From Clostridia bacterium (GTDB lineage Bacteria > Bacillota > Clostridia > Oscillospirales > SIG627), in assembly GCA_017440805.1 (NCBI GenBank), contig JAFSGN010000022.1:248225-312224 (forward strand): 64,000 nucleotides of DNA, written 5' to 3'. The position numbers and the translations under genes are program-made. The notes beneath the pieces are model-generated. The model saw only the letters and a list, made by a program, of their open reading frames with translations, was not told where the DNA came from and did no database searches. Every line of letters begins with the position of its first letter. The first letter of the stretch is position 1. Shown one piece after another: positions 1 through 64,000 of the stretch.

Positions 1-1
1 A

Positions 2-292
2 AACAGAGATCCCCTGCCCGAGGAGGAGGATGCATGTATTGACTTTCTCAGGGAACAGTTATCTGTTATCAAACCGAAAGTCATTGTATGTCTGGGACGC
101 ATTTCCGCCATGCGTATTATCAAGCCCGACTTTAAAATTACTGCGGAACACGGCAAATGGTTTAAAAAAGGTGCATACAAAATCATGGCTGTATACCACC
201 CTGCCGCACTTCTGAGAGACCCGAGAAAAAAAGAGGATATGGCGGAGGATTTTCTGAAAATTGCCGCCGAATTGTCTGAAAATGATGATTAG
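2..292 (+). CDS. Family-4 uracil-DNA glycosylase, C-terminal part
   Basis: This is the 3' end of a gene that enters from the left edge; 96 codons are visible and the start lies outside. Family-4 enzymes remove uracil from DNA at the start of base excision repair. Visible marks are an NRDPLPEEEDAC segment, whose Cys fits one of four [4Fe-4S] ligands, the strand VIVCLGR, and the motif YHPAALLRDP close to the C-terminus, which belongs to the DNA-binding and active-site region. No terminator-like hairpin follows directly; the metK promoter begins about 30 bp downstream. The fold assignment rests on these motifs, since the catalytic N-terminal motif cannot be seen. Confidence 0.85.
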   Translation, partial: NRDPLPEEEDACIDFLREQLSVIKPKVIVCLGRISAMRIIKPDFKITAEHGKWFKKGAYKIMAVYHPAALLRDPRKKEDMAEDFLKIAAELSENDD

Positions 293-323
293 TGTATTAT
301 TTTGTAAATTTAACAAATTAGTG

Positions 324-352
324 TTGAAAAAATGACAATATTATGATATAAT
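324..352 (+). promoter_or_regulatory. Sigma-A type promoter of metK
   Basis: TTGAAA at 324-329 and TATAAT at 347-352 are separated by exactly 17 bp. Transcription would start near 359 and produce a leader of about 318 nt before metK. That leader holds the hairpin array described next. No SAM riboswitch consensus of the SAM-I or SMK type is recognisable in the leader. Confidence 0.7.
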
Positions 353-353
353 G

Positions 354-629
354 ATTTCAACAAAGTTGAAATTATTGACTAAGTTTGCCTATGGCAAGTG
401 AAGTTATCTTGCTATAGTGAAGTTTACTAAAGTAAGTGAAGTTCTGCCTTACGGCAGAGTGGCAAACTTGACTTCATTTTTGAGAATCAAAAACTTCACT
501 GCGTTAGCAACTTCACTTTGAACTTTTGGTTCAAAACTTCACAAAACAGGGTGCATCCAAATCATTAACTAAGTTTACCCTGCGGCTCGATATGTCGCTG
601 ACGCGACGAGAATTCATATATTCAATGAT
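354..629 (+). repeat. Array of small hairpins joined by AGTGAAGTT linkers
   Basis: This occupies most of the 385-bp gap before metK. Small hairpins lie at 354-372, 385-397, 424-435, 444-457, 477-493, 500-509, 517-535 and 594-607. Between them the linker AGTGAAGTT recurs at 397-405, 416-424 and 435-443. After the middle it appears in inverted form (AACTTCACT) at 492-500 and 509-517, with a shorter copy at 535-542 and a degenerate one at 465-476. AAGTTTGCC at 381-389 also pairs with GGCAAACTT at 461-469, giving a long-range stem. The variable hairpins with a fixed linker look like a bacterial intergenic repeat family. Whether it regulates metK is unknown. Confidence 0.7.
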
Positions 630-677
630 TTTAAAATAACTCAGAAAGATTTGTAAAAACAAAGAGGTACAATATAT

Positions 678-1814
678 ATGTCAAAAATACTTTTTACTTC
701 GGAATCTGTAACCGAAGGACATCCCGACAAAATCTGCGACAGAATTTCCGACGCAGTTCTGGATGCGATACTTGAAAAAGACCCGACTGCCCGTGTGGCT
801 TGTGAAACAACCGCAACCACGGGTATGATTTACATTATGGGCGAAATTACAACAAATGCAGTTGTGGATTTTCAGACAATTGCACGCGAAACTGTACGGG
901 AAATAGGATATGACAGAGCAAAATATGGTTTTGACTGTGATTCCTGTGCCGTAATCAGTGCTGTCCACGGACAGTCCCCCGACATTGCGATGGGTGTTGA
1001 TACCTTAGGTGCAGGTGATCAGGGTATGATGTTCGGATATGCATGCAACGAAACTCCCGAACTTATGCCGTTGCCTATATCTCTGGCACACAAAATGGCT
1101 ATGAAACTTACCGAGGTCAGAAAAAGCGGACTTCTTACATATCTCAGACCCGACGGAAAAACACAAATTACCGCTGAATATGTTGACAGGAAACCTGTCA
1201 GAATAGATACGGTTGTATTATCAACACAGCACGATGCAAGTGTTGACATTGTGACTTTACGCCGTGACCTTACGGAAATGGTTATAAAGCCCGTAATACC
1301 CGAGGGACTTATGGATGAAAATACAAAGATTTTCATAAATCCCACAGGTAGATTTGTAATCGGCGGACCTCACGGAGATTCAGGTCTTACAGGCCGTAAA
1401 ATCATTGTTGATACATACGGCGGATATTCAAGGCACGGTGGCGGCGCTTTCTCGGGGAAAGACCCGACAAAAGTTGACAGAAGTGCTGCATACGCCGCAA
1501 GATATCTTGCAAAAAATGTTGTTGCATCCGGCATTGCGGACAGGTGCGAAATTCAAATCGCTTATGCAATAGGAATTGCACAGCCTGTTTCGGTTATGGT
1601 TGATACATTCGGAACTTCCAAAGTCGAGGATTCAAAAATTGCCGAAGTTCTGACTAAACTCTGTGATTTGTCACCTGCGGCTATTATTGAAAGATTTGAC
1701 CTGAGAAAGCCAATTTACAAGCAACTTGCCGCTTACGGTCATATGGGCCGCGAAGACCTGGGTGTCAAGTGGGAAGAAACGGATATCGCCGACAAAATCC
1801 GACAGATGATTTAA
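678..1814 (+). CDS. metK: S-adenosylmethionine synthase
   Basis: The enzyme makes S-adenosylmethionine from ATP and methionine in the cytoplasm and supplies the methyltransferases, several of which are in this window. The 378-residue product begins with the family's [11 protein letters not shown] segment (GHPDK at residues 14-18). It carries the signature [12 protein letters not shown] near residue 111 and the second signature [16 protein letters not shown] near residue 254. Length is only slightly below the usual 380-400. The start is supported by AGAGG 11 nt upstream. It is the first gene after the promoter at 324-352, and a small membrane-protein gene follows 46 bp downstream. Confidence 0.97.
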
Positions 1815-1860
1815 CAGTGTTATTATTTTCTGCATATACTTCCAGTACGGAGGTGATGCA

Positions 1861-2181
1861 GTGAGCGAAGAAGCGAAGATTTTTTTTGAAATATTAATAT
1901 CTTTTTTTACGGTAGTGGGTTTTGTTTATCTTTGTACCGAAATAATTGCACTTTTTAAATACAGCAAAGACAGAGTGAACATTCCTGTTGCAATAAACTC
2001 ACAAGATTATTCGTACCAACAGATATTTTTTATTGTCAAAGCTTTTTCCGAAACGATGAACAACAAATCGGCGGAATACTTATTTGACAAAATTACTATT
2101 TACACTCCAGCCGATGAAATCTCTGAACTTTCCGACTTTCTCGGAAAATACGAAAGTTTTGCAGACATACGGAAAAAATGA
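1861..2181 (+). CDS. Small hypothetical membrane-anchored protein
   Basis: I do not recognise this 106-residue protein. It uses a GTG start preceded by GGAGGTGATGCA. One hydrophobic segment at about residues 7-30 is followed by a soluble part with a helical middle and a charged end, so it is probably a single-pass membrane protein. Its TGA stop at 2179-2181 is one base before the ATG of recD2, which suggests translational coupling. Position and length are clear; function is not. Confidence 0.75.
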   Translation: MSEEAKIFFEILISFFTVVGFVYLCTEIIALFKYSKDRVNIPVAINSQDYSYQQIFFIVKAFSETMNNKSAEYLFDKITIYTPADEISELSDFLGKYESFADIRKK

Positions 2182-2182
2182 A

Positions 2183-4420
2183 ATGAACGATTTTAACGAT
2201 ATTTCAGACGACGGGCTTATTACTTTATCAGGCTCGGTTAAAAACATTGTATATCATAATGACGATAACGGTTATACCGTTTGTCAAATAGATGCCGACG
2301 GCGAGGATTTTACCGCTGTCGGCATAATGCCTTATGTAAACGAAGGAGAATACATCACTCTCAAAGGCAGTTTTGTGGTTCATAAAACATACGGCGAACA
2401 ATTTAAGGTCGAGTTTTTTGAAAAGAGGCTTCCCACAAATTCAAAGTCAATACAGCAATACTTATCTTCCGGTGTTATACGCGGAATCGGTCCGAAAACT
2501 GCGGCGAGGATTGTTTTTGAATTTGGTGACGAAACATTTGACATTATTGAGAACTCCCCTCACCTTCTTGCAGAAATAAAAGGAATTAACATGAAAAAGG
2601 CGGAGGAAATAAACCGTCAGTTCAAAAATCAGTTTGCCTCAAGAGCAGTGTTGATGTTTTTTCAGGACTTTTTCGGCGTTTCTCTATCAAACGCGATTTA
2701 CAAAAAATTAGGTCCGTCTGCGGTGGAAATTGTTCATGAAAATCCGTATGTCTTATGCAACAATATTGACGGCATCGGCTTTGAAAGAGCCGATAAGGTT
2801 GCAGCATCTATCGGCTATGCTCCGGATTCGGAAAACAGAATTTGCGCTGCAATAAAATATGTTTTAAATTTCAATTCAGCATCTAACGGTCATGTTTATC
2901 TACCGAGAGAAAAATTGGCAGAGGCGGTTTCAAAACTTATTGATGTTCCTGTGGAAAACATTCAAAAAAGTATTACAAACATGGAGACCACAGGGCAGAT
3001 TATAATTGAAAAAAATGACGCGGTCTACCTGTTTGGTGCGTACAATGCGGAAAAATACTGTGCCCTGAAACTAAGTTTACTGTCAAAAATTAATCTTTTC
3101 AGTACGACGGAGAACATTGACGAAATAATTTCGGCAACAGAAGAGGAAGAAGGCATACAGTACTCGTCTTTGCAGAAAAAAGCCATCCGCAACGCAATAA
3201 TTAATGCTGTTTCAATTCTGACGGGCGGCCCCGGCACAGGAAAAACAACTATTATAAAGGCTATTCTACAGATTTTTTACAAGTTGGGCATGAAGGTATC
3301 ACTTGCCGCACCCACGGGACGAGCCGCAAAGCGTATGTCGGAGTCCACCGGTGCAGAAGCAAAAACAATTCACCGACTGCTTGAATTTGAGTTTTCAGCT
3401 GACAACGGCGAAGAAAACATGCGTTTTTTCAGAAATGAAAACAATCTTCTTGAGAGCGATGTCGTTATTATTGACGAAGCATCCATGATTGATATTTTTC
3501 TGTTCTCCTCTCTTCTGAAAGCAATTAAGCCCGGAGCAAGACTTATTCTTATCGGGGACAGCGACCAACTTCCCAGTGTGGGAGCAGGAAATGTTCTGAA
3601 TGATATTATTGAAAGCAACCGATTTGCAGTCTGCTCACTTACCCAGATATTCAGACAGGCAAAGGAAAGTCTTATTATACTGAATGCGCACAGAATAAAC
3701 CGCGGCGAAATGCCGGAACTTACTGCAAAAAACGGTGACTTTTTCTTTTTACCACGCCGCGATGCGCAAAGTACCGTAAGGACTATTGCGGAATTAATCA
3801 GTACACGACTCCCCCGTTCCTACGGAGAACAGATAAAGGACAGAATACAGGTTATCTCTTCTACAAAGAAAGGCACAAGCGGTACTATTTCTCTTAACGC
3901 CGAATTACAGAAGGTGCTTAATCCCCACTCCCCCGAACTGAACGAGCATCAAACACGGGACATTATTTTCCGTGAGGGCGACAGGGTAATACAAACGCGA
4001 AACAATTACGATATCGACTGGTACAAAACAAGTATTTTCGGAAATGATATTGAGGGTATGGGGATTTTCAACGGAGATATTGGTGTTATAGAAGAAATTG
4101 ACAACGAGGAAGAATATTTACGGATAAACTTTGACGGGCGTATTGCAAAATATACCTTTGATTTATGTGAAGAAATCGAACACGCCTATGCAATTACGGT
4201 TCACAAAAGCCAGGGAAGCGAGTACCCCATTGTTATTATGCCGATTTGTCAGAGTGCTCCCATGCTTCAGACGCGAAATCTTCTCTATACTGCCATAACC
4301 CGTGCACAGACGATGGTTATTCTTGTGGGAGACGGTCAGGTCATTGAACGTATGGTGGAAAACAACCGTCACTCAGAACGGTACACGGGTCTTGTGGAAT
4401 TTTTAAAAAGCAACGGATAA
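2183..4420 (+). CDS. recD2: ATP-dependent RecD2-like DNA helicase
   Basis: SF1B helicases of this type unwind DNA 5' to 3' during repair without RecBC. The 745-residue product has an OB-like N-terminal part and helix-hairpin-helix segments (GVIRGIGPKTAARI). Walker A GGPGTGKTT lies near residue 348, Walker B IDEASMID near residue 430, and a C-terminal UvrD-like part contains AITVHKSQGSEYP and YTAITRAQ near residue 703. Reading upstream in the same frame gives an earlier ATG at 2084, but that would overlap most of the preceding gene. ATG 2183, one base after the preceding stop and with GGAAAAAA upstream, fits the family N-terminus better. Confidence 0.93.
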   Translation: MNDFNDISDDGLITLSGSVKNIVYHNDDNGYTVCQIDADGEDFTAVGIMPYVNEGEYITLKGSFVVHKTYGEQFKVEFFEKRLPTNSKSIQQYLSSGVIRGIGPKTAARIVFEFGDETFDIIENSPHLLAEIKGINMKKAEEINRQFKNQFASRAVLMFFQDFFGVSLSNAIYKKLGPSAVEIVHENPYVLCNNIDGIGFERADKVAASIGYAPDSENRICAAIKYVLNFNSASNGHVYLPREKLAEAVSKLIDVPVENIQKSITNMETTGQIIIEKNDAVYLFGAYNAEKYCALKLSLLSKINLFSTTENIDEIISATEEEEGIQYSSLQKKAIRNAIINAVSILTGGPGTGKTTIIKAILQIFYKLGMKVSLAAPTGRAAKRMSESTGAEAKTIHRLLEFEFSADNGEENMRFFRNENNLLESDVVIIDEASMIDIFLFSSLLKAIKPGARLILIGDSDQLPSVGAGNVLNDIIESNRFAVCSLTQIFRQAKESLIILNAHRINRGEMPELTAKNGDFFFLPRRDAQSTVRTIAELISTRLPRSYGEQIKDRIQVISSTKKGTSGTISLNAELQKVLNPHSPELNEHQTRDIIFREGDRVIQTRNNYDIDWYKTSIFGNDIEGMGIFNGDIGVIEEIDNEEEYLRINFDGRIAKYTFDLCEEIEHAYAITVHKSQGSEYPIVIMPICQSAPMLQTRNLLYTAITRAQTMVILVGDGQVIERMVENNRHSERYTGLVEFLKSNG

Positions 4421-4429
4421 TATAAAGTT

Positions 4430-4461
4430 AAAACGGCTATGGTTTGAACCATAGCCGTTTT
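4430..4461. terminator. Bidirectional terminator between recD2 and the glp-like operon
   Basis: A perfect 15-bp stem (4430-4444 with 4447-4461, two-base loop) has A-runs and T-runs at its feet on both strands. It sits between convergent genes and can end transcripts from both sides. Confidence 0.85.
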
Positions 4462-4472
4462 GATTGTTCAAT

Positions 4473-4838
4473 TCATATTATTTTCTTACAAGCAACAAGG
4501 TTTATTCCCTTTTCCATAAAATCGGAAACAATCACCTGTCCTGCCTCAACCGGCAGAGAGATTTTTTGCTTATTTATGAGTTCCATTGCGTCAAACATTT
4601 TATTCTTGGGAATGGGTTTATCACTCTTTACAGGCACAAGGGTAAGTTCGCCGTCATTGGAGCATGCCGCTACGGTACTTGTTATGGTACGCTCGGGAGA
4701 TACTATTTCCTTTGAGGCATACTTTTCGCCCCGTTTACATGTAAATCCGCTGATTTGGCGTATTTCGCTGCCCTCGTATTCAACTTTTATTTTGCATCCC
4801 TGGGGACATACAATACAAGTCATTTCTCTTACAGCCAT
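4473..4838 (-). CDS. DUF1667 family protein of a GlpABC-like operon
   Basis: This is a 121-residue protein with a Cys-rich N-terminus (CIVCPQGC, then GFTCKRG), which could hold a metal or Fe-S centre. DUF1667 proteins usually sit next to a GlpA-type dehydrogenase and an FAD/NAD(P) oxidoreductase, as here, and probably act with them as a redox subunit. The start is the ATG at 4838, which has GAGGTG 6 nt upstream; an upstream TTG at 4856 would overlap the previous gene and has no ribosome site. Gap to the upstream gene is 10 bp. The biochemical role of the family is not established. Confidence 0.88.
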   Translation of the reverse strand: MAVREMTCIVCPQGCKIKVEYEGSEIRQISGFTCKRGEKYASKEIVSPERTITSTVAACSNDGELTLVPVKSDKPIPKNKMFDAMELINKQKISLPVEAGQVIVSDFMEKGINLVACKKII

Positions 4839-4848
4839 TGTTTTCACC

Positions 4849-6102
4849 TCACTCAAGTCCGACGGTAATATCCGCGGCTGTATTTTTCATAAGTTGGATT
4901 TCTTCGGCATTAAAACCTACAACTTCCATTTCACCCGGTGCAACATGGGCTTTTTTCACTTTCTTGACAAGAACATCTCCGCATTTAACACAGAGGTATT
5001 TGTTTTTATATATATTGTCAACACGCATGAAAATTTTGTTTTCTGTTGTGATTGCAGACAAGTCTATCTTTTGAGGTACAGTGTATCTGACTCCGTTTAT
5101 TGCGGAAACATTTACTGTTTTATCTGACAAAGCAACATTGTCTGCAAATTTTACCGCACTTTCTGCTGCATGTGCCGCCTCCTCGCTTACATAGTCAACA
5201 AGGTCATGCACATGAAGTACATTTCCGCAGGCAAATATACCCTCACATGAAGTCTGCATATCCTGGTTAACAACCGCACCGGATGTCACTCTGTCCAGTG
5301 TTATTCCAAGATTTTTGGAAAGTTCGTTTTCCGGAATAAGACCTACCGAAAGAAGAAGCGTATCGCACTCAATATACCGTGCTGTTTCCATAATGGGTTT
5401 ACGGTTCTGGTCGACCTGAGCGATTGTTACGCCCTCTACCCTTTCCTTTCCTTTTATATCAATAACTGTTGTGGAAAGATACAGAGGAATATCGAAATCA
5501 TCAAGGCACTGGGCTATGTTTCTTGCAAGGCCGCCAGAATACGGCATTACTTCGCAAACGCATTCAACCTTTGCACCTTCAAGTGTCATACGCCGTGCCA
5601 TAATAAGTCCAATATCACCTGAACCCAATATAACAACCTTTCTTCCCACCATATAGCCCTCGACATTTACAAAACGCTGTGCTGTTCCGGCAGAGAAAAT
5701 ACCTGCAGGGCGTGTTCCGGGAATATTAAGTGCACCACGGGTTCTTTCACGACATCCCATTGCCAGAATTACCGCGCCTGCCTTTACAGTTTTTAATCCG
5801 TCGGAGCAAACATAACTTACTTCCCTTTGGGGTGTAATGTCTACCACCATACTGTTAAGAGTGTACGGGATTTTATATTCATTTACCTTTGCTATGTATC
5901 TTGCGGCATATTCAGGACCTGTAAGTTCCTCGCCAAACATATGCAGACCGAAACCTGCATGAATACACTGATTGAGTATTCCGCCAAGTTCTCTGTCGCG
6001 TTCGATTATAAGTATATCTTCAGGTTTAGTACCCATTTCGTACGCCTTACAAGCCGCTGCAAGACCCGCGGGACCGCCACCTATTATAACAATTTTCTTC
6101 AT
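4849..6102 (-). CDS. FAD/NAD(P)-dependent oxidoreductase (GlpB-like partner)
   Basis: The 417-residue product has two dinucleotide-binding folds. FAD-binding IIGGGPAGLAAA is at the extreme N-terminus, NAD(P)-binding VVILGSGDIGLIMA lies mid-protein, and the flavoprotein motif GIFACGNVLHVHD lies later. A Cys near the FAD site (GILNQCIHAGFG) and a CVKC pair near the C-terminus could be redox active. It lies between the GlpA-like dehydrogenase and the DUF1667 gene with short gaps. It probably passes electrons from glycerol-3-phosphate oxidation to NAD or another carrier; this pairing is inferred from gene context. Confidence 0.88.
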   Translation of the reverse strand: MKKIVIIGGGPAGLAAACKAYEMGTKPEDILIIERDRELGGILNQCIHAGFGLHMFGEELTGPEYAARYIAKVNEYKIPYTLNSMVVDITPQREVSYVCSDGLKTVKAGAVILAMGCRERTRGALNIPGTRPAGIFSAGTAQRFVNVEGYMVGRKVVILGSGDIGLIMARRMTLEGAKVECVCEVMPYSGGLARNIAQCLDDFDIPLYLSTTVIDIKGKERVEGVTIAQVDQNRKPIMETARYIECDTLLLSVGLIPENELSKNLGITLDRVTSGAVVNQDMQTSCEGIFACGNVLHVHDLVDYVSEEAAHAAESAVKFADNVALSDKTVNVSAINGVRYTVPQKIDLSAITTENKIFMRVDNIYKNKYLCVKCGDVLVKKVKKAHVAPGEMEVVGFNAEEIQLMKNTAADITVGLE

Positions 6103-6130
6103 AATGAAAATTTTACAGTCCTCTCTGAAT

Positions 6131-7570
6131 TTATTCTTTTGTTTTATGTGTCAGAATATACGAGTTTCCGCCGTTTTTGGTTACCTGTTCAAGTGGGATA
6201 TTAAGTTCTCTTGCAAGAATTTTACATACCTTGGGAGAGCAAAATCCGCCCTGGCAACGCCCCATACCTGCGCGTGTACGGCGTTTTACGGAGTCAAGCG
6301 TATATGCACCTGCATTTCGGTGTATGGAATCAACAATCTCTGCTTCGGTTACACCCTCGCAACGACAAATCACATTACCATACATGGGGTTTTCTTTTAT
6401 CATAGCGTTTCGTTCCGTATTATTCATGTCTCTGAAACGGTTCATCTTTTTACGGAAGGGATTGAAATCGGGGTTTTCCACCAATTCAAGTCCCATTTTT
6501 TCGAGATTTTCCACAAGGTATTTTCCCATTGCAACACTACTTGCAAATCCGGGGGATTCAATACCTGCGGCATGAAGAAGTCCCTCCATATTTCTTGACG
6601 GCTCAACAATAAAGTCCTTGGTAGATGAAGAAGGTCTTACTCCTGCAAAAGATGTGATTACATCCCTTGTATTTATGGGCATAAGACGCTGTGCACCCTT
6701 GAGAATTTCATCAAGTCCTTCACTTGTAACAGAGGTGTCCTCAACATCTTCTACTCTATGAGAGTTAGGACCGATAATTACATTATCATCAACTGTTCTG
6801 GAGAAAAGGATTCCCTTTCCTTTTTCGCTGGGAAGAGTAAAGAGAATGGTATTGGGCTTTATAGGGAAGTTCTTATCCCCAATCATATATTCTCCGCGGT
6901 TTGGAATGATACTGAAATGAGTGTCATTTGCCATATTGGCAACCTTTTCGGAAAATACACCTGCACAGTTTACAACATATTTTGCCTCTATACGCCGTTT
7001 CTTGTCATTGTCATAAATTGATATACCGCAAGATGTCTTTTCAAGGTGGCATACCTCAAATTCGCGTATAATCTCCGCACCGTTATCCATGGCATTTTCC
7101 GCTGCGGCTATAGTCATTTCATACGGGCATGTAATACCTGCGGTGGGGGCATATAGTGCTGCTATAGCCTCGTCTGTAAGGTCAGGCTCGAGTTTATGCA
7201 GTTCTTCTTTCTCTATAATGCGAAGTTCGGGAACTCCATTTGTAATTCCACGCTTATACAACTTTTCAAGTTGCGGTCTTTCTTCCTCGCTGAAAATAAT
7301 AACCAAAGAACCTACCTTTTTAATGTGAACATCCAATTCCTTTGCTGCACGGTACATCATTTCGCAACCGGGTGCATTAAGTTTTGCCTTGAGTGTTCCC
7401 TCCTCTGCGTCAAAACCCGCATGAACAATAGCAGAATTTGCCTTACTTGCTCCGCAAGCAAAGTCGCTGCTTCTCTCAAGAAGGACTGTTTTCAACTTAT
7501 AGCGTGACAGTTCACGCAAAAGCATACAACCGGTAATACCGCCGCCTATAACGGCAACATCATACAACAT
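6131..7570 (-). CDS. Anaerobic glycerol-3-phosphate dehydrogenase-like, FAD-dependent, with BFD-type [2Fe-2S] domain
   Basis: The 479-residue product oxidises a glycerol-3-phosphate-like substrate with FAD. It starts with VAVIGGGITGCMLLREL, the FAD-binding fold of the DAO/GlpA family. The C-terminal 90 residues hold a BFD-like [2Fe-2S] domain with CRCEGVTEAEI and later RCQGGFCSPKVC. It is the first gene of a three-gene operon and is transcribed from a strong promoter through an attenuator-like leader. Glycerol-3-phosphate fits the GlpA family and the gene context, but related hydroxyacid oxidases look similar, so the substrate is less certain than the chemistry. Confidence 0.85.
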   Translation of the reverse strand: MLYDVAVIGGGITGCMLLRELSRYKLKTVLLERSSDFACGASKANSAIVHAGFDAEEGTLKAKLNAPGCEMMYRAAKELDVHIKKVGSLVIIFSEEERPQLEKLYKRGITNGVPELRIIEKEELHKLEPDLTDEAIAALYAPTAGITCPYEMTIAAAENAMDNGAEIIREFEVCHLEKTSCGISIYDNDKKRRIEAKYVVNCAGVFSEKVANMANDTHFSIIPNRGEYMIGDKNFPIKPNTILFTLPSEKGKGILFSRTVDDNVIIGPNSHRVEDVEDTSVTSEGLDEILKGAQRLMPINTRDVITSFAGVRPSSSTKDFIVEPSRNMEGLLHAAGIESPGFASSVAMGKYLVENLEKMGLELVENPDFNPFRKKMNRFRDMNNTERNAMIKENPMYGNVICRCEGVTEAEIVDSIHRNAGAYTLDSVKRRTRAGMGRCQGGFCSPKVCKILARELNIPLEQVTKNGGNSYILTHKTKE

Positions 7571-7597
7571 ATACTTCTTCCTTTCCTAAATATAAAC

Positions 7598-7675
7598 AAA
7601 AAAGGCGCAATCATAATTGCAAGTCTGCCGCCCTTCTGACGAAGACTCACATTATAATTACGTCTCAAATTCTCG
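7598..7675 (-). promoter_or_regulatory. Attenuator-like leader of the glp-like operon
   Basis: Between the predicted start of transcription near 7675 and the gene start at 7570, the minus strand has a stem GCAAT/ATTGC (7607-7620) extended by GGC pairs and followed by a run of six U (7598-7603). Upstream, AGACT at 7643-7647 can pair with AGTCT at 7622-7626, and CGTC at 7661-7664 with GACG at 7638-7641, so alternative folds exist. This looks like a terminator/antiterminator leader. GlpP-type RNA-binding antitermination is known for Firmicute glp operons and is a reasonable guess. Confidence 0.6.
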
Positions 7676-7681
7676 TTCTTT

Positions 7682-7710
7682 ATTATAATATATTATTACT
7701 CTTTTGTCAA
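7682..7710 (-). promoter_or_regulatory. Strong sigma-A promoter of the glp-like operon
   Basis: On the minus strand TTGACA (7705-7710) and TATAAT (7682-7687) are both perfect matches and lie exactly 17 bp apart. Confidence 0.85.
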
Positions 7711-7846
7711 TAGTAATTTTGCAGAATTAAAGCATCTTAATTTGAATATATTTTATTTAATATTGCGGATATTGCCACCTGATACCCTTTATTTTGCAAA
7801 AAAACAAAGAAACAAAACATTTTTTAAACTTTTTTCCAAAAAAGTC

Positions 7847-7874
7847 TTGACAAATCCGAAAAAATGAGTATAAT
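7847..7874 (+). promoter_or_regulatory. Promoter of tRNA-Leu
   Basis: TTGACA at 7847-7852 and TATAAT at 7869-7874 are perfect consensus hexamers with 16 bp between them, 32 bp before the tRNA. Confidence 0.85.
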
Positions 7875-7906
7875 ATACAATGTTGTCAGCAAGACACCGA
7901 ACATAT

Positions 7907-7990
7907 GCGAGAGTGGCGGAACTGGCAGACGCGCACGTTTGAGGGGCGTGTGATTTATTCGTACGGGTTCAAGTCCCGTTTCTCGCACCA
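7907..7990 (+). tRNA. tRNA-Leu, anticodon GAG
   Basis: The 84-nt gene has a 7-bp acceptor stem (GCGAGAG with TTCTCGC, one G-U pair), discriminator A and an encoded CCA at 7988-7990. The anticodon loop is TTGAGGG with anticodon GAG at 7941-7943, reading CUC and CUU. A long variable arm follows, as expected for class II leucine tRNAs, and the T loop shows GGTTCAAGTCC. It has its own promoter and terminator, so it is a single-gene transcription unit. Confidence 0.97.
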
Positions 7991-7991
7991 G

Positions 7992-8030
7992 AAAGAATGC
8001 AGTAATTGAAAGATTACTGCATTCTTTATT
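7992..8030 (+). terminator. Terminator of tRNA-Leu
   Basis: A perfect 15-bp stem (7992-8006 with 8013-8027) is followed by a T-rich run immediately after the tRNA. Confidence 0.85.
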
Positions 8031-8054
8031 TTTGGCAAATAAAATTGCAGTACA

Positions 8055-8099
8055 AAAAGCCTGAATCTTTTACGAAAGCGTAAAAGGTCCGGGCTTTTA
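8055..8099. terminator. Terminator downstream of the lipoprotein gene
   Basis: AAAAGCC at 8055-8061 pairs with GGGCTTTT near 8091-8098, and inside lies a 7-bp stem TTTTACG/CGTAAAA. On the minus strand it follows the gene ending at 8150; on the plus strand it also ends in a T run, so it may work both ways. Confidence 0.65.
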
Positions 8100-8149
8100 T
8101 ATTTTAGGTGTATGATTTTTGTTATGTTTCCAATTTGTTTTCTGTGTTA

Positions 8150-9715
8150 TTATTTTTGGCTGAATACATTTGTAATTGTGGGATTGAGCAGGAATATTTC
8201 ATCGCCGCCCCTGTAATCTTCCAGCAGTGCGGTTACCTCGCAACTATAGTCAACAAAATCACCGAATGGAAAATATCCATTGAGTTCTGCATCATCATAG
8301 AAGTAAAGGTACTCACATTCAAAAACTTTTTCGTCCTTGTATTCGTCAAAAATCAATGTGAGTTTTGGCGTTAATTTAAGTCTGTATGCCGGAAATCCGG
8401 TGTCATTCCGTTGGATGACTCCATATACGGTTATTTCATCTGACATTGACATTTCAACAGGAATTGACTGTTGGGGGTTGTTTTCGATGTCGCTTACATT
8501 GTTATTCACATTATCTGTGACGGTATCCGTAGTTACAGCAAATTTATCGGCATTGGCATCAAGGTCATAGGAATAGTCCTGAATGATGTTGTTGTAGTCA
8601 GTATTGTTGTTTACAAAATCGGAATAAATGTTGAGTGTGTTTTCTTTTCCCTCACCTTCCGGCAATCCCATACCACAGTACACAGTGTACCAGCGGTGAG
8701 CAAGAGGGTTTACATAATTTTTCCCGGTGATATTCAACGAAATGTCATTCAGATTGTAGTGAATACCTATACTGTTTCCTTTATAGTCTAAAGAGACAAT
8801 TGAGCCAAAATAATCTGTAGGTTCTTCAACCAGGGCATACAGGTTTCTTTCCCATATATCATCTATAGTCAAGGAATGTATGTAGTTGGAAATAACAGTA
8901 ATTTCTTCATCGGTAAAAATTTGAGAAAGAACCTCATAGCCGGTGGCTATAGTGGTGAATTGATTGCTCATACTCATAAATCTACTGCCGGCAATCTGCT
9001 TTTGAGTTTCAGCATCTTTATCAAAGAATGCGATATAGTCATCATCATTTAAGGGATTGTCACTTCTTACGATTGGCACACTCACGCTTTCTACCAATCC
9101 GTTACTATGGTATTTTATTTCATACCCGGTTTTAGGAGTACCTGTATATTTCCATTCTTCCTTACATCCGTTATACTGCTCGGTTTTTTTGTCTAAATAA
9201 TAATTGCCGCCGGATTTAACTGCGGATATAACTTCCGGAGCAGTTATTCCTTTAATGCATTGTGCCTGGTCTCCGTACTTTTCAAACAACGCCGGATATA
9301 CCGTAACACTCATTAAATCATCAGCGTCGTAATATGCGCCTTTAAAGCGGTAATCATCAACTCCTTCCCGGTCTATTCCTATGGTGTGTTTTGGGAGAAG
9401 ATAGTAGTCACCGGACTGCAATTCTACACCGTACTTTTGAAATATTGCATTTATCTCATGTAACTGTGAAATGAACTTATCTTCATCACCCGGAAGAGTC
9501 ATTAACAAATCATAAGCATTGCGAAAATCTTTTATACGGGGATCCTCATTCAATTCATCCAGAATTGCCAGTGCTTCAAGATATAATTCATTATTTACAG
9601 TTCCGTTTTCCGGGTAAGTTTTATTGTCGCATCCTACCAGAGCAAATGACAAAATCATTATGGAAATAACCGCGAAAAATCGCGAAAAATATATAATATT
9701 TAATTTTTTGATCAT
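8150..9715 (-). CDS. Hypothetical lipoprotein
   Basis: The 521-residue product starts with a basic and hydrophobic signal peptide and a lipobox SFALVGC with the lipidated Cys at residue 29, so it should be anchored on the outer face of the membrane. The middle is rich in Tyr, Asp and Asn. The C-terminal 100 residues, starting ITVYGVIQRNDTG, have the short alternating strands of an OB-like or small beta domain. I do not recognise the family. The start has AGGTG 6 nt upstream. It lies 26 bp after the RNA methyltransferase gene and is probably the last gene of the mscL-LRR-methyltransferase run. Confidence 0.8.
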   Translation of the reverse strand: MIKKLNIIYFSRFFAVISIMILSFALVGCDNKTYPENGTVNNELYLEALAILDELNEDPRIKDFRNAYDLLMTLPGDEDKFISQLHEINAIFQKYGVELQSGDYYLLPKHTIGIDREGVDDYRFKGAYYDADDLMSVTVYPALFEKYGDQAQCIKGITAPEVISAVKSGGNYYLDKKTEQYNGCKEEWKYTGTPKTGYEIKYHSNGLVESVSVPIVRSDNPLNDDDYIAFFDKDAETQKQIAGSRFMSMSNQFTTIATGYEVLSQIFTDEEITVISNYIHSLTIDDIWERNLYALVEEPTDYFGSIVSLDYKGNSIGIHYNLNDISLNITGKNYVNPLAHRWYTVYCGMGLPEGEGKENTLNIYSDFVNNNTDYNNIIQDYSYDLDANADKFAVTTDTVTDNVNNNVSDIENNPQQSIPVEMSMSDEITVYGVIQRNDTGFPAYRLKLTPKLTLIFDEYKDEKVFECEYLYFYDDAELNGYFPFGDFVDYSCEVTALLEDYRGGDEIFLLNPTITNVFSQK

Positions 9716-9741
9716 ACAATCACCTCACATCACTGATTGTT

Positions 9742-11130
9742 TCATCTATTATTTATTACAGTATTTCGTGTACCTGTTCTACACAACCGCACGGTGCATT
9801 CCACATGTGCCGTTCTCGGAAATAAATCTACCGGGGTTATATCGGACATATCATAGGCGGAGGAAAGGGTTTTCAAATCTCGGGCAAGGGTTGCCGGGTC
9901 ACAGGAAATATAAAGTATTTCGGGTATTTCCATTGACAGAAAGAATTCAACAAGTTGTTTTGAACATCCTTTTCTTGGCGGGTCAACTATGACAAGTGAT
10001 GGCGGATATTTCTCCATAATTTCCTTTGGCGGATTGACAAGGTCGCCTACATAAAATTCGCTGTTTTTTATTCCGTTTCTCTCCGCATTTATTTTTGCAC
10101 TTATAATTGCTTTTTCAACAACCTCGTAGCCTATAAGCCGTTGATACTGTATGTCATTTATCTCCGCATATTTTGCAAAAGAAAGTCCTATTGAACCTAC
10201 TCCGCAATACAAATCAAACACATTTTCATATTTCTTTTTATCAAGAAGAGTAAATGCTGTTTTATACAGTGTTTCTGCGGCACTCCTGTTGACCTGATAA
10301 AACGAGTCCGGTGACATACGAAGATTCAAGCCAAAAAACTCATCCTCAAAATATTCTTCACCATATATACATTTAAAGTCGTCAGACAAAATGACATTGG
10401 AATTATTACAATTGAAATTGAGGTATACGCTTGTAACCTCTTTAAGATTAGACAGATAGTCCGCAAATTCTATTTCATACTCAAATGATTTGGCATTTAT
10501 CACAAGGCAAAGCATTACACTTCCCTGTTTATTTGCCCTAAGGTAGCAATGTCTCAAAAGTCCCTTCTGAGTAAGTTCATCATAGGCAGTAAGTTTCTTA
10601 TCATTAAAAAAGCAGGTTACATACTGCATAATGCGATTAAAAAATTCAGGTTGAATTTTACAATCGTCACAAGGAACTATTCTGTGAGAATGGGTACCGT
10701 AAAACCCAAAAACTATTTTTCCGTCTTTCTCCCCTATGGGATACTGGGCTTTATTACGATAACAGCAAATATTTTCGGAGGGTATCACATCATTTACCCT
10801 GACAGACAATCCTCCAATACGGCTGACTGCATCAATAACTGTTTGTTTTTTAATTGAAAGTTCATTTTCATACGAAATATGCTGAAAAGAACAGCCTCCG
10901 CATCTGGGGAATGCGGAACATGCGTTTTGTATTCTGTCGGGGGAAAATTCAATTATTTTTTCAACTTTTGCAACAGCATACGAGGATTTGACCTTAATTA
11001 TTTTAACCTCGCATAAATCGCCACAAGCGACGGCCGGGACAAAAATCACCTGACCGTCGCTATGTGCTATACCATTGCCATTGCCTGTCAAAGATTCAAT
11101 CCTGACGGTAAGGAACTGGTTTTTTTTCAT
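9742..11130 (-). CDS. 23S rRNA (uracil-C5)-methyltransferase, RlmD/RlmCD type
   Basis: This family methylates C5 of conserved uracils in 23S rRNA with S-adenosylmethionine. The 462-residue product has an N-terminal TRAM domain and [4Fe-4S] ligands at C71, C77 and C80 (ACSAFPRCGGCSF), with a fourth Cys in VPCDDCK. The methyltransferase fold shows VFDLYCGVGSIGL, then VIVDPPRKGC, and the catalytic Cys in YISCDPATLARD near residue 410. Firmicutes often have two or three paralogues and which uridine this one modifies cannot be read from sequence. It follows the LRR gene by 11 bp. Confidence 0.92.
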   Translation of the reverse strand: MKKNQFLTVRIESLTGNGNGIAHSDGQVIFVPAVACGDLCEVKIIKVKSSYAVAKVEKIIEFSPDRIQNACSAFPRCGGCSFQHISYENELSIKKQTVIDAVSRIGGLSVRVNDVIPSENICCYRNKAQYPIGEKDGKIVFGFYGTHSHRIVPCDDCKIQPEFFNRIMQYVTCFFNDKKLTAYDELTQKGLLRHCYLRANKQGSVMLCLVINAKSFEYEIEFADYLSNLKEVTSVYLNFNCNNSNVILSDDFKCIYGEEYFEDEFFGLNLRMSPDSFYQVNRSAAETLYKTAFTLLDKKKYENVFDLYCGVGSIGLSFAKYAEINDIQYQRLIGYEVVEKAIISAKINAERNGIKNSEFYVGDLVNPPKEIMEKYPPSLVIVDPPRKGCSKQLVEFFLSMEIPEILYISCDPATLARDLKTLSSAYDMSDITPVDLFPRTAHVECTVRLCRTGTRNTVINNR

Positions 11131-11141
11131 AAATTACAGTA

Positions 11142-12287
11142 TTATTCCTCTGTTTCTTCTGCAGCGTCTTCTGTTTCTTCAACGGAAACGGACTCGCCCT
11201 CTGCGGTTTCATTTTCAGTCTCTGTTGCTTCGGGTTTACCGATAATCATAACATTTTCGGGAAGGACATCGAGAGAAGACCAGTCGGTAATACCGGGGTT
11301 TTCGCTGAGAAGGATAAATTTATTGTCGGTTGCTTCGCTGAACGCCGCAAGAGGAGAAACATCTGTGATATTGTTTGCCGCAAGACTTACAATGTAAATA
11401 TTTTTCATTGAAGCAATCGGTGAAATATCGGTAATCATATTACTGCTCAAAGAAAGATTTGTAATAGTTTCCTTTCCGCTGAGTACGGAAATATCGGAAA
11501 TTTCGTTTTCATCCAAAGCAAGTGTTTCAACAGCATTCAATGTTGAAAGTACGGAAATATCCGCTATGGCATTACCTATCAGAGAAATGCTCTTGAGATT
11601 TTCTTTTCCGCCAAGTGCAGAAATATCTGAAATACCGTTGCTGTCCAAAGTAATGCTTTCAAGATTTGCGAGATTTGCAAGAGGAGACAAATCACTGATT
11701 TCATTGCCTGCAAGAGAAATTGTAGTAAGTGAAGATTTATCTGCAAGAACGGAAATATCGGTTATTTTACTGTCAGCCGCAGGCTCAATATACAGCGACT
11801 TAAGTCCGGACATATCCTTCAATTCTTCAAGTGTCGGGCTCAATTTAAACACATCACCCGTAATATTCACTTCTTTTGCATTCTTGAATAATGAAATATC
11901 AAGTGTTCCGTCTACATTTCCCTGCGTCTGGAACATGCAAAGTTCTTTTGAAAAATCAGGAGAATCGGGAACTGATGTGCCAGCCTGAACAGCGTTATTA
12001 TACGCCTCATAATATGCATCGCGTTTTTCAATAAAACCATTAAGTGCCAAAGTGATATATTGATAATCTTCAGATTTACCGATTTCAACCACTTCAACCT
12101 TTTCTAAATCTTTTTCATTTACCATAACAGGATATTTTCCAAACGCCTGACCGAGAAAACCTGCAACATCGGAGTCGGTTGTATAAGAGGTTGTATTCAA
12201 CATTGGCTGTGCAAAAACAAATGCCGCAAGCGCAATAATTACTAAAGTCGCTACAACTGTAGCAACTGCTGAATTCTTCTTTTTCAT
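11142..12287 (-). CDS. Membrane-anchored leucine-rich repeat protein
   Basis: The 381-residue product has an N-terminal membrane segment (VATLVIIALAAFVFAQP) and then about seven internalin-type leucine-rich repeats of roughly 21-22 residues. The repeated pattern is ISDISxLxxxxxLxxLxLxxN, ending in a Glu/Thr-rich tail. There is no LPXTG motif or SLH domain, so the N-terminal helix or an uncleaved signal is the likely anchor, with the repeats outside. Such surfaces usually bind proteins; the ligand is unknown. The ATG at 12287 is preferred over one 21 bp upstream because GGAAAGGG lies 6 nt before it. Confidence 0.85.
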   Translation of the reverse strand: MKKKNSAVATVVATLVIIALAAFVFAQPMLNTTSYTTDSDVAGFLGQAFGKYPVMVNEKDLEKVEVVEIGKSEDYQYITLALNGFIEKRDAYYEAYNNAVQAGTSVPDSPDFSKELCMFQTQGNVDGTLDISLFKNAKEVNITGDVFKLSPTLEELKDMSGLKSLYIEPAADSKITDISVLADKSSLTTISLAGNEISDLSPLANLANLESITLDSNGISDISALGGKENLKSISLIGNAIADISVLSTLNAVETLALDENEISDISVLSGKETITNLSLSSNMITDISPIASMKNIYIVSLAANNITDVSPLAAFSEATDNKFILLSENPGITDWSSLDVLPENVMIIGKPEATETENETAEGESVSVEETEDAAEETEE

Positions 12288-12341
12288 TTTAAACCCTTTC
12301 CATTTCATTTTTATGTATTAAGACTCAATCTATACTTATTT

Positions 12342-12755
12342 TTACCGGTTTTCCTTGAGAATATCTCTAATTTCTGTAAGAAGCACTTCCTCTGCAGAGG
12401 GTTTGGGAGGTGCGGGAGGAGGTGCAGCCTGTTCTTTTTTCTTACCGATATTGGAAATTATTTTAACAAAAATAAATATAGAAACAGCAATAATAAGGAA
12501 ATCAACGATACTCTGTATAAAATTACCATAAGTTATGGCAGCCTCTGCTGTTTCTTCAGTGGCGGGACTGATAACATATTTAAGCTCAGAAAAATTGATT
12601 TTTCCGAGCATCATTCCTATAGCAGGCATAATCACATCATTAACCAATGATGTTACAATCTTACCAAAAGCACTACCGATGATAACACCGACAGCCATAT
12701 CCAAGACATTACCTTTAAAGGCAAATTTTTTAAATTCTTCAATCATTTTTGACAT
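12342..12755 (-). CDS. mscL: Large-conductance mechanosensitive channel
   Basis: MscL opens under membrane tension and protects cells from hypo-osmotic shock. The 137-residue product has the family start with an amphipathic helix (MIEEFKKFAFKGNVLD). TM1 contains AVGVIIGSAFGKIV and is followed by NDVIMP. A periplasmic loop and TM2 (FLIIAVSIFIFVKII) follow, and a charged C-terminal helix comes after a Pro-rich stretch (PPPAPPKP). Length is typical. AGGAT stands 8 nt before ATG. It seems to head a run with the LRR protein 54 bp downstream. Confidence 0.96.
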   Translation of the reverse strand: MSKMIEEFKKFAFKGNVLDMAVGVIIGSAFGKIVTSLVNDVIMPAIGMMLGKINFSELKYVISPATEETAEAAITYGNFIQSIVDFLIIAVSIFIFVKIISNIGKKKEQAAPPPAPPKPSAEEVLLTEIRDILKENR

Positions 12756-12770
12756 TTTGTTATCCTATCT

Positions 12771-12790
12771 TCAGAAACTAATGTTTCTGA
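12771..12790 (-). other. Short perfect hairpin upstream of mscL
   Basis: TCAGAAAC at 12771-12778 and GTTTCTGA at 12783-12790 form a perfect 8-bp stem with a four-base loop just before the mscL ribosome site. It has no U run, so it may be an operator or an mRNA 5' stabiliser rather than a terminator. Confidence 0.4.
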
Positions 12791-12803
12791 TATTTTATTA
12801 ATG

Positions 12804-12842
12804 TTTTAAAAAAAACCGAGCAACTACAACTGTCGCTCGGTT
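12804..12842 (-). terminator. Terminator of the G5/3D protein gene
   Basis: On the minus strand AACCGAGC (12835-12842) pairs with GCTCGGTT (12814-12821) and a run of eight U follows. Confidence 0.85.
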
Positions 12843-12857
12843 GTCTGTCAATATACA

Positions 12858-13853
12858 TTATTCCGGTACATCGAGTACATAGGCACGCATCTGACGAACA
12901 CCGAACTGACGGCATACATCTTCATATTTAAGATAAACATCTATTCTGTTACCTTTTATGCCTCCACCTACATCCTGTGCATCACAAACGCCGTAGTCTC
13001 CGTAGTTTCCGATGACATACACCTTGGAATGCAACGGTATAACCTTAGGGTCCACAGCAATGATACCCAACTCGACTTGTCTGCCGGTAGCAGTTATGCT
13101 GCCAACATCGTCGCTGTATGCTGTCGCTTTGACATCCACATAATACAAATATTTGTATTCTGTACCATCCGGCGCAATGAATGTACCTCCGGAACTTGTT
13201 CCGTTAACAGTACCCAGTCCTGCTCCGACAGTGTTGGTAACAGTTACAGTTTCCGGTTGAAACGGTCTTGTTCCGCAGGTAATAACCTCTTCGACAGGTT
13301 TTTCAAGAACCTGCTGCTCAACAAGTTTCTTTTCAACCAAAATATCGTTAACATATTTTGTGCTGTAAGTATCTTTCCTCAAGCCCTTACTGCCCTGAGT
13401 AATAGTAACCTTGGTACCCTCGGGGTATTCGCTTGATGTTTTTACAACTCGATTAAACGGAAGTACAACTTCCTGGTATTCCGTCTCAAATCGCACCATA
13501 TCAATCTGCACAAGCATTTCAGGTTCAAGAACCGTCTGCAAATCCACATTAACAAGGTCCTGTTCTCCAAGTACAATTTCCTCTTTTTTCAAGAGTTGCT
13601 CCACAGTGTACTTGTGGACTTCAACTTCCCTTGCCTCTCCATGATATGAAAGGGTTACAGGGAAAGTGAAATCACGCATTACCTCTGCGACTCCGCAACT
13701 GATTTTCAAAGGTGCGGACTCGGCAGGTACCTTTTCCTCGGCATCAACAAATGAAATCTTAAACAAAATTACGGCTGCGAGTATAGCAACGGTGATACAA
13801 CAAAGAACAATATAAAATAACCGGGATCTGAAAAGATTTTTTATAGAAATCAT
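12858..13853 (-). CDS. G5 and 3D domain cell-wall protein (YabE-like)
   Basis: The 331-residue product has an N-terminal membrane segment (YIVLCCITVAILAAVILF). One DUF348 repeat follows (EVHKYTVEQLLKKEEIVLG), then a G5 domain (FETEYQEVVLPF to EEVITCGT) and a C-terminal 3D domain. The 3D domain has the three conserved Asp contexts AVDPKVIPL, GVCDAQDVGG and RIDVYL. 3D domains resemble the MltA fold and are found in lytic transglycosylase-like enzymes that remodel peptidoglycan. It resembles YabE of bacilli, but the usual neighbours of yabE (rnmV, rsmA) are absent. It follows rpsI but has its own terminator. Confidence 0.9.
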   Translation of the reverse strand: MISIKNLFRSRLFYIVLCCITVAILAAVILFKISFVDAEEKVPAESAPLKISCGVAEVMRDFTFPVTLSYHGEAREVEVHKYTVEQLLKKEEIVLGEQDLVNVDLQTVLEPEMLVQIDMVRFETEYQEVVLPFNRVVKTSSEYPEGTKVTITQGSKGLRKDTYSTKYVNDILVEKKLVEQQVLEKPVEEVITCGTRPFQPETVTVTNTVGAGLGTVNGTSSGGTFIAPDGTEYKYLYYVDVKATAYSDDVGSITATGRQVELGIIAVDPKVIPLHSKVYVIGNYGDYGVCDAQDVGGGIKGNRIDVYLKYEDVCRQFGVRQMRAYVLDVPE

Positions 13854-13889
13854 CAAGCAATTCTTTTGAGAAATCCCTTTCGGGAATAA

Positions 13890-14294
13890 TTATCTCTTGG
13901 AGAACTGAGATGCACGTCTTGCAGCCTTCAAGCCGTACTTCTTTCTTTCTTTCATTCTCGGGTCGCGTGTGAGGAAACCGGCTTTCTTGAGAGCAGGACG
14001 GAACGCTTCGTCTGCCTGGAGCAATGCACGGGACAAACCATGACGGATTGCACCTGCCTGACCGGAAACACCGCCACCAACAACGGTACAAACTATATCG
14101 AACTTACCTTCGGTTGCTGTAGCACCAAAAGGCTGACGAACGATAAGTTTAAGTGTATCCAATCCAAAGTAATCATCAATATCTCTGCCGTTTATAGTGA
14201 TAGCGCCTGTGCCGGGATATACACGAACACGGGCAATAGAACTTTTTCTTCTTCCAGTACCGTAAAAGTACGGTTTTGCACTCTGATAATTCAT
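13890..14294 (-). CDS. rpsI: 30S ribosomal protein S9
   Basis: The 134-residue product carries the S9 marks [18 protein letters not shown] near the N-terminus, [19 protein letters not shown] in the middle and a basic tail ending in RRASQFSKR, where the last Arg reaches the P-site tRNA. It follows rplM by 18 bp in the standard rplM-rpsI order, with GGGGGAG before the ATG. Confidence 0.98.
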
Positions 14295-14312
14295 TTTACT
14301 TCTCCCCCTCTA

Positions 14313-14744
14313 TTAATCAACCGGATATGCAACAGGCTGCTGTGCCTGCTGATTGTGTTCGCCTTCAGCGTAAATCTTTGCACGGGTAATGCTCTTTGCT
14401 CCGATGGAATTCTTGGGAAGCATTCCCTTAACTGCAAGCCAAACTGCCTTTTCGGGATTTTTTGCCATGAGTTCTTTGTAAGAAATCTGCTTTAATCCAC
14501 CAATATAACCGGTGTGATAAGAATATTTCTTCTGTTCAAGTTTATTACCTGTGAGAACAATATCCTTAGCGTTAAGAATAATTACATAATCTCCGCAATC
14601 CACATGGGGAGTAAATTCGGGCTTATGCTTACCGCGAAGAATGTTTGCGGCAACAACTGCTACCTTGCCGAGTGTTTTACCTTTTGCATCAATAACATAC
14701 CACTGACGCTTCACGGTTTCGGGTTTTGCCATAAATGTTGACAT
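14313..14744 (-). CDS. rplM: 50S ribosomal protein L13
   Basis: The 143-residue product matches L13 in length and sequence marks: QWYVIDAKGKTLGKVA, LRGKHKPEFTPHVDCGD, YSYHTGYIGGLK and KGMLPKNSIGA. ACGGAGGT stands 7 nt before the ATG. It is first in the rplM-rpsI operon behind a strong promoter; the leader of about 35 nt is too short for a typical L13 autoregulatory leader. Confidence 0.98.
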   Translation of the reverse strand: MSTFMAKPETVKRQWYVIDAKGKTLGKVAVVAANILRGKHKPEFTPHVDCGDYVIILNAKDIVLTGNKLEQKKYSYHTGYIGGLKQISYKELMAKNPEKAVWLAVKGMLPKNSIGAKSITRAKIYAEGEHNQQAQQPVAYPVD

Positions 14745-14785
14745 TACAATAACCTCCGTAATTGTTATATTTTTTTAACTCGTAC

Positions 14786-14814
14786 ATTATACACGGTTTT
14801 ATTCAGTTTGTCAA
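14786..14814 (-). promoter_or_regulatory. Promoter of rplM-rpsI
   Basis: On the minus strand TTGACA (14809-14814) and TATAAT (14786-14791) are perfect and 17 bp apart. The start of transcription is predicted near 14779. Confidence 0.88.
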
Positions 14815-14967
14815 TACTTTTTTTAGATTTTTTTAATTTATATTTTTAATACTCTTTTTTTCTCTTTTTTTCTCTGTTTTGCTCTCTTTTGCTCGTTTTA
14901 AATTTTAAAATTATATTTACTTTTTTTGCATATTCAGGTGAAATAATACCGAATTACAGAAATTCTA

Positions 14968-14996
14968 TTGACTTATTACCGATTAAATGATATAAA
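14968..14996 (+). promoter_or_regulatory. Promoter of the ttcA-like gene
   Basis: TTGACT at 14968-14973 and TATAAA at 14991-14996 lie 17 bp apart, 36 bp before the ATG. The stretch between this promoter and the divergent rplM promoter is very T-rich and has no gene. Confidence 0.7.
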
Positions 14997-15032
14997 TATA
15001 TATCCGATATATCAAAAATCCCCGGAGGATAT

Positions 15033-15743
15033 ATGAACATACAAAAAATACTCAGTCCTGTCCGCAGATGTGTTCAGGACTTTGACATGATAAAAAACGG
15101 TGACAAAATAGCAGTAGGTGTTTCGGCAGGCAAAGACTCCCTCACCCTTTTATGTGTTCTTTCTGCTCTTTCACGCTTTTATCCCGAAAAATTCACTTTG
15201 GAAGCAATTACAATAGATATGGGCTTTGACGGAAAGACCGGCGATTACACCGAGATACAAAAGCTATGCGATTCACTGAATGTTCCGTACAGTGTTGTTC
15301 CCACCCATATTTCCGAGGTGGTTTTCGACATTCGCAAAGAGAAAAATCCCTGTTCTTTATGTGCAAATATGAGACGGGGTGCTTTGAATGATGCCGCTAA
15401 AGAAAGAGGGTGCAATAAGGTTGCACTCGGCCATCATCACGACGATGCGGTAGAAACATTTTTCCTTAATCTTTTTCATGAGGGGCGTCTCGGTTGTTTC
15501 TCCGCTGTCACCTATCTGAGCAGAAAAGACATAACTCTTATCCGCCCCATGCTTTATGTGGAGGAGAAAGACATCCGCTCGTTTTCATTAAAAGAAAATC
15601 TTCCCACAAAGATTAGTTTATGTAAAGCCGACGGAAACACACAACGACAAAAAGTTAAAGATTTTATTGCCGAATTGCAAAAAGAAAACCGTGATATCAA
15701 AGAAAAAGTATTTAATGCAATGATAAGAAGCGACCTGCTTTAA
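15033..15743 (+). CDS. TtcA-like PP-loop tRNA-thiolation ATPase
   Basis: The 236-residue product belongs to the PP-loop ATPases that thiolate cytidine 32 or related positions in tRNA. The PP-loop reads GVSAGKDSLT near residues 29-39, where many members have SGGKDS. A CSLC pair and a later Cys (LCKADG) match the three Cys that hold an Fe-S cluster in TtcA. ALGHHHDDAVETFFLNLFHEGR is the family's middle block. The start has GGAGG 6 nt upstream. The stop codon TAA is the first part of the 8-bp target duplication of the mobile element described next. The exact tRNA position modified is not provable here. Confidence 0.88.
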   Translation: MNIQKILSPVRRCVQDFDMIKNGDKIAVGVSAGKDSLTLLCVLSALSRFYPEKFTLEAITIDMGFDGKTGDYTEIQKLCDSLNVPYSVVPTHISEVVFDIRKEKNPCSLCANMRRGALNDAAKERGCNKVALGHHHDDAVETFFLNLFHEGRLGCFSAVTYLSRKDITLIRPMLYVEEKDIRSFSLKENLPTKISLCKADGNTQRQKVKDFIAELQKENRDIKEKVFNAMIRSDLL

Positions 15744-15748
15744 AAAAT
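15741..15748 (+). repeat. Left target-site duplication (8 bp)
   Basis: TAAAAAAT here is identical to 16290-16297 on the other side of the element and contains the stop codon of the upstream gene. Confidence 0.8.
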
Positions 15749-15774
15749 GTCTCTGTCCGAGATGAGTATTGGTG
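15749..15774 (+). repeat. Left terminal inverted repeat
   Basis: The 26-bp left end begins GTCTCTGTCC and pairs with 16264-16289 with two mismatches. Confidence 0.82.
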
Positions 15775-15857
15775 AACAAAAAAATATACACTTTCACTGA
15801 CTGTTATGCATAATTTGTAAATTCTCGTCTCTGGAGTGGGACAAATAGACCGAAGTA

Positions 15858-15866
15858 TGCTATAAT
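15858..15866 (+). promoter_or_regulatory. Extended -10 promoter of the passenger gene
   Basis: TGCTATAAT is a perfect extended -10 element 69 bp before the passenger ATG. No good -35 hexamer is visible, which extended -10 promoters do not need. Confidence 0.5.
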
Positions 15867-15934
15867 GTAGCCATAGTTCGGAACTTTTTGTTGGATATCT
15901 CCATCTTTCACATAAATAAACAGGAGGTGCAAGA

Positions 15935-16141
15935 ATGAAAAAGGCGAAAGAATATAGAATTAGTTCTATACTTTTCTATGTATCGGCAGTGTTGTTCTTT
16001 TTGGCAGCAATTATAAACTTTTTGGGAGGAAACCATAATTCCATAGGCATTGTATGGTTGTGTCTTGGGTCAACTTTCCTTTGTTTGGGTTCAGTATTTT
16101 TGAAGAAGTCTAAAGAGGATAATGACAACAAGGAGAAATAA
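15935..16141 (+). CDS. Small two-helix membrane protein carried by the mobile element
   Basis: This 68-residue protein has a basic start (MKKAKEYRISS), two hydrophobic segments at about residues 12-30 and 38-57 separated by GGNHNS, and a charged tail KKSKEDNDNKEK. This predicts a hairpin in the membrane with both ends in the cytoplasm. AGGAGGTG stands about 7 nt before the ATG, and a promoter and terminator lie inside the element, so it is built to be expressed wherever the element lands. I have an impression of similar small hypothetical proteins in other Clostridia, but cannot confirm it here. Function is unknown. Confidence 0.8.
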   Translation: MKKAKEYRISSILFYVSAVLFFLAAIINFLGGNHNSIGIVWLCLGSTFLCLGSVFLKKSKEDNDNKEK

Positions 16142-16180
16142 ACTCCTACTTATTAAATTGATTGACACATACTGACCGAT

Positions 16181-16214
16181 AGGAGCAAGGTTGAAATACA
16201 CCTTGCTCCTTTTC
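16181..16214 (+). terminator. Terminator inside the mobile element
   Basis: AGGAGCAAGGT (16181-16191) pairs perfectly with ACCTTGCTCCT (16200-16210) and is followed by TTTTC. It lies 40 bp after the passenger gene. Confidence 0.8.
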
Positions 16215-16263
16215 ATTTGCCTATGAGCATTCATAGAAAACGAATAAAAAGGTCGGTTATGCA

Positions 16264-16289
16264 CACCAATACTTATCTCGGACAGCGAC
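16264..16289 (-). repeat. Right terminal inverted repeat
   Basis: This 26-bp end is the inverted partner of 15749-15774, with 24 of 26 positions the same. Confidence 0.82.
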
Positions 16290-16297
16290 TAAAAAAT
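16290..16297 (+). repeat. Right target-site duplication (8 bp)
   Basis: TAAAAAAT is identical to 15741-15748. Removing one copy and the element rejoins the ttcA-like stop codon directly to the terminator that follows. Confidence 0.8.
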
Positions 16298-16332
16298 AAA
16301 AATGTTCTGCATTCATGCAGAACATTTTTTGT
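16298..16332 (+). terminator. Terminator of the ttcA-like gene, displaced by the insertion
   Basis: A perfect 13-bp stem (16300-16312 with 16315-16327) has a run of T on its right and of A on its left. It now lies 556 bp from the gene it probably once ended, and can also serve the convergent GH95 gene. Confidence 0.78.
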
Positions 16333-16371
16333 TTTCCGTGAGATGCAAAACGCATATACGAAAGTGTTTGA

Positions 16372-18669
16372 TTATTTCACTTTAAGTCTTAATTTTGAAA
16401 TTCCGCTCAAGCAAATCCTGCCCTCTTTTGCCTGATATACATTACCCTCGTCATCAACAAATTCAAAAAATTTCTGAGTTGCCGGGAGTTCAATCACAAC
16501 AGAGTCATCCGCTTTTGCGGTAATACAAAATTCGCAAACAGACATATTGCACCATCTGACATCTACTTCAAATCCACCCCGTGCACAAAGACCGGTGAAA
16601 CTTCCGTCTGCCCATACTTTCGGAATTGCCGGAATAAGTGCGACAACACCCTCATGGCTTTGTATAAGCATTTCGGATATTCCCGCCACAATACCCATAT
16701 TTCCGTCTATCTGGAAACACTTTTTGCCATGGGGCAACGGATAAAGGTCCATTAAGTTCTGCGATGTGCAACTTAAAATATAACTTCTTACCATAGAGTA
16801 TGCCTTGTCACCATTGCGAAGACGCGCCAAAAGTGCTGTAAGCCACGCAAGACTCCAACCTACATTACAGATTCCTGCCCCATGCTCATTTAAACCTCCG
16901 CCCAATCGTCTGTCGATTGAAACACCCACAGCATTATAAAGGTCGGGGGTACTTCTGTTTATTGCATTATCAGGATACATTGCAAAGGCAGGCGAAATGT
17001 GACGATGACCGATTTCGGTTTCTTCATAATCCTCAATCCACTCACAAATCTGGCCAAATTTACCCACTTTAAACGGCGGTAATTTTTCTTTTGCAACCCG
17101 TACCGCCCGGACATCAGAGTCATCAATTCCAAGAATTTCGGATGCATCAATATAATTCCTGAAAACGCCGCCGATTATACCGATATCCATTGTTGAACTC
17201 ATCGAAAGGAAGCATGCGTATTTTTCACCGTTTTCATCAGGTACATAATATCTGTTCTCAGGAGAGGAAGAGGGTGCATAGTGAAGTTTGCCATCCTTTT
17301 CCATCAGATTATCGAGGAAGAAAAGTGCTGTCTGTCTTAAAAATTCATACGCATCATCTTTAAGAAAATCAATATCCCTTGTATAGAGATAATGCTCCCA
17401 CAAATGAAATGAAAGCCAACTGCCACCGTGCGGCCATATTCCCCACAGTCCGTCTGCAGGAGATGTAAATTTATAAATATCACTAAGGTGATGAACAACA
17501 CAACCACGAGTACCGTATGCTACCTTTGCAGTGTTCTTACCCGACTCCAGAAGATACTCATTCATATAATCGAAGAGAGGCTTATGAAGGTCAGATAAAT
17601 TTGAAACCTCGGTAGGCCAATAATTCATCTGGAGATTAATATTAGTGTGATAATCCGAACTCCAACAGGAAATTATATACTCTGTCCAGAGTCCCTGGAG
17701 ATTAGACGGAAGAGTGCCCTGGCGACCTGTAGATACATTTAAATATCTGCCGTATTGCCACAACAGTGCGACAAGACCGCCATCGTGATAACCATTATTA
17801 CCTATTGCTTTAAAACGGGAATAGACCGATGCTTTTTCAACATTTTCAATCTCGGGAAGAGAAATATCGGCTCTTGTCATAAAACTTAAAAAGTCCTGAA
17901 CATGTCTCTCTTTAACGGCTTCAATACTATCTGTGGGGAATTTGGCTGCGGTTACAAAACCATCTCCGTTTCTGAACTCCGTATCAACAGATATATATAC
18001 GGTAAACGAATTGGTGTCGGAAACATAAATGTCCCCGTCACTGCATTCCACCTTACCATCGGTCACCACACGCACACGAGTACAGAATTTGTGATTTCCC
18101 CGCATAGTATGTGCGATTGCACACATTTCATTGTTTTGTGAATCCACCGACAGCGTATATTCACGGTTATATGTAATCCAGGCATTTATTTTTTCACCGG
18201 CAGAAGTAATACGATATGCAATAATGTTATCGGGATATGACGCAAAACATTCGCGTGTGTAATGTGTTCCGAATTTGTCATACTCTACCGTTGCCACACC
18301 TCGCATAATATCTAACCTATGTGCATAATTCTTGCAGATATCATTTTCGTGCAGATTGATTACAAGTTTTCCTGCCGACTCATAAGAGCAAATCCGGCTA
18401 AAGCAATCACCCATGATTTTTTCGGCAAGTTTATCAGCCTGGGCAGGCTTATCAGCAAGAAAGAGTTCTCGTATCTGTTTTAATTTTGCAGGCATTTCTG
18501 GATTCGGCTCACCGCCCTCTTTAGAACCCCAAACAGTTTCTTCATTCAGATAGATAACCTCTTTTGAAACCCCGCACATCAAAGTCGCACCCATTCTTCC
18601 GTTACCCACAGGAAGCGACTCATGCCAATCACCTGGTTGACGGTCGTTATATACAACATACTCTCTCAT
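16372..18669 (-). CDS. Glycoside hydrolase family 95 (alpha-L-fucosidase or alpha-L-galactosidase type)
   Basis: The 765-residue product has the GH95 layout: an N-terminal beta region starting [14 protein letters not shown] and LNEETVWGS, an (alpha/alpha)6 barrel and a short C-terminal beta part. The inverting family uses a Glu acid and an Asp base helped by two Asn. The matching places are NIN in [11 protein letters not shown] (about 341-343), E471 in SSSPENRY and D655 in [11 protein letters not shown]. No signal peptide is seen, so it acts inside the cell on imported oligosaccharides. The substrate, L-fucose or L-galactose linked alpha-1,2, cannot be decided here. An OPA-type transporter gene lies 224 bp upstream. 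AGGTGG precedes the ATG. Confidence 0.9.
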
Positions 18670-18728
18670 TTTTCCACCTCATCATATAAAAAATGTCGTT
18701 TCCATCTTGTCAATCCAATAATATCACA

Positions 18729-18757
18729 AAAGCAAATCATTGTCAATGATTTGCTTT
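18729..18757 (-). terminator. Hairpin between the transporter and GH95 genes
   Basis: AAAGCAAATCATTG (18729-18742) and its complement (18744-18757) form a nearly loopless palindrome. On the minus strand only a short U run follows, so it may end the transporter transcript weakly or be an operator. Confidence 0.45.
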
Positions 18758-18893
18758 AAAAAAAATATACAAGTGCGTTTTACAATCTATGTATCGTTAC
18801 ACTGAAATGCAGCACAACTGCGGAATGTTGTTATTTTACCGTTTATTACAGTAAATTTTACTATTACAAATTGAAAAACTTTTTATAATCTTA

Positions 18894-20168
18894 TCAATCA
18901 AACTTATGTTTATTTCTTGCGTATATGCCCTTTCCTGCAAAGCAGACTGTCATACCGGCAAAAGCAACTGCCAGCCATGACCATATAATGACTGTCCAGG
19001 AGATATCTGCAGCAGCCATAACACCCATAAGATAAACGGCAGTTGCCGCAGCAGCGTAAGAACAGGAGTTAAACAGTCCTGTCATGGAAGAAGAGCGACC
19101 TGTAGATGCAAAACTCAGAGGAATAAAGGTAAGGAACATTGTATTTACACCCAGCATACTGGATGTTGTTACAGCAATAAGAAGTACCGCCAGTATAACA
19201 TTCATATGTCCTACAGACAGTAGTAATCCGATACTCACAACACTGACCCCGAAAAGAATTCCAGCCGTAGTAATTTCATTCCTTATCCACTTATTATTTA
19301 TAAAATTTGCCACAAATGCACCGCTGAGATTAACTATAGGAAGTATAGCGGTAATCAGTGCCGCGTCGGATGCTGACACACCGAAGAAATCATACACATA
19401 GGTGGATGTCCACGCATCAACCGCATCCTTTAAGATACCGTTGAACATTATTCCGAATATTACACACAATACTCCCCCGCCCCAAATCACACTGAGCAGA
19501 GAGTATTTCTTTTGAGGTTGGTCTTCTGTTTTTTCTTGGGGCTTTTCGGAATAAACTGATTGGTTTTGCTGTGTAATCCATTTAATATAGTTTTTTATTC
19601 CGGTAATTCCCGAAATCCATATAAGCGCCATAGTAAATAAAATGCCGGCACATATAAAAAATACAAGTCGCCAATTATTGCCTGACAATTTCAGGGTAAC
19701 AGAAGTTATAATTGACGAAAGCATAGCACCTACGGGAATCGTAGCACTAATCCATACCGCCGCACCATGCCTGCGATTTTCGGGAAGCCATGTGGCGTAT
19801 GCCTTTATAACAGGTGACCACAACATAGAATTGAACACACCGTTCATGCACCAAAAAAACACAAACAGCGGGGCAATACGATTAATACCCATAAGCAAAT
19901 TGGCAGCCGACGCACCTGTAAGACCTACGAATATCATATATTTAGGGGATATTCTGTCGCCTAACATACCATTCAGAAATTGTCCTATTGCATAACTTAA
20001 AAGGTATCCGGTTGCTGCCGCCCCGAGAAAAACCTCGGAAAAGCCTTCTTCAAGCATAGCAGGCATACACGCCTGATAATTTTTTCTTCCTATGTAACAC
20101 ACCATATAAATACTCCAGCAAAGGACTATCAATGTTGAAGCATTTCTGTTAATTTTCGTTTTTTCCAT
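18894..20168 (-). CDS. MFS transporter, organophosphate:phosphate antiporter-like
   Basis: The 424-residue product has about 12 membrane helices and the two-bundle layout of the major facilitator family. The N-terminal region (YIGRKNYQACMPAML and GYLLSYAIGQFLNGMLGDRISPK) resembles UhpC, GlpT and other organophosphate antiporters, including the D-R loop motif between helices 2 and 3. The substrate could be a sugar phosphate or a glycoside; its position before the GH95 gene hints at a sugar but does not prove it. ATG 20168 has AAAGG 7 nt upstream and is preferred to ATG 20174 and TTG 20183. It follows the phosphatase by 11 bp. Confidence 0.82.
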   Translation of the reverse strand: MEKTKINRNASTLIVLCWSIYMVCYIGRKNYQACMPAMLEEGFSEVFLGAAATGYLLSYAIGQFLNGMLGDRISPKYMIFVGLTGASAANLLMGINRIAPLFVFFWCMNGVFNSMLWSPVIKAYATWLPENRRHGAAVWISATIPVGAMLSSIITSVTLKLSGNNWRLVFFICAGILFTMALIWISGITGIKNYIKWITQQNQSVYSEKPQEKTEDQPQKKYSLLSVIWGGGVLCVIFGIMFNGILKDAVDAWTSTYVYDFFGVSASDAALITAILPIVNLSGAFVANFINNKWIRNEITTAGILFGVSVVSIGLLLSVGHMNVILAVLLIAVTTSSMLGVNTMFLTFIPLSFASTGRSSSMTGLFNSCSYAAAATAVYLMGVMAAADISWTVIIWSWLAVAFAGMTVCFAGKGIYARNKHKFD

Positions 20169-20179
20169 ATTCATACCTT

Positions 20180-20821
20180 TCAAAAAAGCAAATCAAGAGT
20201 AGTGACAAGACTTGCAAGATGTCCGCTTTCTCCAAAAAATTCAATATTCCAGTTCCCGTTATCGTATGTAATCTTTGAAACCGAAGCATTAGGTACCCAG
20301 CCATAGTCGTTTATCTTTGAAATATCTTCGCCCAGAAAACAGGACTTCAGGACTCTTATGGGAGTAGCATGGGTGGATATAAGCACCGTCTTTTTATCGT
20401 TATTTTGTGCAATATCCAAAACCGCACCATATACCCGTTCTCTGAGTTCAGAAACACTTTCTCCGCCCGTGCAGCGAGAGCGTGCAATATCATTTTTCCA
20501 AACACCGTAGTCTTTGGCATATTCTCCGGAAAAAAGTTCTTCAACAGATTTATTTTCCCACTCACCTGCAAAAATCTCTCTCAGGCGTTTATCTGTGATT
20601 ATTTTCATGTTCTTTTGTTGTGCAAGTGGTTCAACGGTGTCATACGCGCGTACAAGGTCACTCGAAAAAATGCAGTCAAGATGTATATTACGGAAATACT
20701 CTGCAACACACTCTGCCTGTTTATGTCCAAGCACATCAAGTTCACCATCGTAGTGACCGTAAAAAATTTTATTTCTGTTTCCCGTACTATAGCCGTGACG
20801 GACAAAGTAAAGTGTCATCAT
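20180..20821 (-). CDS. Histidine phosphatase family protein
   Basis: The 213-residue product is a phosphoglycerate mutase-like phosphatase that forms a phosphohistidine. The RHG motif is in YFVRHGYSTGN (catalytic His near residue 9), a second Arg is in SSDLVRAYDT, and the second His is in ISTHATPIRV. Substrates of this family range from sugar phosphates to alpha-ribazole phosphate and cannot be told from sequence. Its ATG overlaps the proA stop codon (ATGA), so the two are translationally coupled. Confidence 0.87.
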   Translation of the reverse strand: MMTLYFVRHGYSTGNRNKIFYGHYDGELDVLGHKQAECVAEYFRNIHLDCIFSSDLVRAYDTVEPLAQQKNMKIITDKRLREIFAGEWENKSVEELFSGEYAKDYGVWKNDIARSRCTGGESVSELRERVYGAVLDIAQNNDKKTVLISTHATPIRVLKSCFLGEDISKINDYGWVPNASVSKITYDNGNWNIEFFGESGHLASLVTTLDLLF

Positions 20822-22074
20822 CTTATCTGACCTTCTCCCGAAATAACATACTTGAATGTTGTCAATTCTTTGAGAGCCATAGGTCCCCTTGCATGAAGTT
20901 TCTGGGTGGAAATGCCTATTTCTGCGCCAAATCCGAATTCTTCACCGTCCGTAAAACGAGTACTTGCATTAGTATACACTGCAGCAGCATCTACCCTGTT
21001 AGAGAACTTTTGTGAATTAAAAAGGCTTTTGGTTATAATTGCCTCACTGTGCCCTGTGTTGTGTTCATTGATATGCTCTATTGCACAGTCGATGTTTTCA
21101 ACAGTTTTAACCGAAATGATAAAATCATTATACTCGGTGTAAAAATCCTGCTCGTCCGCGCCATTTACACTATATCCGTCAAGATATTCAAAACACTCTT
21201 CACTTACCCTTATTTCTACACCTTTTTCTAAAAGTGCATCTGCAATAAACGGCAAAAATTCTTTTGCAATTTCTTTATGGACCAAAAGATTTTCAACCGC
21301 ATTGCAAACAGACGGGCGTTGAGTCTTTGCATTTATGATAATATTCCGTGCCATTTCAAAGTCCGCACTGTCGTCAACATAAATGTGACAGTTTCCTGCT
21401 CCGGTTTCGATAACCGGCACTGTGGAATTTTCACAAACTGCTTTGATAAGTCCCGCACTTCCCCGTGGAATAATGACATCAACATAACCATGGAGCCTCA
21501 TAAGTTCGTTGGTATAATCTCGTGAGGTACTCTGTATGAGATTAACGCATCCGCGGACAAATCCACACAACTCAAGTGCCTTATTTATAACAGTCACAAG
21601 TGCAATATTGGAATTGATGGCTTCTTTTCCGCCTCTGAGTATAACTGAATTTGAAGATTTAAGACAAAGTACCGCGGCATCTACCGTGACATTGGGACGG
21701 GATTCGTAAATTATACCGATAACTCCTATGGGTACAGTTACCTTATTAATAACAAGACCGTTAGGTCGGGTAAATCCCTCCGACACTCCTATTGGGTCGG
21801 GAAGATTTATAACTTTTTCTATTGATTCCGCAATCGAAACAATACGGCTTTCTGTAAGAGTAAGACGGTCTATCATACTCTCTTTTATTCCGTTGTGTTT
21901 CGCCATTTCAATATCTTTCCGGTTTTCAGTCAGGATATATCCGCAGTTATTTTTTATTTCTTCGGCAATTTTCGCAAGTGCCATATTTTTTCTTTCTGTT
22001 CCGACACAGTTGAGAAACCTTGATGCAGTTCTTGCCTCAGTTGCCATACTGATAAGTTGTTCTCTTATTTCCAT
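20818..22074 (-). CDS. proA: Glutamate-5-semialdehyde dehydrogenase (gamma-glutamyl phosphate reductase)
   Basis: ProA reduces gamma-glutamyl phosphate with NADPH in the second step of proline synthesis. The 418-residue product carries GVIGIIYESRPNVTVDAA, ILRGGKEAINSN, VIETGAGNCHIYVD and the catalytic Cys in RPSVCNAVENLLVH. The frame runs further upstream, but ATG 22074 has AAAGGA 8 nt before it and gives the usual MEIREQ-type start. No proB is visible in the window, whereas proB and proA are usually adjacent. A MORN-protein gene precedes it by 37 bp. Confidence 0.96.
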   Translation of the reverse strand: MEIREQLISMATEARTASRFLNCVGTERKNMALAKIAEEIKNNCGYILTENRKDIEMAKHNGIKESMIDRLTLTESRIVSIAESIEKVINLPDPIGVSEGFTRPNGLVINKVTVPIGVIGIIYESRPNVTVDAAVLCLKSSNSVILRGGKEAINSNIALVTVINKALELCGFVRGCVNLIQSTSRDYTNELMRLHGYVDVIIPRGSAGLIKAVCENSTVPVIETGAGNCHIYVDDSADFEMARNIIINAKTQRPSVCNAVENLLVHKEIAKEFLPFIADALLEKGVEIRVSEECFEYLDGYSVNGADEQDFYTEYNDFIISVKTVENIDCAIEHINEHNTGHSEAIITKSLFNSQKFSNRVDAAAVYTNASTRFTDGEEFGFGAEIGISTQKLHARGPMALKELTTFKYVISGEGQIR

Positions 22075-22111
22075 TGAAAAAATCCTTTCGGTGAAGTCAA
22101 TATAACAAGGG

Positions 22112-22960
22112 TTAAGAATTTTCCTGCGAGGACTCCTGTTCATCAACTATTTCAATAGTATTATCCTTGAAATATCCCTCATATTTTCTGCCGCTTGCCC
22201 AGGTATAAACACCTTTTCCGCTTATGGTGTTATTCTCAAACTGTCCTTCGTATCTGTCACCGTTTGCCCAGGTATATTTGCCGTATCCGGTTCTTCTGTC
22301 ATCAACAAAATCACCCTCGTATACATCTCCGTTAACAAATGTATATACGCCTTTTCCGTTTTTAATATTGTTTACAAATGCACCTTCATATTTGGCACCG
22401 TCGCCCCAGGTATATACTCCCTCTCCGTCTTTGAGATTGTTTTTAAACTCACCCACATATGAAGAAACGCCTGTTTCGTCAGTCCAGGAATATGAACCCT
22501 GTCCGTGTCTTTCTCCATTAAGGAAGTCGCCTTCATATCTATCGCCGTTGGAATATTCAAAAACACCTTTTCCAGTCATCTGGTCATTAAAGAAATCGCC
22601 TGTATACACATTTCCGTTAACATATGTCATTTTTCCCGTGCCATGACGCATAAGACTTTTTATTTCGCCAACATAAATATCGCCGTTTTCATATACAATG
22701 GTCTGTTCTTCCGTATTAAGGGTTGATTTTGTTCCGTCGGTATAATATATACTGCCTTTATACGGTTCTTCGTTTTTTACTTTCCCCAAAAATTTAGTCC
22801 CGTTGTCACAGGTTATGTATCTGAAACCTACAGAAAAATATACAAACAGAAGTGTAAATACCACTGCACACAATGCTAAAATCATTATAACAAACATTGG
22901 ATTAAGTTTTTTCTTTTTGCCGGATGTTCTGTTAGAATTAATAGGTTGTTTGCTGTTCAT
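22112..22960 (-). CDS. MORN-repeat membrane protein
   Basis: The 282-residue product has a basic Lys/Asn-rich start, one membrane helix near residues 22-46 (MFVIMILALCAVVFTLLFVYF) and then about eight MORN repeats of 22-24 residues of the form YxGxFxNxxxxGxGxYxWxxG. MORN repeats often bind lipids or act as protein scaffolds, and the single N-terminal helix probably places them outside the cell. AAGGAG stands 9 nt before the ATG. It lies between a small membrane-protein gene (14 bp) and proA (37 bp). No function is assigned. Confidence 0.87.
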   Translation of the reverse strand: MNSKQPINSNRTSGKKKKLNPMFVIMILALCAVVFTLLFVYFSVGFRYITCDNGTKFLGKVKNEEPYKGSIYYTDGTKSTLNTEEQTIVYENGDIYVGEIKSLMRHGTGKMTYVNGNVYTGDFFNDQMTGKGVFEYSNGDRYEGDFLNGERHGQGSYSWTDETGVSSYVGEFKNNLKDGEGVYTWGDGAKYEGAFVNNIKNGKGVYTFVNGDVYEGDFVDDRRTGYGKYTWANGDRYEGQFENNTISGKGVYTWASGRKYEGYFKDNTIEIVDEQESSQENS

Positions 22961-22974
22961 AATTTTATTCTCCT

Positions 22975-23385
22975 TCAGAATATATTTTTTGCCAATTCAA
23001 CAAGATATGGCATTATAATTGTCAAAAGATACACCGTGGCTATAATGGCGGCTGAAGATATAATAACCATTGCAAAAGATGAACCTTTCAGTCCATACAT
23101 TTTTTCCGCCTTGTCCTTTTTTTCTTCCGGAATGTAAAACCCGTTTTCGCATCTGGTTATAACTCCGTACAGAACACTTGTTTTTGATTTAAGCGAATTT
23201 TTAAGAAACAGGTCGTTTTGCAGTCCCACTGCGTCGGGAAAAACAGCGTCGTTCTCGGAATAAGAGGACTTTTTTATGAGTTCGCGTACAAACTTTCCGA
23301 GAACAATGCGGTTATAGTAAATGTAAAAATTACACAAACACACACCTATTCCCAAAGACCATAAAATTATATTAAGATATTCCAT
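22975..23385 (-). CDS. Hypothetical two-helix membrane protein
   Basis: I do not recognise this 136-residue protein. Helices lie at about residues 3-24 (LNIILWSLGIGVCLCNFYIYY) and 108-130 (FAMVIISSAAIIATVYLLTII). The part between is a charged domain of about 80 residues ending in an amphipathic stretch with EEKKDKAEKMYGLKG. The ATG at 23385 with GGAGA before it is preferred to an upstream TTG at 23403. A 11-bp hairpin without U run (23405-23434) lies between it and serS. Confidence 0.72.
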   Translation of the reverse strand: MEYLNIILWSLGIGVCLCNFYIYYNRIVLGKFVRELIKKSSYSENDAVFPDAVGLQNDLFLKNSLKSKTSVLYGVITRCENGFYIPEEKKDKAEKMYGLKGSSFAMVIISSAAIIATVYLLTIIMPYLVELAKNIF

Positions 23386-23442
23386 TTTATCTCCAATTTT
23401 CAACAGCCGAATGTGTCTTGCGTCACATTCGGCTTATATTGT

Positions 23443-24714
23443 TTATTTTATAACTTCGCAGCCCATATACTTAACAAGTGCCGCAGGAACGGTCACTGTG
23501 CCGTCCTCGTTCTGATAGTTTTCAAGTATGGCCGCAACTGTTCTTCCGATTGCAAGTCCGGAACCATTAAGAGTGTGGACATATTTTGCTTTGTCTTTCA
23601 TATCGTTTTTAAATTTAATATCCGCACGGCGTGCCTGATAATCCTCAAAATTGGAACAGGATGATATTTCTACATAGCGTCCGTAGGAAGGCATATACAC
23701 TTCAACATCGTATGTTTTCGCAGAAGAAAAGCCCATATCTCCGGTACAAAGCAGAACTATTCTGTACGGAAGTCCCAACAAATCAAGTTTAGATGCCGCA
23801 TCATTTGTGAGTGATTCAAGTTCATCATAAGATGTTTCAGGGTTTGCAAATTTGACAAGTTCTACCTTGTTAAACTGGTGCTGTCTTATAAGTCCTCTTG
23901 TATCACGGCCGGCACTTCCGGCTTCTGCACGGAAACAAGCGGAATATGCACAGTATTTGAGAGGAAGTTTTGCTCCGTCGAGTATCTCTCTCTTGTGCAT
24001 GTTTGTAACAGGAACTTCTGCTGTCGGTATAAGAAAATAGTCATCGTTGGCAACTTTGAATGCATCCTCTTCAAATTTAGGAAGTTGTCCTGTACCTCTC
24101 ATAGAATCACGATTTACCATGTACGGCGGAAACACCTCGGTATATCCGCTATCAGTATGATTGTCAAGATAGAAATTGATTACTGCGCGTTCAAGTCTTG
24201 CGCCCAGTCCTTTGTAGAAATGGAATCTTGTTCCCGTAACCTTTGCAGCAGAGTCAGGGTCAAGAATACCCAAATCTTTACCAATATCCCAATGGGGTTT
24301 GGGTTCAAAATCAAATTCTCTGGGCGTTCCGCTTCTTCTGATTTCAACATTATCCTTATCATCCTTACCCACGGGGACACTTGGATGAGGTATATTGGGA
24401 ATACCCAAAATAATGCTTTCAATCTGGGCATCTATTTCACCAACACGCTCATCATCCTTTTTTATAGTTGCTGATATCTCTTTCATCTCTTCAAAGATAG
24501 CGGAAACATCCTTGCCCTCTTTTTTCATCTGAGGAATTTGCTTGTTTATTGCATTCTGACTGGCCTTTTTTGCCTCTACATCAGCAATAAGTGTTCTTCT
24601 CTCCACATCAAGTTCCATCAACAAGTCAATTTCTGCGTCATAACTTTTCTGACGGTCACCAAGTCTTTTTTTATAGTATTCAGGGTTTTCCTTAATAAGT
24701 TTTATATCTAGCAT
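23443..24714 (-). CDS. serS: Seryl-tRNA synthetase
   Basis: SerS charges tRNA-Ser and, where present, tRNA-Sec. The 423-residue product starts with [21 protein letters not shown], the N-terminal coiled-coil arm that grips the long variable arm of tRNA-Ser. It continues with class II motif 2 ([25 protein letters not shown]) and motif 3 ([18 protein letters not shown]). It follows spo0J by 21 bp, so no room for a T-box leader exists and it is probably co-transcribed with soj-spo0J. Confidence 0.97.
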
Positions 24715-24735
24715 TTATGTACTTCCTTTCGGTTT

Positions 24736-25623
24736 TTATATTTCCTTTAAAATATTTTTAACATCACACTGACACAGTGAGGAAAGAATTTCTTCCAGGT
24801 CATCATTATCAAAATATTCCAAGACAAGAGAACCGCTTACCTTACCCGCCGAGTATTTTATGTTAACCCGTCTGCCAAGTTCGGATGTAAGTCTTCTTTC
24901 TGCCTCTTTTATATAAGCATCTTTGGACAGTTCTGTCTGAGTCTTGGGCACATTTGGCAAATTAAGTTGTTTTACGAGTTTTTCAACCGCACGAACCGAC
25001 AGTTGCTTATCAATAATCGTTTTACATACATCCGCCATAACTTTGCGGTCTTTCAGCCCCAAAAGTGCTCTTGCATGACCTGCGGTTATCTTTCGCTCCT
25101 TCAACAGTAAAAGAACATCCTGCGGAAGATTGAGAAGTCTCAATGCGTTTGTAATTGCAGTGCGGGATTTTCCCAATTTGTTTGCGACTTCTTCCTGAGT
25201 TATGTTATAGTCGCATATAAGACGGTCATATCCGTTAGCCTCGTCAACCGGATTCAAGTCTTCCCGCTGAAGATTTTCTATAAGTGCAATCTCCGCCGCT
25301 TCCATGTCCGCAGCATCTCTTACAATAACAGGCACCTCATCAAGCCCTGCCATTTTTGATGCTCTCCATCGACGCTCTCCGGCTATTATACGATAATTTC
25401 CGTTATCAAGTGGTCTTACAATTATCGGCTGAAGCAATCCATGAGTTTGTATGGACTGTGCCAACTCCTCGAGTGCCTGAGGGTCAAATGTTTTTCTGTG
25501 TTGCTCTTTATCCGGCTCAATCATACTTATTCTGAGAACAGATATTTCGTTTTTTGGCTCGGAATTTTCATTTTCCGTGAAAAGAACTCCCAGTCCTTTT
25601 CCCAATCCGGACAGTTTAGACAT
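24736..25623 (-). CDS. spo0J: Chromosome-partitioning protein ParB / Spo0J
   Basis: ParB/Spo0J is a CTP-dependent DNA clamp that loads at parS sites near the origin and recruits SMC. The 295-residue product begins SKLSGLGKGLGVLF, the segment that stimulates Soj ATPase. It shows the CTPase box GERRWRASKMAGL, the ENLQREDLNPVDEA block, a helix-turn-helix (TQEEVANKLGKSRTAITNALRLL) and a C-terminal dimer domain. AGAGG precedes the ATG. Its partner soj ends 11 bp upstream. No parS consensus (TGTTTCACGTGAAACA) was noticed in the window. Confidence 0.95.
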   Translation of the reverse strand: MSKLSGLGKGLGVLFTENENSEPKNEISVLRISMIEPDKEQHRKTFDPQALEELAQSIQTHGLLQPIIVRPLDNGNYRIIAGERRWRASKMAGLDEVPVIVRDAADMEAAEIALIENLQREDLNPVDEANGYDRLICDYNITQEEVANKLGKSRTAITNALRLLNLPQDVLLLLKERKITAGHARALLGLKDRKVMADVCKTIIDKQLSVRAVEKLVKQLNLPNVPKTQTELSKDAYIKEAERRLTSELGRRVNIKYSAGKVSGSLVLEYFDNDDLEEILSSLCQCDVKNILKEI

Positions 25624-25634
25624 ATATTTTTCCT

Positions 25635-26420
25635 CTATTTTTTATTTTGTTCCGATTCACAGTATTTTACGGATATTTCCCGTGCAATTTCAAGATATGC
25701 AAGACTGCCCTTTGAGTACTTGTCATAATAAATTATCGGCATTCCATGACTGGGTGCCTCACTTAACCGAACATTTCTCGGCACTGCATTTCTGTATACT
25801 TTATCGGGGAAGTGCTTCTTTATTTCTTCCATAACCTGAATGGACAAATTAAGTCTTCCGTCGTACATGGTAAGTATAACCCCGTCAAGTTCCAATGTGG
25901 GATTATACAAACGCTTGACTTGTTTTATGGTAAATACAAGTTGCGAAAGTCCTTCCAGTGCGTAATACTCACACTGCATGGGCACTATTACTCTTTCCGA
26001 TGCTGCAAGTGCATTGAGCGTAAGCATTCCCAGTGCAGGAGGACAGTCTATGATAATAAAGTCGTATTTATCATACACTTGCCAGAGTGTTTTCCGAAGA
26101 ATACATTCTCTGTTTTCCCGTTGTGAAAGTTCTATTTCGGCACCTGCAAGGTTAATGTTTGAAGGAACGGCGTCCAGGCACTTAAACTTTGTGGAAACAA
26201 TAGCCTCGGACAAATCCGCATCTCCCACAAGCACATCGTACACCGAATATTTTTGTGCCTTTTTATTTATTCCCACACCGCTTGTAGCATTACCCTGAGG
26301 GTCAATATCGCAAAGTAGTGTCTTTTTCCCGAGCGAACCGAGACAAGCCGCTATATTAACGGCAGAAGTGGTTTTACCTACACCGCCTTTTTGGTTTATA
26401 AATGCAATTATTACAGCCAT
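25635..26420 (-). CDS. soj: ParA-family ATPase Soj
   Basis: Soj is the ParA-type ATPase that dimerises with ATP on DNA and is switched by Spo0J; in bacilli it also regulates DnaA. The 261-residue product has a deviant Walker A at residues 11-17 (KGGVGKT), DIDPQGNATSGVG as A', and Walker B in FIIIDCPPALG. It has no N-terminal DNA-binding domain, so it is the short chromosomal form. It starts the soj-spo0J-serS run behind a good promoter. Confidence 0.95.
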   Translation of the reverse strand: MAVIIAFINQKGGVGKTTSAVNIAACLGSLGKKTLLCDIDPQGNATSGVGINKKAQKYSVYDVLVGDADLSEAIVSTKFKCLDAVPSNINLAGAEIELSQRENRECILRKTLWQVYDKYDFIIIDCPPALGMLTLNALAASERVIVPMQCEYYALEGLSQLVFTIKQVKRLYNPTLELDGVILTMYDGRLNLSIQVMEEIKKHFPDKVYRNAVPRNVRLSEAPSHGMPIIYYDKYSKGSLAYLEIAREISVKYCESEQNKK

Positions 26421-26504
26421 ATTTATGTAAAAGACGGTTCATAAGAACCTCATCCCGTCTCCTTTCACCTTTTTCCTGCGACAAATTAATTTACAACGAT
26501 TATA

Positions 26505-26533
26505 TTATATCAAAAACAGTATTAAAAGTCAAT
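26505..26533 (-). promoter_or_regulatory. Promoter of soj-spo0J-serS
   Basis: On the minus strand TTGACT (26528-26533) and TATAAT (26505-26510) lie 17 bp apart, 84 bp upstream of the soj start. Confidence 0.75.
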
Positions 26534-26563
26534 AAGCTGTAATATAATTAAATAAAAAGTTTT

Positions 26564-27436
26564 TTATTTACTGTCCTTTGAAACGCTGATTACATATTCC
26601 ACTCCGTTTTCTGTGACTTTCTTTTCACAACTCACATTTGCCCCGGATGTTTTCACTGTCTCAACCGCCTTATCTACCGAATTTGTGAAAAAACGCAAAT
26701 CTTTCAGAACAAGTTTTTTAACAGCCCGGGGTTTTGTACTTCTCACCTGACTTTTTTTATTCCCGGGACTGTGCATAAATTCTTCAATGAATCTCTCGCA
26801 TCCGGTATCAGGAACCCCATTTTCTGAAATACGGCGCATAAGATGACGCCGTACATGTACATTATCAATTTTCATCAGAGCCTTCAGTTGACCTGCACTT
26901 ATTCCGAGAGAAGAAATCATTGTGCGTTCTTCCTGGGAAAGCCGGAGAATACCGAATAAAAACTTCATCTCATCACGGTAAACAGACAAATTTTTACATA
27001 CCTGTTCTCCGGGCATATCAAATCGACGCATCAAAGTTTCAACACTAACTGCCTTTTCGTTTATGTCAAGAGGTTCTCTCATGTTGTTTTCTATGTAATT
27101 AAGTTCACACGAGGTCTTACGGCTGATATTCTCCATTATCATACACGGAACTGTTTCAAGGTCAATCAGTTTTGCAGCCCTGAGCCTTCTTTCTCCAAAA
27201 ACCACCTCATATTTTCCCGAGGCAAATTTCCGCACACTTATAGGTTCAATTATTCCGTATCTCCTGATACTGTCAGCAAGTCGGATTATAGAATCGCCGT
27301 CATAATTTTTTCTTGCCTGAAAGGGATTGGAAACAATCATCTCAACAGGTATGTTTTTTACAGAAACATTATCTGTAACAGAAAACAAGGCATTTTCGGA
27401 ATATCTTTTTCCGGGGAAAAAAATCAAATTATTCAT
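26564..27436 (-). CDS. ParB-family nucleoid occlusion-like protein
   Basis: This is a second ParB-family protein of 290 residues. It shows the ParB N-terminal box (GERRLRAAKLIDLETVPC, then NYIENNMREPLDINEKA) and a weaker helix-turn-helix region than Spo0J. Its position upstream of soj matches Noc of Firmicutes, which binds its own sites and keeps division off the nucleoid. However, it lacks the typical Noc N-terminal amphipathic helix that reaches the membrane, so the name is not certain. GGAGGTG precedes the ATG. An interval of 143 bp with the soj promoter separates it from soj. Confidence 0.8.
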   Translation of the reverse strand: MNNLIFFPGKRYSENALFSVTDNVSVKNIPVEMIVSNPFQARKNYDGDSIIRLADSIRRYGIIEPISVRKFASGKYEVVFGERRLRAAKLIDLETVPCMIMENISRKTSCELNYIENNMREPLDINEKAVSVETLMRRFDMPGEQVCKNLSVYRDEMKFLFGILRLSQEERTMISSLGISAGQLKALMKIDNVHVRRHLMRRISENGVPDTGCERFIEEFMHSPGNKKSQVRSTKPRAVKKLVLKDLRFFTNSVDKAVETVKTSGANVSCEKKVTENGVEYVISVSKDSK

Positions 27437-27574
27437 GGTAGCACCTCCGTTTTTATACCTTTATATTACACATAAGGCTATAAAAAGATGCTCACATATT
27501 GTCGTCGAAAGGCCACTGCTTTTATACCAAAAACATTTATTTGATTTTAAATATCAGTTTTTGTAAAAAAAAAA

Positions 27575-27603
27575 GAGTGTTGTAAAACAACACTCAAAAA
27601 AAC
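27575..27603 (-). terminator. Terminator of the AbrB-type gene
   Basis: GAGTGTTGT (27575-27583) and ACAACACTC (27587-27595) form a perfect 9-bp stem; on the minus strand a long U run follows. Confidence 0.85.
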
Positions 27604-27614
27604 TTATATTAATT

Positions 27615-27866
27615 TTATTTTTTTCCTGCTTCCCTGATTGCAGTGATGCAGTCAAAACACACTGTTTTTCCTTGAAATTCTTTCAGTACATTTGTAGATT
27701 TACAAAAAATACATGATGGTGTTTTCTTGCGTATTGTAATTACATCTGCCTCGCAAGATATTTCCAGACTGTCAAAATCTTCAATATCCAAGCGCGTTCT
27801 TATTTCTTTGGGAATTACAACTCTTCCAAGCGAATCAATTGTTCGTACCGCAATTGTATCTTTCAT
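27615..27866 (-). CDS. SpoVT/AbrB-family regulator with zinc-finger-like tail
   Basis: The 83-residue product starts with an AbrB swapped-hairpin DNA-binding domain (VRTIDSLGRVVIPKEIRTRLDI). The C-terminal part has two CxxC pairs, C52/C55 and C70/C73, spaced like a small zinc ribbon. Transition-state regulators of this class control sporulation and stationary-phase genes. The ATG at 27866 has GGGGTGA before it; an upstream start would add 15 residues without a ribosome site. It has its own promoter and terminator, so it is a single gene. Confidence 0.87.
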   Translation of the reverse strand: MKDTIAVRTIDSLGRVVIPKEIRTRLDIEDFDSLEISCEADVITIRKKTPSCIFCKSTNVLKEFQGKTVCFDCITAIREAGKK

Positions 27867-27911
27867 AAAATCACCCCTATTAATATTTAACAACGGATAT
27901 CCTACATACAC

Positions 27912-27940
27912 AGTATAACAAATTTCGACAGTATTGTCAA
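27912..27940 (-). promoter_or_regulatory. Promoter of the AbrB-type gene
   Basis: On the minus strand TTGACA (27935-27940) and TATACT (27912-27917) lie 17 bp apart. Transcription would start about 39 bp before the ATG. Confidence 0.8.
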
Positions 27941-28015
27941 TAGTAATACCTATTTTTTAGTTATTGTTTTTTTACTTACCGTTTTTTATTTATCCCGATT
28001 TTCAATGAGGTGCTT

Positions 28016-28594
28016 ATGCTCGGAAAAACTTATTCATTATTAATTATAGTTGCTTTTTGTTTTGCACTTTTTTCCGGCAACACAGATATAGTTGCCGAAA
28101 AATGTGCAGAAGGTGCCGTTAATGCCGTGAAATTCATGCTTGAATTAGGAAGTATGATGGCACTTTGGTGCGGTATCATGGCAGTTTTCCGCGAATGCGG
28201 TATACTGAAATTCTTTTCAGTAATTATAACCCCTTTTACAAAAGTAATTTTCCCCAATGCTTACAGAAGAAAAGAGGCTTTGGAAGAAATATCAATGAAC
28301 ATGGGTGCAAATTTTTTGGGTTTGGGGAATGCTGCCACACCTATGGGATTGAATGCCGTGGAAAAATTAAGTAAATTTCCCGACTGTACCGATGATATTA
28401 TAATGCTGACGGTACTTAACACCGCCTCCATACAGTTTTTACCCACAACCCTGATTTCACTTCGCATAATTTCAGGATGTGACACACCGTATGAAATTGT
28501 TGTTCCAATATGGATTTGTTCTGTGCTGACAGTTGCTTTTGCAATATTGGTTACAAAAACAACGGCTCTTTTCACATCATCTAAAAAGCGCTGA
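28016..28594 (+). CDS. spmA: Spore maturation protein A
   Basis: SpmA and SpmB act in the mother cell or forespore to dehydrate the spore core. The 192-residue product has several membrane helices and the nucleoside-recognition (Gate) domain, including GSMMALWCGIMAVFRECGI and NMGANFLGLGNAATPMGLNAVEKL, which is highly conserved in SpmA. The ATG at 28016 has GAGGTG 4 nt before it; a GTG at 28010 is possible. SpmB follows 4 bp after the stop. Confidence 0.93.
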   Translation: MLGKTYSLLIIVAFCFALFSGNTDIVAEKCAEGAVNAVKFMLELGSMMALWCGIMAVFRECGILKFFSVIITPFTKVIFPNAYRRKEALEEISMNMGANFLGLGNAATPMGLNAVEKLSKFPDCTDDIIMLTVLNTASIQFLPTTLISLRIISGCDTPYEIVVPIWICSVLTVAFAILVTKTTALFTSSKKR

Positions 28595-28598
28595 TTCT

Positions 28599-29117
28599 AT
28601 GGAAAAAATAAGTTCTCTGATTATTCCGTTCGTTCTGTGTATATTTGCTCTCATAACAATCCTGTCCAAAAAAGATATGTATTCCGTATTTATAAACGGA
28701 GCAAAAGAGGGTGCAAAAACCGCCTTAAATCTGATTTACCCCATGATAATTCTCATGTCAGCCATATATATGCTCAACGCCAGCGGAGCAACTTCTGCAA
28801 TTGGTTCAGCACTTTCACCCATACTTAATTTGATTGGAATACCTGAAGAAATTGTCCCTTTGATTTTGGTCCGTCCCATTTCGGGCAGTGCTGCAACCGC
28901 CATACTGAATGATATTTTTTTCCAATACGGTGCAAGTTCCTTTGCCGGAAGATGTGCATCGGTTATTGCCGGTTGTACTGACACTGTTATTTATACTGTT
29001 TCAATATATTTTGCTGCGGCAAAACTTTATAAAACCCGTCATACGATTCTATGCGCTTCACTGACTCAGTTCTTTGCAATAATCATATCCTGCATTGCCG
29101 TAAAAATATTATTTTAA
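28599..29117 (+). CDS. spmB: Spore maturation protein B
   Basis: The 172-residue product is the partner of SpmA, with the same Gate domain fold. Conserved pieces are NGAKEGAKTALNLIYPMIILMSAIYML, LVRPISGSAATAILNDIFFQYG and GCTDTVIYTVSIYFAAAKL. The reading frame is open further upstream but overlaps spmA; ATG 28599 just after the spmA stop is the natural start. Confidence 0.93.
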   Translation: MEKISSLIIPFVLCIFALITILSKKDMYSVFINGAKEGAKTALNLIYPMIILMSAIYMLNASGATSAIGSALSPILNLIGIPEEIVPLILVRPISGSAATAILNDIFFQYGASSFAGRCASVIAGCTDTVIYTVSIYFAAAKLYKTRHTILCASLTQFFAIIISCIAVKILF

Positions 29118-29126
29118 GACAAAAAC

Positions 29127-29168
29127 AACTCAGGTCAAAGGTATTTTTGCCTCTGACCTGAGTTTCTT
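29127..29168. terminator. Terminator between spmB and the NhaC gene
   Basis: AACTCAGGTCA (29127-29137) pairs with TGACCTGAGTT (29154-29164), an 11-bp perfect stem; a short T run follows. The genes on each side converge. Confidence 0.78.
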
Positions 29169-29231
29169 GAAAACAGGTTTATTTATAGGTTTTTCTAAAA
29201 TAAGTTCCGACCTTTTACAAGCAAGTCCGGA

Positions 29232-31142
29232 CTATGCCTTTTTGCCTTTTCCGGCAACTGCTTTTATAACAATAAGAGTTACCGCCATAAGAATAACTGC
29301 AATGGGAAGTGCTATCCATACACTCTTTACAAATCCTGCTATAACATAAGATACAAAAGATACAGCCGCAACCGTCATAGCGTAAGGAAGCTGGGTTGAA
29401 ACATGTTTGATGTGATTGCACTGTCCGCCGGCAGAAGCCATAATGGTTGTATCCGAAATAGGTGAACAGTGGTCACCGCAAACTGCACCTGCCATACAAG
29501 CGGAAATTGCAATAATACATATTTCGTTGCTGATTGAACCGCCGAAAATAGCAAGAACTATAGGAATAAGTATACCGAATGTTCCCCATGATGTTCCTGT
29601 GGAGAAAGAAAGTCCTACACCAATCAGGAAGACAATCGCGGGAAGAATAGGTATAAATTCACTTGCCTGAAGTCTTACAAATTCCGCAATAAACACCTTT
29701 GCACCAAGGCTGTCTGTCATTGTCTTGAGTGTCCATGCGAAACAAAGAATCATAATTGCGGGAACCATTGCTTTAAATCCTTCGGGGATGGATTCCATGC
29801 ATTCGGTAAACTTAAGTACGCGTCTGAGCATGAAATAGATAACGGCAAAAATCAATGCGAGAACAGAACCGTATACCAGACCTACAGAAGCATCTGCTCC
29901 GGAGAAGGAGTCAATAATATTGAGATATGTATCAGAGCCTGCAGTAAAGCATCCGCCGGAATATAAAAGTCCCCAGATGCATCCTACGATAAGAACCAAA
30001 ACAGGTGCAACCAAATCCCAGACACTTCCGTTTTTGTTTGTACTTGTTTCTTCAAGTTGTTCTATCATTTCTCTGCCTTCTTCAGAGAAAAGATCTCCGT
30101 TATGTTCTGCGTTATATTCATGTTTCTTCATCGGGCCGTAGTCAAATCTCATAACAACAATCATAATCATCATGAAAATGGTTAAAATTGCATAGAAATT
30201 GTACGGTATAGCACGCAAGAACAATTCAAACCCGCTTATCTGGTCTTCGGATACAAATCCTGCAACAGCGGCAGCCCAGGATGAAATGGGGGCTATAATA
30301 CAAATAGGTGCTGCAGTAGCATCAATCAGATAAGAAAGTTTTGCACGGGAAACATTGAATTTATCAGTCACGGGTCTCATAACAGAGCCTACTGTGAGAC
30401 AATTGAAATAGTCGTCAACAAATATAAGTATGCCAAGTGCAATAGTTGCAAGTTGCGCACCCACTCTGCTCTTTATGTGCTTTGATGCCCAACGGCCAAA
30501 CGCCGCAGAACCACCGGACTTGTTCATAAGGGATACTATAGCACCGAGAATTACAAGGAATATAAGGATTCCTATATTATAACTATCAGCGATTGATGTT
30601 ATAAATCCACTCTGAAGTGCATGGTCCATTGTGCCGGTAAAACTAAATCCGGAATAAAGCAGTGCTCCCGAAAGAATACCGATAAACAAAGAGGAATACA
30701 CTTCTTTGGTTATGAGTGCAAGTACAATTGCTATGATGGGAGGAAGCAGTGAAAGCCATGTTGCAAAAGGCTTTATATCATCTCTCTTTGCCGCAAGTGC
30801 TTTTGAAAGATTCTGGTCAAAATCTTCTCCGCCTACATTATCCGAGTAATTGTCGATAAAATCACTTGCTGCCGCTTTGTAGGCATCTTTTTCTTCATCG
30901 GATAAAGTTTCCGAATCATACATGGGACTTGCAGAGAGAATCTCCGCACTGGTGGGTTCCTGATTATCTTCAGTTTCTTCCGCAACAGGCTCAGAATCCG
31001 AAACTTCTTCTGCTGATTCCAGAACAAATATCTCTTCAACAACCTCTTCAGAATCTGTTGCAACAACACCCAGCACTGAAGAAAAGCAGATACTGATGAG
31101 CATCAATACTGCAAAAATACTTCTTATTCTGCTAATTTTCAT
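29232..31142 (-). CDS. NhaC-family Na+/H+ antiporter with long acidic N-terminal extension
   Basis: The 636-residue product swaps sodium for protons across the membrane. The core from about residue 128 has roughly a dozen helices, a PPIIAIVLALITKEV start and the family motif DHCSPISDTTIMASAG near the end. What is unusual is the first 125 residues. They form a signal-peptide-like helix (SIFAVLMLISICFSSVLGVVA) and then an acidic Glu/Asp/Ser-rich stretch (VVEEIFVLESAEEVSDSE and more) that would lie outside. Similar Clostridia proteins exist, but most NhaC lack this. A promoter stands directly upstream. Confidence 0.9.
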   Translation of the reverse strand: MKISRIRSIFAVLMLISICFSSVLGVVATDSEEVVEEIFVLESAEEVSDSEPVAEETEDNQEPTSAEILSASPMYDSETLSDEEKDAYKAAASDFIDNYSDNVGGEDFDQNLSKALAAKRDDIKPFATWLSLLPPIIAIVLALITKEVYSSLFIGILSGALLYSGFSFTGTMDHALQSGFITSIADSYNIGILIFLVILGAIVSLMNKSGGSAAFGRWASKHIKSRVGAQLATIALGILIFVDDYFNCLTVGSVMRPVTDKFNVSRAKLSYLIDATAAPICIIAPISSWAAAVAGFVSEDQISGFELFLRAIPYNFYAILTIFMMIMIVVMRFDYGPMKKHEYNAEHNGDLFSEEGREMIEQLEETSTNKNGSVWDLVAPVLVLIVGCIWGLLYSGGCFTAGSDTYLNIIDSFSGADASVGLVYGSVLALIFAVIYFMLRRVLKFTECMESIPEGFKAMVPAIMILCFAWTLKTMTDSLGAKVFIAEFVRLQASEFIPILPAIVFLIGVGLSFSTGTSWGTFGILIPIVLAIFGGSISNEICIIAISACMAGAVCGDHCSPISDTTIMASAGGQCNHIKHVSTQLPYAMTVAAVSFVSYVIAGFVKSVWIALPIAVILMAVTLIVIKAVAGKGKKA

Positions 31143-31172
31143 AAAAAACCTCCTGATTTTTCATTTTCCACT

Positions 31173-31201
31173 ATTTTATCACATTTGTATTACATAGTCA
31201 A
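31173..31201 (-). promoter_or_regulatory. Promoter of the NhaC gene
   Basis: On the minus strand TTGACT (31196-31201) and TAAAAT (31173-31178) lie 17 bp apart, 31 bp before the ATG. Confidence 0.72.
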
Positions 31202-31265
31202 TGGTTTTTTTACAATTTCGTCAAATTTCTCCAAAAATCTTTTTATTGTTTGGTCACATTGTGCA

Positions 31266-31553
31266 TTATAAAATTCTTGCAAGTATACCCCACTCTACTA
31301 TTTTCACAGTGATAACATACGCAAACACTATCTGAAACAAAAAAAACAGGGGCAGGAGAATCATAAATTTTGCATGTCGTGTTTTGTGATGTATAATTTT
31401 CATAACACAGTACATGACAAGTGCACCGCCCAAAATGCCTACAGTCAGCAATGTTTTTTCACTTATCCGTCTTGAATTCTTTTTTGCTGCTATTTTATCG
31501 TACACCGTTAATGCCATTGCAACAAAGGATATTGCAAAAAAATAAATTGTCAT
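31266..31553 (-). CDS. DUF1294 small membrane protein
   Basis: The 95-residue product has about three membrane helices. It carries the DUF1294 pattern: YDKIAAKKNSRRISEKTLL near residue 18, a Gly-Gly turn (GILGGALVMY) and HHKTRHAKF before the last helix. The family is common and its function is unknown. GGAGG precedes the ATG closely. It lies 51 bp after the subtilase gene in the same direction. Confidence 0.88.
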   Translation of the reverse strand: MTIYFFAISFVAMALTVYDKIAAKKNSRRISEKTLLTVGILGGALVMYCVMKIIHHKTRHAKFMILLPLFFLFQIVFAYVITVKIVEWGILARIL

Positions 31554-31604
31554 ATTTTTTCCTCCGTTTTATACTCCTTATCTTACCACAATCGTTGTTT
31601 TATG

Positions 31605-33200
31605 TCAATATTTTTTGTATGCAACACCATAAGTTATCCTGTCGCTTGTTCCAAAGTCTGCTGCTTTTACAGAAATGGTATAAACACCTGTTTGTTCTGC
31701 GGTGTATTCGAAAATCTTGACATTTTCCTTTTTATCGTCTGAACTTAAAACAAGTCTGCCGGACGGCAAATAAAACTCAAGAATTGCATCCTCAGAGTTT
31801 TCCGATAAATCACCGGGGGTTTTCAGATAACATAAGACAGTTCTTATCCTCTCCCCTTTGGATAACTCTATTGATATGCTTGTTTGTATAAGTTCTGAAT
31901 TACGGAGAAATTCTCCGTTGTAATAGTCGTTTATTGTAAGACTTGATGCCGAATCGATAAAACCTGCACCGCTTTTTTTCCTCAAAATATTATTCTTTCC
32001 GATTGTATTGTTATTTTCTGTGCTTATTGCCATACTGTCTGCACCGCATAAAAGTATCGCTTTTAAAAGTGCAGGATAAATTTTTACATCCGGATTTTTC
32101 TGTATTATCTGTGCCGCAGTACCTGTGACATAAGGTGCTGAAAAACTTGTGCCGTACCTTGCAAAATCAAAATCCCCCTCCGAATCCACATAGTGTATGA
32201 ATGTTCCCGGAGCAGCCACATCGGGTTTATTGGGCAAATTATCATCCTGAATGTATGCCGAGCAATCATCCTCACTTACAAAAAACATAGGATATGGCGG
32301 ATTTTTGCCTTGAACAGAATTGCTTTTTGTTTGTACATTCCCAACGCTTATTCCGTTAAAACACATTGCAGGGCTGGATACATATTCCGAATTTCCCGCA
32401 GAAGATACAAACAAAAAGCCTATGTTATATATAAGTGTATCTATGTATCTGTCAAATTCATCATAGTTACCGTCAGCCTCAAATTCACCTGCACTGTAGT
32501 TTATTACCTGTGCCCCTCTGTCGAGGCAATTTTCCACCGCTTCAAACATACTTATAACACTGAACGACGGCGCTATATATAATACACTTTCAGGTACAAT
32601 TCCCCGATATGTTTCTCCGCCGTATTCCGCTGTACTGCCTACAAGAATACCTGCAACAACCGAAGAGTGTACCGATTCTTTAAATTCAACCTCCCCATTG
32701 GTCAAAGTAAAAAGTTTTCCCTGCCGTATAGGTTCTTTAAGTTGATATGATGTAGGAATGTATGTGAGATTCTGGGCAGATACCGCGCCCACTGTAACCG
32801 AATTGCCAAGATATCCGTTACGGGTACCGTCAAATCCCGGTGCGTGTGAACCGTTTATGCTGTCACTTTTGATTTGCCGCGAAATAATATCTGTCTGATG
32901 AATTATCGGCACTTTATTTGTAAACGGTATTATTGATTTCACCCGATTGTCCTTTTTAAGATTATCGACTTTCTTATCGTCTGCACCGACAATAATACAA
33001 TCACAGTAACGGCTCAGGAAAATCGGATTTATCTGATGCTCCCGACAGAAATTTTTGTTGTATTCGGTATGAAGAGCACTTACAATTCTGCGTTTTTCGT
33101 TTATAACATAATTGTTCCGAATCACTTTATCCGTCAAATATATTCCATGGTAAGCACAGCAAATCCCGCTGTCAAGATAAACATAATATTTATTTTCCAT
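31605..33200 (-). CDS. Subtilisin-like (S8) family protein lacking the catalytic Asp
   Basis: The 531-residue product has no signal peptide, so it should stay in the cell. The subtilase fold is plain: the His block KESVHSSVVAGIL (H178), oxyanion Asn in FVSSAGNSEY and the nucleophile Ser in YGTSFSAPYVTGTAA (about S351), with Pro-X-Asp features between. Where other subtilases have the Asp in a VxVxVIDTG segment, this protein reads SVTVGAVSAQN, and no other Asp lies nearby. A C-terminal beta domain of about 110 residues follows. It may be a pseudoprotease or use another acid. The first 130 residues look like a propeptide-like domain. Confidence 0.85.
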   Translation of the reverse strand: MENKYYVYLDSGICCAYHGIYLTDKVIRNNYVINEKRRIVSALHTEYNKNFCREHQINPIFLSRYCDCIIVGADDKKVDNLKKDNRVKSIIPFTNKVPIIHQTDIISRQIKSDSINGSHAPGFDGTRNGYLGNSVTVGAVSAQNLTYIPTSYQLKEPIRQGKLFTLTNGEVEFKESVHSSVVAGILVGSTAEYGGETYRGIVPESVLYIAPSFSVISMFEAVENCLDRGAQVINYSAGEFEADGNYDEFDRYIDTLIYNIGFLFVSSAGNSEYVSSPAMCFNGISVGNVQTKSNSVQGKNPPYPMFFVSEDDCSAYIQDDNLPNKPDVAAPGTFIHYVDSEGDFDFARYGTSFSAPYVTGTAAQIIQKNPDVKIYPALLKAILLCGADSMAISTENNNTIGKNNILRKKSGAGFIDSASSLTINDYYNGEFLRNSELIQTSISIELSKGERIRTVLCYLKTPGDLSENSEDAILEFYLPSGRLVLSSDDKKENVKIFEYTAEQTGVYTISVKAADFGTSDRITYGVAYKKY

Positions 33201-33236
33201 TTTACCCCTCTTTTATTAGTTATTTACATCATATTA

Positions 33237-33265
33237 TTGAAATTAAAAGAAAATTATGATATAAT
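33237..33265 (+). promoter_or_regulatory. Upstream promoter of the aldolase operon
   Basis: TTGAAA (33237-33242) and TATAAT (33260-33265) lie 17 bp apart. Confidence 0.6.
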
Positions 33266-33343
33266 AATTCATCGAAAAAATGAATTTAAAAAATTGTACA
33301 AGTTATTTAAAACAAATTCTTATATAATTATTCAATAAATGTA

Positions 33344-33372
33344 TTGAAATTTTTTAATTTTGATATTATAAT
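33344..33372 (+). promoter_or_regulatory. Second promoter of the aldolase operon
   Basis: TTGAAA (33344-33349) and TATAAT (33367-33372) lie 17 bp apart, 47 bp before the ATG. The two promoters are tandem, 107 bp from each other, in a very AT-rich gap. Confidence 0.62.
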
Positions 33373-33419
33373 ATATAATATAATAAAAATAATTTATACA
33401 TTGAAAGGAATTTTTAACC

Positions 33420-34676
33420 ATGAAAACAAAAGCAGTAAGACTTCACGGACAAAATGACTTGAGATTGGCAGAGTTTGACCTTCCCGAAATAAAAGATGAT
33501 GAGATATTGGCTCACATCATTTCCGACAGTATTTGTATGTCCTCCTACAAGGCTACAATTCAAGGCTCAAATCACAAAAGAGTTCCGGCAGACCTTGACA
33601 AAAATCCGATTATTATCGGTCACGAATTCTGCGGAGAAATAGTTAAAGTAGGAAAAAAATGGCAGGGCAAATATAAAGAGGGCGAAAGATTTACAATTCA
33701 GCCTGCTCTCGACGGCAGACTTGAAACACCCGGTTACGCATACCCCTTTATCGGAGGTGCGGCAACTTATGTAGTAATTCCCAACCTCTTTATTGAATGC
33801 AACAGTCTTCTCCACTATGACGGAGATGCTTTCTTCTACGGTTCACTTGCAGAACCTATGTCCTGTATTGTTGGCGGTTTCCATGTAAACTACCACACAA
33901 AAAGCGGAAGTTATGTTCATGAAATGGGTATTGTTGAAGGCGGTAATCTTGCAATTCTGGCAGGTGCAGGTCCTATGGGTCTCGGTGCTATCGATTACGC
34001 TATTCACTGTGACAGAAAGCCCTCTCTCATTGTAGTTACCGATATCAATGACGAGCGTCTTGCGAGAGCCGCTGAAATTCTCTCCCCCGATGTTGCGGCA
34101 AAAGAAGGCGTAACTCTCAAATATATTAATACCGCAAATATGGCAGATCCTACTGCTGAGCTTATGGCTCTTACCGACGGCAAGGGATATAACGATGTAT
34201 ATGTTTATGCCCCTGTAAAACCTGTTGTTGAAATGGGAGATGCTCTTTTGGCTCGTGACGGCTGTCTTAACTTCTTTGCAGGTCCGACCGATCCCACATT
34301 CTCCGCCGGTTTTAATTTCTACAATGTTCACTATGCGGCAACCCATATCGCAGGTAACAGCGGCGGAAACACAGACGATATGATTGAGTCCATTCAGATG
34401 ATGCAGGAAGGCAAAATCGACCCTGCTGCCATGGTTACTCACATCGGCGGTCTTAATGCAGTTGCTGACACAACTCTTAATCTTCCTAAAATCCCCGGCG
34501 GTAAAAAACTCATTTACACCAATATTGACATGGAACTTACCGCTATTGACGATTTTGAAAAACTGGGTGCTACCAATCCTATGTTTGCAGAACTCGCACG
34601 CATTACAAAGGCTAATAAAGGTTTATGGTGCGGAGAAGCAGAAAAATATCTTCTTGCAAACGCAAAGGCTATATAA
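33420..34676 (+). CDS. Zinc-type medium-chain dehydrogenase, sorbose-1-phosphate reductase-like
   Basis: The 418-residue product is a medium-chain NAD(P)-dependent dehydrogenase, probably acting on a sugar alcohol phosphate. The catalytic-zinc region reads SICMSSYKA and GHEFCGEIVKVG, and the nucleotide-binding fold begins AILAGAGPMGLGAIDYA. The four-Cys structural zinc lobe is absent. Length and pattern fit L-sorbose-1-phosphate reductase-like proteins, but the substrate is open. AAAGGA stands before the ATG. It is the first of four co-directional genes with gaps of 25 and 16 bp and an overlap of 4 bp. Confidence 0.83.
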   Translation: MKTKAVRLHGQNDLRLAEFDLPEIKDDEILAHIISDSICMSSYKATIQGSNHKRVPADLDKNPIIIGHEFCGEIVKVGKKWQGKYKEGERFTIQPALDGRLETPGYAYPFIGGAATYVVIPNLFIECNSLLHYDGDAFFYGSLAEPMSCIVGGFHVNYHTKSGSYVHEMGIVEGGNLAILAGAGPMGLGAIDYAIHCDRKPSLIVVTDINDERLARAAEILSPDVAAKEGVTLKYINTANMADPTAELMALTDGKGYNDVYVYAPVKPVVEMGDALLARDGCLNFFAGPTDPTFSAGFNFYNVHYAATHIAGNSGGNTDDMIESIQMMQEGKIDPAAMVTHIGGLNAVADTTLNLPKIPGGKKLIYTNIDMELTAIDDFEKLGATNPMFAELARITKANKGLWCGEAEKYLLANAKAI

Positions 34677-34701
34677 TTAAATCAGGAATTTTTTAGAAAG
34701 G

Positions 34702-36699
34702 ATGTATTACCGCTTGAATAACTCAAGCGGTAATACCTTAACAGATATGAGTATACAACTTCTTGCCGAAATGTCCAACAAATACGGTAAAAATCCGGAA
34801 TATGTCCTTGCCGGAGGCGGAAACACCTCTTTTAAAGATAACGACTATCTTTATATTAAAGGCTCAGGCACTGCACTTGCCACCATCAAACCCGAAGAAT
34901 TTGTAGTTATGCGCAGAGCAGACCTTAATAAAATGTGGAATAACAAATATTCCGAAACAAATGCAGAGCGTGAAAGCGAAGTTCTTTCCGACATGATGGA
35001 TGCGCGTGCAAAAGGGCAGACCGGTCGTCCCAGTGTTGAAACACTTCTTCACGAACTTTTTGATAAGGCTTATGTACTCCATCTTCATCCCGCACTTGTA
35101 AACGCTGTCACATGTGCAAAAAACGGTGAAGCAACAATAAATGAACTTTTCCCCGATGCTCTTTGGATTCCTGCAGAAAAACCCGGTTTTATTCTTGCAA
35201 GAACCTGCAAAGAGTATTTTGACAAATATATTGCAAAATTCGGAAAAGCACCCACTTTGCTCTTCCTTCAGAACCACGGTGTTTTCTTTGCCGAAAACGA
35301 CCTGAATGCTTTAGATGCTTTGGTAGACAAAGTTATGTCGGGTATTTCCTCAAAAGTAAAAAGATATGCCGACCTTACCCCCTGTGAGGCAGACCGTGAG
35401 CAGGTTATGACTATTGCTCCCACCCTCCGTATGCTTTACGGCAAACTTGCAGAAAGCGAAAGTGCCATTGTTAAATTCACCTGCAACAACGAAATAAAAG
35501 ATATATGCAAAGACGAAAAGTTATTTGCCGATTTTTCCTATGCATTTTCTCCCGACCATGTAGTTTACTGTAAGGCTCAGCCGTTGTTCCTTGAAAACAC
35601 AGACAATCTCGAAGAAAAACTTATCGCTTTTAAAAATGCAAAGAAGTTTCTTCCCAAAATTGTTTTTGTAAAAGGTCTTGGTATGTTTGCCTGCGGTACT
35701 ACTGTTAAAGAAGCAGCAACCGCTACCGAAGTGTTCATGGACGAAATAAAAATCCATGCTATGTGCCAGAGTTTCGGCGGACTTCTTCCCATGAGCGAAG
35801 AACTGGTTGATTTCATTGTCAACTGGGAAGTTGAAAGTTACCGCAGTAAAACAAGTCTCGGCGGTGCAAGTGCAAAGAGACTCAACGAGAAAATTGTCAT
35901 TGTTACCGGAAGTGCACAGGGATTTGGTGAGGGTATTGCCCGTGAACTTGCAAAAGAAGGTGCTAACCTTGTTATCGCCGATATGAATGACGCCGGTGCT
36001 CAAAAGGTTGCGGACGATGTTCAAGCAACATCCGGAAAAGGCAAAGCCTTTGCAACAAAAGTAAATGTTACAGATGAGGTTTCTGTAGCCGATATGATGT
36101 ACCAGACCGTATGCAATTACGGCGGACTTGACATATTTGTAAACAATGCCGGTATTGTCCGTGCAGGAAGCCTTGAAGAAATGACTAAAGCCAACTTTGA
36201 ACTCGTAAGTGCGGTAAACTACACTGCTTATTTCCTTTGCACACAGGCTGCAAGTGCAGTTATGAAAACCCAATTTAAAGCAAATCCGCAGTATATTTCC
36301 GATATTATTGGAATTAACTCGAAGTCCGGTCTTGAAGGAAGCAACAAGAACTTCGCTTATGCCGGAAGTAAGTTTGGCGGCATCGGACTTACACAGAGTT
36401 TTGCACTTGAACTTGCTCCTTACAACATAAAGGTTAATGCCATCTGTCCCGGAAACTTCCTTAACGGACCGTTGTGGATGGACCCCGAAAAAGGACTTTT
36501 TGTACAGTATCTCAAAGCCGGAAAAGTTCCCGGTGCAAAAACAGTCGAAGATGTAAAGAAATTCTATGAATCCAAAGTTCCTCTCAACAGAGGCTGTGAA
36601 GTTATAGATGTTACACGCGCAATCCTTTATGTTGCAGAACAGACATACGAAACAGGACAGGCAATCCCCGTAACCGGCGGTCAGGTAATGTTGTCATAA
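34702..36699 (+). CDS. Bifunctional class II aldolase / short-chain dehydrogenase
   Basis: The 665-residue fusion joins a zinc class II aldolase (about 1-395) to a short-chain dehydrogenase (about 396-665). The aldolase half shows VLAGGGNTSFK, KGSGTALA, HLHPALVN and NHGVFFAE. The dehydrogenase half shows IVTGSAQGFGEGIA, NNAGIV and YAGSKFG near residue 552. Known relatives cleave rhamnulose-1-phosphate and oxidise the lactaldehyde formed. Start choice is open: ATG 34702 lies in the foot of a perfect 14-bp hairpin with GAAAGG abutting it. ATG 34747 has no nearby ribosome site, but the hairpin would bring AGAAAGG within about 12 nt of it. Confidence 0.88.
   Translation: MYYRLNNSSGNTLTDMSIQLLAEMSNKYGKNPEYVLAGGGNTSFKDNDYLYIKGSGTALATIKPEEFVVMRRADLNKMWNNKYSETNAERESEVLSDMMDARAKGQTGRPSVETLLHELFDKAYVLHLHPALVNAVTCAKNGEATINELFPDALWIPAEKPGFILARTCKEYFDKYIAKFGKAPTLLFLQNHGVFFAENDLNALDALVDKVMSGISSKVKRYADLTPCEADREQVMTIAPTLRMLYGKLAESESAIVKFTCNNEIKDICKDEKLFADFSYAFSPDHVVYCKAQPLFLENTDNLEEKLIAFKNAKKFLPKIVFVKGLGMFACGTTVKEAATATEVFMDEIKIHAMCQSFGGLLPMSEELVDFIVNWEVESYRSKTSLGGASAKRLNEKIVIVTGSAQGFGEGIARELAKEGANLVIADMNDAGAQKVADDVQATSGKGKAFATKVNVTDEVSVADMMYQTVCNYGGLDIFVNNAGIVRAGSLEEMTKANFELVSAVNYTAYFLCTQAASAVMKTQFKANPQYISDIIGINSKSGLEGSNKNFAYAGSKFGGIGLTQSFALELAPYNIKVNAICPGNFLNGPLWMDPEKGLFVQYLKAGKVPGAKTVEDVKKFYESKVPLNRGCEVIDVTRAILYVAEQTYETGQAIPVTGGQVMLS
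34704..34736 (+). promoter_or_regulatory. 14-bp perfect hairpin over the aldolase start region
   Basis: GTATTACCGCTTGA (34704-34717) and its exact complement (34723-34736) leave a five-base loop. The stem starts 2 bp after the ribosome-site-like AGAAAGG. No U run follows, so it is not a normal terminator. Confidence 0.7.
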
Positions 36700-36715
36700 G
36701 AAAGGACTTACTGCA

Positions 36716-38002
36716 ATGGATATAAAAATGCTTATTGAAAAACTCAACGCTCCCACGGCAGAACAGCGTCTTGATGCTCTGAAAGCCATTAAAAAACTTG
36801 TTGACAGCGGAGAACTCTCCTCCCCTGTACCTTGTGATAATGTAAACAATCACATTCACACAATGTATTCTTTCTCTCCTTACTCACCTACTGCCGCACT
36901 TTACTATGCGTGGCAGAACGGTCTTTCCACTGCAGGTATAATGGACCATGATTCTATTGCAGGTGCAAAAGAGTTTATTGAAGCAGGAAAAATTGTGGGT
37001 ATGGCTGTTACAGTAGGTATTGAGTGCCGTGTAAAATTTGACAAAACCCCTGTAAACGGACGCAGAATAAATAACCCCGACCAAAGTTCTGTTGCCTATG
37101 TTGCTCTTCACGGCGTTCCCCACAATAAAATTGACCGTGTCAACGATTTCTTTGCTCCCTACCGTGCAAAAAGAAATATACGCAACCAAAAAATGTGCAA
37201 CAACATCAATAATATAATGGAAAAATACAATATTTCCATTGATTTTGAAAAGGATGTACTTCCCCTTTCAATGTATTCGGAGGGTGGCTCGGTTACCGAG
37301 CGTCATATCTGCTATGCGCTTGTTAAGCAGATAGTTAAGCGTTTCCCCTCTCCCGACCAGGTAATAAACTTCTTCAAAAACGATATGGAAATCAGTCTTT
37401 CACCGAAACTTGAAGGACTTCTGACAGAAGCAAAGCCGGAATTTTACGAATATGATATTCTGGGCGTTATCAAAGGAAATCTTGTTGAGAAATTCTATAT
37501 TGATGCAGAAGAGGAATGTCCCGATGTTACAGAGTACATTGCTCTTGCAGAGGAAGTCGGTGCAGTCAGTGCCTATGCATATCTGGGTGATGTAGGTGAT
37601 TCTGTTACAGGTGATAAAAAGGCTCAGAAATTTGAGGATGATTACCTTGATGAACTTTGTGAAATTCTTAAGGATTTGCGTTTCAATGCAATAACCTATA
37701 TGCCCACAAGAAACACCAAGCCTCAACTTGAACGCCTTATGGCTCTTTGCGATAAACATGGTTTTTATCAGATTTGCGGTGAGGATATTAACTCTCCCAG
37801 ACAGAAATTTATTTGCGAGGCACTTAACGACCCCATGTTTGCTCATTTAAAAGATGCTGCCTGGGCTCTTATCGGACATGAAAAATTAGCAACAAATGAC
37901 TTCTCAAAAAGATTTTTTGCACCTGAGGTAATCGCTGAATATCCGAACCTTTCAGAACGCATAACAGCATACAGCAAAATTGCTAAAAAGGATTTTGAAT
38001 GA
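36716..38002 (+). CDS. PHP-domain protein
   Basis: The 428-residue product begins with about 40 residues of helical extension, then a PHP metal-dependent phosphoesterase domain with NNHIHTMYSFSPYSP (first metal His pair) and GIMDHDSIAGAKEF (HD motif). A later block ICGEDINSPRQ supplies another Glu/Asp. PHP proteins cleave phosphate esters, for example histidinol phosphate or nucleotide phosphates. Its place between an aldolase and a kinase suggests a sugar-phosphate or vitamin-phosphate role, which is unproven. Its stop overlaps the next ATG (ATGA), so the two are coupled. Confidence 0.82.
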   Translation: MDIKMLIEKLNAPTAEQRLDALKAIKKLVDSGELSSPVPCDNVNNHIHTMYSFSPYSPTAALYYAWQNGLSTAGIMDHDSIAGAKEFIEAGKIVGMAVTVGIECRVKFDKTPVNGRRINNPDQSSVAYVALHGVPHNKIDRVNDFFAPYRAKRNIRNQKMCNNINNIMEKYNISIDFEKDVLPLSMYSEGGSVTERHICYALVKQIVKRFPSPDQVINFFKNDMEISLSPKLEGLLTEAKPEFYEYDILGVIKGNLVEKFYIDAEEECPDVTEYIALAEEVGAVSAYAYLGDVGDSVTGDKKAQKFEDDYLDELCEILKDLRFNAITYMPTRNTKPQLERLMALCDKHGFYQICGEDINSPRQKFICEALNDPMFAHLKDAAWALIGHEKLATNDFSKRFFAPEVIAEYPNLSERITAYSKIAKKDFE

Positions 38003-38841
38003 TAATGAATTCATTTAATGCACCATTGCCTAAAGTAGCCGCGATTCACGACATTTCCGGTTATGGGCGTTGTGCACTGACGGTAATTATCCCGACTTTG
38101 TCGGCTATGGGGATACAGGTTTGTCCTGTACCCACCGCCGTTCTCTCTTCACACACAGGTGGGTTTGACGGGTATACTTTTTTGGACTTAACAGACCAAT
38201 TTGCTCCCTATGCAAATCATTGGCAAACTATGGATTTGAAATTTGACTGCATTTACAGCGGTTTTTTAGCCAATGCGACTCAAATTTCCCTGGTTTCTGA
38301 TTTTATTGACAAATTCGGAAAGAATATGCCGATTATTGCAGTTGACCCTGTTATGGGAGATAATGGGGAAATTTACAAAACATACTGTGATGAATTATGC
38401 AGCGGTATGAAAAGTCTGGTACGCAAAGCAAATCTTATAACCCCCAACATAACAGAGGCCACATACCTGACTTCTACTCCGTACAAGCCGGAATATTCCA
38501 GGGAACAGGCATACGAAATAGTTAAAAAACTCATGGAATACGGTTGTAAACAGATTGTAATTACGGGTATAATGTATCAGAATACAATAAATACCGTGTA
38601 TTGTGATAATGGGAATATGGGGATAATTACAAATCCGCATATTAACAAAAATTATCCCGGCACGGGAGATATTTTTTCTTCATGTCTTATAGGAAAAATT
38701 TTATCCGGGGAAAGTCTTCAAAACGCCGCCGGATTTGCCTCTGAATTCATTCTGATGCTTATAGAGGAATCTTCCCGTTTTGACTATCCTGAGCGTGAGG
38801 GTGTTTTACTTGAAAAATATCTTCATTATTTATTGAAATAA
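37999..38841 (+). CDS. Pyridoxamine kinase-like PfkB family protein
   Basis: The 280-residue product resembles PdxY/PdxK kinases of the ribokinase-like fold that phosphorylate pyridoxal, pyridoxine or pyridoxamine. Marks are AAIHDISGYGRCALTV at the N-terminus, VCPVPTAVLSSHTGG, VDPVMGDNGE and the anion-hole/base block YPGTGDIFSSCLIGKIL. Its place after an aldolase and a PHP protein also allows a sugar or a salvage substrate. Start is ATG 37999, in the overlap with the PHP stop; ATG 38005 is possible. Confidence 0.85.
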   Translation: MIMNSFNAPLPKVAAIHDISGYGRCALTVIIPTLSAMGIQVCPVPTAVLSSHTGGFDGYTFLDLTDQFAPYANHWQTMDLKFDCIYSGFLANATQISLVSDFIDKFGKNMPIIAVDPVMGDNGEIYKTYCDELCSGMKSLVRKANLITPNITEATYLTSTPYKPEYSREQAYEIVKKLMEYGCKQIVITGIMYQNTINTVYCDNGNMGIITNPHINKNYPGTGDIFSSCLIGKILSGESLQNAAGFASEFILMLIEESSRFDYPEREGVLLEKYLHYLLK

Positions 38842-38916
38842 ATTTTAGTTATTCAAAACTACCGTACATATTAAAAAATACCGAACAAAATCTATAATTA
38901 AGGAAAGGTACAAACA

Positions 38917-39600
38917 ATGAAAAAGATTTATGAAGGAAAGACAAAAGATGTTTATTCTTTGGACAACGGCAATGTAATGCTTAAGTTTAAAGATGATTGC
39001 ACCGGCAAAGACGGAGTTTTTGACCCGGGTGAAAACACAGTCGGCCTTACAATAGAAGGTATCGGCAAAGCAAACCTCCAAACTTCTATCCGTTACTTTG
39101 AACTTCTGAAGGAAGCCGGCATCAAAACCCATTATGTAAGTGCAAATATTGACGATGCTACAATGGAAGTTCTTCCCGCTACCGTGTTTGGTCATGGTCT
39201 GGAAGTAATTTGCCGTTTGGTTGCTACCGGAAGTTTTATCCGCAGATACGGAGAATACATCAAAGACGGCACTGTTCTTGAAGGCGGATATGTGGAATGT
39301 ACCTTTAAAAATGACGAGAAGGGTGACCCGCTTGTTACAGGTGAAGGTCTTGCCGCTCTGGGCGTTATGTCCCCTGAAATGTTTGAAAGTATGAAAGAAC
39401 AGACTCTCAAAATCACTAAAATAGTTGCAGATGATTTAAAAACTATGGGACTTGATTTGTGGGATATTAAGTTTGAATTCGGATATAACAACAATCAGGT
39501 AATTCTTATTGACGAAATTGCTTCCGGAAATATGAGAGTATACAAAGACGGAAAGATTGTTGACCCGGTTGAACTTACAAAAATAATACTCAGCAAATAA
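38917..39600 (+). CDS. purC: Phosphoribosylaminoimidazole-succinocarboxamide synthase
   Basis: PurC joins aspartate to CAIR in purine synthesis, using ATP. The 227-residue product shows the SAICAR synthetase marks: [45 protein letters not shown] and a short C-terminal end. Other pur genes are not in the window, so this copy is separated from a pur operon. AAGGAAAGG precedes the ATG, and a strong terminator follows. A separate promoter in the 75-bp gap is likely but not clear. Confidence 0.96.
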
Positions 39601-39631
39601 TTTCGTATAAAACCAAATATATGAATAATAT

Positions 39632-39672
39632 AATCACCTTGCGGCAATAATTGCTGCGAGGTGATTTTTTTG
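39632..39672 (+). terminator. purC terminator whose right arm holds the spoIIR ribosome site
   Basis: AATCACCTTGC (39632-39642) pairs with GCGAGGTGATT (39656-39666) with one G-U pair, the inner part GCAAT/ATTGC pairs too, and seven T follow. AGGTGA (39659-39664) of the right arm is the best ribosome site for spoIIR. Confidence 0.85.
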
Positions 39673-40275
39673 AACATATTCAAGCACTTAAATAAAGATA
39701 AATACTTAATTCTTATATTTTCATTTTTATTGTCCTGCGGTATTGTTGCGTTTTTTCCGTGCAGTCAGGACACATCCGTATACCGCGACACTATCCGTAT
39801 TCATGTTATAGCCAATTCAGACTCAATTCCCGACCAAAATTTAAAACTAATTGTTCGTGACCGGGTTATTGAAACAGCAAATACACTTATTAAAAATTGT
39901 AATTCTAAAAATGAGGCGGTTGATATTCTTTCAAAAAACATCACTATTCTGGAAAAAACCGCATATGATGCACAAAAAAAGTACGGATATCTCTATAATA
40001 TAACTGCAACGATATCCCCTGAATACTACCCTACACGAAATTATGAAAATTTCAGATTGCCCGAAGGAAAATATACTTCACTGAAAATAAATATAGGTAA
40101 GGCACAAGGGCAGAATTGGTGGTGTGTGATTTATCCGTCTTTTTGTCTTAAGCCGGCAGTTAAAAACATTCCAAATATTGCTGACACATCGCCAAATGTA
40201 AGATATAAAATCAAATTCAAAATATTGGAATGGTTTTCAAAAATAAGTCAGGTTGCAGAATCATCTGCAACCTGA
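39670..40275 (+). CDS. spoIIR: Stage II sporulation protein R
   Basis: SpoIIR is made in the forespore and secreted to activate SpoIIGA, which processes pro-sigma-E in the mother cell. The 201-residue product starts with a signal peptide (LILIFSFLLSCGIVAFF) and has the family block IRIHVIANSDSIPDQNLKLIVRDRVIE and later NWWCVIYPSFC. TTG 39670 with AGGTGA five bases upstream is preferred; an in-frame GTG at 39661 lies within the ribosome site. The last dozen codons lie in the palindrome that ends the convergent rluB gene. A sigma-F-type promoter was looked for but not clearly seen. Confidence 0.88.
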   Translation: MNIFKHLNKDKYLILIFSFLLSCGIVAFFPCSQDTSVYRDTIRIHVIANSDSIPDQNLKLIVRDRVIETANTLIKNCNSKNEAVDILSKNITILEKTAYDAQKKYGYLYNITATISPEYYPTRNYENFRLPEGKYTSLKINIGKAQGQNWWCVIYPSFCLKPAVKNIPNIADTSPNVRYKIKFKILEWFSKISQVAESSAT

Positions 40276-40280
40276 CTTAT
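40240..40280 (-). terminator. rluB terminator inside the end of spoIIR
   Basis: A perfect 17-bp stem (40243-40259 with 40264-40280, four-base loop) is followed on the minus strand by ATTTTTG. It overlaps the last codons of spoIIR and the stop codon of rluB. Confidence 0.8.
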
Positions 40281-40990
40281 TATATTGATTTAAGGTAATC
40301 AATCTGTTTCTTATCCAGTTCTAAAATTGCTCCTGCATGTAATCCGCCGAGAGAAATTTTTCCTATTGATATTCTCTTGAGTCGCATAACATCCAATTCA
40401 CAAAGTTCGCACATCTTGCGTATTTGTCTGTTTCTTCCCTCTTTCAGAGCAAATCTCAATACTGTTCCGTCTTCAACAATCTTCTCTATGCAAACCTGAA
40501 CCGGCTTTATGGTATAGCCATCCAACACCAATGGACTCCGCAGTTTTTCAAGTTGTTCTTCGGTGACTCTGCCTCTGATTTTGCACAGATAAATCTTTTC
40601 CACTTCTCCCGAAGGATGCATCAGTCTGTTTGCAACCTCACCATCGTTAGTCAATATGACCAGGCCTTCGCTGTTAAGGTCAAGTCTGCCTACCGGATAA
40701 ACTCTTTCGGGTATATCCCGTACAAGGTCTGCTATACACTTTCTGCCTCTTTCGTCGGACATTGTGGTTACATATCCCCTAGGTTTATTGAGGATATAAT
40801 ACTTTTTCTGGTCGCTTGTTCTTTCGATTATTTTTCCGTTATATACGACGACATCGCTGTCATCAACCTTTTGCCCTAATTCACAAGGCTTATTGTTTAC
40901 TGTTATATTACCTTTTTTTATTTCTTCCTCTGCCTTGCGACGCGACATAACTCCGCAATCAGACAGATATTTTTGAAGTCTTACTTTCAT
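40280..40990 (-). CDS. rluB: 23S rRNA pseudouridine synthase, RluB/RsuA family
   Basis: The 236-residue enzyme makes pseudouridine in 23S rRNA. It starts with an S4 RNA-binding domain (RLQKYLSDCGVMSRRKAEEEIKKGNI), and the catalytic Asp lies in YPVGRLDLNSEGLVILTNDG. Near the end stands KEGRNRQIRKMCE. The ATG at 40990 with GGAAAGAG before it is preferred to an upstream start. It lies 2 bp after the dacF stop and is the last gene of the scp-gerW-dacF run. RluB and RsuA-type specificity cannot be separated by sequence alone. Confidence 0.93.
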   Translation of the reverse strand: MKVRLQKYLSDCGVMSRRKAEEEIKKGNITVNNKPCELGQKVDDSDVVVYNGKIIERTSDQKKYYILNKPRGYVTTMSDERGRKCIADLVRDIPERVYPVGRLDLNSEGLVILTNDGEVANRLMHPSGEVEKIYLCKIRGRVTEEQLEKLRSPLVLDGYTIKPVQVCIEKIVEDGTVLRFALKEGRNRQIRKMCELCELDVMRLKRISIGKISLGGLHAGAILELDKKQIDYLKSI

Positions 40991-40992
40991 TT

Positions 40993-42150
40993 TTATCTCT
41001 TTCCGAATATTCTTTTCCAAAATGATTTTTCAGGGAGAATACTCACACTGTTTTCAAACTTTAATTCTACTTCGCCCACATATTTTCCGTTTTGCTTAAA
41101 GATTACTTTTCCTGCCTGTTCACCTTTGTCTACAGGAGGATAATAAAATCTGAAAAGTTCCACCGTGTGCGTTATGGGTGCTGAAGACTTTTTTACACAT
41201 ACACTAAATTCTTTATCATTAGAGACCTTTACGGAAGACTCCTTACCGCCCGGCACAGAGACATCAAAACAGAATTCTCCGGTTTTTGCCACTATACGGT
41301 TTTCATACAGTGTATATCCGTACTCGGTCAGTTTTTTATGAATATTCCAATCGTCACCTGCATTGAGCGTTACACATATCATATATATTCCGTCCCGCAA
41401 AGTACCCGAAACAAGACACCGTCCCGCCGTCTTTGTGTATCCGGTTTTCCCACCGATACAGCCATCAAGTTGCCACAAAAGGCGATTATGATTTGAAAAA
41501 TAGCGATATCCTTCTGTTTTAAGCGGTACTTTATGATTTTTTGCAGATGTGATTTCCAAAAACACCTTATTATCAATAGCATAGGAAAACAACCTTGCCA
41601 TATCCCGTGCAGATGAATAATGATTTTCAGACGGCAAACCATGAGGATTTTCAAAATGTGTATTATTTAATCCCAGTTCTTTTGCCTTATCGTTCATAAG
41701 CCGGACAAAGGCTTCTTTGGAACCTGCAGTATGAATGGCAATAGCCTCTGCTGCATCATTTGCCGACTCAAGCATCAAAGCATAAAGCATATCCAAAAGG
41801 GACAATTTCTCCCCTGCTTCAAGATATACAGATGAACCCTCGACTCCCACTGCTTCCCCGGGCATTGTAACTATACTGTCGATAGGAGAGTTTTCGAGAG
41901 CAACTATTGCAGTCATTATTTTTGTTGTACTTGCCATTGGAAGTCTTAATTCCCCGTTAGACGAATAAACAAATTCATCGGTATTTTTATTGTAAAGAAC
42001 AACCGCCGAGGCATATATATTGTCCGTCGGGGCTATTACGGCATCTGTCTTTTCGGTTGTAAATTCAAATCCGGATGCTAATGTACTTAAACAGAGTATT
42101 GCTATAACCGCAATTGCCGCTAAAATTCTGCAGCAGTATTTTTTTATCAT
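40993..42150 (-). CDS. dacF: D-alanyl-D-alanine carboxypeptidase, DacF/DacB type
   Basis: The 385-residue protein is a class C low-molecular-weight penicillin-binding protein that removes the terminal D-Ala from peptidoglycan stems. It starts with a signal peptide (ILAAIAVIAILCLSTLASG) and shows the SxxK motif S74-T-T-K77, the SAN motif in LESANDAAEAI and the KTG motif in GGKTGYTKTAG. A C-terminal beta domain of about 100 residues ends in a basic tail that may touch the membrane. ATG 42150 with AAAGGTGG upstream is preferred. In spore formers this type tunes cross-linking of spore cortex; here it stands next to gerW. Confidence 0.95.
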   Translation of the reverse strand: MIKKYCCRILAAIAVIAILCLSTLASGFEFTTEKTDAVIAPTDNIYASAVVLYNKNTDEFVYSSNGELRLPMASTTKIMTAIVALENSPIDSIVTMPGEAVGVEGSSVYLEAGEKLSLLDMLYALMLESANDAAEAIAIHTAGSKEAFVRLMNDKAKELGLNNTHFENPHGLPSENHYSSARDMARLFSYAIDNKVFLEITSAKNHKVPLKTEGYRYFSNHNRLLWQLDGCIGGKTGYTKTAGRCLVSGTLRDGIYMICVTLNAGDDWNIHKKLTEYGYTLYENRIVAKTGEFCFDVSVPGGKESSVKVSNDKEFSVCVKKSSAPITHTVELFRFYYPPVDKGEQAGKVIFKQNGKYVGEVELKFENSVSILPEKSFWKRIFGKR

Positions 42151-42203
42151 AACTGCAAACCACCTTTCAATCAATCATATTCTGAAAGGTGATTATTTAT
42201 TCT

Positions 42204-42629
42204 TTACTTACTCTCTTGTTCCTGATTCTGTTTTTTAGGGAACAGTTCCATAAATCTTTGAACCAAATCGGGAGAACGCTCTATAAAATCCGCTATTGTA
42301 CCTACAATATTGTCAGAAGCGGAAACAGAAGGCTGATTAAGATTAAGTATACGGACATCGTCCTTTGTAACAACAAGAAACGCAACGGGTGTCACTGTCA
42401 TTCCGGCACCGTTTCCTCCGCCGAAATGTGCCTGTGCCCGGGTAGGATTATGCTTACTGTCATAATCAACACCGCCTGAAGTAATTCCCACTGCGACCTT
42501 TGATACCGGAATTATAACGGTATCATTCAAAGTGTTTATAGGTGTGCCCACTATGGTGTCAACATTCAGAACCTGTTTTATGTTCTCCAAAGAAGCCTCG
42601 ATAACTTGTTTCAATGGTATGTCGTTCAT
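42204..42629 (-). CDS. gerW: GerW-family sporulation protein (YtfJ)
   Basis: The 141-residue product matches YtfJ/GerW: a helical start LKQVIEASLENIKQVLNVDTIVG, a Gly-rich middle FGGGNGAGMTVTPVAFLVV and a short tail. In B. subtilis GerW is needed for spore germination with L-alanine. ATG 42629 has GGAAAGG upstream. It follows the DUF2953 gene by only 4 bp, the same order as ytfI-ytfJ of bacilli, in an operon with scpA and scpB. Confidence 0.94.
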   Translation of the reverse strand: MNDIPLKQVIEASLENIKQVLNVDTIVGTPINTLNDTVIIPVSKVAVGITSGGVDYDSKHNPTRAQAHFGGGNGAGMTVTPVAFLVVTKDDVRILNLNQPSVSASDNIVGTIADFIERSPDLVQRFMELFPKKQNQEQESK

Positions 42630-42633
42630 AATT

Positions 42634-43257
42634 TTATTTTCCTTTCCTGTTAATTCTATCTGTAACATTTTTATTCAGAATTCCCATTGTCTTAAGTGTA
42701 ATCACTATCAGATGCCAGACCTTGAGTGTTACAATCATTTCCGATTGGAAAACACATTTTTCCGATGTATAATCAGGTTTTATTATTATATTATTGTCAT
42801 TTCTCTTAAATTTTCTGACAAAATTAGTTATTAAATCCAGCATTACCGAAACAGCATTGCAAACAGCACCGTACATATATGCCGTTTTATCCGCCTCGGA
42901 AGAACCGATTGTTGCTATCAACTTTTTCAGATTGATTTTCAGTTTTGCAGAAAGATTTTCGGAAAGCATCTGAATAATTGAACCTACCAAATCGATAAAT
43001 CCAATAAAGTCTTCAAAGGTTCCCTTCTTTTTTCTGTCCCTGGCAGTTTCGGTCTTTGATATTTTTTTTCTGCTTTTTGATATAGTCTTGGTTCGGTTTT
43101 TTCCGTTGAACAAATCCATCACATCAAAGGTAATAAAGCATATTCTGATTTTTGCCTGAAATTCGGTTTCATACTTCAGAATCAAATTTGCATCAAGCAA
43201 AAGCACCAGCATGATTATTGCTGCAAAAGCCAACAATATATACAGTAAAACCGTCAT
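42634..43257 (-). CDS. DUF2953 (YtfI-like) membrane protein
   Basis: The 207-residue product has one N-terminal membrane helix (LLYILLAFAAIIMLVLLLDANLIL), a basic linker rich in Lys and Arg (TKTISKSRKKISKTETARDRKKK), then a small alpha/beta domain ending NDNNIIIKPDYTSEKCVFQSEM. This is the DUF2953 layout. It is the usual upstream neighbour of gerW in Firmicutes. Function is unknown, but a link with spore membrane or germination is plausible from this pairing. Confidence 0.87.
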   Translation of the reverse strand: MTVLLYILLAFAAIIMLVLLLDANLILKYETEFQAKIRICFITFDVMDLFNGKNRTKTISKSRKKISKTETARDRKKKGTFEDFIGFIDLVGSIIQMLSENLSAKLKINLKKLIATIGSSEADKTAYMYGAVCNAVSVMLDLITNFVRKFKRNDNNIIIKPDYTSEKCVFQSEMIVTLKVWHLIVITLKTMGILNKNVTDRINRKGK

Positions 43258-43277
43258 TTTTTCCGCCTTTAATAAAA

Positions 43278-43847
43278 TTAATCAATATCCAGAGATATCT
43301 GTGCATCACCATATTTATCAATGTCGGGAAGGTCGTCTACCGAACTGAGTCCGAAACTCTTAAGGAAGTTAAGCGTTGTACCATACAAAATAGGTCGTCC
43401 CGGAGCATCCATCCGTCCCCTCTCCTCTATCAGTTCTTTTTCCAAGAGAGTATTTACTATACCGCTGCAATCGACACCTCTGATTTTTTCTATGTATGCC
43501 TTGGTAACAGGTTGTGTGTACGCGATTATAGCAAGAACCTCAAGTGAGGGTTTTGACAGGGACACATTTCTTTTCACTTCAAGTGCCTTTGATACATAAT
43601 CCTTATACTCTATTCGAGTACAAAGTGTGACGGTGTCTTCAAGGGACAACAATTCAAATCCGCCGGGATACTTTCCCATTCTGAGTTTTAACGCAGTAAT
43701 GGTAACCTCCAGTTCGTCAGGATTGATTTCAAGGATTTCACAAAGTTTTTCCTTTTCAACCGGTGTACCGCAGGCAAATAAAATTGCCTCCAATGCTCCT
43801 GCAAAATGTTCTCTTTCGTAATCGTAGAATTTAGATTCAGTTATCAT
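43278..43847 (-). CDS. scpB: Segregation and condensation protein B
   Basis: The 189-residue ScpB forms a dimer of winged-helix domains and joins ScpA and SMC in the condensin complex that orders the chromosome. Marks include LEAILFACGTPVEKEKL, SLSKPSLEVLAIIAYTQPVTKAYIEKIRGVDC and a C-terminal part with GRPILYGTTLNFLKSFGL. It overlaps the end of scpA by 11 bp, so the two are translationally coupled. Confidence 0.96.
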   Translation of the reverse strand: MITESKFYDYEREHFAGALEAILFACGTPVEKEKLCEILEINPDELEVTITALKLRMGKYPGGFELLSLEDTVTLCTRIEYKDYVSKALEVKRNVSLSKPSLEVLAIIAYTQPVTKAYIEKIRGVDCSGIVNTLLEKELIEERGRMDAPGRPILYGTTLNFLKSFGLSSVDDLPDIDKYGDAQISLDID

Positions 43848-44571
43848 TTTTCTTATCTCTTATTAATTTTATTTTATAATCACTTTCCTCCTGGGACACT
43901 CTTATTCTGCCGGATTTTGTAAGTTCAAGTGCCGCAAGAAAGATTGCCACCACTTCTGATTTAGATTTACTGTCCATTATCAATTCGCTAAATTTTACGG
44001 ATTTATCCGCATTGTCTGCACGGCAAAGTTTCCTGAGAACATAAATAATTTTTTCTTCTACAGGTATAACACGGTGTTGTATCATAGCACCTATGGTTTT
44101 AAAATTATTTTCTTTTTTAACCTGAAGTGCATTAACTTTAATTGACGCAAAAGCCTGTGCAAGTTCCTGGGGTTCGTAACTGCGTAAAACGCGTGTAATC
44201 TGCATTTTCATTCCGGCGCTTCTGTAACGCTCGAAAAAGTTTTCTTTTCGTCTGTTCAAATAGTCGGCTATATCTTTTACCTTAGAATACTCAAGAAGTG
44301 CAGTCACAAGTTCATTTCTCGGGTCTTCTGCCTGTTCGTCGCGAGGTAACAGCATACGGGATTTTATATACAGAAGTTCACACGCCATTACGACAAACTC
44401 GCTTGATAGTTCTATGTTTTCCCTGGCTGCCCTGTCCATATAGTCAAGGTACTGTTCCAGTATCTCGGAAATCGGGATATCATATATATTTATCTTGTTT
44501 TTTGATATAAGGCTCAACAGTAAATCAAGCGGACCGTCAAAAACCTCTAATTTATAATTTATTGTTTCCAT
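43837..44571 (-). CDS. scpA: Segregation and condensation protein A
   Basis: ScpA is the kleisin that bridges SMC heads. The 244-residue product has the N-terminal block YKLEVFDGPLDLLLSLISKNKINIYDIPI and a C-terminal winged helix with AIFLAALELTKSGRIRVSQ. ATG 44571 with AGAGG 6 nt before it is preferred to an in-frame TTG at 44577. The first bases lie next to the M50 protease stop, and scpB follows with an overlap, so the three are one operon. Confidence 0.96.
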   Translation of the reverse strand: METINYKLEVFDGPLDLLLSLISKNKINIYDIPISEILEQYLDYMDRAARENIELSSEFVVMACELLYIKSRMLLPRDEQAEDPRNELVTALLEYSKVKDIADYLNRRKENFFERYRSAGMKMQITRVLRSYEPQELAQAFASIKVNALQVKKENNFKTIGAMIQHRVIPVEEKIIYVLRKLCRADNADKSVKFSELIMDSKSKSEVVAIFLAALELTKSGRIRVSQEESDYKIKLIRDKKNDN

Positions 44572-44573
44572 AT

Positions 44574-45332
44574 TCAACCTCTTGGAGGAAGTAAGTCCAC
44601 AACAAATTCAAGCCCGCTGAAAACAGAATTGCCTATAAGATTAAGCGGTCTGTCAAGAACATCAAAAACAAGAAGCAAAAGAAGTACTAATGTAATGTGT
44701 TTTTCATACTTTACAAAGGTAATAAGTACATTTCTGGGGAGAAATCTGTAAAGTATTTTTGAGCCGTCAAGCGGAGGGATAGGTAAAAGATTAAATATTG
44801 CCAAACCAATATTGAGTTGAATCATATACGAGAAAAAATATATTGTAAAATAATAAACATAAAAGAAAAATTCTCCGGGGAAAGAGGCTCCGGACAACAG
44901 CGGCATACTCCATAATGTAATATACTTTATTGCAACCATGGAAATTAGTGCAATTATAATATTTGCAACAGGTCCTGAAATTGCTATAACAGCCATATCC
45001 TTAAGAGGATTTTTCAAACTGTTTCCGCTCACAGGAACAGGAGCAGCAAAAGTAAAGCATATCATTACCGACATCAAAGACATAACAAAACCACTATTTG
45101 CACCGTTTGTAAATGTACCTATCGCCATAATGATTATAAGTAAAAGAAAGCTTGAAAAATTTATATGGTCAAAGGGGTTTAATGAAAGTCTTCCGCTCTC
45201 CTTGGCTGTATCATCACCAAGTTTGTATGAAACATAGCCATGTGCAACCTCATGAAATGTGATACTTATAAGTAAAACAACAATACTTATTGCAAGGCTG
45301 ACTAAATCAAGCAACCACACATTATCAAACAT
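44574..45332 (-). CDS. M50-family site-2 protease-like membrane protein
   Basis: The 252-residue product has several helices and the zinc motif HEVAH (ITFHEVAHGYVSYKLGD) near residue 27. It also has the third ligand region NLLPIPPLDGSKI, which is how site-2 proteases such as RseP and SpoIVFB look. This short form without PDZ domain is the type found next to scpAB in most Firmicutes. Substrate is unknown. It is the first gene of the scp-gerW-dacF operon and has a divergent gene on its other side. Confidence 0.92.
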   Translation of the reverse strand: MFDNVWLLDLVSLAISIVVLLISITFHEVAHGYVSYKLGDDTAKESGRLSLNPFDHINFSSFLLLIIIMAIGTFTNGANSGFVMSLMSVMICFTFAAPVPVSGNSLKNPLKDMAVIAISGPVANIIIALISMVAIKYITLWSMPLLSGASFPGEFFFYVYYFTIYFFSYMIQLNIGLAIFNLLPIPPLDGSKILYRFLPRNVLITFVKYEKHITLVLLLLLVFDVLDRPLNLIGNSVFSGLEFVVDLLPPRG

Positions 45333-45424
45333 TGTATGACCCCCTCTTTCTTTTGTAATATCTGTCTGACCGGTTTATAAACAATAATAAAGATAATAAA
45401 TTATAATATTTTTTCATTGTACTC

Positions 45425-45452
45425 TTGCTTTTTCAGAATTTTATGGTATAAT
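45425..45452 (+). promoter_or_regulatory. Promoter of the DUF4364 gene
   Basis: TTGCTT (45425-45430) and TATAAT (45447-45452) lie 16 bp apart, with TGG before the -10 as an extended -10 element. Confidence 0.65.
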
Positions 45453-45501
45453 GTATGTATCCGGATTTCTGTTTTAATTTTGGGAAGGAACTGTCACAAA
45501 T

Positions 45502-46065
45502 ATGGATACTGCTATCAAATTGAACAACGATGACGATATAAAAATCCTTATTCTGTATTTACTTGAGAATATTGATATTCCTTTAGATTTTGACACTATT
45601 TGTGAAGTTATATTTACAATAGATTTTGTTCGTCACTTTGATTTTGCCGACCAGTTTGCCGACTTACTCAGCCGTGGGCTTGTAAACGAAATAACCGTTA
45701 ATAACCAGGAAAAGAAGAAATATATTATTTCTTCTAAAGGCAAAGTCGCCCTTGACGGTTGCGGAGATATATTGCTTGACCTTATAAAAGAAAAGGCGTT
45801 ACTTGCCGCAAAGCGTTTTCTTGAATATAAAGAACACGGTTTTATGGTAATGTCATATATTGAGGATTCCCCGCTGGAAGATGACAGTGACGGAGCAATG
45901 CTGCACTGTGTAATAAAAGACAACCGACTTACAATGCTTAATCTTGAAACCTATGTGGGAAGCCGCAGAATTGCCGAAAATATGAAAATAGTTTTTGAAA
46001 AGAAGGCAGAAGAACTGCTCAATCAATTCCACGCGATAATGAGTCAGGACATTAATTTACTTTAA
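45502..46065 (+). CDS. DUF4364 family protein
   Basis: The 187-residue product has a winged-helix-like first 80 residues ([27 protein letters not shown] to [23 protein letters not shown]) and an alpha/beta second part. DUF4364 is common in Clostridia and often stands alone next to housekeeping genes; its fold suggests a regulator, but its role is not known. Its end overlaps the convergent ispF by 9 bp. Confidence 0.85.
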
Positions 46066-46536
46066 ATTCAACAATGCAACAGCATGGGATGAAATTCCCT
46101 CAAGTCTGCCGGTAAAGCCCAACCGTTCTTCGGTTGTGGCTTTTATATTTATACTCTCGCATTCAAGTATTTTTTTCAAATTATCCGCCATTTGAGGAAT
46201 AAACGGTGCAAGTTTCGGCTTTTGTGCTATAACGGTAATATCTGCGTTAACCACATCAAAGCCTTTGTCATCTAAAATCTTTTTCACACATTTCAACAAC
46301 TCAAGGCTTGATACACCCTTATATTTTTCATCTGTATCGGGAAAATGTTTTCCAATATCACCCATACATGCCGCACCAAGCAACGCATCCATAAGTGCAT
46401 GACACAACACATCTGCATCTGAATGTCCCAGAAGTCCCATTTCAAACGGCACTTCAACGCCGCCTAAAATCAATTTCCGCTGACTGTCAAAACGATGCAC
46501 ATCATATCCGTGACCTATTCTGAATCCGCAAGGCAC
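46057..46536 (-). CDS. ispF: 2-C-methyl-D-erythritol 2,4-cyclodiphosphate synthase
   Basis: IspF closes the ring of CDP-methylerythritol phosphate in the MEP route to isoprenoids. The 159-residue product has the zinc motif [11 protein letters not shown] (DxH), [22 protein letters not shown] and [14 protein letters not shown]. It uses GTG 46536 with GAGAGGTG 7 nt before it and overlaps the end of ispD by 22 bp. The MEP pathway genes ispD and ispF are adjacent here, as in many bacteria. Confidence 0.96.
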
Positions 46537-47294
46537 TTTTCTGCACCTCTCTTTTTTAGTATAGAATCTATAATATCATAATCCTGAGGTACTGTCAATT
46601 TTAAATTCGGTATACCTATATCCGACAGTTTAATTTTAAATCCTGCATTTTCAACCATTGAACAATCATCAGTAACCGCAAGGTCGCCTTTAAGGTGAAT
46701 AGCCAATGCAGTTCTGTAAATATCGCAGGAAAAAATCTGGGGTGTCTGGGCTGCATAAAGGTCCTCGCGGGGTATTGTTTTTTTGATAAATCCGCTACCA
46801 TCCGCTTTTTTTACGGTGTCGACGACTTTACTGCACGCACACGCTGCACCGTACTTATATGCATCACGAAAAACAAAATCAATTTTTTCCGTAGTAATAA
46901 GCGGTCTTGCGGCATCATGTATAGCAACATACTTGATGTTGTTTTTTAATTTTTCAAATCCGTTTTTAACTGATTCATCACGAGTACTGCCGCCGGAAAC
47001 AATATCTGTAACCTTTTTAAACCCGTACTTTTCTACTATATTCTTCATTTTCTCAATGTCATCATTCCGTGTAACTATTATTACCTGCTCGACATTAAGA
47101 CTCTTTTCAAAAGCAATAAGGCTGTAATAGACTGCCGGAAAACCATCAATTTCAATAAACTGTTTTGCAATATTTCCCATACGGCTGCCGTTTCCGGCAG
47201 CCGCTATTATTGCCGCGGAACTACGCCTTTTTTTTGTTCCGGGAACTCTATACATTAATTCCGACAGTTTAGCAGTCACACTGCGAAATCTCAT
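46515..47294 (-). CDS. ispD: 2-C-methyl-D-erythritol 4-phosphate cytidylyltransferase
   Basis: IspD adds CMP from CTP to methylerythritol phosphate. The 259-residue product has [18 protein letters not shown] as nucleotide-binding loop, [13 protein letters not shown] and [14 protein letters not shown]. The first 25 residues before it, [14 protein letters not shown], are longer than usual. ATG 47294 overlaps the stop of the oxidoreductase gamma gene by one base; a start at Met14 (47255) would give a normal-size enzyme. It may be co-transcribed with the ferredoxin oxidoreductase genes. Confidence 0.94.
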
Positions 47295-47824
47295 CAGCGG
47301 TAGTTATATCCGATGGAAAGTGCCTTTTTATTGAGGGCAATCAGTCTTTCCTTTGACGGAGGAATTGAACCAGTCATTACTTCTTCAAAGTAATTATAGT
47401 CATATATACCTGTAACCTGAATAAGTTTTCCCAGCATTATAACATTTGCCATACCGCTTATTTCGTTCTGATTTGCAAGTTCGGTAGCAGGGATATAGTA
47501 GGCTTGAATATCTGTTCTGTCAGTCTTTTTGGAAATAAGAGAACTGTCTGAAATAAGGATACCGCCTGCTTTTATCTTATTTTCGAATTTTTCGAAAGAC
47601 GGAAGATTGAGAGCAATAAGGATATCCGGGTCGGTTACAAGGGGTGAACCGATAGGTTCGTCAGAAACTATTACAGAGCAATTTGCTGTACCGCCACGCA
47701 TTTCAGGGCCATAGGAAGGGAGCCAGCTTACTTCTTTATCAGATTTCATACCGGCATAGGCAATTTGCTTGCCTGCAAAAAGTATTCCCTGTCCTCCAAA
47801 GCCTGCAAGAAGAATATTATACAT
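47294..47824 (-). CDS. 2-oxoacid:ferredoxin oxidoreductase, gamma subunit
   Basis: The 176-residue product is the gamma (C) subunit of a 2-oxoacid:ferredoxin oxidoreductase, with LLAGFGGQGILFAGKQIAYAG and VSWLPSYGPEMRGGTANC as its signature. In the order delta, alpha, beta, gamma it completes a four-subunit enzyme that turns a branched or dicarboxylic 2-oxoacid into its acyl-CoA with ferredoxin reduction. A single base separates it from the beta gene. Confidence 0.93.
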   Translation of the reverse strand: MYNILLAGFGGQGILFAGKQIAYAGMKSDKEVSWLPSYGPEMRGGTANCSVIVSDEPIGSPLVTDPDILIALNLPSFEKFENKIKAGGILISDSSLISKKTDRTDIQAYYIPATELANQNEISGMANVIMLGKLIQVTGIYDYNYFEEVMTGSIPPSKERLIALNKKALSIGYNYR

Positions 47825-47825
47825 A

Positions 47826-48575
47826 TTATTTATCCTCCTTTACTGTTATGTCCTTGTATACACCAAGGGGATAGAACGGCATCATATCGCTTCTGAGCCA
47901 TTCAAGTGCTTCCTGAGGTGTTTTGCCCCAGTTGGTAGGACAAGTGGAGAGAACTTCTACGATGGAAAAGCCCAACTTGTTTTTCTGAACTTCAAACGCT
48001 TTTCTTATAGCCTTTTTGGCGTTATTGATGTTTTTAACACAGTCAACAGCAACTCTTTCGGCATATGCTGTGCCGTCCAATGTCGCCAGCATTTCGCATA
48101 CTCTGATAGGATTTCCCTGAAGTTTCAGGTCGCGTCCGTAGGGAGATGTGGTTGAGTACTGTCCCGGCAATGTTGTAGGAGCCATCTGACCGCCTGTCAT
48201 ACCGTAAATAGCATTGTTTATAAATATGATGGTTATATTTTCGCCTCTTGCCCCCACATGAACAGTTTCGGCTGTTCCGATTGCAGCAAGGTCTCCGTCG
48301 CCCTGATAAGTAAATACAAAGTTATCAGGCATGGCTCTTTTAACACCGGTCGCAACAGCAGGTGCTCTTCCGTGAGGAGCCTCTATCATGTCGCAATTAA
48401 AGTAATTATATGCAAAAACCGAACATCCTACAGGTGCGATACCTACTGTCTTTCCTTCTATGCCGAACTCGTCTATCACTTCTGCCACAAGACGATGCAC
48501 TATACCGTGAGTACATCCGGGACAGTAATGAAAAGGAACATCGGTCAATGCTTTTGGTTTATCAAATACTACCAT
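47826..48575 (-). CDS. 2-oxoacid:ferredoxin oxidoreductase, beta subunit (thiamine diphosphate)
   Basis: The 249-residue product binds thiamine diphosphate: CPGCTHGIVHRLVAE near the start and the motif GDGDLAAIGTAETVHVGARGENITIIFINNAIYGMTGGQ. The GDG...N(A/N) pattern is the cofactor and Mg site. AAAGG lies before the ATG, and the gene follows the alpha gene by 16 bp. The length is typical for VOR and KOR-type enzymes. Confidence 0.94.
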   Translation of the reverse strand: MVVFDKPKALTDVPFHYCPGCTHGIVHRLVAEVIDEFGIEGKTVGIAPVGCSVFAYNYFNCDMIEAPHGRAPAVATGVKRAMPDNFVFTYQGDGDLAAIGTAETVHVGARGENITIIFINNAIYGMTGGQMAPTTLPGQYSTTSPYGRDLKLQGNPIRVCEMLATLDGTAYAERVAVDCVKNINNAKKAIRKAFEVQKNKLGFSIVEVLSTCPTNWGKTPQEALEWLRSDMMPFYPLGVYKDITVKEDK

Positions 48576-48591
48576 TGTTATTCATCCTTTC

Positions 48592-49647
48592 TTATTCAGC
48601 ATATTTTTCAATATTTTCAAGAACTTCGTTTACCGAAGGCATCATTCCTCCGGTGCGTCCGAAAAATTCTACAGGTTTTTTGAACTGTGTTGCCAACTTT
48701 ACATCTTCAACCATCTGTCCCATGCTAAGTTCTACAGCAAGGAATTTCTTTGTTGAATCAGCAAGTTGGTTTAATCTTTCAGAGGGGAACGGCCACAAGG
48801 TTATGGGGCGGAAGAGTCCTGCCTTAATTCCTTTTTTGCGTGCGGCATTTACTGCTGATTTTGCAATACGCGCAGTTATACCGAAAGCAACAACAACTAT
48901 ATCTGCATCGTCGGTAAGATACTCTTCGTATTTAACCTCTGTTTTTTCAATCTTCTTATATTTTTCAAAACGCTCAATTACGGTTCTCTCAAGTTCATCG
49001 GGTTCTATGTAAAGAGAATTTACAATATTGTGTTTGCGTTTGCCGTCGTGTCCGCAGGCAGCCCATGTCTTTTCCGGTATTTCTCTTGGAGTTCTTGCTT
49101 CAAAGTCAACCGGCTCCATCATCTGACCGAGTGCGCCGTCTGCGAGAATCATTGCAGGCATTCTGTAAATATCCGAAAGGTCAAAGGCTTCCATTGTAAG
49201 GTCGGCAATTTCCTGAATTGACGCGGGTGCAAGTACAAGAATGTGCTGGTCACCGTGTCCCAGTGCTCTTGTTGCCTGATAATAGTCCGCCTGAGACGGC
49301 TGAATACCACCCAATCCGGGGCCTCCGCGTTGCACATTTACGATTACGCAAGGCAGGTCTGAACCGACAATGTATGATATACCTTCTGATTTAAGGCTTA
49401 TTCCGGGGGAAGATGACGATGTCATTACTCTTTTTCCGGTAGATGCCGCACCGAGAACCATATTTATAGCGGCAATTTCACTTTCTGCCTGCACACAAAG
49501 TCCGTCAACTTTAGGCATACGCTTTGCAAAAGTTTCCGCAACTTCGGTCTGAGGTGTTATAGGATAACCGAAGAAAAGTCGGCATCCCGCTTTTATGGCA
49601 GCTTCAGCTATTGCTTCGTTGCCTTTCATCAGTATCTTTTTACTCAT
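48592..49647 (-). CDS. 2-oxoacid:ferredoxin oxidoreductase, alpha subunit (VorB/KorA type)
   Basis: The 351-residue product has the domain I block GYPITPQTEVAETFAKRMP, GLCVQAESEIAAINMVLGAASTGKRVMTSSSSPG and, further on, RPITLWPFPSERL in its C-terminal domain. This arrangement is that of 2-oxoisovalerate or 2-oxoglutarate:ferredoxin oxidoreductases rather than the one-chain pyruvate enzyme. Exact substrate is not certain. AAGGAG precedes the ATG. A short ferredoxin gene lies 14 bp upstream. Confidence 0.93.
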   Translation of the reverse strand: MSKKILMKGNEAIAEAAIKAGCRLFFGYPITPQTEVAETFAKRMPKVDGLCVQAESEIAAINMVLGAASTGKRVMTSSSSPGISLKSEGISYIVGSDLPCVIVNVQRGGPGLGGIQPSQADYYQATRALGHGDQHILVLAPASIQEIADLTMEAFDLSDIYRMPAMILADGALGQMMEPVDFEARTPREIPEKTWAACGHDGKRKHNIVNSLYIEPDELERTVIERFEKYKKIEKTEVKYEEYLTDDADIVVVAFGITARIAKSAVNAARKKGIKAGLFRPITLWPFPSERLNQLADSTKKFLAVELSMGQMVEDVKLATQFKKPVEFFGRTGGMMPSVNEVLENIEKYAE

Positions 49648-49661
49648 TTGTATATCTCCTT

Positions 49662-49871
49662 TTAATCTTTTTCAACTTTAATAACTACATCGGGGCAGAC
49701 AGTCGCACAAAATGCACAGGCAATACACTTGGTATCATCTGTAATTGTAGCCGGATGATAACCTTTTTTATTCAGTATTGTCGTGTCAAGTGAAATAATT
49801 TTCTTGGGGCAGGCGGAAACACACAATCCGCATCCTTTGCACAAATCAATTTTAAATGTTACCTTTTTCAT
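49662..49871 (-). CDS. 2-oxoacid:ferredoxin oxidoreductase, delta subunit (2x[4Fe-4S] ferredoxin)
   Basis: The 69-residue product has two CxxCxxCxxxC clusters, CKGCGLCVSACPKK and CIACAFCATVCPDV. It passes electrons out of the alpha-beta core. AAGGAG lies 5 nt before the ATG. It is the first subunit of the four-gene set and follows the P-loop ATPase gene by 15 bp. Confidence 0.95.
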   Translation of the reverse strand: MKKVTFKIDLCKGCGLCVSACPKKIISLDTTILNKKGYHPATITDDTKCIACAFCATVCPDVVIKVEKD

Positions 49872-49886
49872 ATGTACTCCTTTTAA

Positions 49887-50558
49887 CTAATAATATATAT
49901 GTTTTGTTATATCTCTGATAAACACCATATCTTTTTTTTGTTCCGGGGAGAACTGGCTCTCCAGAGTATCCATTACTGTTGTGGCAGCAATTTCAAGGCC
50001 GGTAATGCGTGAAATTTCTTTGGCATATTCCATACCTGAAAGTATTATGTCACGGGTTGTTTCGATTCCGAGATTTGTATTGTTTATAATTGCCGAAAAT
50101 TTCATCCCCGATGTCTTTTCAATCTCGTACATCATTTGTGCTGCATCCACAGGGTTTTCAACCTGCGGACGGCACATATTAACAACATAGTACATTTCAT
50201 ATCCGCGTTTTAAAAATCCCTGTGAAAATCCGCAGAGTGCAACAGCACCTGCATCATCGCCCCCTACATCAAAAACCGCACTTTTACCCGGCAGAAAAAC
50301 CGAGTTTATATTTGCAGGGACAGAAGGAATATCAACATTTGTATTTGCGAAAACAGGTGTTATAACATGTATTCCCTGTTCCTCAAGTTCCTCCTTATTG
50401 TCCGCGGAGCGAAAAAACGGATTGACCAAATCCAAATCTATAAGTGTAATATCACTGTCTTTCATTTTGAGTGCCAGATTGACCGCCACATTTGTCTTTC
50501 CCACTCCGTAGTGACCGCATATTACATATATAACATTTTTTCTGAATATGTCTATCAA
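49887..50558 (-). CDS. MinD/ParA-like P-loop ATPase of the oxidoreductase operon
   Basis: The 223-residue product has a Walker A with an unusual start, ICGHYGVGKTNVAVNLAL, followed by LIDLDLVNPFFRSADN as the A' Asp block, and a Walker B-like AVFDVGGDDAGAVALCGF. It looks like the deviant Walker A (MinD/ParA/CobB) family. Such proteins stand at the head of some 2-oxoacid:ferredoxin oxidoreductase operons of Clostridia; a role in cluster or cofactor insertion would be a guess. It starts with TTG 50558, after GAGGTG. Confidence 0.85.
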   Translation of the reverse strand: MIDIFRKNVIYVICGHYGVGKTNVAVNLALKMKDSDITLIDLDLVNPFFRSADNKEELEEQGIHVITPVFANTNVDIPSVPANINSVFLPGKSAVFDVGGDDAGAVALCGFSQGFLKRGYEMYYVVNMCRPQVENPVDAAQMMYEIEKTSGMKFSAIINNTNLGIETTRDIILSGMEYAKEISRITGLEIAATTVMDTLESQFSPEQKKDMVFIRDITKHIYY

Positions 50559-50709
50559 AAACTCACCTCGGTACTTCTGTGTTTTTTATAAAGCCACAGG
50601 TAAATAATCTACCTTATCAGTATACCACAAAATTGTAAAGTATGGAAGAGGTTTCAGTAAAAAAACACAAATAAATATATAATTATTTAAAGAATTGTAA
50701 AAAACAACT

Positions 50710-52275
50710 TTACCTCAGACCAAAGTCATAATCGTTATAGAAATATCCGCTGTCATTTCCGGAATAACCTTTTTTGAAATTTGCATAGTTTATAAAAACA
50801 GAAACTGCTCTTTCAAAAATGCCCTTAAGCTGACTTTGACTTACTTGGAAGATATCCTCCGTCAAGAACGGAAATTGCGGCACTGCAAAATTGGAAAATC
50901 CAAGGGATATGCCGGGATGTATTTCCCCCGAATAAAAAGCAACACTATCAAAAGATATTTCCAGGGAATTTGCACTATACAAAATATTACCGTCAGCACT
51001 GACAATTTTTTCCGGTATACCATCTTCTGTGTTCTGTATGTAAAATTCGTATACATGCTTTTCAGAATCAATTTTAAACGCACATTCTGTAAAGAACCCG
51101 GGATGTTCCGGCAACACAAGAGTTAATATATATTCATCAGAAACATCGGTGCGGTTATTTGAAAAAACACCTTTTACGGTATTTATACCATTCGTTATTT
51201 CAAACGATATGTTCCTGTCAGGTTCAATCGTAAAATCAACTTTATTTTGTGTTCCGTCACTATAACAGAACAACTCTCCGTCAACCTTCTGCAACATTCC
51301 GCTTTTAGTGTCAAAATGAAAATTGTATATCAGCGACACATCGGTCAATAATTGCAATACACTCTCTATTCCTGACTTGAAATAATTTAAGTTATTTTCT
51401 TTTAATATATCAAAGTCAATGTCCAGATTATCACAGATTTCCGAAGGAATTAAAATTTTTAAAAATTCGTTTCCTGCTTCTGTCTGTGCTTCATATCCGG
51501 ATAAAAGCACATAGAAAATGTCATACACGACCCGACTGTCAATTGTACGGGTATACTTTAATATTTTCCTGCTTTCCCCGCCTGTATCAACTGTATATTC
51601 GCTTACCTCTTTACCGGTTGTATCAAAAATCTCCTTTATTTCTGTCAAAATCAAATCTTTGATTTCACTCTTAATATCCATATACTTTTCAAAACAACCT
51701 GAAACACTCTTGAAATATTCTCGGTCAAAGCCATGTTGCTGACAGAACATAACAACTTTTTCTTCATCGAGTTCCAAAAGTTGCCCTAAAGGAGAAACAA
51801 TAAACTTATCCAGCATTTTTTCAGGGTCGGAGAAATCTATACTATATGATTTTCCTCTTCCCAACAACAAATCGGATTGTATAACCACACATGATGTATC
51901 CGCATAAACACTCAAATCCGCTGTTTCGTTCGGAATTATCCCTTTTAATTCCAAATCAATACTTATTCTTTTGTTTTTTCTGTCTGATTTTATTTTGGAA
52001 AAGATGTTGGAGTAACCGTTATAGGTATAATCTGAATATTCTGCGACCAAGGAAAGTTGGCCATTGTTTTCTGCTATAAAATTTAACGGTTTAATTTCAT
52101 CTCCAAAAATTTTCTCAAAATCAACCGACCTGGATAAAACATCAACGAAATTTTTGCTCAGATAATCTGCAGTGAGATTTTTGGTTCCTGTTTTTTGCGG
52201 TATATTGCTGCATCCGCCTAAAAAAAGAACTGTTGTTAAGCCGCAAAGCAGTACTGTCAACAAGAACTTTTTCAT
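50710..52275 (-). CDS. Hypothetical lipoprotein
   Basis: The 521-residue product has a signal peptide and a lipobox TVLFLGGC with the lipidated Cys at residue 22. The rest is a mix of alpha and beta parts with many Ser and Asp, and no motif that I recognise. Lengths match another lipoprotein in this window (8150-9715) by chance; the sequences look unrelated. AGGAGTGAT precedes the ATG. The 74-bp interval to the preceding gene contains a terminator, so it is probably its own unit. Confidence 0.78.
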   Translation of the reverse strand: MKKFLLTVLLCGLTTVLFLGGCSNIPQKTGTKNLTADYLSKNFVDVLSRSVDFEKIFGDEIKPLNFIAENNGQLSLVAEYSDYTYNGYSNIFSKIKSDRKNKRISIDLELKGIIPNETADLSVYADTSCVVIQSDLLLGRGKSYSIDFSDPEKMLDKFIVSPLGQLLELDEEKVVMFCQQHGFDREYFKSVSGCFEKYMDIKSEIKDLILTEIKEIFDTTGKEVSEYTVDTGGESRKILKYTRTIDSRVVYDIFYVLLSGYEAQTEAGNEFLKILIPSEICDNLDIDFDILKENNLNYFKSGIESVLQLLTDVSLIYNFHFDTKSGMLQKVDGELFCYSDGTQNKVDFTIEPDRNISFEITNGINTVKGVFSNNRTDVSDEYILTLVLPEHPGFFTECAFKIDSEKHVYEFYIQNTEDGIPEKIVSADGNILYSANSLEISFDSVAFYSGEIHPGISLGFSNFAVPQFPFLTEDIFQVSQSQLKGIFERAVSVFINYANFKKGYSGNDSGYFYNDYDFGLR

Positions 52276-52311
52276 ATCATCACTCCTGAATATTGCTATT
52301 CAATATAATGT

Positions 52312-52341
52312 AAAAACCGCCATTTTTCAAAACAGCGGTTT
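52312..52341 (-). terminator. Terminator of the degenerate P-type ATPase gene
   Basis: AAACCGC (52314-52320) and GCGGTTT (52335-52341) form a 7-bp stem that is followed on the minus strand by a short U run. Confidence 0.6.
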
Positions 52342-52349
52342 GTATTTTG

Positions 52350-54599
52350 TCACCCAAATATTGCGGTAAATAACACTGGCATAAACCACACTAACTGGTA
52401 ACAACATATATGCAGTGCATTAACACCCGGCATACATCCCCCGCCGATAAGTGAAAGAGCAATTACCATTACAAAGGCAACTATGACAGAAATAAATTTT
52501 GTCAAAATATTGAGGGAAACATTTTTTGCGATTTTATTGCAACACAAAATACCTCTGAGCAAATCAAATGCATTTCCTTTGCAGACCACACCGGCAGACA
52601 CATTATCATAAACCTCGTCTGCAGGCAACGGAAGTGTCGATTTAACTATCCGAACATAATATTCCTTGCGACGCAAAAGTTTTGTGAGCAATGCATCATC
52701 AATATTAGGGTCGCAGGACTTTATTCCTACACAAACACCTACTCCCGTAAGTCTTGAAAGCAGTTTTTCAAAACCACGGTATATTGAATATTTGATATAG
52801 AACTTGGCGGCAATGTTATCGCCTACAGTCATATACATTATGCGACCTACGGAATTTTCAAATGCGTCGTCTGTTGAATCTTTTACAAATCCGAAATTAT
52901 ACGCCAACATAAAACTTTTTTTGCCTATGTACACATCGTTTCCGTCTATGACAGTGCGTATTCCATCGGGTTCGATAGAAACAATTTCTACCGGCTGGAC
53001 ATCGTCCACCGCATTCTTTATATAATTCTCAAACACCGGTGCAAGAGGACCGCCCACCGTTTTAAAAATGCGTGCAGCATACATAATTGTATGGTCTATT
53101 CTGTGTTCACCGTAGGTTCTTACACTGTTAACCTTTATTCCGCCCGACGGAAAAACAACAGTATCGTTAAAGGATACAACATCTGCAACACTATACTCCT
53201 CAAAGGTGTTTCCGCCTATCATGGCACAACCTTTTCTGAACACCCTGAAACTTTCAACAAGGTATGGCAGGGTTATATACATAATTGAAGATACAGGAAG
53301 CATGGCAAGGCACAAAATTGCAAGAGCATTAAATGCCGCATTTAAGTCACCGCTCTGAACAAAAATTATAATTGAAAAAGCTATTGATGCTATGACTACA
53401 AGAGGAAGAATAATTTTGAAATTTCTATCCGACTCCGGTGCAGTATTTATATTTCTTACCGCATCATCGACAAATTTCGCCTTTTTGAATGAAAAAATTT
53501 CAGGGTCTTCGGGAAGGTATTCATCCAGTTCGTAAAGGTTTTCCTCGTGTTTGTCTCTTTTTTCGGCAACAAGTTTTTCACCGTCAGCCGAAAGAATTTT
53601 GAATGTAAGAAGATTTCTTCGGCTCTCCATGTAATTTTTCAGTAATGTAAACACACCGAAAAGGCAGCCAACAGATGAATAAAGCATTATTGTTTCGGGT
53701 GTGGAGGTAAAATATACCGCAACTGAATGCAAAGCACAGACTGTCATGGCAACCGCAGACAATGTATTGGAATTAGGTTTTCCGCGGAACATTGCTTTAA
53801 AACCATCTATAAAGTTTTCATAAATAAGTGCTGCCGAAATAACAAGAAGTTGTATATCAACCAAAACCAGAACAAGCCTCATTTTTGTCGGGTCAAGAAA
53901 AGCAGGACGCGGAATTGACGAGTTAAAAGAAAAACTTTCAATATACATCATTGCCAAAAATACAATTATTCCGCAGACTGTAAGCAAAAGAGAAAATTTG
54001 GCTGAAGAACGGTAATAATTTATAAACTGTTCTGCTTTTGACGGATCGGTATATTCGTCTATTTCAAATTGTTCTTCTTGGTCTTCTTCATCATCCTCGG
54101 TATCATTTGTATCATACGGATTGTATTCTGCGTCTGATAATCCGTCAATTGCTCCGTGGTCAACTTCACCGAATACAACTTTCATATCATCATCAGAATC
54201 CTGATTTAATTCATCACTGTCTTCCATTGCACGGATATCTTCATCGACCTGCAGGGTACTGCGTATTTTTCCGTTACGCCTTTTACTGCGTTTTTCATTT
54301 GAAACAGATTCTTCGTCATAAATACTTTCCGCACTCTGCTCGGGCATAACAACCTCTTGGGGAGGTGTACTTGTAATCCCGAAAACAGCAGTATCTTCGT
54401 GTTCGTTTTCTGCCGGTTCAACAATAAAATTATCAATATCCTTTGTTTGTCTTTCAGTCTTGCTTTCGTCAATCATTACATTATCAGCCGTATCTGATTC
54501 AGGCACGCCGTATTTCTTATCATATCCGTGAAAGAAATATGAGGGCGGCTTTTTCATTAGCCCCTTGGGGTCATTGGAGATTTTGTATGTATTTGCCAT
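52350..54599 (-). CDS. Degenerate P-type ATPase homologue with acidic N-terminus
   Basis: The 749-residue product keeps the plan of a P-type ATPase. An acidic disordered region (about 1-190) is followed by membrane helices 1-4, a short actuator-like loop, helices 5-6 with a Pro (LAMLPVSSIM), a large cytoplasmic part and two helices at the end. The catalytic block DVVSFNDTVVFPSG stands where active pumps have DKTGTLT: the phosphorylated Asp is Asn478. Nucleotide-domain pieces (GIRTVIDGNDVYIGKKSFM) and a phosphorylation-domain tail are still recognisable. It is therefore probably a non-pumping relative. ATG 54599 has AAAGGA about 12 nt upstream. Confidence 0.78.
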   Translation of the reverse strand: MANTYKISNDPKGLMKKPPSYFFHGYDKKYGVPESDTADNVMIDESKTERQTKDIDNFIVEPAENEHEDTAVFGITSTPPQEVVMPEQSAESIYDEESVSNEKRSKRRNGKIRSTLQVDEDIRAMEDSDELNQDSDDDMKVVFGEVDHGAIDGLSDAEYNPYDTNDTEDDEEDQEEQFEIDEYTDPSKAEQFINYYRSSAKFSLLLTVCGIIVFLAMMYIESFSFNSSIPRPAFLDPTKMRLVLVLVDIQLLVISAALIYENFIDGFKAMFRGKPNSNTLSAVAMTVCALHSVAVYFTSTPETIMLYSSVGCLFGVFTLLKNYMESRRNLLTFKILSADGEKLVAEKRDKHEENLYELDEYLPEDPEIFSFKKAKFVDDAVRNINTAPESDRNFKIILPLVVIASIAFSIIIFVQSGDLNAAFNALAILCLAMLPVSSIMYITLPYLVESFRVFRKGCAMIGGNTFEEYSVADVVSFNDTVVFPSGGIKVNSVRTYGEHRIDHTIMYAARIFKTVGGPLAPVFENYIKNAVDDVQPVEIVSIEPDGIRTVIDGNDVYIGKKSFMLAYNFGFVKDSTDDAFENSVGRIMYMTVGDNIAAKFYIKYSIYRGFEKLLSRLTGVGVCVGIKSCDPNIDDALLTKLLRRKEYYVRIVKSTLPLPADEVYDNVSAGVVCKGNAFDLLRGILCCNKIAKNVSLNILTKFISVIVAFVMVIALSLIGGGCMPGVNALHICCYQLVWFMPVLFTAIFG

Positions 54600-54765
54600 A
54601 TTTCTGACTGTTCCTTTCCGTGCCTCACGGCACAAACCGTAAAACTGAAATAAACTGCTTCATGGGTAGACCGTATATTATTTCAGGTAAACCCGAAAGA
54701 ATAAACAATGATGTAAAATGTTTTTTCAGATTTCTGTTTCTGATTTCTGATATACCTTATAGTTA

Positions 54766-55635
54766 TCAATTGCTGTTTCGTCCGCTTATTGCACGATAGA
54801 GGACTGCCGCAGCGGCACATGATACATTAAGTGAATTCACCTTACCTCTCATCGGCAGGGAAATAATATAATCGGAATTTTTCAAAACCTGTTTTGAAAT
54901 ACCGTTTTCTTCGCTTCCGAGGATTATACAAAGAGGAATATCATAATCCACACTGTTGTAGTCGGTTCCACCTGCTTCGCAGGACATAATCCACAGTCCT
55001 TTTTTCTTCAATTCCTCTATGGTGGCATTGATATTTGTAACCTTAGCCACCGCCATATGCTCTATTGCACCAGCCGATGCCTTTGCAACCGCGGGACTCA
55101 ACCCCACGCTTCTTCTCTTTGGTATTATTACCCCGTGTACTCCGGCACCCTCACAACACCGTATAAGCGAGCCGAGATTATTAGGGTCGCATATTTCATC
55201 CGCTATTACAACAAAAGGCTTTTCACCTCTCTGAGTTGCTATCTCAAGGATTTCGTCAACTGTTGAGTAACCTTTAAACGCCGCCATAGCCACAATTCCC
55301 TGATGGGAAGTGAATCCGGAAAGCGCGTCAAGTTTACTTTTTTCGGTTTCAATTATCGGTATTCCTCTTGAAATAGCCTCTGCCGCCAATGCCACAATTG
55401 AACCCTCGCGTTCTCCTTGCTGAGTATATATCTTATCAATTGTGCGTCCGCTTTTAAGAAGTTCCCGAACAGCGTTACGACCTGCAACAATACCGCTGTC
55501 GACCAGTTCATCTCCGCTTTTTTCAAAGCCTTCTCTTGTGGGATGTTTACGGTATTCCGTTTTTTTTCTGTCGGAAAAATCTCTGCCGTGCTGCTTTGAA
55601 TTTTTTGCATATTTTGCCGTATTTTTGTTATTCAT
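54766..55635 (-). CDS. rlmB: 23S rRNA (guanosine-2'-O)-methyltransferase, RlmB/SpoU family
   Basis: RlmB methylates the ribose of G2251 in 23S rRNA. The 289-residue product has a Lys/Arg-rich tail at its N-terminus (about 1-50) and then the substrate-binding domain and SpoU fold. The SpoU motifs are ADEICDPNNLGSLIRCCEGAGVHG, IILGSEENGIS and SLPMRGKVNSLNVSCAAAAVLY, the last with the knotted fold. ATG 55635 overlaps the dapB stop in the form ATGA, so translation is coupled. The N-terminal extension is longer than in E. coli. Confidence 0.94.
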   Translation of the reverse strand: MNNKNTAKYAKNSKQHGRDFSDRKKTEYRKHPTREGFEKSGDELVDSGIVAGRNAVRELLKSGRTIDKIYTQQGEREGSIVALAAEAISRGIPIIETEKSKLDALSGFTSHQGIVAMAAFKGYSTVDEILEIATQRGEKPFVVIADEICDPNNLGSLIRCCEGAGVHGVIIPKRRSVGLSPAVAKASAGAIEHMAVAKVTNINATIEELKKKGLWIMSCEAGGTDYNSVDYDIPLCIILGSEENGISKQVLKNSDYIISLPMRGKVNSLNVSCAAAAVLYRAISGRNSN

Positions 55636-56390
55636 ATTTCTCCAATCAGATTCTTCATATTATACATTCCGCAAGGTTTATCCTTGAGAAATTCGGCTGC
55701 CCGTATAGCACCCATTGCAAAAACCTCACGAGATGCCGCATGATGTGAAAGGGTTATAACCTCATTATATCCCGCGAAAATAACATCGTGTTCTCCTACG
55801 ATTGTTCCTCCCCTTATTGAAGAAAAACCGATTTCGGATTTACTTCTCTCTTCTCTGCGGCAGGAACGGTCAAAAACATATTGCGGTTTTTCGTCAAACA
55901 CCTCTGATATTCCGTCTGCAATCATAAGTGCCGTACCGCTCGGTGCATCCAGTTTTTTGTTGTGGTGTTTTTCCACTATCTCAATGTCAAAACTCTCTCC
56001 CAGAAGTGTTGCCGCTTTTTTTGCAAGTTCGGTTATAAGATTAATGCCTATAGACATATTGTACGAGTAAAATACGGGTATCTTTTCTGCCGCAAGAAAA
56101 ATCTTCTTCTTTTCTTCCTCGGTATGTCCGGTTGTCGAAATAACACAGGGAAGATTGTTTGCAACCGCAAATTGTAAAAGACTCTCGGTGAGAAGATGAT
56201 TGGAAAAATCAACAATAACACCGTCGGGATTTGAAATATCATCTACCGACCTAACGAGAGGATACGGATACGACTCGTCGTTTGCAATATCAACCCCGCA
56301 GGTTATATTAAATTCTTCCAGTTCCGATACTTTGGAGGTTATAAATCTTCCCATTCTTCCCAAAGCACCTGTAAGTATAATATTTGTCAT
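55632..56390 (-). CDS. dapB: 4-hydroxy-tetrahydrodipicolinate reductase
   Basis: DapB reduces the product of DapA in lysine and diaminopimelate synthesis, the source of cell wall peptide and, in spore formers, dipicolinate. The 252-residue product has the nucleotide loop GALGRMGRFI and the catalytic block EKHHNKKLDAPSGTALMIAD. ATG 56390 with GAAAGG 8 nt upstream is preferred to an upstream TTG. It follows dapA by 22 bp. Confidence 0.96.
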   Translation of the reverse strand: MTNIILTGALGRMGRFITSKVSELEEFNITCGVDIANDESYPYPLVRSVDDISNPDGVIVDFSNHLLTESLLQFAVANNLPCVISTTGHTEEEKKKIFLAAEKIPVFYSYNMSIGINLITELAKKAATLLGESFDIEIVEKHHNKKLDAPSGTALMIADGISEVFDEKPQYVFDRSCRREERSKSEIGFSSIRGGTIVGEHDVIFAGYNEVITLSHHAASREVFAMGAIRAAEFLKDKPCGMYNMKNLIGEI

Positions 56391-56412
56391 TATTATGCCT
56401 TTCAAATATGTA

Positions 56413-57297
56413 TCAGATTATATTCAGTTCTTTCATTATGCTCTTAAGTTTTTCATAATTCTTTTCTTCAATCTCGTAAAGAGGCAGACGGAGTTCTCCG
56501 TTGCAATATCCCATAATCTGCATTGCTGCCTTTACGGGAATGGGATTCACCTCACAGAACAAAGCCGAAATAAGTTCATGATATTTCAACTGGAGTTTCA
56601 GACTTTCTTTTGTCTGTCCCTTATCATACAACTCACAAATATCGTGAACCTGCTTTGGAATAAGATGAGAAAGTACCGAAATGACACCCTGTCCTCCCAG
56701 AGACATAACAGGTACTATCTGGTCGTCGTTACCGGAATAAAGGTTAATCTGGTCTCCGCACAAAGCCATTGTATGTGCTATGGCAGACATATCTCCGCCT
56801 GCTTCCTTTATACCCGATATGTTAGGATGCTTGGCAAGTTCTGCGTATGTTTCAGGTTTAATGCACAAGCCTGTACGAGAGGGAACATTATAAACAATTA
56901 TAGGCTTATCAACATTATCTGCAACTTTATAGAAATGCTTGACAAGACCTCTCTGTGTTGTTTTATTGTAATACGGAGTTACCATAAGAAGTGCGTCTGC
57001 ACCTATTTCACATGCTCTTTTGGAAAGTGATACTGCATATTCGGTATCATTGCTTCCTGTACCGCAAAGTACAGGAACACGGCCTGCAGTATGCTTGATG
57101 CAAAACTCCATGACATCCATGTGTTCCTGGTCATTCAAGGTGGAGGGTTCACCTGTTGTTCCGCAAACTACAAGTGCATCAATTCCTCCGTTGATTTGAA
57201 AGTCTATAAGACGGGCAAAGGATTCATAATCTACCTTGCCATCCTTAAAAGGTGTTATAAGCGCTGTGGCTGCTCCGCGAAAAACCGGTTTTTTCAT
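56413..57297 (-). CDS. dapA: 4-hydroxy-tetrahydrodipicolinate synthase
   Basis: DapA condenses pyruvate with aspartate semialdehyde. The 294-residue TIM barrel has ATALITPFKDG near the start, the Tyr in YYNKTTQRG and YNVPSRTG, the Schiff-base Lys in ISGIKEAGGDMSA and GNDDQIVPVMSLGG. The frame is open to 57369, but ATG 57297 with AAAGGA upstream gives the usual start. dapA is the first gene of dapA-dapB-rlmB, from the promoter at 57422-57450. Confidence 0.96.
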   Translation of the reverse strand: MKKPVFRGAATALITPFKDGKVDYESFARLIDFQINGGIDALVVCGTTGEPSTLNDQEHMDVMEFCIKHTAGRVPVLCGTGSNDTEYAVSLSKRACEIGADALLMVTPYYNKTTQRGLVKHFYKVADNVDKPIIVYNVPSRTGLCIKPETYAELAKHPNISGIKEAGGDMSAIAHTMALCGDQINLYSGNDDQIVPVMSLGGQGVISVLSHLIPKQVHDICELYDKGQTKESLKLQLKYHELISALFCEVNPIPVKAAMQIMGYCNGELRLPLYEIEEKNYEKLKSIMKELNII

Positions 57298-57421
57298 AAT
57301 ACATATGTCCTTTCTGTTTGGAATGATATGACTGCATACAAAATATGCGAAAAAATTGAAATATAACAAAAAAACAGTTGAAAATTAATCTCACTTGGTG
57401 TATAATATAATCAATATATAT

Positions 57422-57450
57422 ATTTTATCACTATTTTTCTTTTTTGTCAA
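57422..57450 (-). promoter_or_regulatory. Promoter of dapA-dapB-rlmB
   Basis: On the minus strand TTGACA (57445-57450) and TAAAAT (57422-57427) lie 17 bp apart. Transcription starts about 118 bp before the dapA ATG. Confidence 0.72.
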
Positions 57451-57528
57451 ATGGTTTTTTTGATATTTGACACATATTTTTTTCAACAACCTGATATTTT
57501 ATTATTTTGCATCGGAAAGGATATAATT

Positions 57529-58557
57529 TTGGACTTTCTTAAACGCTCTACTTATAACTATCTTTTACCTGAAGAACTCATTGCGCAGGAACCGGTCGAA
57601 CCCCGTGATTCATCCAGGCTCATGGTGTGCTGCAACGAAAAAATTGAACACAGGTGTTTCCGCGATATTACCGAATATCTCCATCCGGGAGATTTGTTGA
57701 TTGTAAACAACTCAAAAGTTATTCCTGCAAGGCTCTGGGCTAAGAGAGAAAACGGCTCGCTTATCGAAGTAGTTCTTCTTGAACAAAAAAACACCGGTGT
57801 TTGGGAAGCACTCACCCGCCCCGGCAAAAAAACCAGACCGGGAACCACCCTTGATTTTGGCGAATTGCTCAAGGGTGAAGTAATCGATATTACAGATGGC
57901 GGAAACAGAATAATAAAATTTGATTATGACACTTCAAAAACATTTTTTGAAGTGTTGGACAAAGTTGGAAATATGCCGCTTCCGCCGTACATACACAAAA
58001 AATTAGCTGATAAAAACCGTTACCAGACAGTCTATGCGAAAACCGAGGGCTCTGCTGCCGCTCCCACCGCCGGTCTGCATTTCACACCCGAACTTTTGGA
58101 AAAAATAAAAAGCATGGGGGTTAATATTGCTCCCGTAATGCTTCATGTAGGACTGGGCACTTTCAGACCTGTCAAATCGGAGGACCTTTTATCCCATAAA
58201 ATGCATTCTGAATATTACAGTATTTCAGAAGAAACTGCCAACCTCATAAATCAGACAAAGGCGTCGGGAAACCGGGTAATCTGTGTGGGCACGACCTCTT
58301 TCCGCACGCTTGAGGGAGCATACCGTAAAGAAGGTTGTATAAAATCATCATCGGGATATACGGATATTTTTATTTACCCGGGCAAAGAAATCAATGTGGT
58401 CGATTGCCTTATAACCAATTTCCATCTTCCGGAAAGTACACTTATTATGCTTGTTTGTGCTCTGTACGGATACGATAACACCATGGAGGCATACAGACAA
58501 GCCATTGAAAACAAATATCGTTTCTTCTCCTTCGGTGACGCGATGTTCATTCAATGA
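57529..58557 (+). CDS. queA: S-adenosylmethionine:tRNA ribosyltransferase-isomerase
   Basis: QueA moves the ribosyl part of S-adenosylmethionine to preQ1 in tRNA to make epoxyqueuosine. The 342-residue product has [40 protein letters not shown] and [18 protein letters not shown] as family blocks. TTG 57529 with GGAAAGG 8 nt upstream is the better start; an ATG 78 bp upstream (57451) would add an unusual hydrophobic tail. The stop codon lies in a hairpin, followed by the repeat described next. No tgt is adjacent. Confidence 0.93.
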
Positions 58558-58625
58558 TGAAATCATAGAATGAACAAGTGAAGAGGTAATGACGATTTTC
58601 GCTTTAGCGAAAATCAACCTCACTT
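58545..58625 (+). repeat. Second hairpin repeat, related to the metK-leader array
   Basis: A first palindrome GTTCATTC/GAATGAAC (58545-58575) includes the queA stop. Next, AAGTGAAGAGGT (58576-58587) pairs loosely with ACCTCACTT (58617-58625) around a perfect 9-bp stem GATTTTCGC/GCGAAAATC with loop TTTA (58594-58615). The AAGTGAAG element is the linker of the array at 354-629. No U run follows the stems. Confidence 0.6.
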
Positions 58626-58689
58626 ATTCCCTATTCCTTCTTACTCTCCGCACATACCCGGTATACAACTTTTAACACACAGGTGAATC

Positions 58690-59607
58690 ATGAACAAAGC
58701 GATAATTATTGCGGGACCGACAGCAAGCGGAAAAACCGCTTTATCTATAGAAATCTGCAAAAAATTCAATGGTGAAGTTATTTCTGCCGACTCAATGCAA
58801 ATATACAAAGGCATGGACATTGCCACGGCAAAGCCCACATCTGATGAAATGTGCGGTATTCCGCATCATCTCATGAGTATCGCTGACCCCAGCGAACTGT
58901 TCAGTGTTGCAAAATTTAAAACTCTTGCAGAAGACGCCATTGAAGATATTCTATCAAGAGGCAAATTGCCTGTAATTGTCGGCGGGACAGGACTATATAT
59001 TGACAGTCTTATCAATAATACGCGTTTCGGAGAATTCGACGGAGATGACAAATACCGTGAGCAATTGCGACTGATTGCCGAAAAGAACGGAAATGCTTTT
59101 CTGTGGAACATGTTGATGGAAGCAGACGAACCTACTGCCTCAAGAGTAAATCCCAACGACTTGAAAAGAGTTATACGGGCATTGGAAGTATACCACTGTA
59201 CAGGTAAGAGAATGTCCGAATATGATGCGGTATCCCATACAGAAAAAAGCAAATATGATTATCTGTTTTTAGGATTGTTCTTTGAAGACAGAAGTATACT
59301 CTACGACAGAATAAACAAAAGAGTTGACAAAATGTTTGAGTGCGGTCTTGTTCAGGAAGCACAACGGGAATTGAATAAAAACATTTCTTCAACAGCGCGC
59401 CAGGCAATAGGCTACAAGGAACTCATCCCGTATTTTAAAGGTCATTCCACCCTTGAAGAAGTTTCAGAATCACTGAAAAAAGCAACAAGAAATTACGCAA
59501 AACGCCAACTCACATGGTTCAGAAGATATGAAAACATCGTCAAAATATTTCCTGACAAAAACCAACTGCAAAACTCGGAAGAAATTATAAGGAGTTTTTT
59601 AAATTGA
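58690..59607 (+). CDS. miaA: tRNA dimethylallyltransferase
   Basis: MiaA adds the isopentenyl group to A37 of tRNAs that read UNN codons. The 305-residue product has the Walker A IIAGPTASGKTALS at the start, DSMQIYKGMDIATAKPT, PVIVGGTGLYIDSL and RQAIGYKELIPYF. AGGTGA lies before the ATG. Its stop TGA overlaps the TTG of the next gene, so the two are coupled. Confidence 0.96.
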   Translation: MNKAIIIAGPTASGKTALSIEICKKFNGEVISADSMQIYKGMDIATAKPTSDEMCGIPHHLMSIADPSELFSVAKFKTLAEDAIEDILSRGKLPVIVGGTGLYIDSLINNTRFGEFDGDDKYREQLRLIAEKNGNAFLWNMLMEADEPTASRVNPNDLKRVIRALEVYHCTGKRMSEYDAVSHTEKSKYDYLFLGLFFEDRSILYDRINKRVDKMFECGLVQEAQRELNKNISSTARQAIGYKELIPYFKGHSTLEEVSESLKKATRNYAKRQLTWFRRYENIVKIFPDKNQLQNSEEIIRSFLN

Positions 59608-60875
59608 GATTATCAAAATTCACGGTAAATATTATTTCCTTTCTGATTACCATTGGTACGGTACTCTACATCGGAATATGGTTTATGCGTACTTTTAAAA
59701 GCGATGTGGGTGTTGAATATGCGGGCATTTCAACAGTGGAGCAGAAGCTTAATGCCGACGGATACATTATCCGAAACGAAGAGGTGCTGACACTGCCGGA
59801 TAACGGAGTTGTATATTATATTGCAGACGAGTTGGAAAAGGTTTCTAAAAACTCTGTTGTTGCAAATATTTATGCTTCGGAAAGATTTGCAGACACACAG
59901 GCACAAATCATTGAAATTGACAGAAAAATCAAAGTTCTGGAAAGCAGTCGGATTGATAAAAACTTTGTTATTACAAACATGGCAAAAATTGATAATCAGA
60001 TATCAGAATCTATCATACGGCTGAAAAATAACGCACTTAGCCGAAATTATAAAATTACCGTTCAAAACGGCGACGAACTTTTAACAATTCTTAACAAACG
60101 ACAGTTGATAGCACAAAAATCAGATGGATTTGACGATAAAATAGCACAATTGGAAAACCAAAGGACAAATCTTTCTCACTCTCTTACAGGATTGAAAAGC
60201 AGCATTGTTACCAACACCGGAGGATACTTTTCAACCGCAGTAGACGGCTACGAAAACATTTTTACATCAGAGCAGGTCGAAAATATGACCGTGGACTCCT
60301 TTAACAAATTGATTACTTCACAGCCGGATGAATCTCTCAAAACGAATCATGCCGGAAAGATTATAAAAGACTTTTTGTGGTATATTTTATGCTCTGTGGA
60401 TAAAAGTTTATGCACCGAATTTTCGGAAGGCGAAACATACGATATTATCTTCCCGCACTCCTCAGACACAAGAATACAATTTGTTCTGGACAAAAAACTC
60501 ACCCAAACAAATCTGCCCAATGCCGTTTTAGTTTTCTCCACACTCGAAGAACCTAAAAACTTTGATTTTTCAAGGCTCCAGGAACTTCAGATAATAAAAA
60601 AGAGTTACAGCGGATTAAAAATCCCGAAAAATGCCCTGCGTATACAGGACAAGTTTGAGGGAGTGTTTGTATTAAGCGGAAATGAGGTAAAATTCAAGCG
60701 TATACACCGCATTTTTGAATCTGACAGTTTCTATCTTGCGGATTTGAACGACCCGTTAAGTTCAGGGGAATATTTAAACAACGAACAAGAAAATAACACC
60801 TACAGTTATCTTTCTCTTTATGACGCCGTTATAACAGAGGGTAAAGAATTATACGATGGAAAGGTAGTAAAATAA
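59604..60875 (+). CDS. HlyD-like membrane-fusion protein of the division cluster
   Basis: The 423-residue product has one N-terminal membrane helix (VNIISFLITIGTVLYIGIWFM) and a helical middle (about 100-200). Beta-rich parts follow, with EGETYDIIFPHS and GLKIPKNALRIQDKFEGVFVLSGNEVKFKRI, which resemble the beta barrel and membrane-proximal parts of HlyD-type adaptors. There is no transporter next to it. It starts with TTG 59604, in the overlap with miaA, after AAGGAG. A similar gene seems to stand before ylmE in other Clostridia, so a link with cell division or wall is possible. Confidence 0.78.
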   Translation: MRLSKFTVNIISFLITIGTVLYIGIWFMRTFKSDVGVEYAGISTVEQKLNADGYIIRNEEVLTLPDNGVVYYIADELEKVSKNSVVANIYASERFADTQAQIIEIDRKIKVLESSRIDKNFVITNMAKIDNQISESIIRLKNNALSRNYKITVQNGDELLTILNKRQLIAQKSDGFDDKIAQLENQRTNLSHSLTGLKSSIVTNTGGYFSTAVDGYENIFTSEQVENMTVDSFNKLITSQPDESLKTNHAGKIIKDFLWYILCSVDKSLCTEFSEGETYDIIFPHSSDTRIQFVLDKKLTQTNLPNAVLVFSTLEEPKNFDFSRLQELQIIKKSYSGLKIPKNALRIQDKFEGVFVLSGNEVKFKRIHRIFESDSFYLADLNDPLSSGEYLNNEQENNTYSYLSLYDAVITEGKELYDGKVVK

Positions 60876-61576
60876 TGACACTTGATGAACAAAAAAAGTT
60901 TATATCGGACAATATCAAGCGTATAAAATCCGAAATCGGAAACAGAGATGTAACATTACTTGCAGCAACCAAAACCCAGTCGGCAGAACTTATCAACTAT
61001 GCTATTGACTGTGGTATAACTCACATTGGTGAAAACAGGGTTCAGGAGTTGCTTGACAAATACGACGATATTGTAAAAGACAATGTTACAATACACTTCA
61101 TCGGGGCACTGCAGACAAACAAGGTGAAGTACATCGTAGATAAGGTTTCTATGATTCAATCGGTTGACCGTATTTCTCTTGCTGAGGAAATTGACAAACG
61201 CTGTAAAGCCATTGGTAAGGTCATGGATGTTTTGGTGGAAGTAAATATCGGTGAAGAAGAGTCAAAGTCAGGCGTTGACACAAATAATCTTGAAAACATG
61301 TTAACCGAAATTTCAAAATTCAGAAACATATCAGTAAAAGGTTTGATGTTTATACCACCTATTTTTAAAAATATTAATGAACAAACCTTTTATTTGGAGA
61401 AAATTAAGAGTTTATTTATTGACATACGGTCGAAAAATATAGATAATATATGTATTAGTACACTTTCCTTCGGAATGTCCAATGATTATATTGCTTCTAT
61501 GGAATACGGCTCAACCATGATTCGGATTGGGTCAGGCATTTTTGGCAACCGATACTATCCACAAAAAAATAATTAA
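60875..61576 (+). CDS. ylmE: YggS/YlmE family PLP-binding protein
   Basis: The 233-residue product binds pyridoxal phosphate and helps keep the PLP pool and amino acids in balance. The PLP Lys lies in TLLAATKTQSAELI, and HIGENRVQELLDK and LSFGMSNDYIASMEYGSTMIRIGSGIFG are family marks. The ATG overlaps the last base of the previous stop. In Firmicutes ylmE belongs to the ylm cluster next to sepF. Confidence 0.95.
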   Translation: MTLDEQKKFISDNIKRIKSEIGNRDVTLLAATKTQSAELINYAIDCGITHIGENRVQELLDKYDDIVKDNVTIHFIGALQTNKVKYIVDKVSMIQSVDRISLAEEIDKRCKAIGKVMDVLVEVNIGEEESKSGVDTNNLENMLTEISKFRNISVKGLMFIPPIFKNINEQTFYLEKIKSLFIDIRSKNIDNICISTLSFGMSNDYIASMEYGSTMIRIGSGIFGNRYYPQKNN

Positions 61577-61590
61577 ACGGAGGAATAAAC

Positions 61591-62070
61591 ATGGATTTTT
61601 TAAAGAAAATGCAGTCTATGATTTACAACACTGACAGCGAGGTAGAGGACGAAACAGATACATACGGCGGTGACATATACGGCGACGCAGAACAAGACCC
61701 CCGTGCTTTGGGCACCAACAACGCAACCCGCTCATTCAGTGACAATATATCAGCGGAGGATATTCGTTCTTCCTCCAATGTAAGTGTGACAAGTGGTTCT
61801 TCAATTGAGATGAAAGTTATTCGTCCTGAAAAACTGGACAGCGTTACACAAATTGCAGACTATCTTACATCGGGAAACACTGTTCTTCTCAACCTTGAAG
61901 CAACAAATAAAGAAACCGCACGCCGTCTCCTTGACTTTCTCAACGGTGTTGCTTATGCAGTCGGCGGAAAACTCAAAAAGGTTGCTAACAGCACTTTTGT
62001 AATAACACCTGCAAATGTGTCAATATCCGGCGGTCAGACCTCAGACACTTCTGACCACGACTCTATCTGA
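61591..62070 (+). CDS. sepF: Cell division protein SepF
   Basis: SepF bundles FtsZ and ties the Z ring to the membrane. The 159-residue product starts with a short amphipathic helix (MDFLKKMQSMIYN) for membrane contact, an acidic/Ser-rich linker, and the SepF domain IRPEKLDSVTQIADYLTSGNTVLLNLE with RRLLDFLNGVAYAVGGKLKKV. It lies in the normal order ylmE-sepF-ylmG. Confidence 0.96.
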   Translation: MDFLKKMQSMIYNTDSEVEDETDTYGGDIYGDAEQDPRALGTNNATRSFSDNISAEDIRSSSNVSVTSGSSIEMKVIRPEKLDSVTQIADYLTSGNTVLLNLEATNKETARRLLDFLNGVAYAVGGKLKKVANSTFVITPANVSISGGQTSDTSDHDSI

Positions 62071-62129
62071 GCCATCAACGACTCCGGTCCGGATAATTTC
62101 TTTTATCATTTTAAACTAAAGGCGGTTTA

Positions 62130-62405
62130 ATGAACATCTTGTCTTTTCTGATTATCAGAGTTTTTGATATACTCCTTACCGTGCTTGAGTATCTGATGCT
62201 CATACGGGCGGTTCTTTCATGGATTCCTACCATGTCTGGAAATGTTATTACAGACTTTGTTTATTCCGTTACCGAAATCGTGATAGGTCCTGTAAGAAAA
62301 TTTCTCTCACGAACCGGACTTGTAGGTTCTTTGCCTATTGACTTGTCTTTTATGGCAACCTACCTGCTTTTAATTCTTTTACACAGCATTTTACCAAATT
62401 TTTAA
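62130..62405 (+). CDS. ylmG: YggT family membrane protein
   Basis: The 91-residue product has two membrane helices and the YggT pattern YLMLIRAVLSWIPT and VTEIVIGPVRKFL. These proteins stand next to sepF in Firmicutes and plastids have relatives that affect nucleoid or division; the role in bacteria is unclear. GGCGG lies close before the ATG. Confidence 0.93.
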   Translation: MNILSFLIIRVFDILLTVLEYLMLIRAVLSWIPTMSGNVITDFVYSVTEIVIGPVRKFLSRTGLVGSLPIDLSFMATYLLLILLHSILPNF

Positions 62406-62408
62406 TTT

Positions 62409-63158
62409 ATGGATAACACTCTGCTTAGAAACAAAATCCTCGATGCTGTATACAATGCGCGTGAGAAGTATATGTATTGTGTGTTCGGTTTCTCCGACGA
62501 AAGTGAACAAAGTCTTCTGCACAGCATTATACACTCCACAGGATTCACAGATTATATGTTTTGGGGCGGATACACGGATGCCGAGCGCAAATGCCTCGGC
62601 ATTTTTCCGAGTGTACCCGAAACGGAATATTTTCCCATTTCTTTTATAAAATTCACATCCGACAAGTTTTCTTCACTCACCCATCGTGATTATATGGGGA
62701 AACTTTTAAACGAAGGTGTAAAACGCGATATTCTGGGAGATATTCTGATTATTGACAAGCATTCCGCCTATGTCGCAATATACAATCAGAACAACATGGC
62801 AGACTACCTGTGCAATTCCGTTTCAAAAATCGGCCGTGCAACAGTCAGGTGCCAACTTATGCCGGAAGGATTTATTCCGGATATCACAAAAGCATTTGAA
62901 ATTATTTCTTTCACTGTTTCGTCCCTGAGACTTGACAGTGTAGTGGCAGGTGCAATCCATTCTTCAAGAACAACTGCTCTCAAATTGATACACGACGGAG
63001 CAGTCACATTGAATCATGTCCAGTGTACCAAACCCGACTGTATTATGAAATGCGGTGATGTTTTTTCTGTACACAGGAAAGGAAAATTCGTTCTGCAGGA
63101 AAACGGCGGACTTACAAAGAAAGATAAAACAAGAGTAAATATAAAAAAATATATTTGA
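62409..63158 (+). CDS. ylmH: YlmH-type RNA-binding protein (S4 domain)
   Basis: The 249-residue product has an N-terminal YlmH domain and a C-terminal S4 RNA-binding domain (LRLDSVVAGAIHSSRTTALKLIHDGAVTLN). YlmH has been linked to ribosome quality control in bacilli, and it is a steady neighbour of sepF and divIVA. It follows ylmG by 3 bp. Confidence 0.94.
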   Translation: MDNTLLRNKILDAVYNAREKYMYCVFGFSDESEQSLLHSIIHSTGFTDYMFWGGYTDAERKCLGIFPSVPETEYFPISFIKFTSDKFSSLTHRDYMGKLLNEGVKRDILGDILIIDKHSAYVAIYNQNNMADYLCNSVSKIGRATVRCQLMPEGFIPDITKAFEIISFTVSSLRLDSVVAGAIHSSRTTALKLIHDGAVTLNHVQCTKPDCIMKCGDVFSVHRKGKFVLQENGGLTKKDKTRVNIKKYI

Positions 63159-63179
63159 CCTAACGGAAAGGAAATTATT

Positions 63180-63743
63180 ATGATACCTCCGCACGAATTA
63201 AAAAACAAAACTTTTTCCATGGGATTTCGCGGATACACCCCCGCAGAAGTTGACGAGCACATTGAATTTCTTATAGAGAAATATACCGAACTCTACAAGT
63301 CAAATCTTGAACTTGAAAAGCAACTCTCTTCTGCAAACGAGCGTCTTGAACAACTCAGTGACGAAGAAGAGGCTATCAGAAAAACGCTTGTAAAAGCACA
63401 GAAGGTAGGCGAAGGATTTATCCAGCAGGCTCAGGATAAGGCTGACGGTGTAATTGCACAGATACGAGAACGCAGTGAGGCAATAATTGCCGAAACCGAG
63501 TCAAAAATCGCAGCCGAAAAAGAAACTATTGCAAATCTTAGAAAGTCTGCCGATGAGTTCCGCGAAAAGATATTTGATTTGTATGTTAACCAACTCAAGT
63601 TTATAAAAGAGACCCAAAACGGCGAGTTGCAGGATTTATTATCTGAGATTCCCGAAGGTACAGAACTGAAAAAAGAACTTCTCGACATTGATACAGACAC
63701 TGTATTAGAACCTGAAACAACAACTGAAAACGAAAATATATAA
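63180..63743 (+). CDS. divIVA: DivIVA-family cell division protein
   Basis: The 187-residue product has the N-terminal membrane-binding segment IPPHELKNKTFSMGFRGYTPAEVDEHIEFL and then a long coiled coil (about 30-150) rich in Glu, Lys and Gln. A short acidic tail ends in TTENENI. DivIVA marks curved membranes at poles and septa and, in spore formers, helps anchor the origin at the pole. GGAAAGG lies 9 nt before the ATG. Confidence 0.95.
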   Translation: MIPPHELKNKTFSMGFRGYTPAEVDEHIEFLIEKYTELYKSNLELEKQLSSANERLEQLSDEEEAIRKTLVKAQKVGEGFIQQAQDKADGVIAQIRERSEAIIAETESKIAAEKETIANLRKSADEFREKIFDLYVNQLKFIKETQNGELQDLLSEIPEGTELKKELLDIDTDTVLEPETTTENENI

Positions 63744-63767
63744 TCACGAATAGGAGCAATATAAATT

Positions 63768-64000
63768 ATGGCATCTGAACAAAAAGACTACGCCGGCACA
63801 CTGAATTTGCCGTCCACATCATTCCCGATGCGTGCCAATCTCCCGCAAAAAGAGCCGGAAATTCAAAAAAAATGGGAAGACGGAAAACTTTATGATACTC
63901 TGATGAAAAAGAACGACGGCAAACCTCTTTTCGTTCTTCACGACGGTCCTCCATATGCTAACGGGGATATTCACATCGGACACGCTCTTAACAAAATAAT
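63768..64000 (+). CDS. ileS: Isoleucyl-tRNA synthetase, N-terminal part
   Basis: This gene runs off the right edge; 77 codons are visible. It shows the N-terminal block [17 protein letters not shown], then [23 protein letters not shown], with the class I HIGH motif just at the edge. This pattern and the position after divIVA are usual for ileS. TAGGAG lies before the ATG; no T-box is seen in the short gap. Confidence 0.94.

Follow-up and report, generated by a model that had tools for sequence, protein, structure and literature searches.

The minus-strand gene at 52350..54599 of the window (the whole stretch of 64,000 nucleotides that was analysed) encodes a pseudo-P1B-ATPase, a protein which keeps the fold of a heavy-metal P-type pump and has lost the catalytic motifs. 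This pseudo-pump belongs to an undescribed family of single origin, which is retained throughout one order of Clostridia under purifying selection and is linked to rlmB, the gene for a 23S rRNA methyltransferase. The P-type fold is present, the homologues lack DKTGT, and selection is purifying; therefore, a kept fold, a lost phosphorylation and a new non-transport role form the best-supported reading. A non-transport role as sensor or scaffold had been proposed in the original prediction; its non-transport part is the best supported, and the scaffold or sensor mode of action is what we infer beyond it. Two findings go beyond that prediction: the family extends across the order with a constant link to rlmB, and position 478 is variable.

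Fold and catalytic motifs of the pseudo-pump

The features of the gene and its protein are listed in Table 1. The coding sequence is an open frame with a ribosome-binding site ahead of its start codon, as had been claimed. The window protein matches the heavy-metal P-type ATPase model TIGR01525 (NCBIfam) at E=1.9e-7, a score well under the curated cut-off, and its PDB sequence match is a weak one to CadA (7qbz). Pfam holds no family for this protein, nor for three divergent members. The AF2 model of the core (residues 180-749, with 24 homologues) has a pLDDT of 89.2 and a pTM of 0.85, and its helices fit MA, MB and M1-M6 of the P1B pumps (eight helices). The top structural matches are P1B pumps, led by LpCopA (3rfu; Z 22.5 over 482 residues, with an rmsd of 8.4 A that probably reflects domain positions); ATP7B (7si7) follows with Z 21.2, and Foldseek matched the model to 4bbj (E 3e-16). 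In profile-profile alignment (hhalign), the family aligned with 16 canonical pumps of the same class over 560 columns (probability 100, E 5e-41). The AF2 model, the fold search, TIGR01525 and the profile-profile alignment thus agree, and the P1B fold is confirmed; structure prediction, which had been set beforehand as a test, gave a P-type fold. By overall fold and homology, the protein is a member of the P1B P-type ATPases.

Table 1. Features of the pseudo-pump gene and its upstream partner in the window
Feature	Position	Strand	Evidence
Pseudo-P1B-ATPase gene, 749 aa, ATG at 54599	52350..54599	minus	ORF; TIGR01525; AF2 model; structural match to LpCopA 3rfu
Ribosome-binding site GGAAAGGAA, ahead of the ATG	54611-54619	minus	read from sequence
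N-terminal acidic, poorly conserved region, residues 1 to ~185; start motif MAxYKI common to the window's own family	54045..54599	minus	alignments
Actuator domain remnant, residues 337-388, without TGES	53436..53591	minus	family median length; hhalign gap over the TGES beta domain
M4 with helix-breaking prolines P435 and P445; CPC cysteines absent	53265..53297	minus	family counts; alignment to canonical-pump CPC
Former DKTGT site, now VVSFNDTVVFP, residues 474-484 (N478 at 53166-53168, D479 at 53163-53165)	53148..53180	minus	family consensus; no DKTGT in 106 members
N-domain motif G546...G559; HP histidine position upstream, replaced (VGGPL)	52923..52964	minus	family counts
TGD equivalent S628-C629-D630, then PN; downstream GDGxND unit deleted	52710..52718	minus	family counts; hhalign gap over GDGxNDxPAL
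rlmB, 23S rRNA (guanosine2251-2'-O)-methyltransferase, conserved upstream partner	54766..55635	minus	TIGR00186, SpoU_methylase, SpoU_sub_bind

The DKTGT, TGES and GDGxND motifs were each found in 0 of 106 non-redundant members. The loss of DKTGT, first read from the window protein, therefore holds for all of these members; the losses are also wider, since TGES, the KTGT residues, GDGxND, the CPC cysteines and the HP histidine have gone as well. In ungapped register, N478-D479-T480 lie on the D-K-T of DKTGT, so that the proposed replacement of Asp by Asn and of Lys by Asp is correct for this copy; Asn is not conserved, being present in 5/105 members. Column 478 varies (D27 A23 S13 T13 R7 N5, and others, among 105 members), and Asn478 is therefore one variant at a free position. 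The neighbouring positions are more constant: Asp479 is found in 86/105 members (82%), Asp or Glu at 481 in 97/105 (92%; Val481 in the window copy), Thr or Ser at 628 in 88/104, and Asp630 of the old TGD in 103/104 (98-99%). In some clades, D478 is present and the next residue is Ala or Ser in place of D479. The family signature is hhxDx(D/E)h(F/Y)P together with (T/S)xDPN. Motifs I and II of the HAD phosphatases are partly there, and the motif IV region is deleted.

The actuator domain has shrunk to a median of 52 residues across the family. The stretch from the TGD motif to M5 has a median of 49 residues, and its absent part holds GDGxNDxPAL in the profile alignment. In the N-domain, G546 is kept in 102/105 members and G559 in 105/105; these are the second and third Gly of GxG...GN, the first Gly and the Asn being mostly lost, as is the HP histidine. 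The nucleotide-domain-like piece recognised earlier (GIRTVIDGNDVYIG) proved to be this GxG...GN region. In the membrane domain, the M4 prolines P435 and P445 are kept in 91 and 87 of 105 members, respectively, so that the CPx metal-binding motif retains its Pro and lacks its Cys. Two other membrane residues are conserved in a diverse set (W738, 92%; G266, 89%).

The Post-Albers cycle of P-type pumps depends on these motifs. It is not to be expected in the pseudo-pump, which has neither the DKTGT Lys nor TGES nor the Mg site. From the motif losses, the loss of pump function across the family is strongly supported, and the pseudo-pump would not pump. The phosphorylated aspartate that defines P-type ATPases has been described as invariant (PMC10654040).

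The acidic N-terminal region, put at about 190 residues beforehand and found to be about 185, is the least conserved part of the pseudo-pump. The start MANxYKIS is common to the window protein and its congener in the alignment. Many members outside the window's own family begin with a short motif, such as FSLDDILxEF (L122, L127, L128), which is followed by a long disordered linker. This start motif is perhaps a docking helix; a search for FSLDDILxE in the neighbouring proteins gave a single, chance-like match. One very divergent member (L156:1057-4095, minus strand) has an acidic N-terminal region of much increased length; on its contig, rlmB lies upstream of the gene and an EF-G-like gene follows it.

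Distribution and origin of the family

The host group is one Clostridia order, probably Oscillospirales. At E<=1e-30, 191/198 genomes sampled from the order have a full-length homologue, each in a single copy. Two further divergent copies were recovered on re-search, one with its sequence read (G471) and one as two collinear pieces in one open frame (G435), which gives 193/198. In a class-wide draw, all 14 of the 14 order members matched over the full length; the 278 class genomes outside the order had no full-length match, and their best matches reached 1e-26 over the central part only. Among 16 fetched non-order matches, 15 carry DKTGT, TGES-type and GDGxND motifs. In a phylum draw, only order members matched at E<=1e-26. 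Absence outside the order thus means that the family was not found at the thresholds used, among the sampled genomes. A scan of a collection of genome contigs with the single protein sequence gave zero relatives, and a scan with a closer alignment (A2) gave 28 loci.

In a tree of 47 members and 16 canonical pumps, the two groups were split with an SH-aLRT of 100, and the members mostly grouped by host family. The family has descended once from a heavy-metal pump. A single mutated copy in the window was also considered, and the family-wide absence of DKTGT (0/106) rules it out.

Linkage to rlmB and possible roles

The rlmB gene of the window scores 197.5 bits against TIGR00186, above the curated cut-off of 160.15, and contains both SpoU Pfam domains. 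In 66 of 68 loci, drawn from many families of the order, rlmB is the immediate upstream gene and has the same orientation; of the two exceptions, one is cut by a contig end and the other (L126) is without rlmB. The gap between the two genes is usually within a few tens of bp, and in the window it is longer, about 166 bp. The remaining neighbours are mostly not conserved, except for a block within one family, and rlmB has stayed adjacent in some 20 or more families whose other neighbouring genes differ. An EF-G-like GTPase (~690 aa) is encoded directly downstream in 11/40 loci from several families of the order (e.g., L119:3686-5767, L149:7787-9856 and L155:3871-5904). In the window, the gene downstream (50710-52275, minus strand) encodes a putative lipoprotein of 521 aa, with a GGCSN-containing signal and no Pfam family.

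The five order genomes without the pseudo-pump are also without rlmB; in one genus, both genes are present in three genomes and absent from three. The two genes are adjacent, and their joint absence may reflect one assembly gap, which would remove both; independent co-loss is therefore not claimed as proof of the linkage.

In the rest of the class, rlmB is followed by rae1 within ~60 bp in at least 16 genomes, as seen by comparing coordinates. In B. subtilis, yacO (rlmB) is co-transcribed with rae1 and belongs to the same genetic pathway, in which the loss of either gene suppresses efp non-additively (PMC6613710). Rae1-like domains were detected in 18/59 genomes of the order, mostly inside frames of roughly 860-960 codons. 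Two of these loci were read (L199:240-2909 and L202:233-2812), and in both an NYN_YacP domain is C-terminal in a TetM/EF-G-like GTPase of 859-889 aa. The window's genome had no match to the Rae1-like NYN_YacP domain.

A functional partnership between RlmB and the pseudo-pump is suggested by gene order alone. The explanation we favour, at somewhat better than even chances, is that the dead pseudo-pump has a role connected with translation and linked to RlmB, as a scaffold or sensor in the membrane. All eight membrane helices of the ancestral heavy-metal pump are kept, together with a compact N/P head that would be unable to run the phosphorylation cycle. The pseudo-pump would be made together with RlmB, and its cytoplasmic head might tether or regulate RlmB or another ribosome-linked function. 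A response of the head to a ligand or nucleotide is possible, by way of the N-domain glycines that remain and of the remodelled Asp479/Asp630 site. Several points weigh against this explanation. The two genes may be linked simply because they are transcribed together, and the gap to rlmB in the window is longer than usual. The many long branches indicate that the cytoplasmic sequence evolves fast for the scaffold of a conserved partner. With the conserved acids at 479, 481 and 630, some remaining chemical activity or metal binding is also conceivable. A bolder form of the favoured explanation can be held only tentatively: the pump, stripped of catalysis, might have been recruited as a dedicated membrane partner of RlmB in the operon slot of Rae1, tying ribosome maturation or quality control to a membrane or an ion/nucleotide signal.

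A rather unlikely alternative is a dead ATPase with no functional tie to RlmB, which would regulate metal homeostasis, for example by pairing with an active P1B pump or by binding metal in its membrane domain, rlmB being a mere operon neighbour. The genome also encodes a CopA-like, active-type pump that has DKTGT, the M4 prolines are retained, and neighbouring genes need not share a function; however, the CPC cysteines are gone, and the adjacency to rlmB has outlasted changes in the other neighbours. It is less probable still that the membrane domain acts as an ATP-independent channel or carrier, through which an ion or small molecule would pass passively. In favour of this, none of the eight helices has been lost, M4 is still kinked, and W738 and G266 are conserved; against it, the family's signature residues are found mostly in the head, and few polar residues of the helices are conserved.

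We give slightly less weight again to a remodelled site, in which Asp479-x-Asp/Glu481 and Thr/Ser628-x-Asp630 would form a HAD-like phosphatase or phosphotransfer site. The conservation of these four positions would fit such chemistry, but HAD motif IV (the GDGxND region) is deleted with its Mg ligands, some clades carry D478-Ala/Ser without D479, and the window copy itself has Val481.

Finally, a decaying pseudogene of a metal pump is hardly credible and, for the family, refuted: the catalytic motifs are gone and two fetched homologues (L013, L027) each have one in-frame TGA, but single copies with open frames persist order-wide, G546, G559, D630 and W738 are near-invariant, and dN/dS is 0.02-0.14. 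These dN/dS values, from close pairs elsewhere in the family, indicate strong purifying selection, and the family is therefore functional; decay had already been doubted in the original prediction, from the intact frame and the ribosome site. The comparison with the congener was unusable, as dS was saturated. The in-frame TGA codons may be sequencing errors, decay or recoding. In L013, the TGA takes the place of a codon that reads Trp in L015, a close relative.

Comparison with known systems

In the limited set of papers searched, the literature on inactive or pseudo P-type ATPases concerned mainly TMEM94, with no bacterial case, and no paper linking RlmB and a P-type ATPase in these clades was found. 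Likewise, we found no prior report of a bacterial, near-universal, single-copy, order-wide family without the phosphorylated Asp, TGES and GDGxND; Pfam does not contain the family either. The order includes many gut bacteria, and the steady pairing of the gene with rlmB in it gives a specific connection, open to experiment, between 23S rRNA methylation and a membrane protein.

The P1B ATPases (CopA, CadA, ZntA and ATP7B) share with the pseudo-pump the MA, MB and M1-M6 topology, the helix-breaking proline of M4, the P and N head, the TGD aspartate and the N-domain glycines. However, the pseudo-pump is without the metal-binding domain, CPC, TGES, DKTGT, GDGxND and the HP histidine; its actuator has collapsed to ~52 residues, and it has a long acidic N-terminal linker instead. 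The Dx(D/E) and T/S-x-D residues resemble motifs I and II of the HAD superfamily phosphatases, whereas the pseudo-pump is membrane-embedded and has the motif IV region deleted. As in the RlmB-Rae1 (yacO-rae1) pair of Bacillota, a second gene lies directly downstream of rlmB. Rae1 is a soluble ribosome-associated endonuclease (PMC6613710), whereas in the order an unrelated membrane pseudo-pump holds this slot.

Human TMEM94 also has a P-type layout with a proline-kinked M4, and in a cryo-EM study it was found to be without TGES, a phosphorylation cycle or ATPase activity (PMC12134183), although another paper terms it a Mg ATPase (ERMA) (PMC13322241). TMEM94 differs in being eukaryotic, in having ten helices, in not being of the P1B type, in keeping an A-like domain and in having no rRNA methylase link. 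Thus, the nearest relatives of the pseudo-pump by fold are the CopA-type pumps, and the nearest as a kind is human TMEM94.
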